Positions 1 through 29,441 of a DNA stretch of 29,441 nt are shown one piece after another (the stretch's first letter is position 1; each line of letters opens with the position of its first letter). A model generated the notes under the pieces. It did not search any database. It saw only the letters and a program-made list of their open reading frames with translations, and was not told where the DNA came from. The position numbers were made by a program, and so were the translations under genes. Location of the stretch: IMG/VR virus record IMGVR_UViG_3300037963_006819, positions 8,872 through 38,312 of that record; one strand, 5' to 3'. This stretch comes from a virus.

Positions 1-473
1 AAGCCGTCACGGCAGTTGTTGGCATTGGGGCTGGTCTTGCTTTGGCATCCAAAATAGATAAGAAAAAATTTAAAACATATGTTTTAGTTGGAGATGGCGA
101 ATGTGATGAGGGTTCCATTTGGGAATCAGCAATGTTTATTGGTCAAAATCAAATTGAAAATCTTTTCATAATTGTCGATAGAAATAGACAATCGGTAACA
201 GAATATATTTCTGAGGAAGATGAGGTAGCATCATTGGAACAAAAATTTCAAGGGTGTGGAATACAGACGGTTACAATAAATGGTCATGATTTTAAAGAGA
301 TATATGATGCATTGTCAAAAGACTATAAAGGACCAGTCGTCGTTATAGCTGATACAGTAAAGGGAAAAGGTGTATCATTCATGGAATCTGGAATTAAATG
401 GCATCACTCAATTCCAGCGGAACAACAATATCAAATTGCCTTAGAAGAACTACAAAAGGTGTTACAAACATGA
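1..473 (+). CDS. Transketolase, N-terminal (TPP-binding) subunit, 5' partial
   Basis: The reading frame is open from base 3 and enters from outside the window, so the true start is not visible. It encodes the C-terminal part of a transketolase N-terminal half. The thiamine-pyrophosphate/Mg binding signature GDGECDEGSIWESA is present, followed by the strand FIIVDRN, and the family's closing segment KGKGVSFMES...WHH is intact. Transketolases move two-carbon units between sugar phosphates and can make sedoheptulose-7-phosphate, the precursor of bacterial heptoses. The stop overlaps the ATG of the C-terminal half (ATGA), so the two halves are translationally coupled and should form one enzyme. 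Split transketolases are common in polysaccharide gene clusters. The family call is firm; the exact substrate is inferred. Confidence 0.9.
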   Translation, partial: AVTAVVGIGAGLALASKIDKKKFKTYVLVGDGECDEGSIWESAMFIGQNQIENLFIIVDRNRQSVTEYISEEDEVASLEQKFQGCGIQTVTINGHDFKEIYDALSKDYKGPVVVIADTVKGKGVSFMESGIKWHHSIPAEQQYQIALEELQKVLQT

Positions 474-1387
474 GTAAAGACATAAGAGATTCGTTTTTTG
501 ATCAAATTTATGAAATGGCACGAAAAGATAAAAATATAATTTTTATATCAGCCGATGCCGATGCTTTTAGTTTAAGGCAGTTTAGAGAAAATTTGCCAGA
601 GCAGTTTATTAACGTAGGTGTAGCTGAACAAAATATGGCTTTAGTTGCAACAGGATTAGCGCTCGAAGGTAAAAGGGTATTTATTTACTCAATTACGTCT
701 TTTATCGCCATGCGTTGCTTTGAGCAACTTAAAGTAAATATTTGTAGCATGGATCTTCCTATAGCCATCGTCGGACTTGGCAGTGGCTATTCTTTTTCTT
801 ATGATGGACCCACACATCACGCAACTCAAGATATTGCTATTATGAGAACTTTACCAGAAGTTACAATTTTAAATCCGTGTGACGAAGCAACGGCTAAACA
901 TGCAGCAACCCATTGTTGTTTAACAAATCACCCAACATATGTTAGAATTGATAAAGGATCGCATGAAAGTTTATATGATAATAATGATTGCGAGACTGGG
1001 ATAAAACAACTTACAAAAAGTTCTAAAATTAAAATTATTAGCACTGGCTATATGACCCATAAGATGAATGAATTGGTACGAGAAATCAATACTGATGTGG
1101 ACGTAATTGATTTATATAAAATAAAACCATTAAACACACAATTATTAAAAAATATTTTAATAGATTCAGAGTTGGTAATAACAGTTGAAGAAAATACGTC
1201 AATTGGAGGCATTGGTTCAATGATGTGTGAAATTTTGGTTGATAATGAAATCACCACAAAACTAAAAAGAGTCAGCCTTGAAGATAAACAAGAATTTTGT
1301 TTTGGATCTAGAGACTGGTTGATAGAAAATGGTGGAATAAAAAAAGAAAATATTGTGGATATAATAAGGAACTTTCATAATGGATAA
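470..1387 (+). CDS. Transketolase, C-terminal subunit
   Basis: This 305-aa protein matches the pyrimidine-binding and C-terminal domains of transketolase/DXS-type enzymes. The catalytic Glu that activates the thiamine ring is E53 in NVGVAEQNM, and the substrate-side histidines are in GPTHHATQDIAIM (H116, H117). The C-terminal domain carries VITVEENTSIGGIG. The start at 470 is chosen because it forms an ATGA overlap with the N-terminal subunit; an upstream in-frame ATG at 398 lies wholly inside that gene and would add 24 unlikely residues. The end overlaps the next gene by 8 bases. It acts in the cytoplasm with the upstream subunit, probably supplying sedoheptulose-7-phosphate to the heptose genes further down the operon (inference). 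Confidence 0.9.
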   Translation: MSKDIRDSFFDQIYEMARKDKNIIFISADADAFSLRQFRENLPEQFINVGVAEQNMALVATGLALEGKRVFIYSITSFIAMRCFEQLKVNICSMDLPIAIVGLGSGYSFSYDGPTHHATQDIAIMRTLPEVTILNPCDEATAKHAATHCCLTNHPTYVRIDKGSHESLYDNNDCETGIKQLTKSSKIKIISTGYMTHKMNELVREINTDVDVIDLYKIKPLNTQLLKNILIDSELVITVEENTSIGGIGSMMCEILVDNEITTKLKRVSLEDKQEFCFGSRDWLIENGGIKKENIVDIIRNFHNG

Positions 1388-2309
1388 AATTTTAACTTTA
1401 GATACATTAGCTCAATCTTTCGGCACTACAGTCGATGATTTAACTGATGAATGTCATGATCTGTTACAGAATATGGATAGTCGATATTATCTTGTTTCTG
1501 GGATAGAAAGAGAAAAATTGATTGCCGATATTTTACACAGAATTGACGATGATAAACAGATCATCGGTGCTCCTGAGCGAACCGATAAGTGGTTTAAGGG
1601 ATGGAAAGAAAATTTAGATGATTTAAGAAATAGTGATTATGATTTAGACTCGTTAATGCCTAAATTTATACGCAAAAATCAGCCTATTAGATTTATGGGA
1701 GATTATATAATCCCAAGTGAATCACACTTTGAACATGTTTATTTTAACATTTTTAGAGCTTGGCTATTTGAAAAATATTTCTCTAAGTATGATACAATTT
1801 ATGACGTTGGATGTGGATCTTCATATAATCTGATTGAACTATGCAGACGATTTCCAGACAAAAAAGTTTATGGATTTGATTTTGTACAATCCTCAGTAGA
1901 CATTGTTAATGATTTATCAAAACATCACGGCTTCAATACAGAGGGTCGTTTGTTTAATATGATTGAGCCAGATTTTGATGTGCAGCTAAATGATAATAGT
2001 GTGTTTTTTACATCTGGTGCAATTGAGCAGATAGCAAGCAAGTTTGATAATTTAATAGACTTTTTATTGGAAAAGAAACCAGACTTAGTTGTGCATATTG
2101 AACCAACCTATGAGGTGTATGATCAAAGTTTGTTATTTGATTATCTCGCTGCAAAGTTTCATCGAAAACGTGGGTATACAATGGGATACTTGCCTGCTCT
2201 TCAAAAATTAGAAGCTGAGGGTAAAATTGAAATTATTAAGATTAAAAGATTAAACTTTGGAAGTTTGTTTATGGAGGGCTTTACAAACATAATCTGGAGA
2301 CCATTGTAA
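1380..2309 (+). CDS. SAM-dependent methyltransferase, class I
   Basis: The 309-aa product has a class I methyltransferase Rossmann core starting near residue 139 with the motif I sequence YDVGCGSSYN and the acidic strand-2 end KVYGFDF. The first ~100 residues are a separate, mostly helical and acidic extension that I do not recognise. Set among nucleotide-sugar genes, it most plausibly O- or C-methylates a sugar or a nucleotide-sugar, but nothing in the sequence shows the acceptor. It overlaps the transketolase gene by 8 bases, and its stop overlaps the next ATG (TAATG), so it belongs to the same transcript. Fold confidence is high; substrate unknown. Confidence 0.75.
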   Translation: MDKILTLDTLAQSFGTTVDDLTDECHDLLQNMDSRYYLVSGIEREKLIADILHRIDDDKQIIGAPERTDKWFKGWKENLDDLRNSDYDLDSLMPKFIRKNQPIRFMGDYIIPSESHFEHVYFNIFRAWLFEKYFSKYDTIYDVGCGSSYNLIELCRRFPDKKVYGFDFVQSSVDIVNDLSKHHGFNTEGRLFNMIEPDFDVQLNDNSVFFTSGAIEQIASKFDNLIDFLLEKKPDLVVHIEPTYEVYDQSLLFDYLAAKFHRKRGYTMGYLPALQKLEAEGKIEIIKIKRLNFGSLFMEGFTNIIWRPL

Positions 2310-3091
2310 TGCTCTTGGGGCTTGAGGGTAAAAATGCAATCATCACTGGAGGAAGTCACGGAATAGGACTGGCGACAGCAAAACTGCTTGCATCAGAAGG
2401 GTGCAATGTTGCACTTTTATCTAGAGATTTAAAAAAATTACAGAAAGCCAAACAACAAATATCTGAGTTTAATGTAAATTGTTTAATTTTTCAAGTTGAT
2501 GTTTTGAACAAAAAACAAATAGAAAATAGTTTTGAACAAATTGCTAAACATTGGAAAGAAATTCATATATTAATTAATAACGTCGGCGGAGGCGGTCGCT
2601 GGGGCATTGATGATTTTGTAAAAAACTCAGATACTGTTTGGCAAGAAGTTTATGATAAAAATTTGACAGCGGCTCTTCGTTATACTAGATTTGTTGTTCC
2701 CTACATGAAGAAACAACAATGGGGAAGAGTTGTAACTGTGACATCAACACTTGGTAGACAAGCTGGCGGAAGAGCCTGGTTTAATGTAGCTAAAACGGCT
2801 CAAACATGTTTAATGAAAAACTTGTCATTGAATAAGGATTTGGTTAGGCATGGCATTACATTTAATAGTGTTTCACCTGGATGCATTATGATACCTAACA
2901 CTGGATGGGAAGATGAAAAGGAAAAGAATCCTGAAGAGTTTAAAAATATGCTTCATCATAAATTTCCTTTGGGAAGAATGGGAGAACCTGAAGAAGTGGC
3001 ATATGCCATTGTTATGTTGTGTTCTGAATCTGCGTCATTAATTAATGGTGCTGCTGTAGCTGTTGATGGTGGAGAAAGTTATGCATTTTGA
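2309..3091 (+). CDS. Classical short-chain dehydrogenase/reductase with Tyr-to-Phe active-site change
   Basis: This 260-aa protein has the full classical SDR layout: the dinucleotide motif TGGSHGIG (residues 13-20), the NNVGG equivalent of NNAG (90-94), the catalytic Ser in VTVTST (S146), and the PG motif SPGCI near the C-terminus. The usual YxxxK reads F158-N-V-A-K162: the codon at 2780-2782 is TTT where TAT would give the catalytic tyrosine. The lysine and serine are kept. It could be a non-redox or altered SDR, or use another acid. It follows the methyltransferase by a TAATG overlap. In this cluster it may act as a keto-reductase or epimerase on a sugar, but the missing Tyr makes that uncertain. 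Confidence 0.85.
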   Translation: MLLGLEGKNAIITGGSHGIGLATAKLLASEGCNVALLSRDLKKLQKAKQQISEFNVNCLIFQVDVLNKKQIENSFEQIAKHWKEIHILINNVGGGGRWGIDDFVKNSDTVWQEVYDKNLTAALRYTRFVVPYMKKQQWGRVVTVTSTLGRQAGGRAWFNVAKTAQTCLMKNLSLNKDLVRHGITFNSVSPGCIMIPNTGWEDEKEKNPEEFKNMLHHKFPLGRMGEPEEVAYAIVMLCSESASLINGAAVAVDGGESYAF

Positions 3092-3152
3092 TAATTTAGA
3101 AGTTAATAGCATGATTGAAAAGTTTAAAAAAATAAAATTGGAGTTAAAATGA
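3081..3152 (+). CDS. Possible 23-aa small ORF bridging two genes
   Basis: An ATG at 3081 lies 6 bases after GGAG (3071-3074) and opens a 23-codon frame, MHFDNLEVNS followed by a lysine-rich tail, ending in a TGA that overlaps the next gene's ATG (ATGA at 3149-3152). Almost every other junction in this operon is an ATGA or TAATG overlap, so this small frame restores coupling across the only gap in the sugar block. It may be a real peptide, a remnant of a lost gene, or chance. No domain is recognisable. Confidence 0.3.
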   Translation: MHFDNLEVNSMIEKFKKIKLELK

Positions 3153-4135
3153 AAAATGTTTTGAATGGTTCAAAGGTATTGGTTACCGGCGGCACAGGTA
3201 TGATTGGTAGATATTTAGTTGATAAATTATTAGACAAAGGCTGTGAAGTTACAGTTGTTTCCTTAGACTCACCTGATGGTTTGCCAAACAATGTCAACTT
3301 TATGAAATTAGATTTAACGGTTTTAGACAATTGTATTAAAGCGTGCAAGGGGCAAGATTATGTATTTAATTTGATAGGCATCAAGGGGTCTCCAAAAATG
3401 TCCAGAGAGCGCCCAGCAAGTTTTATGGTCCCCATGTTGATGTTTAACACAGCCATGATGGAAGCTGCAATGAGGTGCGGTGTTAAGTGGTATTTGTACA
3501 CAAGCTCTGTCGGAGTTTATCATCCAGCAGAAGTGTTTAAGGAAGATGACGTGTGGAATACATTCCCATCAGATAATGATAAACACCCCGGTTGGGCAAA
3601 AAGGATAGGAGAGCTTCAAGCTGACGCATATAAAATACAATATGGAAAAGACAATATTTCAATTGTAAGACCTGCCAATGTTTATGGAAAATGGGACAAT
3701 TTTGATCCAGAAAATGCCATGGTTATACCGTCACTAATTAATAGAATTGTCTCTGGAGAATCACCACTTGTTTGCTGGGGCGATGGCACTCCCATCAGGG
3801 ATTTTATATATGCAGGTGATTGCGCGGACGGTATGATTCACATGGTAGAAAATGGAGTAACAGACCCAGTTAATTTAGGTAGCGGTGATGGTGTATCAAT
3901 AAAAGATGTTGCAGAATCTATTAGAAACTGTTATAATAAAGATATAAAGATTGAGTGGGACACTAGCAAACCAAAAGGGGATGCACGTCGTCTCATGGAC
4001 ACTACTCGGGCTCAATCACATGGATTTAAATGTTCAACAAGTTTACAAGATGGAATTCAAGAAACATTAGAGTGGTTTTTGAGCAATCAAGAATTATACA
4101 AAAAAAGAAACAACTATTTTACTCAGGAAGGCTGA
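3149..4135 (+). CDS. NAD(P)-dependent nucleotide-sugar epimerase/reductase (extended SDR)
   Basis: The 328-aa product has the extended-SDR nucleotide-binding motif TGGTGMIG (13-20), the Ser strand YTSSVGVY (S119/S120), the substrate strand VRPANVYG and the C-terminal WGDGTPIRDFIYAGD typical of GDP-fucose-synthase/UDP-galactose-epimerase relatives. The expected YxxxK reads P147-G-W-A-K151, so the tyrosine four residues before the lysine is absent. The start has a good Shine-Dalgarno GGAG at 3140-3143. The stop overlaps the next ATG. In the operon it sits beside the cupin epimerase and the 4,6-dehydratase, the usual trio for making a deoxy-sugar, so it is a candidate 4-reductase or epimerase on a nucleotide-heptose (inference). 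Confidence 0.85.
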   Translation: MKNVLNGSKVLVTGGTGMIGRYLVDKLLDKGCEVTVVSLDSPDGLPNNVNFMKLDLTVLDNCIKACKGQDYVFNLIGIKGSPKMSRERPASFMVPMLMFNTAMMEAAMRCGVKWYLYTSSVGVYHPAEVFKEDDVWNTFPSDNDKHPGWAKRIGELQADAYKIQYGKDNISIVRPANVYGKWDNFDPENAMVIPSLINRIVSGESPLVCWGDGTPIRDFIYAGDCADGMIHMVENGVTDPVNLGSGDGVSIKDVAESIRNCYNKDIKIEWDTSKPKGDARRLMDTTRAQSHGFKCSTSLQDGIQETLEWFLSNQELYKKRNNYFTQEG

Positions 4136-4647
4136 TGCAGGTTACAGATACTAAATTACATGGTGTTAAATTAATTATACCAGATAGGTTCGAAGATCAT
4201 CGTGGAACATATATGGAAATTTATGATTCTAAAAATTTTGCAACAATAACAGATGAAGTTTTTGTACAAGATGATATTTCTATATCAAACAGGGGTGTTT
4301 TGAGAGGATTACACGGCGATTGGCAAACTACAAAAATTGTAACAGTTCTTAATGGAACAGGATACGCTGTTATAGCAGACAATCGCCCTTCCTCCCCCAC
4401 ATATAAACAGTGGCAATCTTTTACACTAAGCAAACTGAATAAACACATGTTATTACTTCCAGCAGGTATTGGCAATTCAATTCTTGCTTTAGAAGATAAC
4501 ATGATATATTATTATAAGCAGAATACACACTTTATTGATGGACAACAATTTACTATCAAATGGGATGACCCTGAGTGGAATTTTTGGTGGCCAATTAAAA
4601 ACCCCATCTTATCCATGAGAGATGAAAGAGGGGATTATGTCAAATAA
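4135..4647 (+). CDS. RmlC-type cupin nucleotide-sugar 3- or 3,5-epimerase
   Basis: This 170-aa protein follows the dTDP-4-dehydrorhamnose 3,5-epimerase (RmlC) pattern: the DHRG loop, the catalytic His in RGLH (H60), the aromatic patch IYYYK where the catalytic Tyr lies, and the closing WDDPEWNFWWP. The second conserved His region (AHGF or GNxH in relatives) reads GIGNSILAL, with Ile116 at the usual His site. Such cupins epimerise C3 and/or C5 of 4-keto nucleotide sugars made by a 4,6-dehydratase, which is encoded by the next gene. The start at 4135 overlaps the preceding stop (TGATG); an earlier in-frame ATG at 4030 is inside the upstream gene and has no RmlC-like sequence. Confidence 0.85.
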   Translation: MQVTDTKLHGVKLIIPDRFEDHRGTYMEIYDSKNFATITDEVFVQDDISISNRGVLRGLHGDWQTTKIVTVLNGTGYAVIADNRPSSPTYKQWQSFTLSKLNKHMLLLPAGIGNSILALEDNMIYYYKQNTHFIDGQQFTIKWDDPEWNFWWPIKNPILSMRDERGDYVK

Positions 4648-5650
4648 AAAATGTTTAATTACTGGCTTTACTGGAATGGTCGGCTCTCATCTAGCTGACT
4701 TTTTACTTGAGGAAACAGATTGGGATGTCTACGGATTGTTAAGGTGGAATGATAGAACAGATAATATTGAGCATTTAATGTCCAAAATTAACAACAAAGA
4801 AAGAGTCTTTTTGGAATATGGTGACATTAATGATTTAAGCTCTATGTTACATGTTTTTGAAAAAGTGAATCCTGATTATGTTTTTCACCTTGCAGCACAA
4901 AGTTATCCAAAAACAAGTTTTGATTCCCCTTTAGAAACATTAGAAACAAATATATTGGGTACAGCCAAAGTCTTAGATTCAATTAAAAAATTAAAACAAA
5001 ATCCAATTGTGCATGTCTGTGCATCATCAGAAGTATTCGGGCGTGTGCCTAAAGAGTTTTTACCGATTCATGAAGACGTAACCTTTCACCCTGCCTCTCC
5101 ATACGCTATTTCAAAAGTAGGCACTGATTTGGTAGGTCGATTTTATGCTGAAGCATATGGAATAACGGTAATGACAACAAGGATGTTTACGCACACTGGT
5201 CCGAGACGAGGCGATGTATTCGCAGAATCTACGTTTGCAAAACAGATTGCAATGATAGAGGCTGGTTTACAAGAACCGATTATCAAGGTTGGGAATCTAG
5301 ACTCATTGAGAACTTGGTCAGATGTCCGCGATGCTGTAAGGGCATATTATATGCTTGTTACTGTAAATCCAATCCCTGGAGAATATTATAATATTGGAGG
5401 AACATTCTCCTGCTCAGTTAGGGACATGTTAACACACTTACTGTCCCTGTCTACTCGTAAAGACATTAGTATTGAAACAGATCCAGATAGACTTAGACCG
5501 ATAGATGCTGACTTGCAAGTACCGGATACTTTAAAATTTAAAAACCACACTGGATGGGAGCCACAAATTAGTTTTGAAACAACAATGCAGGATTTATTAG
5601 ATTATTGGCGACTACAAGTGGGTAGCGGTAAAAACTTTTTAATTAGATAA
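4637..5650 (+). CDS. GDP-mannose 4,6-dehydratase-family enzyme
   Basis: The 337-aa product is an extended SDR of the GDP-mannose 4,6-dehydratase type. It shows the NADP motif TGFTGMVGSH (9-18), VFHLAAQSY, the active-site CASSEVFG (S130, S131, E132) and the intact SPYAISK with Y156 and K160, then RMFTHTGPRRG and the DVRDAVRAYY segment. These enzymes make a 4-keto-6-deoxy sugar nucleotide. Relatives act on GDP-heptose as well as GDP-mannose; here the neighbouring heptose kinase and nucleotidyltransferase suggest a heptose substrate (inference). The start at 4637 is preferred over the in-frame ATG at 4622 because the purine-rich AGAGGGG (4627-4633) is a fitting ribosome-binding site. It overlaps the cupin gene by 11 bases. 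Confidence 0.88.
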   Translation: MSNKKCLITGFTGMVGSHLADFLLEETDWDVYGLLRWNDRTDNIEHLMSKINNKERVFLEYGDINDLSSMLHVFEKVNPDYVFHLAAQSYPKTSFDSPLETLETNILGTAKVLDSIKKLKQNPIVHVCASSEVFGRVPKEFLPIHEDVTFHPASPYAISKVGTDLVGRFYAEAYGITVMTTRMFTHTGPRRGDVFAESTFAKQIAMIEAGLQEPIIKVGNLDSLRTWSDVRDAVRAYYMLVTVNPIPGEYYNIGGTFSCSVRDMLTHLLSLSTRKDISIETDPDRLRPIDADLQVPDTLKFKNHTGWEPQISFETTMQDLLDYWRLQVGSGKNFLIR

Positions 5651-5657
5651 ATTTATT

Positions 5658-6386
5658 ATGATTTTAATTATTGGAGAAAGTTGTTTAGATGTATTTCACT
5701 ATGGGGAGTGCCTTAGATTATGTCCAGAAGCACCTGTGCCTGTTTTTAAATCAATTAGAACGAGCGAAAACGGTGGTATGGCTATGAATGTTTATCAAAA
5801 TGTGCTACAAATGGGTTCTCCCGCAGAAATTATAACAAACAATAATTGGAAATTTATTAAAAAAACTAGATTTGTTGAAGAAAAATCAAACCACATGTTT
5901 ATGAGACTTGATGAAAATGAAAATGATTATGGACATTTAAATATCGACAATTTAAATTTAGAAAAATATAGTGCTATAATTGTCTCTGATTATAACAAGG
6001 GCTTTTTATCTACTAAAAATTTAAAAAAAATATCTGCTAGCCATCCATTAACTTTTCTTGATACTAAAAAAATATTAGGCGATTGGAGCAAAGAATTTAC
6101 ATATATTAAGATTAATGGACCAGAATTTGAAAGAACAAAGCACACTATAAATAAAGATTTATACAAAAAATTAATTATAACTCAAGGACCAAAAGGTTCA
6201 ACCCATATGGATAAAAGATATCCCGTTCCATTAGTTGAGGTTAAAGATGTATCTGGAGCAGGAGATACCTTCATATCAGCCTTGTGTTGCCGATATCTTA
6301 AATCACATAATATTGAAGAATCAATATTATTTGCAAATAAATGTGCCACAACTGTGGTACAAAAACGAGGCGTATCTACAATATGA
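5658..6386 (+). CDS. rfaE1: RfaE domain I-type (HldA-like) heptose-phosphate kinase, PfkB family
   Basis: The 242-aa product matches the kinase half of HldE/RfaE: IIGESCLDVFHYG, RLCPEAPVPVF (20-30), GGMAMNV (39-45), TRFVEEKSNHMFMRLDENE, IIVSDYNKGFL and DVSGAGDT with the catalytic Asp at D203. The family phosphorylates D-glycero-D-manno-heptose-7-phosphate at C1. It is about 75 residues shorter than a typical HldE kinase domain; much of the loss lies between residues 55 and 70, where the lid and inter-domain segment would be. The ATP site and catalytic base are complete. There is no clear Shine-Dalgarno. The stop overlaps the glycosyltransferase start (ATGA). Together with the gene at 9004 it reconstitutes both halves of HldE as separate proteins. 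Confidence 0.85.
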   Translation: MILIIGESCLDVFHYGECLRLCPEAPVPVFKSIRTSENGGMAMNVYQNVLQMGSPAEIITNNNWKFIKKTRFVEEKSNHMFMRLDENENDYGHLNIDNLNLEKYSAIIVSDYNKGFLSTKNLKKISASHPLTFLDTKKILGDWSKEFTYIKINGPEFERTKHTINKDLYKKLIITQGPKGSTHMDKRYPVPLVEVKDVSGAGDTFISALCCRYLKSHNIEESILFANKCATTVVQKRGVSTI

Positions 6387-7351
6387 CAAAAACTAAATTA
6401 TATATCTACCCACAAGCAAAGCCACACGAACATGATACAAATTCGGCTGGCATGAGTGAGCATTTAAAAAATACAGTTCCTTTAAGCCAAAAGGGTATAC
6501 GCGAACATTGTATTGTTACTTCACCCGATGCAGCCGATTATTTTTATATGGGGCAGTTTGCACAAGATACTGGAGAAATTTTAAAAATAGGACCAGATAG
6601 TTTTGAACATTTTAATGGAAATGAAAACAGACATATTTTAGATATTGATGGTGAAGGTGGATTTGAAGCTTCAAACCGACCGCGTATTCCTGATTGGTTG
6701 CGCGGAAGCATAATTACAGCAAATGGAACGTTAAAAAAAGATCAAGATATAGAAAAATTATTTACCAGACCAACCTTTTCCCATTTGTTGATTGATATAG
6801 TTAACAATAAAAACGAAACTTTTGAATTTACAGAAGAAAAGAGTTTTGGATTTCGTGGAATGGTAAATTGTACCACAAGAGCACTTATGCTGTATACGTT
6901 GCACAACATGCCAGACGTTAAAAAAGATTTGAAAATTAACACTCATTGGCAAGGCTTATCAGAAATTGGATCCAATACACAAAAAGAATTTGTAGAGCAC
7001 ATGTTACGAAATTCACTTTCATTATGCCCTCGTGGCTCGGGCATTGACAGTGTGCGATTTTTAGAAACTTGTTATTTTAATAGAGTGCCAATTGTAATAT
7101 CTGATCATGATTATTTTTTATTTGGTGAAGATCTTCATGATACTTCTTTTTGTTATCGCATTTTTAAAGGCGATATGAAGCCTTCTGATTTACACGAGAA
7201 ATTAACACAGATATATGATACGCCAATTGAAGAACTAAAAAATCGAGCAAAATTAGCAAAAATATATTTTGATCAAGTGGTTAGAAGTTATTTTGACGAC
7301 CCGACATTATATTTCTTAAATTGGTTAGAGGTAAAAAATGAAAGAAAGTGA
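6383..7351 (+). CDS. Exostosin-family (GT47-like) glycosyltransferase
   Basis: The 322-aa product carries the exostosin C-terminal signature: SLCPRGSGIDSVRFLETCYF (211-232) followed by NRVPIVISDHDYF. In this family the Arg/Glu of RFLE contacts the sugar nucleotide. The N-terminal half, with LYIYPQAK, is a weaker GT-B-like domain. No membrane segment or signal peptide is visible, so it should be cytoplasmic. The start at 6383 is chosen for the ATGA overlap with the kinase stop; an ATG 42 bases upstream lies inside the kinase gene. It is the only clear glycosyltransferase in the window and is the natural candidate to attach the cluster's sugar to a host glycan, a virion protein or DNA (acceptor not visible). 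Confidence 0.75.
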   Translation: MTKTKLYIYPQAKPHEHDTNSAGMSEHLKNTVPLSQKGIREHCIVTSPDAADYFYMGQFAQDTGEILKIGPDSFEHFNGNENRHILDIDGEGGFEASNRPRIPDWLRGSIITANGTLKKDQDIEKLFTRPTFSHLLIDIVNNKNETFEFTEEKSFGFRGMVNCTTRALMLYTLHNMPDVKKDLKINTHWQGLSEIGSNTQKEFVEHMLRNSLSLCPRGSGIDSVRFLETCYFNRVPIVISDHDYFLFGEDLHDTSFCYRIFKGDMKPSDLHEKLTQIYDTPIEELKNRAKLAKIYFDQVVRSYFDDPTLYFLNWLEVKNERK

Positions 7352-8513
7352 TATTTTTAATCCGAAAGCAAAGGTTTTGGCAAATGTTGATCGTGTAATT
7401 GAACACATTGAAACAGGATGTACAAGTCCAGTGCTTATTGAGGTTGATCCAAGCAATGCCTGTAATCATGCATGTAGCTTTTGTTTGTCAGCATATATTC
7501 ATTTTGATAAATATAAAGGCACAGAAGCATTTTCAAGAGCGTTGATGTCAAGAGATGTTTTAATGAACTTGTGCAAAGATTTTGTAGACATGGGAGTAAG
7601 GGCGGTAAACTGGACAGGGGGTGGAGAACCAACTCTTAATAGGCATTTAAAAGAAGCAATTGAATATTGTGGTTCAAATGGCATTAAAATGGGTATGTTC
7701 ACTAATGGCACCTTATTTGACAAATGGGACATGTTTGAGACTCTAGTGAACAATATGACTTGGGTTAGAATATCAGTTGATGCTGGAACTAAAGAAACCT
7801 ACGATGGTGTAAGAAAAGCAAAAGGACAACAAAATTGGGACAAAATGGTTTCCAATTTATCAAAACTTATTGATACTAATAAAAGGTTAGGCAACAAAAT
7901 TGATATTGGTGTTGGATATGTCATATCTCCAGACACATATGAAGAAATAGTAGAGTTTGCTGAATTTTTTAAAGATTACGATTTAACATACTGTCAGTAT
8001 AAGCCAGAAATTATCATTAGAGAAAAGGGTGGGCAACAAAGAGATCTCGAATTCTGGACAGAAAAAGTAAATCCTTTACTCAATAAAGCAAAAGAAATAT
8101 TAGGAAATAAGTTTCAGGTTAATGGATATAAATTTGAAGACTTAGCAATGGATCGAGATAAATTTGGACGCAACTATGAAATGTGTTTAGGATCTCAACT
8201 ATCTCCTTGTATTGGTGCTGATGGGCATGTATATGTGTGTACAAATCATCGTGGCTGGAAACAGTACAGTTATGGAAATTTATATGATAAATCTTTTGCA
8301 GAGATTTGGAATGATGTTACAAAAAGAAAACAAGTCATGAGGCAAATTGAAAAAGTTGAGTGTTTCAAAAACTGCACCAAGCTTTGCAAACCACATGAAA
8401 GCAATAAGGCAATGTGGGAAATATATAAAAACTTCGATGATAAGACAAAAAATGAACTTTTGGAACAACAAGAAGTAATCAAAAGGAAGCTTAAGCACCC
8501 GGAGTTTATATGA
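7338..8513 (+). CDS. Radical SAM enzyme with SPASM-like C-terminal cysteines
   Basis: This 391-aa protein has the radical SAM cluster motif C42-N-H-A-C46-S-F-C49, the SAM-binding TGGGEPTLN (93-101) and the barrel strands MFTNGTL and VRISVDAG. Near the C-terminus are six cysteines (C283, C291, C301, C342, C346, C350) in the arrangement of a SPASM or twitch auxiliary cluster, with the typical GNLYDKSFAEIWN segment. Such enzymes include sugar epimerases/dehydratases and peptide-modifying enzymes. Here all neighbours are sugar genes, so a radical step on a sugar or nucleotide-sugar is the likeliest role, but the substrate cannot be read from the sequence. It overlaps the glycosyltransferase by 14 bases and the next gene by ATGA. 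Confidence 0.85.
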   Translation: MKESDIFNPKAKVLANVDRVIEHIETGCTSPVLIEVDPSNACNHACSFCLSAYIHFDKYKGTEAFSRALMSRDVLMNLCKDFVDMGVRAVNWTGGGEPTLNRHLKEAIEYCGSNGIKMGMFTNGTLFDKWDMFETLVNNMTWVRISVDAGTKETYDGVRKAKGQQNWDKMVSNLSKLIDTNKRLGNKIDIGVGYVISPDTYEEIVEFAEFFKDYDLTYCQYKPEIIIREKGGQQRDLEFWTEKVNPLLNKAKEILGNKFQVNGYKFEDLAMDRDKFGRNYEMCLGSQLSPCIGADGHVYVCTNHRGWKQYSYGNLYDKSFAEIWNDVTKRKQVMRQIEKVECFKNCTKLCKPHESNKAMWEIYKNFDDKTKNELLEQQEVIKRKLKHPEFI

Positions 8514-9007
8514 CGCAATTGGTCAATGGAAGGGGTCAATTAGGGGAAATATTAAAAAAAAAGATTAAATCGATAAATGTTGATAGAAATACATTGATTT
8601 ATCACACTTGGAATATAGATGATAAATCTGAAGACACACAATACAAAGAATATCAAAAATTCACTAGTTTTGTGAAAGGGCATCAAGATAAAAGGATTAT
8701 TTTTATATCAACTAAAACTCAAAAAGACGATTTTTATGTTAAATACAAACAGATGGCTGAGGCTTTTTTAATTGAAAATTGTCATAATTGTTTGGTTTTA
8801 AAATTTCCAACTTTAATAGGTAAGGGCGTCATAAGAAACTTTAAAACAAAAAAACAACTACCCTATGGTATAATGGAAATCATGTCTTTAAAAAAATGTG
8901 CGGCTCTGATAATCGATAATCTGAATTTTAACGGTGAAAGAAAAATTCTGTATTTTAATGGAGAAACTGTATCAGCAGAATTAGTTTATGAGTTAGTGAA
9001 CATATGA
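8510..9007 (+). CDS. Miniature NAD(P)-binding SDR-like protein
   Basis: The 165-aa product looks like a shrunken extended SDR of the RmlD/epimerase type. The N-terminus has a compact glycine motif NGRGQLG instead of the usual GxxGxxG with flanking strand. The strand IIFISTKT corresponds to the Ser strand, DDFYVKYKQMAEAF carries a Y-x-x-x-K pair, and KFPTLIGKG resembles the substrate strand R-P-x-x-x-x-G. The usual length for this family is about 280-340 aa, so roughly half is missing, mainly from the nucleotide-binding half and the C-terminal substrate lid. The frame is intact and coupled on both sides (ATGA), so it is maintained. It may work with a partner SDR from the same operon (inference). 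Confidence 0.55.
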   Translation: MTQLVNGRGQLGEILKKKIKSINVDRNTLIYHTWNIDDKSEDTQYKEYQKFTSFVKGHQDKRIIFISTKTQKDDFYVKYKQMAEAFLIENCHNCLVLKFPTLIGKGVIRNFKTKKQLPYGIMEIMSLKKCAALIIDNLNFNGERKILYFNGETVSAELVYELVNI

Positions 9008-9390
9008 AAGTTATTTTTACAAATGGTTGTTTTGATGTGATTCACCGTGGACATGTTGAGCTTTTAAAGTATTGTCGTCAAGCCGGTGACCGTGTTATAA
9101 TTGGGCTAAATAGCGACAAAAGTGTAAAGGCTTTAAAAGGGGAAAACAGACCTTATAACTCTGAGCATGATAGGAAGTTTATCTTAGAATCGTTAAAATA
9201 CGTTGATGAGGTTTATATATTTGATGATCCCACACCTTATAATCTGATACAAGAAATAAAACCTGACTTAATTGTAAAAGGCGGAGATTATAAGCCAGAA
9301 AATGTAGTAGGCAACGATTTGTGTGATGTTGAAATTTTTAATTTTATTAATGGATATTCTACAACTATAACTTTGGATAAAATGAAATGA
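9004..9390 (+). CDS. rfaE2: RfaE domain II-type (HldC-like) heptose-1-phosphate nucleotidyltransferase
   Basis: This 128-aa protein is a close fit to the cytidylyltransferase-fold half of HldE. It has TNGCFDVIHRGH with the H14-x-x-H17 nucleotide motif, IGLNSDKSVKALKGENRP, the D-R in EHDRKFILESL, and VKGGDYKPENVVG. The length is right for a stand-alone domain. The family transfers AMP from ATP to heptose-1-phosphate to give ADP-heptose; relatives that use other NTPs exist, so the base is not certain. It is flanked by ATGA overlaps with the mini-SDR and the phosphatase. With the kinase at 5658 and the phosphatase at 9387 it makes the activation steps of an NDP-heptose route. Confidence 0.9.
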   Translation: MKVIFTNGCFDVIHRGHVELLKYCRQAGDRVIIGLNSDKSVKALKGENRPYNSEHDRKFILESLKYVDEVYIFDDPTPYNLIQEIKPDLIVKGGDYKPENVVGNDLCDVEIFNFINGYSTTITLDKMK

Positions 9391-9716
9391 CTTATGTTTT
9401 TGATATTGATGGCACACTTTGTACAAATACTAATGGTGACTATTTAAAAGCAGAGCCAATATATGATAGAATAGAACTAGTTAATATCTTGGCAAAAACG
9501 AATAAAATTGTACTTTACACCGCACGAGGTATGGGTAGGCACAATAACGATGCACAAAAAGCAATTGCAGAGTTTTATGATTTAACCAAAAAACAGCTTG
9601 AAGCTTGGGGAGTGCAATATGATGAGTTATTTCTGGGAAAGCCAGCAGGCGATTATTATATAGATGATAAGGGTATTAGAGATGCAGAATTCTTTAATTA
9701 TGAATTATGTCCCTAA
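9387..9716 (+). CDS. HAD phosphatase of the capsule EcbF/BcbF type
   Basis: The 109-aa product begins with the HAD catalytic motif FDIDGTLCT (nucleophile D6, acid D8), continues with IVLYTARGMG (motif II Thr) and ends with GKPAGDYYIDDK, which supplies the motif III Lys and the paired acidic residues. This compact cap-less form is typical of the EcbF/BcbF family seen in capsule clusters. In the present context it could remove the 7-phosphate from heptose-1,7-bisphosphate, the step done by GmhB in other bacteria (inference; it is not a GmhB sequence). It overlaps the upstream gene by ATGA and the following cupin by a few codons. Confidence 0.8.
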   Translation: MTYVFDIDGTLCTNTNGDYLKAEPIYDRIELVNILAKTNKIVLYTARGMGRHNNDAQKAIAEFYDLTKKQLEAWGVQYDELFLGKPAGDYYIDDKGIRDAEFFNYELCP

Positions 9717-10041
9717 AGGATGGGGATTTGAAAAATGGATTGTAAACTGTGATGAGTATTGTGGAAAGTTACTTTACTTTGTCAAGGGCAAAAGGTGTTC
9801 TTGGCACTATCACAAGTTGAAAGACGAAGTTTTCTATATTCAATCCGGCAAGATGTTGGTGAAATATTCCGATGAGGATGATATTGATGACGCCAAAGAG
9901 GTAATATTGGAAAAGGGTGACAATTTTCATGTGTACCGAGGTTTACGGCATCAAATGATTGCCCTACAAGATACAGAACTATTTGAGTTTTCAACTCAAC
10001 ACTTTGATAGCGATAGCTATAGAATACAAAAAGGAGATTAA
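9700..10041 (+). CDS. Single-domain cupin, sugar-isomerase-like
   Basis: This 113-aa protein has a complete cupin motif 1 between residues 30 and 50, G(x5)H36-x-H38(x4)E43(x6)G, and a weaker motif 2 in KGDNFHVYRGLRH. These are the metal ligands of the mannose-6-phosphate-isomerase-like cupins often found next to nucleotide-sugar genes. The N-terminus PKGWGFEKWIV resembles the usual start of this family, which is why I prefer the ATG at 9700; in-frame ATGs at 9664 and 9682 would add 12 or 6 residues inside the phosphatase gene. It is the last gene of the sugar operon. The role may be isomerisation or epimerisation of a sugar phosphate, but this is not settled by the sequence. Confidence 0.65.
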   Translation: MNYVPKGWGFEKWIVNCDEYCGKLLYFVKGKRCSWHYHKLKDEVFYIQSGKMLVKYSDEDDIDDAKEVILEKGDNFHVYRGLRHQMIALQDTELFEFSTQHFDSDSYRIQKGD

Positions 10042-10042
10042 T

Positions 10043-10258
10043 ATGCAACTTACTGATCAAGCACTTGGAGCACTCATGCTCGCACTTCAAAATTCACTTA
10101 TGAACCAGACGGATATCGTCCCTGTTCTAAAGGAATTCAATTTTACTGCAACAGATGATGGACTTATTGTCGAAAACCCACCCGTTGTGGATATGTCAGA
10201 TGTTGAAGAAGAAAAGCCAAGCGCGGTATTTGATGCTTTTGTAGACGCTATTCCATAA
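10043..10258 (+). CDS. Small phage protein of unknown function (71 aa)
   Basis: The ATG at 10043 follows a strong Shine-Dalgarno AAGGAG (10031-10036 region), the best in this part of the window; an in-frame ATG at 9959 lies inside the cupin gene. The product begins MQLTDQALGALMLALQNSL, a hydrophobic amphipathic helix, and ends in an acidic tail with DMSDVEEEKPS. I do not recognise a domain. It marks the switch from the sugar operon to the phage core genes, and its stop overlaps the zinc-ribbon gene (TAATG). Confidence 0.7.
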   Translation: MQLTDQALGALMLALQNSLMNQTDIVPVLKEFNFTATDDGLIVENPPVVDMSDVEEEKPSAVFDAFVDAIP

Positions 10259-10524
10259 TGCCAAAGTATGTCTACAAATGCTTAAAGTGTGAAAAGACTT
10301 GTGAAGTTGTACACTCGTTCAGTGAAAAGAGAACACATTGCTCCGAGATCATGGATTGTGATGTAAATCATGAAGTTGAGCGAGTGCCACAACAGATCAA
10401 CTATTCTACCAAGCAAGTGACCAACAAAACAACTCCCGGTCAAATTGTAGACGATTTTATTAAAGAAACAAAAAAAGAAGTAAAAGCGTATAAGAAAGAT
10501 ATGCGCGACTGGAAACCTGAATAA
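10258..10524 (+). CDS. FmdB-like zinc-ribbon protein
   Basis: The 88-aa product starts MPKYVYKCLKC, close to the opening of the FmdB family of putative regulatory zinc ribbons (MPxYxYxCxxC). Cysteines C8 and C11 form the first knuckle and C28/C34 could complete the site; the second CxxC is not canonical (HCSEIMDC). The C-terminal half is lysine-rich and helical, with KKEVKAYKKDMRDW. Small proteins of this kind are common in phages but their role is not known; nucleic-acid or protein binding is the usual guess. It is linked to both neighbours by TAATG overlaps. Confidence 0.65.
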   Translation: MPKYVYKCLKCEKTCEVVHSFSEKRTHCSEIMDCDVNHEVERVPQQINYSTKQVTNKTTPGQIVDDFIKETKKEVKAYKKDMRDWKPE

Positions 10525-10814
10525 TGTTAATTTATTTTATATTGATGCTTTCTATATCACTTAATGTGCTATTAGCGTGGTACGCTCGTAAGATACAAAC
10601 AGAATATATTTTGTTTATCAGAGATAATCTCGAAGCACTCTCACAGATGCACAATGAGTTTAACGAGCATCTTGAAGTAGTAAATAACATGGAAATGTAT
10701 TTTGGTGACCAGACACTTGTAGAACTATTGAAGCACTCCAAATTTGTCAAAGAACAAACAGCGGAGTTTCTTTTAGTCTTACAGGATTTAGATGAAGAAG
10801 TAGAAGAAGAATAA
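10524..10814 (+). CDS. Small membrane-anchored phage protein (96 aa)
   Basis: The N-terminus LIYFILMLSISLNVLLAWY is one clear hydrophobic segment (residues 2-20), followed by RKI, so it should sit in the inner membrane with most of the protein on one side. The rest is a helical, probably coiled-coil, region rich in Glu and Leu, ending in a strongly acidic DLDEEVEEE. I do not recognise the family. A spanin or holin would differ in layout (no lipobox, only one segment), so I do not assign lysis. The start overlaps the zinc-ribbon stop. Confidence 0.6.
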   Translation: MLIYFILMLSISLNVLLAWYARKIQTEYILFIRDNLEALSQMHNEFNEHLEVVNNMEMYFGDQTLVELLKHSKFVKEQTAEFLLVLQDLDEEVEEE

Positions 10815-10817
10815 TTT

Positions 10818-11507
10818 ATGCCAAGAAAGCGGAAAGCAGGTAAACATTACTTTACCAAAGATCACGAAAATGCAATTATCGAGTATGTTGCTACCGACGA
10901 CCAAAAGGTGCGAACTCAACTTTATATTGATTGGATTGGACCAGCCTTTGACGAGATGGTGGATAAGATTGTATACACTTATAAATTTACCACCCTACCA
11001 AATGTTGATGCTCTCAAAGACGAGTGCAAAGTTTGGCTGACGACAATCCTTGACAAATACGATCCAAGTAAGGGATCAAAAGCGTTTTCGTATTTTTCAG
11101 TCATTACAAAGAACTGGTTCATTCACAAGGTTAAGAAAAACGCCAAGCGAGCCCGAACCGAGGTTCTATATGATGAAATGCCAAAGGAAGTTGATAACGA
11201 GCTTGTTACGACTTCTAATCCATATCATTCAGACCGTGAAGAATTAGAGTTCTGGAAGTCATTATGGGCAGAGATTGAGTCCTGGGACACCGGCAATCTT
11301 AAGGAAAACGAGAAAAAGGTTCTTGAAGCAATTAAGATCTTGCTTGATTCTATCGATGAAGATACCATGATTTATAACAAGAAAGCAATATACTTATATC
11401 TTCGTGAGATAACTGGTCTCAATACAAAACAGATTGTTAATAACCTCAACAAGCTCCGTGTAAAATACCGAATTTTTAAGAAAAATTGGGTTAACGGCAA
11501 AATTTAA
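10818..11507 (+). CDS. 55: T4 gp55-like late-transcription sigma factor
   Basis: This 229-aa protein resembles the reduced sigma-70 relative gp55 that directs host RNA polymerase to phage late promoters. The most telling part is residues 80-110: KYDPSKGSKAFSYFSVITKN with WFIHKVKKNAKR, which matches the region-2-like core helix of gp55 and cyanophage homologues. The N-terminus is basic. T4 gp55 is 185 aa, so this one is longer, mainly in the C-terminal helical part that includes KAIYLYLREITGLNTKQI, which resembles a helix-turn-helix. A T4-type C-terminal clamp-binding tail is not evident; the protein ends in a basic stretch. Position just before the virion genes suits a late regulator. Confidence 0.75.
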   Translation: MPRKRKAGKHYFTKDHENAIIEYVATDDQKVRTQLYIDWIGPAFDEMVDKIVYTYKFTTLPNVDALKDECKVWLTTILDKYDPSKGSKAFSYFSVITKNWFIHKVKKNAKRARTEVLYDEMPKEVDNELVTTSNPYHSDREELEFWKSLWAEIESWDTGNLKENEKKVLEAIKILLDSIDEDTMIYNKKAIYLYLREITGLNTKQIVNNLNKLRVKYRIFKKNWVNGKI

Positions 11508-11544
11508 ACTTCGTTGCTTCTAATTATTATGGAGCACGAATACC

Positions 11545-11829
11545 ATGAAAAAGACAGATAATTATCTTGATGAAGCAATCGAGAACATCAGGAAAGATCG
11601 CGAGATCACAAAAGATCTGTTAAACGATTTAATTGTATACTTGAGCAAGGACGAAGCACGCCACACGGAAGTAGGCACCGTCGCAGCCAAGTATGTTGAA
11701 ACACTCCAGCGTTCTAACGAGCAACTTGTTAAGCTTGTAACGCTGTTAGAGAAAAAGAAGAGCGCATCAACTGGATTAACAGAAGATGATAAATCAGATA
11801 TTTTTGAGTTGCTCAATGGAGAAAATTAA
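11545..11829 (+). CDS. Small helical phage protein (94 aa), unknown function
   Basis: A Shine-Dalgarno GGAG (11531-11534) precedes the ATG after a 37-base gap, the longest in the region, so a new ribosome-entry point and perhaps a promoter lie here. The product is almost wholly helical and charged, with LQRSNEQLVKLVTLLEKKK looking like a coiled coil. A small terminase-like or chaperone role would be possible in size, but I see no diagnostic motif. The stop overlaps the next gene (TAATG), linking it to the virion block. Confidence 0.6.
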   Translation: MKKTDNYLDEAIENIRKDREITKDLLNDLIVYLSKDEARHTEVGTVAAKYVETLQRSNEQLVKLVTLLEKKKSASTGLTEDDKSDIFELLNGEN

Positions 11830-12818
11830 TGCCCTTCGGAAGAATCCGATCTGCCTTTAATAAGGTACGCAATTTCACTACTGGGCGATCATCCGGCTCC
11901 CCTGCAAATACTCCTAACGCTGCATCAAACAATTTTGGTTTAGATACCACCCAACTTACTGATGAACAGTTGGCTCAATTACAATCAGCACAAATTATAG
12001 AAACTTTGATTTCTTTGTTCTCACCAGTTCAAGAAAACAATAGATTAGAAATTTCAGAAGATAGGTCACCATCTTCAAAATATGACAATGTCCTTAAAAC
12101 TTCTAATTTGCTCGCTACGCAAGCACAATTTGTAGATAGTGTTGTTACTCCAATTAATGGTTTGTATGGTATTGTACTGCGTTCTACTACGTTTTTAACA
12201 ATATCAGAGGAAGATGTAGATGGAAATACTCTGCCAGAAAATTTAGCGAACATTGCAGGTTCTGCTTGGTCCGCGATTGTGGATGCTGCAAATGGTATTG
12301 CAGAGGCTTTTGATTCTGATGAGGCAGCAAAAAGCTTGGACGTTTTAAAATTTCCAGAATATTATGTATTCATTTTTGCTAACACAAGTCCAGAAAGTCC
12401 AATTCCAGTTTTGCTACCAGTTACAGAAAATAGCAACGACGATTTTGCTGCATTAGAATATGAAAATATAACTGCCTATCCAAAAGCAATAATTACAAAC
12501 TCGGCAATAAGAGAGCTTGATACATTAGACCCTGGAACAATGATTAGAGTTGAGTATGATGGAGTAGATAATAAAAGTGTACCAGTGATAGTTGAAATTG
12601 TTGAAAATAAGCCAGAATTTACAAGAATGGTGGTTAATTCAATGAAAAACAGAGGAGCTTTTTTATCATCGGAGGCATGCTCTACAGACTCTGTTTTAGG
12701 TGGAGTTAATCACGCAACCGGAGACCCAATCGGCGTATCAGATCAACCAGATGATGAAGAGCTTTTACAATCAGATCAACCAGATGATGAAGAGCTTCAG
12801 GAATCAGAACAAGTATAG
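11829..12818 (+). CDS. Probable virion-associated protein with acidic C-terminal repeat
   Basis: The 329-aa product is unrecognised. It starts with a basic, Ser/Asn/Pro-rich segment (GRIRSAFNKVRNFTTGRSSG), has a central alpha/beta region, and then a stretch LDPGTMIRVEYDG...SVPVIVEIVEN that looks like a small beta-barrel of the type found in phage tail and hub proteins. It ends in an 11-residue acidic unit, SDQPDDEELLQ, repeated twice, plus a partial third copy. Position immediately before a muralytic enzyme and a spike-like protein suggests a hub or tail-tip component (inference). Confidence 0.55.
   Translation: MPFGRIRSAFNKVRNFTTGRSSGSPANTPNAASNNFGLDTTQLTDEQLAQLQSAQIIETLISLFSPVQENNRLEISEDRSPSSKYDNVLKTSNLLATQAQFVDSVVTPINGLYGIVLRSTTFLTISEEDVDGNTLPENLANIAGSAWSAIVDAANGIAEAFDSDEAAKSLDVLKFPEYYVFIFANTSPESPIPVLLPVTENSNDDFAALEYENITAYPKAIITNSAIRELDTLDPGTMIRVEYDGVDNKSVPVIVEIVENKPEFTRMVVNSMKNRGAFLSSEACSTDSVLGGVNHATGDPIGVSDQPDDEELLQSDQPDDEELQESEQV
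12738..12812 (+). repeat. Tandem 33-bp repeat encoding SDQPDDEELxx
   Basis: Two near-identical 33-base units lie at 12738-12770 and 12771-12803; the first 27 bases of each (through GAAGAGCTT) are the same. A third partial copy, TCAGAACAA, begins at 12804. They keep the reading frame of the 329-aa protein. A further TCAGATCAA occurs at 12831, just after the start codon of the next gene. Confidence 0.9.
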
Positions 12819-12827
12819 GAAAATAGT

Positions 12828-13535
12828 ATGTCAGATCAATTACCACAAACACAAGAAGACGAATCACAAACACCACAGGTAACTACATGTGGAGATTATG
12901 GTGAATCTGGTCTTGAAAGTGGAACTTTAAATTTTACACCGAAACCTACAGTCTATTCGGATGCACCGGCAACAGCAGAGGATATAAAAGCAGCATACCC
13001 AGAGGTTGCTGCTGTCAATGGTTTTGCTGAAAAAATTGTGCAAGTAGCAAACGAATTGGGCATTGCAGACCCAGGTTGGTTAGCAAATGTCATATATTTT
13101 GAATCAGGCTTAACTTTTGATCCCAGCAAAACTAATCGTATAGGATGTGTAGGGTTAATACAATTTTGCCCAGGTGAGGACGCGGGACAGGCAGCAGTTG
13201 GAAAAACAGGAGAAGAGCTTGCCGCTATGGGAGCGGTAGAACAAATGGATTATGTTAAGTTGTATTTAGCTCAATATTATCCACGCAAAGTAAGAGGGCG
13301 GTCTAATACTTCTGCTGATTTATACATGGCTATTTATTACCCTGCTGCTGTTGGAAGAGGACCAAGTTATAGTATTTATAATGATTATTATAGACGTAAA
13401 GGTGTTTCAGGAGCCGCGCAATATTTAGAAAATAATGGTGGTATTAAAACTGCTAGTGATTATCAAATGCAATGTGATAGATTTACTCGAATGCCCACGG
13501 CATATAGAAACCCAGATGAAGTGGCTTCACTTTAA
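12828..13535 (+). CDS. Lytic transglycosylase-like virion muralytic protein
   Basis: The 235-aa product has an SLT/goose-lysozyme-type fold signature: DPGWLANVIYFESGLTFDP with the catalytic Glu at E92, followed by CVGLIQFCP (G109-F113), equivalent to the GLxQ motif of lytic transglycosylases. The first ~50 residues are a Gln/Thr/Pro-rich linker beginning MSDQLPQTQEDE. There is no signal peptide, and no holin next door, so it is more likely a virion-borne enzyme that opens peptidoglycan during injection than the lysis endolysin. The next gene encodes a spike-like protein; in T4 the lysozyme is fused to the spike (gp5), whereas here the two functions seem to be split. Confidence 0.75.
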   Translation: MSDQLPQTQEDESQTPQVTTCGDYGESGLESGTLNFTPKPTVYSDAPATAEDIKAAYPEVAAVNGFAEKIVQVANELGIADPGWLANVIYFESGLTFDPSKTNRIGCVGLIQFCPGEDAGQAAVGKTGEELAAMGAVEQMDYVKLYLAQYYPRKVRGRSNTSADLYMAIYYPAAVGRGPSYSIYNDYYRRKGVSGAAQYLENNGGIKTASDYQMQCDRFTRMPTAYRNPDEVASL

Positions 13536-13541
13536 TAAACT

Positions 13542-13556
13542 TAACTATTTATTAAT
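13542..13556. promoter_or_regulatory. Intergenic motif TAACTATTTATTAAT (late-promoter-like on the reverse strand)
   Basis: This lies between the muralytic gene and the spike-like gene, touching the ATG. On the - strand it reads ATTAATAAATAGTTA, whose AATAAATA differs by one base from the T4 late promoter box TATAAATA. It shares TAACTATTTATWA with the site at 20326. Orientation and function are unproven. Confidence 0.35.
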
Positions 13557-14495
13557 ATGGCAAATAAATCAAAAAATGAAATAGATTCGTATTGTATTGA
13601 TGGTCTACCTCTAACTATGCGTGGGATTGCAGAAGGGGGTATAGATAATTTAAATCTTAGTGCCAATACGACTAGTGGTGTGTTTGGAGATACAATTCTT
13701 GAGCCAATTCCAAAATACATCAAGGCAGGGTGCGAAAAAACATACTCACATGGTAATTCTCATATTGTCCTTGGTAGAGATAGACCAGCTTCAAGAGCCT
13801 CCGGCTATGCCGGTCAAGGTCACACAGCATGCTCTTCAATTGATATTGTAGTTGGTCGAGGCGGTCCTTGTCCAGATGCTACCGAAAATGTAGATCCAAA
13901 CTTTCGCGCTGATTCTGCGAGAATCCATATCAGTCAAAAAACAGATATTGATGCAAATTTTAATCTTGCAAAGGGAAAACAAGGAAACATGACTGCACGA
14001 TCTGGAATTGGCATTAAAGCAGATGCTGTTAGAATTGTTGGACGAGATGGTATCAAACTTGTCACAAGAACTGAGCCATCAAACTCTAAGGAAGGTTCTG
14101 CATCTTATAATGGCATTGAGCTAATTGCCTGTAATGATGATACCGACATCCAATCAATGGTTAAAGGTGAAAACTTAGTTGAGGCGTTACAACAATTTGA
14201 AAAAAGATTTAATGAATTATCTTCAATTGTTTTAAAACACATTAAAGATCAGGCGCAGTTTAATGCGAAAATTTCAACTCATTCACATTTGGTCCCACAG
14301 GCACCAGCCGGCACATTGCCCGCAAGCCCATCAGCAGCACTTGGTGGTGCTGGTATTCAAGTTTCCATGGATGCAATAGAAACAATGATTGATAATTATA
14401 AAAACAGGATTAATACAAATATCAACTGGAACACTAGATATTTAACTTCTGCATCCCAAAAATATATTTGTAGTAAATACAATAAGGTCAATTAA
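13557..14495 (+). CDS. Baseplate spike-like protein (gp5 C-terminal/beta-helix type)
   Basis: The 312-aa product has alternating short beta segments in its centre (SSIDIVVGRGG, SARIHISQKTD, SGIGIKADAVRIVGRDGIKL), a rhythm typical of spike beta-helices, and a later helix VEALQQFEKRFNEL ahead of ISTHSH...PAGTLPASPS, a metal/His-Pro-Ser loop seen in gp5/gpV-like spike proteins. Position after the muralytic gene and before gp25/gp6 agrees. The start ATG has no visible Shine-Dalgarno and sits directly behind the motif TAACTATTTATTA; the next in-frame ATG (13617) would remove 20 residues. It has a cysteine-containing N-terminal part I do not recognise. Confidence 0.6.
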   Translation: MANKSKNEIDSYCIDGLPLTMRGIAEGGIDNLNLSANTTSGVFGDTILEPIPKYIKAGCEKTYSHGNSHIVLGRDRPASRASGYAGQGHTACSSIDIVVGRGGPCPDATENVDPNFRADSARIHISQKTDIDANFNLAKGKQGNMTARSGIGIKADAVRIVGRDGIKLVTRTEPSNSKEGSASYNGIELIACNDDTDIQSMVKGENLVEALQQFEKRFNELSSIVLKHIKDQAQFNAKISTHSHLVPQAPAGTLPASPSAALGGAGIQVSMDAIETMIDNYKNRINTNINWNTRYLTSASQKYICSKYNKVN

Positions 14496-17400
14496 TGATA
14501 CCAACACCATTTACATTAGATTGGAGATCACAGAGTGAATGCAATCCATTTCAAGACGAAGACAATTATTATATCACTGTTGAAAGTGAATACGAGACTC
14601 CCGGCGATGCAAAAGAAAGTCGTTTAGCTGAGGCACAACGTGACGGTGTTTTTAAGTTATTAAAATTTTACGGAAAAGACACAACAGGTGTTTTTGAAGA
14701 ACAAGGCGGTATTTTTGATGCATCAAATGTAGAAGATTATTATGTATCATATCGTCCTTGTGTTCGCATGAAAGTTCTTGTTTCAGTTCCTAAAGACGAT
14801 TTTGATTCAGTTGCCGATGATCCAACAGCCTGCGCTATAAACAAGCCAGCAGAAGGATACTTGTCTGCGTTTATTCCAGTTGGACAAGCCTCTTCACTGA
14901 TCTCAGCGGTAGCAGAAGGTATGTTGGCTTTAGTACCAACGTTGCTTAATTCTAGCAATTACATTTCAAACGTTAACATAGTTCGTGAAATTAATAGACT
15001 GAATGCGGCGGGCAGGGTAATTCAGAGATATATTGATCTCAACAATATACCATCTTTTGAAATTGAAGACCCGGAGTGTGTACAACCAAATGAAGTGGAT
15101 TATCAATTAGAAATTGGTTTCTCCTATGATTATAGTGCTGTATTTGCTCTCGTGGGCACGGACCAATACACAATTGGTTATGATTGTTTTTTAGAGAACA
15201 GTGTTTTAAACCATAATACAACAGTTAATTATCTTATAAACATAAGAGAAATGTTCTCTGATTTACAATTTAGCGATCAGTCAAGTTTTAATGCATTTGA
15301 TTTTTTTACAAAATATACGATCCCCGTTCCAGTTATTTTACCAAAAGAAAACAACCTCGATGGCTTAGAAAAATATGATGAAAATGGTAATTTGTTTTCA
15401 TTTGCAAATCTTGCTAAATTAATTACTTTAGATTTAGATGTTAATTTGTGTAAAACAGGAGTAGAAAAAAGACAAGAAGATTCTTTGTTTGCCGATCCTC
15501 GTACTAAAGCAAACATAGCAAGAACTGTCAAACAAACAAAAGAATTTGTTGGTAATAATGATCTTTCTACTGAGGGTGTTCAAAGGCTTCGTGAAAAACT
15601 ACAAGACGCTTCCGCTCGCTCAGAAAAAGAAGGGGCATTTACAATATTGTATGAAGATGTAATGGCAAAAGTAAATTTTGGGTGTGTATTAGAAGAAACA
15701 ATCCAATGCCTTTTAGAAAATTTAATCACTACTTTTGGTCAAGAAGTCTTTGATGATCCAGATTTAGAACAGGTATTAAATATACGCAATGTTAGTCTCG
15801 GTGGGTTAAATAATAATTGTAGCTTTGATCGTTGTGATGGAACGCAAGACGTGGGTTTGAAGATAGGGTTACCCATTTTTCAAGGAATTAATATTCCAAA
15901 TGATTTACCCACGTTGGATTTTTTAGCGGAAACAATTAACGATGCATTGGCTTCCCTTTACAATACATTGGTGTCTTCATTGTCCTCGCTTATTTTAAGC
16001 ATACTTAATGGGTTATGTGAAATAATTTTATCTGGCTCAGATGGTATTGCAAGAGTTGGAGATGGACTTAAATCTTGGTTAAGTCAGACGCTTGGTATTG
16101 ATATATCCTCACTTGACGACCCGGAAGTGTGGAAATCTACTTTACTTTCACAAACAGGTGGAGGCTTTCTTGGCGTTATTGGAAATGCAGCAAGTACAGT
16201 AGAGGGTTCAATAACTCGATTATACACTCAAACTGGAGTTTCGGTTAATCTTCCAAATCCAGATACCGGTGAGGTTGAAAACGTTTTTATCTCGCCAGAA
16301 TTTGTAGGACAATTTTTTTCTGAGTTAAACAGTGGCGTAGATGAATTAAGTGTAATTTTAACACCCACTGAGACTCAAAACGTTTTCAAAGGCACAGCAT
16401 CTCCAGAAGTTCTCAATCTTGCCTACAAATGTGTTACAAGAAACGGAAGCACAATTTTCACTTCACCAGAGAGCTTTCAAGATATAATGATGGGCGTTGG
16501 AGATATACTACAGCCCCAGTTTTTAACACAGAACATCTCAGATGAGCCGGAAGTTGCTTATGATTATTGTGAACTTGATAATGATTTAGAAATTCGTAAA
16601 GAAATATTAAAGGGAAAAGACTCTACACTTAGTTCTGAAGAAATAGATGAGATTATTAATAAAGAAAAAGAACGTAAAAAGAATACTCTATTACTAAAAG
16701 TTGATGAGTTAAATTCATATCAAGCAGGTGGTTTTGCACCTCCGTTTCCAAATATTTTTGGTAAGGGTGGATTAATTCCCGAAACACCACCCGTAATCAG
16801 CGAAATTTCCAACATTGTGGTTGATGGTGCCCTTGGCGGAGCAGTCGCAAACTTTTCAATTGATGCACAAAACTATTCAGATATTTGGAGACAACTTTTT
16901 GGAGTAGATGCAGAAACAGAAACAGTTGAGAACGTCGCAGAGCCAAGAAGATTGTTCAGCGATTTTGTTGGCGATTATTCTTATAAGTATGGAACTGAAA
17001 CGGGTAAATATAAATATGGATATTCCCAGTCATTAGCCGATGTAGCAGCTGATCCTGATGTTGATCCTGTGCCGGAGTTTGATATCTTAAATGGAAACAA
17101 GACTTATATAATTCAAAGCTTTCCTGGGAACTTTAAAAAAGATAGTTTTAGACAACAACTTACTAATGAATTTTTCGATGGTGTATCAAACGATGCAACT
17201 GAAGCCATATTAGACTTCATCGAGGATAAAGATGAAGAAGATGGTACATGGCAACAACTTTTCTTCGACCCAACAAATCCGCTTATCTCGTATGCTGCTA
17301 TAGTTTATCATGAGGGTGGTCGCACAAATCTTGGAGCAGATCGCTTAACAGAGGTAATATTAGTTAAAAACGAATTTGACGAAGTTGATCAGCCCGTTAC

Positions 17401-20314
17401 AGAAGAAATCAGCTATGATTACGGCAACTATTTTGGCACAAGTGACAAAGAAAATTTTAAAACAAAAATAACAAACACATCTTGGGAAGGTCCACTTGGG
17501 GATGGCACTACTTTTGCTGATGAGTTAGCAGATGGGCTTGTTAGTATTGCAAACAATGATTGGAAACTTTTTGAAAAGTTATCGCCTGGTTATGTTGTAG
17601 GCTCCGCCGCCGCGGCGTCCGCTGCCTCAGCCGGAACAGCGGCGACAGCTATATTGTACGCCGCCCCTGCCCTTAAGGCAGCAGGAGAAGCTGTTTATGT
17701 AGCTTCCCTTGCAACTACCACAACCGGAACCGCTGCCGGTCTTCCAATTGCCACACAGTTATTGAGTAGTTTATCAGCAGCAGCCGGTCCAGTTGGTTGG
17801 GCTATAGCCGCTGCAATTATTATCGGCACTATAACTTATCTATTTCTTAAAGATGGCGAAGACATCGCTCAGAGAATTATTATCCCAGAAGCCATCGGTG
17901 GGTTTGTATATAGTTATGATATTGTCGTTAGCGATAGAAACAATAAAGTCACAGTTGTAGAAAGAAAGATTAGTGATTCACTTATATCGCGAGGTAGTTT
18001 AAAATCGCCCGGTTGGCCAAGTGATATTGTGACGGTTAACAAAATAACCAGTGTTGCAGGAAATAGTTCTACTTCTACTCAAAACTCAGTCTCTGAATAT
18101 ATTCAAGACTACACAATTGGTAATACATCAACAAACTTAGGACTTGAGTTAACCACACAAAATCTTACAGAACTATCATATCCATATGTTAATGAAACAA
18201 CAAACTTGTTTGATTTGATAATCGGCTCAGATGTAAATTACATCCCTGCTTCCTCTAAGGCTCTTGCTTATCTTGTTAATAAATCGGTTATAGATAGTTT
18301 TGGAACCACAGACACTAATATACGAAAAGAGTTAGTAGAGACTTCAACAAATGGTCCTGCTGTACAACAACTTATTAATAATATTCTTATTCAAATGGTA
18401 GAAAGAGTTACAGATCCAGATCCAAACAAGTATTGGCTGGGAGGGTATCAAAACGGAAATTTTGATAATATAAATCTATCATATCCAGCAAGCGATATTT
18501 TAAATTATAATAACATGCGGTCGTTTTCGCAACAACTTAATTCACAATTGTTAAACGCTACATTCAGTGGCGACTTTTGTGACTCATTATCCACAACAAG
18601 AAGAATAAACGCAAGCCAGTCATTGGTAATGTTAATAAGACTTTTGATTGTAGAGCAGGCGATGATTACAATTCAAGTGTTTGATAAATTTGACTTAGCA
18701 TTTATGGAAAGCGATATTTTTATCACAAATATCCAAACATTACTTTTTAATGAAACAACAAAATACGGAGATAGCTTTGGACTAACCACAAGCCTTTATT
18801 CTGATTTAACTGCCGCTGCAAAAAAATATTATGAGATACTCGCATTTTTTGGAGAACAGGAGCCCGTTGAGTTTGAAACTGATGCAGAATACTTAAAAGA
18901 CATTATTAAAATTGAAGCCAATAACTTAAGATCGCCAATTGTTAATGCGCTTAATCTTGGACAAAACTGGAAATCTTGGGATGGTTTTGTTACAAATCGC
19001 TTATTCCCAACATTTGATGCTCCTTCAGATATTGATAGTGATTTTCAAAGTTCATTTGCAACACCGCCAGAGTCTCAACAAGTTTCTGCTCGAAGAGAGA
19101 TTTCCGTTTCCAGCGGTTTTCCTGTAACAGAAGAAGATATATCTGACTTTGTTAAATATACAAAAGATTCTTTCAAACAAAGTCTTGGTGATAGTGTCCC
19201 TAATGAAATATATACTGAACTTTTTAACACTTTTAATGAGTGGATTTCAACTCTTTCACTACCAAGTTTTGACAATTATTCCTACGATCCATCGTCAACC
19301 TGGGGAACTGCTCTTTCTGAACAAATTAGCGACACTATAAGCAGTGAAGTTGGAGTAGCAAACTATAGCGTCAACTTTATCTTTGAAGCGGACTCACGCT
19401 TTGGTCGTTATGATTCAGAGTACCAGGTCTACTCGGACGCTCACATATTGTTTAACATAACGGCAACATTTGATGGAGATATAACAGATGATTTTGAAGC
19501 CTCTTTTAGCAGTGAGGCATTTTTAGATCCTTTTTTTGTAGAAGGAACTGATACACAACGATTTTCGTCCGCAAATGTGGGTGGCTTTGCATTTGAAAAA
19601 TATGTAGACTATAAAATAAAAACACAAAGTAATGTTGTAACTGGCTATGGAGCGTTTCTTTTGGAGTTATCAGGTGATAGTAATTTAAATTCTTTATTGT
19701 TTGATAAATTTGAATACATTAGATTTGGATACAGAATGGTATATGTTGCAGATGTTAGTTATGATGTGAGACTCGAAAACGCGACCAGTCAGGCTATGTC
19801 AACAGGACTTGCCAATATTATTTTAAATTTGCCAAATAGTGAAGATGTACGCAATCAACAAAAAGCTTTTTACGTTACAGAACAAACCAGAAATATTAAT
19901 GGCACAAGCGACACATATGATATGGTGACATTCCCAATTGTAAGCGCAGAGTGTGAATATGTTGATACAACAACCAACCAAGATATTACCATTCAACAAT
20001 TTTTAGATTCCATAGAACAAAAATACAACGATGAGATTTTTAATAATATTAAAAACATGCTACTCGAAACAGATGAGTATAAGATTGTTATTGATAATGT
20101 TTTGTGTTTAAAAGAATTAATTGCGTCTTTATCCTTTTATGAGTACGCTTCATTATCCGACGAGAGCGTGTTTCTTTCTGGTGTAAACGGTGTGAACCTG
20201 CACAACATTACTTCCCGCGCCAAACTTTCAACATTACAAACATTTTATGCCTCTATTTATGGTGAAGGACAAATATCTTATCAAGACCCGTTTACCAAAA
20301 ATGTAATAACTTAA
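14495..20314 (+). CDS. Giant (1939 aa) phage structural protein
   Basis: This uninterrupted 5.8-kb frame overlaps the spike gene stop (TAATG). Most of the protein is a mixture of beta-rich and helical segments rich in Asn, Ser, Thr and acidic residues, as in large baseplate or tail-tip proteins. Residues ~1034-1120 are a long Ala/Gly/Leu-rich hydrophobic stretch, including GWAIAAAIIIGTITYLFL, with at least two potential membrane-spanning helices; the DNA there is unusually GC-rich (17601-17640: 32 of 40 bases G or C). An earlier hydrophobic stretch lies near residues 490-510 (SLSSLILSILNGLCEIIL). No catalytic motif is recognisable. Its site between spike and wedge genes, and the membrane-active core, fit a tail-tip or tape-measure-like part that helps DNA cross the inner membrane (inference). 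Confidence 0.65.
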   Translation: MIPTPFTLDWRSQSECNPFQDEDNYYITVESEYETPGDAKESRLAEAQRDGVFKLLKFYGKDTTGVFEEQGGIFDASNVEDYYVSYRPCVRMKVLVSVPKDDFDSVADDPTACAINKPAEGYLSAFIPVGQASSLISAVAEGMLALVPTLLNSSNYISNVNIVREINRLNAAGRVIQRYIDLNNIPSFEIEDPECVQPNEVDYQLEIGFSYDYSAVFALVGTDQYTIGYDCFLENSVLNHNTTVNYLINIREMFSDLQFSDQSSFNAFDFFTKYTIPVPVILPKENNLDGLEKYDENGNLFSFANLAKLITLDLDVNLCKTGVEKRQEDSLFADPRTKANIARTVKQTKEFVGNNDLSTEGVQRLREKLQDASARSEKEGAFTILYEDVMAKVNFGCVLEETIQCLLENLITTFGQEVFDDPDLEQVLNIRNVSLGGLNNNCSFDRCDGTQDVGLKIGLPIFQGINIPNDLPTLDFLAETINDALASLYNTLVSSLSSLILSILNGLCEIILSGSDGIARVGDGLKSWLSQTLGIDISSLDDPEVWKSTLLSQTGGGFLGVIGNAASTVEGSITRLYTQTGVSVNLPNPDTGEVENVFISPEFVGQFFSELNSGVDELSVILTPTETQNVFKGTASPEVLNLAYKCVTRNGSTIFTSPESFQDIMMGVGDILQPQFLTQNISDEPEVAYDYCELDNDLEIRKEILKGKDSTLSSEEIDEIINKEKERKKNTLLLKVDELNSYQAGGFAPPFPNIFGKGGLIPETPPVISEISNIVVDGALGGAVANFSIDAQNYSDIWRQLFGVDAETETVENVAEPRRLFSDFVGDYSYKYGTETGKYKYGYSQSLADVAADPDVDPVPEFDILNGNKTYIIQSFPGNFKKDSFRQQLTNEFFDGVSNDATEAILDFIEDKDEEDGTWQQLFFDPTNPLISYAAIVYHEGGRTNLGADRLTEVILVKNEFDEVDQPVTEEISYDYGNYFGTSDKENFKTKITNTSWEGPLGDGTTFADELADGLVSIANNDWKLFEKLSPGYVVGSAAAASAASAGTAATAILYAAPALKAAGEAVYVASLATTTTGTAAGLPIATQLLSSLSAAAGPVGWAIAAAIIIGTITYLFLKDGEDIAQRIIIPEAIGGFVYSYDIVVSDRNNKVTVVERKISDSLISRGSLKSPGWPSDIVTVNKITSVAGNSSTSTQNSVSEYIQDYTIGNTSTNLGLELTTQNLTELSYPYVNETTNLFDLIIGSDVNYIPASSKALAYLVNKSVIDSFGTTDTNIRKELVETSTNGPAVQQLINNILIQMVERVTDPDPNKYWLGGYQNGNFDNINLSYPASDILNYNNMRSFSQQLNSQLLNATFSGDFCDSLSTTRRINASQSLVMLIRLLIVEQAMITIQVFDKFDLAFMESDIFITNIQTLLFNETTKYGDSFGLTTSLYSDLTAAAKKYYEILAFFGEQEPVEFETDAEYLKDIIKIEANNLRSPIVNALNLGQNWKSWDGFVTNRLFPTFDAPSDIDSDFQSSFATPPESQQVSARREISVSSGFPVTEEDISDFVKYTKDSFKQSLGDSVPNEIYTELFNTFNEWISTLSLPSFDNYSYDPSSTWGTALSEQISDTISSEVGVANYSVNFIFEADSRFGRYDSEYQVYSDAHILFNITATFDGDITDDFEASFSSEAFLDPFFVEGTDTQRFSSANVGGFAFEKYVDYKIKTQSNVVTGYGAFLLELSGDSNLNSLLFDKFEYIRFGYRMVYVADVSYDVRLENATSQAMSTGLANIILNLPNSEDVRNQQKAFYVTEQTRNINGTSDTYDMVTFPIVSAECEYVDTTTNQDITIQQFLDSIEQKYNDEIFNNIKNMLLETDEYKIVIDNVLCLKELIASLSFYEYASLSDESVFLSGVNGVNLHNITSRAKLSTLQTFYASIYGEGQISYQDPFTKNVIT

Positions 20315-20325
20315 CGGAGTATTCA

Positions 20326-20340
20326 TAACTATTTATAAGA
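20326..20340. promoter_or_regulatory. Intergenic motif TAACTATTTATAAGA (late-promoter-like on the reverse strand)
   Basis: Located in the 39-base gap before the gp25 gene. On the - strand it contains the exact box TATAAATA followed by GTTA. It partly overlaps the Shine-Dalgarno of gp25. It may instead act on the + strand as a phage-specific signal, since no - strand gene is present. Confidence 0.4.
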
Positions 20341-20353
20341 GGAGCAATATTGA

Positions 20354-20755
20354 GTGCCTGGATTATCGCCAAAATTACCATTACACATCGATCAAATTGA
20401 TGGCTATGCCTTGACAAAAAACTTCAAAGAAGTCGCACGTCAGAATCTTAAAATGGTTGTGCTTACAAATCCAGGTGAGAGAATTATGTTGCCCAGCTTT
20501 GGTGTTGGGATAAAAACGTATTTATTTGAAAATGCAGACACAATCGTATTTGAGGAAATAGAAGAAAAAATAAGACAACAAGTTAGAACATATTTGCCTT
20601 ACGTCACAATTGACAATATTAATTTCCTTTCTGAAAGGAACGCCTTTAGTCAAACAGAAATAGAACCCTCTTCATTATCAAACTATGTCCAAATACAAAT
20701 TAAATACCGTATTCCAACAATATTTATTTCTGACACATTATCGTTAGAAATTTAG
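20354..20755 (+). CDS. 25: Baseplate wedge protein, GPW/gp25 family
   Basis: The 133-aa product has the gp25/GPW signature: helix FKEVARQNLKMVVLTNPGE followed by LPSFGVGIKTYLFE (46-59), then the conserved helix and a C-terminal beta pair (VQIQIKYRIP). The family forms part of the inner baseplate wedge next to the sheath; despite the older name it is not an active lysozyme. The start is GTG at 20354, preceded by AGAGGAG (20338-20344) at fitting distance. The upstream 39-base gap contains the motif TAACTATTTATAA. Confidence 0.88.
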   Translation: MPGLSPKLPLHIDQIDGYALTKNFKEVARQNLKMVVLTNPGERIMLPSFGVGIKTYLFENADTIVFEEIEEKIRQQVRTYLPYVTIDNINFLSERNAFSQTEIEPSSLSNYVQIQIKYRIPTIFISDTLSLEI

Positions 20756-20767
20756 TTATTTATATAA
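20753..20767. promoter_or_regulatory. Intergenic motif TAGTTATTTATATAA (late-promoter-like on the reverse strand)
   Basis: It starts on the gp25 stop codon and precedes the gp6 gene. On the - strand it contains TATAAATA followed by ACTA. Third member of the same motif set within the virion block. Confidence 0.4.
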
Positions 20768-20791
20768 TTATGTAACAGGAGATACTATTTC

Positions 20792-22594
20792 GTGGCTGAT
20801 AAAAGAGAAAACGTCAAAGTTAATTATCTAAGCAGAGACTTCGGCACAATTAAAAACGACCTGATTGAACATGCACGAAGGTATTATCCAGATACCTTTA
20901 GAGATTTTACAGACGCAGGTTTTGGTGCCTTAATGATAGATGCTGTATCTTATATTGGAGATGTACTATCTTTCTATTTAGATTATCAAGCAAATGAAAG
21001 TTTTCTTGTTACAGCAAATGAATATGGCAATGTCTTAAAACACGCTGAAACTGTCGGATATAGACATTCAGGACCGCGCTCGACATATGGTGACGTTAAA
21101 CTTTATATTTTAGTCCCCTCAAATTCTTCAAACACTGGACCAGATTTAAGCTATGCTCCTATTTTAAGGGCTGGCTCTACATTTAAAGGCGGAAACGGAT
21201 CTCTTTTTTCACTTTTAACTGATGTTGATTTTGCTGACACAAACAATGAGGTTGTTGTTGCAACTACAAATGCCTCTACAGGCGTACCAACACAGTATGC
21301 AATTAAGGCAACTGGGCAAGTTGTTTCTGGAGAACTTCGTATTGAAACCTATACAATTGGCTCGTTTACTAAATTTCGTAGTCTTGAAATCCCTGGATCA
21401 GCTACAACAGAGGTAATCTCTGTTGTTGATTCCGAAGGTAGAGAATACTATGAAGTGGACCACTTATCACAAAACACAATTTATGTGCCAATAACTAACA
21501 CAGACACAACCACAAATGTTCAAGCCCCCACAATTGTAAAACCTTTTGTTGTGCCAAGACGATATATCGTTAGAAAAACACAAACACAGACAACCTTAAT
21601 TTTTGGATATGGATCAGATGATCAATTAAGTTCTCCAAGTTTAGCAGAAGCCCGAGATGTTGTATTGGATTTACACTCAAAAACTTATATTACTGACAGT
21701 GCTATGGATCCCACAATTTTAATTAAAGGTGATAAGTTTGGTGTTGGTCCCTCAAATACAACACTAACTGTTACTTATCGTGCGAATACATCAGAAAATT
21801 CTAATGCAACCTCAAATTCAATTAATGAAGTTGCTGGTGCAATCTTAGAGTTTGCAAATAGAACACAGTTAAGCACAGCAACTATTAATTCAGTTAGAGG
21901 TAGCATAGAGGTTACAAATGAAAATCCCATTCAAGGCGATGTTGCTCCCCCTACTATCACCGAGTTAAGGCAACTTATTTTAGGTGCTCACTCAGCGCAA
22001 AACCGAGCAGTCACAGCCGAGGATTTTAAAACTCTTGTTTTATCAATGCCTGCAAAATTTGGTGGTATAAAACGATGCTCGGTTGTTCAAGATGTAGATT
22101 CTAATTTAAGAAATATTAATATCTATGTTATCAGTCAGGCAACAAATGGAATACTTGAGCCCACTAATACAATATTGAAAGAGAATATTAAAACTTGGTT
22201 GAATACCAAGCGCATGATCAATGACTCTATAGATATTCTTGATGCAAAGGTTGTCAATCTTGGGATCAAGTTCTCTGCAATTGCAAACAACAACGAAAAT
22301 AAAACGGTTGTTTTTGATCGAGTACAGCGTAGAATGAATGAGTTTTTTGAAACAAAATTAGATGTCGGAGAGTCTTTTAGTATTACAGAGATTTATTCTT
22401 TAATCAATTCAACACCTGGGATTGTTGACGCAACATTTGTCACAGTATTTCAAAAGACTGGTGCAGGCTATGCGACAACTAATTTTAATGTTAAGAATTA
22501 TACCACCTCTGACGGAAGACTAATCAGGGCTCCAAGAAATGTAATTTTTGAAGTCAGATTCCCAAGTGCAGACATCGAAGGAACAATTAGATAA
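20792..22594 (+). CDS. 6: Baseplate wedge protein, T4 gp6-like (Baseplate J superfamily)
   Basis: This 600-aa protein begins with a stretch typical of gp6: VNYLSRDFGTIKNDLIEHA, YYPDTFRDFTDAGFG, and ISYIGDVLSFYLDYQ-like residues (VSYIGDVLSFYLDYQ). The C-terminal part has RAVTAEDFKTLVL and a VQDVDSNLRNINIYVIS strand, as in Baseplate_J-like proteins. gp6 forms the dimeric ring of the baseplate wedge around the hub. It starts with GTG at 20792, with AGGAG (20777-20781) ten bases upstream, and its stop overlaps the next ATG. It directly follows gp25, an arrangement shared with many myoviruses. Confidence 0.88.
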   Translation: MADKRENVKVNYLSRDFGTIKNDLIEHARRYYPDTFRDFTDAGFGALMIDAVSYIGDVLSFYLDYQANESFLVTANEYGNVLKHAETVGYRHSGPRSTYGDVKLYILVPSNSSNTGPDLSYAPILRAGSTFKGGNGSLFSLLTDVDFADTNNEVVVATTNASTGVPTQYAIKATGQVVSGELRIETYTIGSFTKFRSLEIPGSATTEVISVVDSEGREYYEVDHLSQNTIYVPITNTDTTTNVQAPTIVKPFVVPRRYIVRKTQTQTTLIFGYGSDDQLSSPSLAEARDVVLDLHSKTYITDSAMDPTILIKGDKFGVGPSNTTLTVTYRANTSENSNATSNSINEVAGAILEFANRTQLSTATINSVRGSIEVTNENPIQGDVAPPTITELRQLILGAHSAQNRAVTAEDFKTLVLSMPAKFGGIKRCSVVQDVDSNLRNINIYVISQATNGILEPTNTILKENIKTWLNTKRMINDSIDILDAKVVNLGIKFSAIANNNENKTVVFDRVQRRMNEFFETKLDVGESFSITEIYSLINSTPGIVDATFVTVFQKTGAGYATTNFNVKNYTTSDGRLIRAPRNVIFEVRFPSADIEGTIR

Positions 22595-24060
22595 TGGGTA
22601 TTAAAAGGTATACAGCAGACGCAGATAATACAATTACAAATGCGTATAAGTCTAACTTAACTACCAGAGCAACGGCTTCAAATATGGGTTTGTCGGACTC
22701 ACTTGAGGTGTTTCGTATTTATGGGCAAGAATCTTCTGGTTCTTCAGAACTATCTCGTGTTCTCGTTCAATTCCCTGTTTCTGATATTACAACGGACAGA
22801 AACGCTGGAACTATACCAGCAAGCGGAAATGTAAGTTTCTATCTTCGTATGTTCAATGCTAAACACCCATTTACATTACCTCGCAACTACAATATGATTG
22901 TTGCAGCGGTTTCTCGATCTTGGGATGAAGGCACTGGCTTGGATATGGAAAACTATTCAGATCAAGGTGCATCAAATTGGGTAGACGCAGCATCATCATC
23001 TGCTGGCGTTACAGAGTGGACAACAGCAGGTGGTGACTATCACGCTGAACCTCGATTTACCGCATCGTTTGTTGATGGCACGGAAGACATGGAATTAGAT
23101 GTAAGCGATGTTGTAGAGCAATGGCTTGCAGGCACAAAACAAAATTATGGATTTGGCATATTCTTACAAAATGAGTCAGCCTATTCATCTTCATACACAA
23201 AGAAGTTTTTTGCCAGAGAATCTGAATTTTTCTTTAAGCGCCCCGTGATTGAAGCGCGTTGGGATTCTGCGACCAAAGATGATCGAGGAAATTTCTTTTA
23301 TAGTAGTTCACTCGCACCCGCAGCAGATAATTTAAACACTCTCTATCTTTATAACTATGTGCGAGGTCGATTGGTTAATATCCCAAGTGTTGGTACAGGA
23401 GAAATTTTAGTCAGCCTTTATAGTGGGAGTACAGATAATAGCACACCTTCTGGCTCTAAATTAGCTCTTTCACTTGGTGGTGATGTTGCCACTGATTTAG
23501 ATACAAATGCAACCGGCGGTTATGTTTCAACTGGTATATACTCTTGCTCAATACCAATTACAGCCGCGGCTACACCTTTAACTACTTTATTTGATGTTTG
23601 GCATTCCGGTGGTGTTGAGTATTTTACTGGGTCTGCGATTGAGCCTGAAAAAATAATTGCAAGTAGCTATAATCCCTATTCAAGATATGTTATGAATATT
23701 ACAAATTTAAGGGATAGATATTATCGCAATGAGACTGCACAATTTAGACTGTATACACGCAATAAAGATTGGAATCCAACTATTTATGTAAAGGCAAGCG
23801 CCGTTCCAGAAAACATAATCATCGAAAGTGGATCTTTCAAGATCGTAAGACTTGTAGACAACTTAGAGGTTATCCCATTTGGAACAGGTAGCGATAATCA
23901 CACTCAGTTATCTTACGATGCTAGCGGAAGTTATTTCGACTTAGATATCAATATGTTAGAGGCTGACTATGCTTACGGTATCAAGTTTGCTTTTTACGAC
24001 GATGTAGCCCAGAGTTGGAATGAATATCCAGATATATTCAAATTTAGAGTAGAGGAATAA
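22594..24060 (+). CDS. DNRLRE-like domain baseplate/tail protein (488 aa)
   Basis: The N-terminal ~215 residues follow the DNRLRE/TGF-propeptide-like plan: SRVLVQFPVSDI, then SRSWDEGTGLD, NWVDA...WTTAGGDY and ELDVSDVVEQWLAG with NYGFGIFLQN. Such domains are beta-sandwiches seen in surface-anchored bacterial proteins. The C-terminal half (from about 230) is further beta-rich sequence ending in a NITNLRDRYYRNE region. Its place right after gp6 and before the LamG protein suggests a wedge or short-fibre component (inference). It starts by a TAATG overlap; no signal peptide. Confidence 0.6.
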   Translation: MGIKRYTADADNTITNAYKSNLTTRATASNMGLSDSLEVFRIYGQESSGSSELSRVLVQFPVSDITTDRNAGTIPASGNVSFYLRMFNAKHPFTLPRNYNMIVAAVSRSWDEGTGLDMENYSDQGASNWVDAASSSAGVTEWTTAGGDYHAEPRFTASFVDGTEDMELDVSDVVEQWLAGTKQNYGFGIFLQNESAYSSSYTKKFFARESEFFFKRPVIEARWDSATKDDRGNFFYSSSLAPAADNLNTLYLYNYVRGRLVNIPSVGTGEILVSLYSGSTDNSTPSGSKLALSLGGDVATDLDTNATGGYVSTGIYSCSIPITAAATPLTTLFDVWHSGGVEYFTGSAIEPEKIIASSYNPYSRYVMNITNLRDRYYRNETAQFRLYTRNKDWNPTIYVKASAVPENIIIESGSFKIVRLVDNLEVIPFGTGSDNHTQLSYDASGSYFDLDINMLEADYAYGIKFAFYDDVAQSWNEYPDIFKFRVEE

Positions 24061-24061
24061 A

Positions 24062-27000
24062 ATGTCTATAAAAGACTATTTTAATAGAACTTCACAAGTT
24101 GTAGTATCTTCGAGCCTCAAAACTCTCTCACAAGACGCAGAGTCTCCAGAATACATCCAAGAATATATTGAAAAACAAGATAGGCTGGAGCCACACATTG
24201 ATTTCAGTGACCCGGCTAACTTTGCAAAATATGGATCTGCACAAGAATACTATGATAAGGCACTAAAGCACATTTATGGTGAGTATCCTTATGATGGCTC
24301 ATTAAAAGAAAAAGTTGAGTGGCGGAATGATGCAACACTCCTTGACCTTTATATTTTTGATAGTAGATATCCCAAGACAACGGGCTATGCAATATTATCC
24401 AGTGATGGGTGGGGAACATTAACTGGAAGCCTGTCAGGGGGCTATGGAGCGCCCGCAACAGACGATTATGAATACATAAACATTAAAGGTGGACCAAATT
24501 CTGTATTTGGTTCTGCGCTGGGCACGTCTTCTATATCAGATGTGTTTGATTCAAAGTCGAATATATTTGATCAAACTGTAACTGGCTCAAGCGGACCTGT
24601 CACAGGACAAAGAGTTACAAATCTTCAAGCTAATTTGGATCAAGGTGTTACCGTTGAGTTTTGGCTTCAAACAGGCTCCTTAAGCACAGCACTAACAGAA
24701 AAACAAGTTGTTTTTGATCTTTGGAACGGGGAACTTTCTTCCTCTGCCGGATATGGACGCCTGCGTATTGAACTCACAGGCTCTGGAGCGCCATTTCTTG
24801 TTACTGTTCTGTCAGGAACAACTGGATATTTCCAACAAAGTATTGGTAGCTCCTTAACACAAAATAGTTTATCTGACTGGGCTCATTATGCAATTTCGTT
24901 TGCTAATAGTGGCACAGATATCGTTACAAGGCTTTATAGAAATGGTGAGCTAAATGATACGCTAACTGCTGGTACAAATATATCAGAAATTAGAGAAGAT
25001 ATTGAGGCTAATATTGGGGCTCTCGTTGCTGCACCTTCCGGCAATGTATATACAAGTGCCGCAATTGGTGAAGGCTGGGGTAAGCTTTCTGGCTCTATTG
25101 ATGAATTTCGCTTCTGGAAAACTCGTCGCACCGAAAAAGAAATATCAAGAAATTACTTTACAAGTTATATTGGCGGTGGCACAAACACTGATACAGCGAA
25201 TCTTGACTTGGGCGTTTACTTTAAATTCAACGAAGGTATTACTACTGACACAGCCACTGACTCTGTTGTTTTAGATTACTCCGGTCGTATTTCTAACGGA
25301 ACATGGGAGGGTTATCCAAGCTCAAACGCTCGTAACACAGGGTCAGCTATTGTATCTGCTTCAGCAGGGACTGAGGATTTAGATCCAATTGTTAGATCTA
25401 ATCATCCAAAAGTTCTTGATCTTGGCACAGAGCTTGGGCTTTCTGGATCACTTTGGGACTATGAAAACAATTCTTCTCTTTATTTTACAATGCCCACTTG
25501 GATTATTGAAGAGGACGAGGGCAATGGTACAACTGGAGACTTAAGAAAACTAACTCAGGTCATGTCCAGCTATCTTGATAATCTTGATCTTCTTGTCGGG
25601 GAGCTTCCAAAACTGAACATGGCAAGTTATCCAAGTTCATCAACTAGTGGAGAAACTTTTAAAATATATCCCCATGTCCAGACAGCAGTTCGCTCTTTTG
25701 GTCTTGAAGCGCCCGAACTATTCTCCAACGGCAACATCTTAGAATATTATCTTAACCGTGATGAAACAAAAGAGTTTGAAGAAGATTTAAACACGGTTAA
25801 GGGCATAATCTACAATAATATTTATAACAACCTCACCGACATTTACAAGGCAAAGGGAACTGAAAAATCCTTTAGAAACCTTATTAGATGTTTTGGTATT
25901 GGAGAGGATGTAATACGAATTAATGCTTATGCCGACAACGACACTTATAAGTTTGAGACAAAACGCCGTGCAGGGAATTTTAAATCTAAAGCAATTAATT
26001 TCAACCATAATGACAACTTCGCAGGCACTGTTTATCAATATGCAGATACATCAAATGCAAATAGTGTTTCTTACATTTCTGGATCTTCAACGGAGGGCTT
26101 GACCCTTGAAGATAGTTTCCCGATAACTGTAGAAGCAGAGGTTCTTTTTTCAAAGAAAATCTCTCGCTTACTTGAAAACTCTAACACTCAAGAATTTCCT
26201 TATTTGACTGCATCTCTGTTTGGTATGCATACACCGACAGCAACAAGCCCAACTGAAACTGACTTAACATGGGCATCTTCTGATGTTGCTAACTTTCAGG
26301 TGTTTGCAATTAGGGATAAGGTTCTTTCCGATGATGTTAAGTTTATGCTTACCTCATCCGATCCTTTCCCGATTCCTGAGCTTACATCTTCATTTTATCA
26401 AAATACCTACAATAATGAAAAGTGGAATTTTGCTGTAAGAATTAAGCCTACAGGTTATCCCCAATCTTTTTCAAGCGGAGCTTTAGACAACGATTATGTT
26501 GTGGAATTTTATGGAGTTAGCTACATTGCTGATCGACAAATTCATGAATTTTCACTCACAGGATCAATCGCAAAAGCAACCGCAGAAAGTTTATTAACTT
26601 CTCCAAAGCGACTATTTGTTGGTTCACATAAGACAAACTTCACTGGTTCTACTTTACAATATACAGATGCAAAAATTACATCTTGTCGTTATTGGTTTGA
26701 TTATCTCGATAATGCAGCTATTCAAAACCATGCAATTGATCCAGGTAATTTTGGACACCCTCGTCCAAATCGCGACACATATCTTCTTGAAACTGACCTT
26801 TCAAATGTTCAAGTTCCTGAAATTGAGTCTCTTGCCCTATATTGGGATTTTGAAACTGTAACTGGTTCAGACAATGGAAGTGGAGTCGCATCCACCTTTG
26901 ATGGAAAGTTTACAGTTCAAGATGTTACTTCTGGATCTCTATCACTTATTTCCAGATATGATTGGCTTGGAAAAATTCTTAAGTATCAGCATACTGGTCG

Positions 27001-29441
27001 CGGTGATGCGTTTCCAATAAATTCAACAGGTTCAGTGGAAACACAATATTTGTATGCTGGAAAGCAACATCTTCCCGAGATCGTATTTGGCGATGATAAC
27101 ATTCGCGTATTAAACCAGGAAGAGACTGAGGTCTTTACAAAGGAAACCAGACCTACCAAAACATACTACGCTTTCGAGAAAAGTATGTATCAGGTCATCT
27201 CCGACGAGATCATCAATTACTTCGGCTCCATCGCTGACTTTAATAACTTAATCGGTGATCCCGTAAACCGCTACCGTCAAGAGTACAAAGACTTAAATTA
27301 TCTCCGTCAGTTCTTCTTTGAGCGAGTCACAAACACACCAGACTTAGACAAGTTTATCAGTTACTACAAGTGGATCGACTCAACCCTCGAAACCATGTTG
27401 ATGCAACTTGTTCCTGCTTCCGCCCAGTTCAGCGACGGCATTGATAACGTTGTCGAGAGCCATGTATTAGAAAGAAATAAATATTGGAGCAAGTTCCCAA
27501 CATTAGAATTTAACACACCCGATCCAGAAGGTGGCGCTGTTAGTATTAACAAACATTTATATGACTGGAAACGAGGTCATCGTCCAATTTCGGGAGAAGA
27601 AGAGGACAATTGTCTGTATTGGAAAGAGCGTGCAGAGCGTGACGACTCTCCAATTAGCAGTGGTGTTACAACAGTTGACAGTAACAGAAATAGTATATTG
27701 TCTGCATCATTACAAGTATTTGAGAGGCGCTGGACTACACCTTACAAATACACGCTTGAAAAACAAAGATCAATCCATGGCGGAATAAACTACTCAGAAA
27801 ACAAAAAAACTAACTTCTATCGAGGTATAAACTACCCACATGGACCAATAACAAGTCTCTTCCTTCCAAAAAACGTTCTTAATGCTTACAATGTAGATGT
27901 AGTAACGCTGAAAGATTGTGATGATGTTATTGTTCCTAATGAAAAAAAGAAATATTCTTTTGGGACAAAAAACGGTCGAACTTTTAATTCTGGTTCTTTT
28001 GATGGCATCAAAGGTGAAATTGCGATGCCCTTTAATATCCTTTCCGCTTCCCAAGGTATCGGTGGGTATAATACATTAATTCAAGATAATTTTTTATCAG
28101 GCTCACAACTTGTAAACCTTCACTCCGATGCGTATGGCGACAGAAATGAAACTCCAATGCAAGGTCCGTTTACCGAAAAATATGTTGGAGGTCACCAGCA
28201 TCGTCATGTAAGAATAAATAATCATGATGCAACTCGTGTTGGTGGAGATGGAGCCGCTGCACTTAATGATCTCGATGGGCAATACACACGCCCAGAAGCT
28301 TGGAGACTTCTTCTTGGAGGTGGTCCAGGTTCTAATGGTGCCATTGGGTTAACTGGTCCTGATTATGGCGGACCTTATCCAGACCCGCAAAGATTTCGTG
28401 CCTGGTGGTGGAGAGAGGAGACGGCAAAACGCCCTGTCAATATCCGTAATATTTTACAAACAACTGCTTCAGTTGATACTGTTCTGTCTGGTGTTTTACA
28501 ACACGGACCCATTGGAAACTACGAAAAGACTTATCAAGTTGTTCAGACTTCCGGTCGTAGCACCAACAACTTCTGGTTTAATGACAATGGTGCAACTCTT
28601 CCTGAGAGATATATCAACGACAATCCGGCAACCACAAATGTCCATACACTTGTTGGGGTGAGACCCTCTAGCTATCTGGCTGCTCGTCAACGCGGTAACA
28701 CTTTTCTTGCAGGAACAAACGTTGGTGGTGCTCCAAATGTTGCGTCACTAAGAAGACTCAGTAACAGATATTATCCCTCGCAGACTGAGGCGGATGAAGC
28801 AAGCCGAAGAACGGTATTCCAACTCCCTGATAGAACTAAGCAAGATGCTGTAATTGTTGAAAGATTTTCCGCCCCAGGTGGACCTGAGATTAACTCTCTT
28901 GGTTTCCTTGATATTATGGCTGCCGAAAAATCTGTGTATAATGCACTTCCATACAGAAACTTAACCGTTCGTGGCTCTGGATCAGGTGAGGCTCCAACAT
29001 ATGTTCCTGGTGGACAACCAATTAAAATAGAAGATCACCTTGGGATCCGCCGAGGATTGCGTAGTCTTTCTAACTTACATACAGGACGCTTTGGCTCTGA
29101 TGCTACATATGGTTCTATAACACAGGCTGATTATGTTTCTTCACCATCATATTACAAAGTTAACCGTAATGCTTTGCTAAGAATTGAAGGCGAAGAGGGT
29201 TCATATTCTACTGGTTCAGTTTTTGATACTTGGCATATTCAACATCCCATTCCGCAGAACGATTTTCAATATAGTTGGATTAGTGGGTCTATTTTATCAG
29301 GCACTACTGCATTTGGTCATGCTCCAAAGTCAGGACAAGTATCTGGTGCGAACGGTTTCAATGCAGCGATAACTTTCTTATCCTCATCGCTACCTGATTA
29401 TTTTGCCGATGCGGATCCAGGTGCAGGAATCGCAGAAATTC
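24062..29441 (+). CDS. Giant tail protein with LamG-like domains and gpI-like motif, 3' partial
   Basis: The frame from ATG 24062 (Shine-Dalgarno AGAGGA at 24051-24056) stays open for 1793 codons to the window edge. Residues ~190-420 form a LamG/concanavalin-like lectin fold (VTVEFWLQTGS ... SIDEFRFWKTRRTEKEI ... YFKFNEG). A second LamG-like region lies near 660-960 (AKITSCRYWFDYLDNAAIQN, ALYWDFETVTG). Between them, residues 593-617 carry YKAKGTEKSFRNLIRCFGIG, close to the KGT motif of tail protein I (P2 gpI) and similar wedge proteins. The C-terminal third has GPFTEKYVGGHQHRHV and a RPEAWRLLLGG segment that I do not recognise. The location after gp6 suits a wedge or fibre-attachment protein with carbohydrate-binding modules. 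Confidence 0.7.
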   Translation, partial: MSIKDYFNRTSQVVVSSSLKTLSQDAESPEYIQEYIEKQDRLEPHIDFSDPANFAKYGSAQEYYDKALKHIYGEYPYDGSLKEKVEWRNDATLLDLYIFDSRYPKTTGYAILSSDGWGTLTGSLSGGYGAPATDDYEYINIKGGPNSVFGSALGTSSISDVFDSKSNIFDQTVTGSSGPVTGQRVTNLQANLDQGVTVEFWLQTGSLSTALTEKQVVFDLWNGELSSSAGYGRLRIELTGSGAPFLVTVLSGTTGYFQQSIGSSLTQNSLSDWAHYAISFANSGTDIVTRLYRNGELNDTLTAGTNISEIREDIEANIGALVAAPSGNVYTSAAIGEGWGKLSGSIDEFRFWKTRRTEKEISRNYFTSYIGGGTNTDTANLDLGVYFKFNEGITTDTATDSVVLDYSGRISNGTWEGYPSSNARNTGSAIVSASAGTEDLDPIVRSNHPKVLDLGTELGLSGSLWDYENNSSLYFTMPTWIIEEDEGNGTTGDLRKLTQVMSSYLDNLDLLVGELPKLNMASYPSSSTSGETFKIYPHVQTAVRSFGLEAPELFSNGNILEYYLNRDETKEFEEDLNTVKGIIYNNIYNNLTDIYKAKGTEKSFRNLIRCFGIGEDVIRINAYADNDTYKFETKRRAGNFKSKAINFNHNDNFAGTVYQYADTSNANSVSYISGSSTEGLTLEDSFPITVEAEVLFSKKISRLLENSNTQEFPYLTASLFGMHTPTATSPTETDLTWASSDVANFQVFAIRDKVLSDDVKFMLTSSDPFPIPELTSSFYQNTYNNEKWNFAVRIKPTGYPQSFSSGALDNDYVVEFYGVSYIADRQIHEFSLTGSIAKATAESLLTSPKRLFVGSHKTNFTGSTLQYTDAKITSCRYWFDYLDNAAIQNHAIDPGNFGHPRPNRDTYLLETDLSNVQVPEIESLALYWDFETVTGSDNGSGVASTFDGKFTVQDVTSGSLSLISRYDWLGKILKYQHTGRGDAFPINSTGSVETQYLYAGKQHLPEIVFGDDNIRVLNQEETEVFTKETRPTKTYYAFEKSMYQVISDEIINYFGSIADFNNLIGDPVNRYRQEYKDLNYLRQFFFERVTNTPDLDKFISYYKWIDSTLETMLMQLVPASAQFSDGIDNVVESHVLERNKYWSKFPTLEFNTPDPEGGAVSINKHLYDWKRGHRPISGEEEDNCLYWKERAERDDSPISSGVTTVDSNRNSILSASLQVFERRWTTPYKYTLEKQRSIHGGINYSENKKTNFYRGINYPHGPITSLFLPKNVLNAYNVDVVTLKDCDDVIVPNEKKKYSFGTKNGRTFNSGSFDGIKGEIAMPFNILSASQGIGGYNTLIQDNFLSGSQLVNLHSDAYGDRNETPMQGPFTEKYVGGHQHRHVRINNHDATRVGGDGAAALNDLDGQYTRPEAWRLLLGGGPGSNGAIGLTGPDYGGPYPDPQRFRAWWWREETAKRPVNIRNILQTTASVDTVLSGVLQHGPIGNYEKTYQVVQTSGRSTNNFWFNDNGATLPERYINDNPATTNVHTLVGVRPSSYLAARQRGNTFLAGTNVGGAPNVASLRRLSNRYYPSQTEADEASRRTVFQLPDRTKQDAVIVERFSAPGGPEINSLGFLDIMAAEKSVYNALPYRNLTVRGSGSGEAPTYVPGGQPIKIEDHLGIRRGLRSLSNLHTGRFGSDATYGSITQADYVSSPSYYKVNRNALLRIEGEEGSYSTGSVFDTWHIQHPIPQNDFQYSWISGSILSGTTAFGHAPKSGQVSGANGFNAAITFLSSSLPDYFADADPGAGIAEI

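Follow-up and report, generated by a model that had tools for sequence, protein, structure and literature searches.

Does a marine phage make its own activated heptose, and if so, which of the sugar genes crowded into its operon belong to that pathway and which protein takes the place of the isomerase GmhA? The question is raised by positions 1-10041 of the window analysed here, a stretch of 29,441 nucleotides comprising bases 8872-38312 of the 38,312-base marine phage record IMGVR_UViG_3300037963_006819, in which an almost complete modified NDP-heptose pathway had been predicted from the sequence alone. All genes named in that original prediction are present, open, co-directional (+ strand) and mostly overlapping, and a profile search of the window proteins against Pfam and NCBIfam agrees with nearly every assignment. 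The operon enters the window with the N-terminal subunit of a split transketolase (1..473; PF00456), which is cut by the window start and complete further upstream, at L003:8505-9344, followed by the C-terminal subunit (470..1387; PF02779, PF02780), a methyltransferase-like protein (1380..2309; a marginal PF13847 match) and a FabG-like SDR (2309..3091; PF13561). Next come a GDP-fucose-synthase-like SDR (3149..4135; NF047922, 164 bits against a cut-off of 500), an RmlC-type 3,5-epimerase (4138..4647; PF00908, and TIGR01221 at 132 bits against 155.75) and a GMD-like 4,6-dehydratase (4622..5650; PF16363, and TIGR01472 at 184 bits against 415). The 8.9 kb upstream of the window encode PanB, an acetolactate-synthase-like enzyme, a split E1-type TPP enzyme and glycosyltransferases. 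The record's baseplate protein shares ~30% identity with its counterparts in Microcystis phage Mel-JY01 and Flavobacterium phage immuto, and the matches listed include no T4-like marine cyanophage.

Four genes of this operon form one linked unit: a kinase, a nucleotidyltransferase (NT), a HAD phosphatase and a cupin. The first three had been recognised as belonging together in the original prediction, whereas the cupin, absent from its gene list, proved to show the strongest conservation of any module gene. More than 100 other marine phages examined share this four-gene kit, and in this record all four corresponding families, T4-GC 304-307, are present, linked and on one strand. A scan with the cupin returned at least 572 confirmed viral relatives, and among the best 80, 68 have the kinase, NT and HAD genes within 10 kb. 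In a de novo neighbourhood count, the cupin is found at 98 loci, the kinase at 86 and the NT and HAD at 85 each, rivalled only by a lumped SDR family (86), with the next family at 44. The 123 module loci (117 once repeat fetches are removed, or 80 cupin clusters at 90% identity) show 13 gene orders, all of them same-strand, and in 109 of the 123 the HAD and cupin genes overlap or lie within 50 bp of each other. When loci are selected by the kinase instead, the cupin is present at 38 of 40 that also have the NT and HAD but at 2 of 29 that have neither (p ~1e-14, a guide only, as viral loci are akin to one another and the calculation ignores relatedness).

The kinase (5658..6386; T4-GC 305), a PfkB protein resembling HldA or RfaE domain I, is short: its 242 aa compare with 315 aa for the TIGR02198 type, so that ~70 residues are absent. 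It nevertheless retains the CPEAPVPV (PEAPVP-type) and catalytic GAGD motifs, scores 260 bits with phrog_8133 and has the D-beta-D-heptose 7-phosphate kinase 4e84 as its nearest solved relative in a PDB search; its family makes it a good candidate for a heptose-7-phosphate 1-kinase. A first scan with the single kinase sequence as query found no relatives. At ~28 of 80 kinase-selected loci, the short kinase occurs without the NT, HAD or cupin, and it may thus use another substrate. For the NT (9004..9390; 128 aa; T4-GC 304, phrog_7878), TIGR02199 (HldC / RfaE domain II) is the best family by ~100 bits among single-domain models. Its motif FINGYSTT matches the (F/L)xxGxSTT of heptose nucleotidyltransferases, the promiscuous type of which is designated STTR5 (PMC11573728). 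Since Tyr replaces Arg at position 5, the phage NT is not of this promiscuous type, and its family gives good reason to regard it as an HldC-like, ADP-heptose-forming enzyme. A CDP- or UDP-heptose end product was considered and set aside because the STTR5 arginine is missing, which argues for ADP without proving it.

The capless HAD phosphatase (9387..9716; 109 aa; T4-GC 306, phrog_1238) is related by PDB profile search to 9iqw ("capsule biosynthesis protein") and 1xpj, keeps the motifs DIDGT, TAR, GKP..D and DDK across 11 phage relatives, and is fused to the NT in a few phages; a phmmer search of the window with E. coli GmhB gave no match. Given the gene linkage, the NT-HAD fusions and the pathway step otherwise left open, it is a fair candidate for a 7-phosphatase in GmhB's place. 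The label "phosphoheptose isomerase" attached to T4-GC 306 / phrog_1238 is a misnomer, and as a HAD phosphatase this family does not supply the isomerase. The HMM families named in the original prediction were all recovered, but at scores under their curated cut-offs: 116.5 bits against 345 for the kinase (TIGR02198), 159 against 181.5, a slight shortfall, for the NT (TIGR02199), and a weak 46.4 against 162 for the HAD protein (TIGR01689, the EcbF-BcbF capsule phosphatase).

The original prediction also held that only GmhA was missing. Its absence is borne out: no GmhA or SIS domain was found in the whole 38-kb record, including the 8.9 kb upstream of base 1, no GmhA in 8 complete cyanophage genomes carrying the module, and nothing above cut-off in 50 viral contigs, where 3 weak SIS matches fell below it, 1 of them a real SIS gene at a locus that has no kinase, NT or HAD. 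Conversely, 49 viral GmhA loci have the module cupin in 0 cases and a GHMP HddA kinase in 17. To conclude that the step itself is missing, however, may be a misreading, as the module cupin (9700..10041; ~112 aa; T4-GC 307, phrog_7851) is a good candidate for it. This protein, matched in Pfam by generic cupin models only and carried in phrog_7851 under the name cysteine dioxygenase, is 62-71% identical to isolate-phage copies. The motif HxHxxKxE(x6)G is present in 143 of 143 sequences and the site continues to a further histidine, giving the HxH...E...H pattern of a metal site; H35, H37, K40, E42 and H83 are invariant in 26 aligned sequences. Its PDB profile matches include L-ribose and D-lyxose isomerases alongside other cupins, and fold matches of its AF2 model (pLDDT 95) include the single-domain phosphomannose isomerase 7zvm (TMt 0.84) and D-lyxose isomerase, although the best are CapF and KdgF rather than aldose-ketose isomerases. 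Taken together, the linkage, the invariant metal site and the isomerases among solved relatives suggest that the cupin is a sedoheptulose-7-phosphate isomerase replacing GmhA. NDP-keto-sugar cupins require a 4,6-dehydratase; strong GMD-like matches at just 17 of 105 module loci count against such a role. No published precedent for a cupin sedoheptulose isomerase was found in a literature search of papers available without subscription.

The cupin appears to be mostly phage-borne. A prokaryote scan with its profile, which detects close relatives only, returned 11 contigs, all from MAGs, and most are probably viral, since the phage-type kinase is present on 8 and the complete module on 7. Among 398 genomes of one phylum, a wider search yielded 1 close match (the MAG contig) and 1 intermediate match, on a contig of 3.9 kb next to a tRNA synthetase gene, while the distant matches were type-II phosphomannose-isomerase-like and NeuB-fused cupins.

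The remaining sugar enzymes behave differently. The transketolase and the GMD, RmlC and Fcl-like enzymes show no tie to the module and differ from one phage to the next: GMD-like genes occur at 17 of 105 module loci and at 5 of 27 loci that have the kinase without the module, and RmlC at 28 of 105 and 12 of 27, respectively. Transketolase, found at 8-13 of 105 module loci, is ruled out as a module member by these co-occurrence counts. This variation leaves the "modified heptose" of the original prediction unsupported, and with it the idea of a single integrated pathway that starts with sedoheptulose-7-phosphate made by transketolase and in which GMD, RmlC and SDR enzymes convert the activated heptose to a 6-deoxy or epimerised form, as for the Campylobacter capsule. 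GMD-, RmlC- and GDP-fucose-synthase-like enzymes do share the operon here, and the C. jejuni trio DdahA, DdahB/MlghB and DdahC/MlghC modifies GDP-heptose (PMC7949155). However, neither these operon enzymes nor transketolase is enriched with the module, and the C. jejuni trio acts on GDP sugars while the phage NT is of ADP-heptose type, so that we consider an integrated pathway very improbable. A different partner does follow the module: an HldD-like 6-epimerase (T4-GC 308; best NCBIfam match TIGR02197) often joins the same core in cyanophages and is present (>150 bits) at 23 of 105 module loci as opposed to 0 of 27 kinase-only loci, which points to ADP-heptose as the module product. T4-GC 308 has no match in the window.

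We give about an even chance to the reading that each of the four linked genes serves one of the four steps leading from sedoheptulose-7-phosphate to ADP-heptose. The cupin would convert sedoheptulose-7-phosphate to manno-heptose-7-phosphate in GmhA's stead; the kinase, by its family, would form the 1,7-bisphosphate; the HAD enzyme, GmhB-like in function, would strip the 7-phosphate; and the HldC-like enzyme, again by family, would yield ADP-heptose, to which many cyanophages, unlike this record, would add 6-epimerisation. The activities proposed for the cupin, HAD enzyme and short kinase are all predictions from sequence. Variable nearby glycosyltransferases may place the heptose on a host-surface glycan or on virion proteins, with the operon's remaining sugar enzymes as separate, exchangeable cargo. 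More tentative, at somewhat less than even, is the broader proposal that the cupin is a new, mostly phage-borne, non-orthologous replacement of GmhA with which many marine phages complete this pathway, among them some that infect cyanobacteria with reportedly heptose-free LPS.

Alternatively, host GmhA might supply heptose-7-phosphate from which the phage makes ADP-heptose, leaving the cupin another task such as heptose epimerisation or tailoring. Cupin folds serve many reactions; the cupin is absent from 9 of 108 loci having the short kinase and NT; and the 595-kb phage LR756511 encodes kinase and NT as one fused protein, and neither a cupin nor SIS was detected in it, suggesting that the host can perhaps supply the isomerase. 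Nevertheless, the near-constant company of the cupin at loci with kinase, NT and HAD weighs against this, and some hosts may have no GmhA, since cyanobacterial LPS is reported to be heptose-free (PMC4390846) and the gmhA model finds nothing in Synechococcus elongatus, used as a control; this alternative seems rather unlikely. It is also conceivable, but distinctly improbable, that the module activates a different sugar phosphate, for instance another one of seven or one of six carbons, in which case the cupin would be its phosphomannose-isomerase-like entry enzyme and the "heptose" names inherited annotation. The sub-threshold scores of all three other enzymes, the shortened kinase that also occurs without NT and HAD, and the type-II phosphomannose-isomerase-like proteins among bacterial cupin relatives would fit such a module, whereas the RfaE-type motifs retained by the kinase and NT, and the frequency of an ADP-heptose 6-epimerase as an extra member in cyanophages, speak for heptose.

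The bacterial ADP-heptose pathway consists of GmhA, HldE and GmhB, with HldD. The same four activities are expected of the phage module under the preferred four-step reading, and its kinase and NT belong to the HldE domain families, but the kinase is shorter and unfused to the NT, the HAD enzyme is of a different, capless type, and GmhA is absent, with the cupin assigned to its place by linkage. Type-II phosphomannose, L-ribose and D-lyxose cupin isomerases have a similar fold, and an analogous ketose-to-aldose reaction is proposed here; L-ribose isomerase 5avp shares the HxHx2KxE(x6)G spacing in a printed alignment, yet the phage cupin is ~20% identical to such enzymes, has a single small domain and is a predicted isomerase. 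A further counterpart is the mannose-6-phosphate isomerase of cyanophage S-SCSM1, reported as a type-II phosphomannose isomerase with one domain and regarded there as a mannose enzyme (PMC9602691).

Heptose gene sets are already known in phages (PMC3037559, PMC7029224, PMC7378029), and T4-GC 304-307 were described in cyanophages as a possibly linked group of LPS genes, their function unproven (Sullivan et al. 2010, PMC3037559). The cyanophage LPS cluster T4-GC 304-308 (P-SSM2, S-SM2, S-SSM7) has the same kinase, NT, HAD and cupin families, linked and co-directional, whereas this record lacks T4-GC 308 and has three genes between kinase and NT: an exostosin/GT47-like glycosyltransferase (6383..7351; a weak assignment, PF03016 at 26 bits, below cut-off), a radical SAM/SPASM enzyme (7338..8513; PF04055, PF13186) and a miniature SDR (8510..9007). 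Virus-encoded heptose enzymes were shown to make ADP-heptose in work on NDP-heptose enzymes across kingdoms (Tang et al. 2024, summarised in PMC11461863 and PMC11573728), viruses are described as being without the phosphatase (PMC11461863), and excerpts of these two summaries mention no cupin isomerase. Since 2010 it has been a question whether large cyanophages gain any function from their linked LPS genes or carry them as "stuffer DNA" (PMC3037559), and the purpose of viral manno-heptose synthesis is listed as unsolved (PMC11573728). The one-to-one fit of four linked genes to four pathway steps makes the cyanophage question simply testable. Should the cupin prove to be the isomerase, marine phages would own a complete ADP-heptose pathway with an isomerase unlike the bacterial one, and would add a host-foreign sugar to host surfaces or their own virions.

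The 165-aa mini-SDR was also considered as a shortened HldD/T4-GC 308, but it has no BLASTP similarity to it and represents a small SDR family of its own. The best Foldseek matches of its AF2 model (pLDDT 88.8) are sugar-nucleotide SDRs, e.g. WbmG, GDP-fucose synthase and RmlD, and homologues are found in L015, L023, L031, L046 and L080; in related phages the gene is paired with that of the radical SAM enzyme.

The kinase (5658-6386), the HldC/RfaE-domain-II-like nucleotidyltransferase (NT, 9004-9390), the HAD protein (9387-9716) and the cupin (9700-10041), all on the plus strand, are a known cyanophage module, found here in another phage lineage. T4-like cyanophages hold relatives of all four (T4-GC 305, 304, 306 and 307, respectively), often adjoined by T4-GC 308. 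T4-GC 304, 305, 307 and 308 were reported to recur jointly in distant cyanophages, and their functionality was questioned (Sullivan et al. 2010, PMC3037559); rfaE has been listed for pelagimyophages (PMC7029224) and heptose genes for a Synechococcus phage (PMC7378029). Heptose genes in phages are therefore not new. What is new, and testable, is the reading of the cupin as an isomerase in place of GmhA, the SIS-domain sedoheptulose-7-phosphate isomerase.

The four genes travel together. Scanning viral contigs with the cupin profile gave at least 572 confirmed relatives, and among the best 80 of these, 68 loci have kinase, NT and HAD all within 10 kb of the cupin. A neighbourhood count without preset families recovered the cupin in 98 loci, the kinase in 86, and NT and HAD in 85 each, together with a lumped SDR family (86 loci) that takes in three SDRs of the studied operon; every remaining family occurs in at most 44 loci, those at 34-44 being the sigma factor and other genes 3' of the module from one phage lineage. 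Across 123 module loci (117 without repeat fetches, their cupins forming 80 clusters at 90% identity) there are 13 gene orders, but all four genes always share a strand and HAD and cupin almost always touch. A few phages encode NT and HAD as one fused protein.

Co-occurrence also bears on the cupin's role. When loci were picked by the kinase rather than the cupin, the cupin was present in 38 of 40 with NT and HAD versus 2 of 29 with neither. GmhA is absent from eight complete cyanophage genomes carrying the module, and 50 long viral contigs gave no GmhA match over the cut-off. The cupin occurs at none of 49 viral GmhA loci; 17 of these encode the GHMP kinase HddA, as does Caulobacter phage Cr30, and at two GmhA is accompanied by a PfkB heptose kinase. 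A single MAG contig carries the cupin module plus a separate GmhA-HddA set. On another, viral contig (L106, G022), the cupin is present with no further module gene found nearby, and an SIS protein sits beside an aminotransferase, an SDR and what by eye resembles a dehydroquinate-synthase-type protein.

The motif HxHxxKxE(x6)G is kept in all 143 cupin sequences, and a C-terminal histidine is invariant across 26 aligned ones; L-ribose isomerase shows identical motif spacing and the lysine in a printed alignment. The AlphaFold2 model (pLDDT 95) matches the cupins of CapF, KdgF, single-domain phosphomannose isomerase and D-lyxose isomerase, although such a predicted fold by itself is no proof of function. 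Bacterial relatives include type-II phosphomannose-isomerase-like proteins. Phosphomannose isomerase converts fructose-6-phosphate to mannose-6-phosphate, and GmhA performs the same change on a chain one carbon longer. Cupins of the RmlC, FdtA and CapF kind require an NDP-keto sugar, but strong GMD-like matches are limited to 17 of 105 module loci. A bacterial cluster (L265, 6605-11488) encodes an ALS-like enzyme, a phage-type HAD fused to an SDR, and a sialic-acid-synthase-like protein (by eye) that carries a cupin at its C terminus.

Whether the sugar is heptose was weighed gene by gene. The best solved relative of the kinase is HldA (4e84), and it retains the RfaE-type PEAPVP motif and GAGD while being about 70 residues shorter. 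NT scores 159 bits against TIGR02199 (cut-off 181.5) and has the (F/L)xxGxSTT motif, which PMC11573728 describes for heptose nucleotidyltransferases; tyrosine instead of arginine at position 5 suggests ADP-heptose as its predicted product. For T4-GC 308, an ADP-heptose 6-epimerase model is the top family by a wide margin; it turns up linked at 23 of the 105 module loci and at none of 27 kinase-only loci, and is absent from the studied record. Against heptose, no family cut-off is reached, and the kinase stands without NT, HAD and cupin in about 28 of 80 kinase-selected loci. Such a kinase often neighbours an E1-type TPP enzyme (14 of 27 loci). S-SM2 and P-TIM68 encode a fused relative of this enzyme (~380-400 aa) that has a zinc alcohol dehydrogenase and the kinase as neighbours; in the studied record the enzyme is split and very short (195 + 177 aa, record positions 4780-5910).

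As to destination, heptose is reportedly missing from cyanobacterial LPS (PMC4390846), and the module sits among tail-fibre or neck genes in P-SSM2, S-CAM3, S-SSM7 and Sf-FS3; thus, glycosylation of the virion would be no less possible than an alteration of the host surface.

The gene list of the original prediction was correct in all essentials when checked on window ORFs and Pfam/NCBIfam profiles, and its absence of GmhA, claimed for the window (bases 8872-38312), extends upstream of base 1, no SIS/GmhA gene being found across the whole 38,312-base IMG/VR record. The wider pathway fared differently: neither the transketolase halves, proposed as pathway members, nor the GMD-, RmlC- and Fcl-like enzymes, proposed as heptose modifiers, are found more often at loci with the module than at loci lacking it. 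By analogy with the C. jejuni GDP-heptose enzymes, which modify heptose (PMC7949155), the latter three could in principle do so, but no tie to the module's putative heptose was found. The radical SAM/SPASM enzyme and miniature SDR (7338-9007) are paired in several related phages (loci L015, L023, L046 and L080).

A late sigma factor, gp25 and a baseplate wedge protein are encoded downstream of the operon and indicate a tailed phage whose tail is of the contractile type; the wedge protein shares only ~30% identity with its counterparts in Microcystis phage Mel-JY01 and Flavobacterium phage immuto. Before base 1 are the remaining transketolase N subunit, an acetolactate-synthase (ALS)-like enzyme, PanB, the split E1-type TPP enzyme, an SDR and glycosyltransferases. 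Stretches of N interrupt this scaffold record (at ~4740 and ~8868), and the window begins directly after one. The join is probably genuine, since a related contig (3300029319_009117; L015 and L269) carries PanB together with the module. PanB (ketopantoate hydroxymethyltransferase, over cut-off) adjoins the ALS-like TPP enzyme at record positions 5920-8500, and no further pantothenate genes were recognised in the record. A region (255360-272160) of MW495066.1, a record named Microcystis phage MaAM05, has panB, panC, sufBCDS and pxpA and looks bacterial in character, a reason for caution with collections of phage records. Close PanB relatives occur on 84 viral contigs; across 81 PanB loci, the studied record counted, the ALS-like gene is present in 80 and a ~430-aa family, in which the member tested proved to be a DegT aminotransferase, in 67, and heptose-module genes are nearby in about 20. 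The PanB and ALS-like genes look like a separate sugar cassette.
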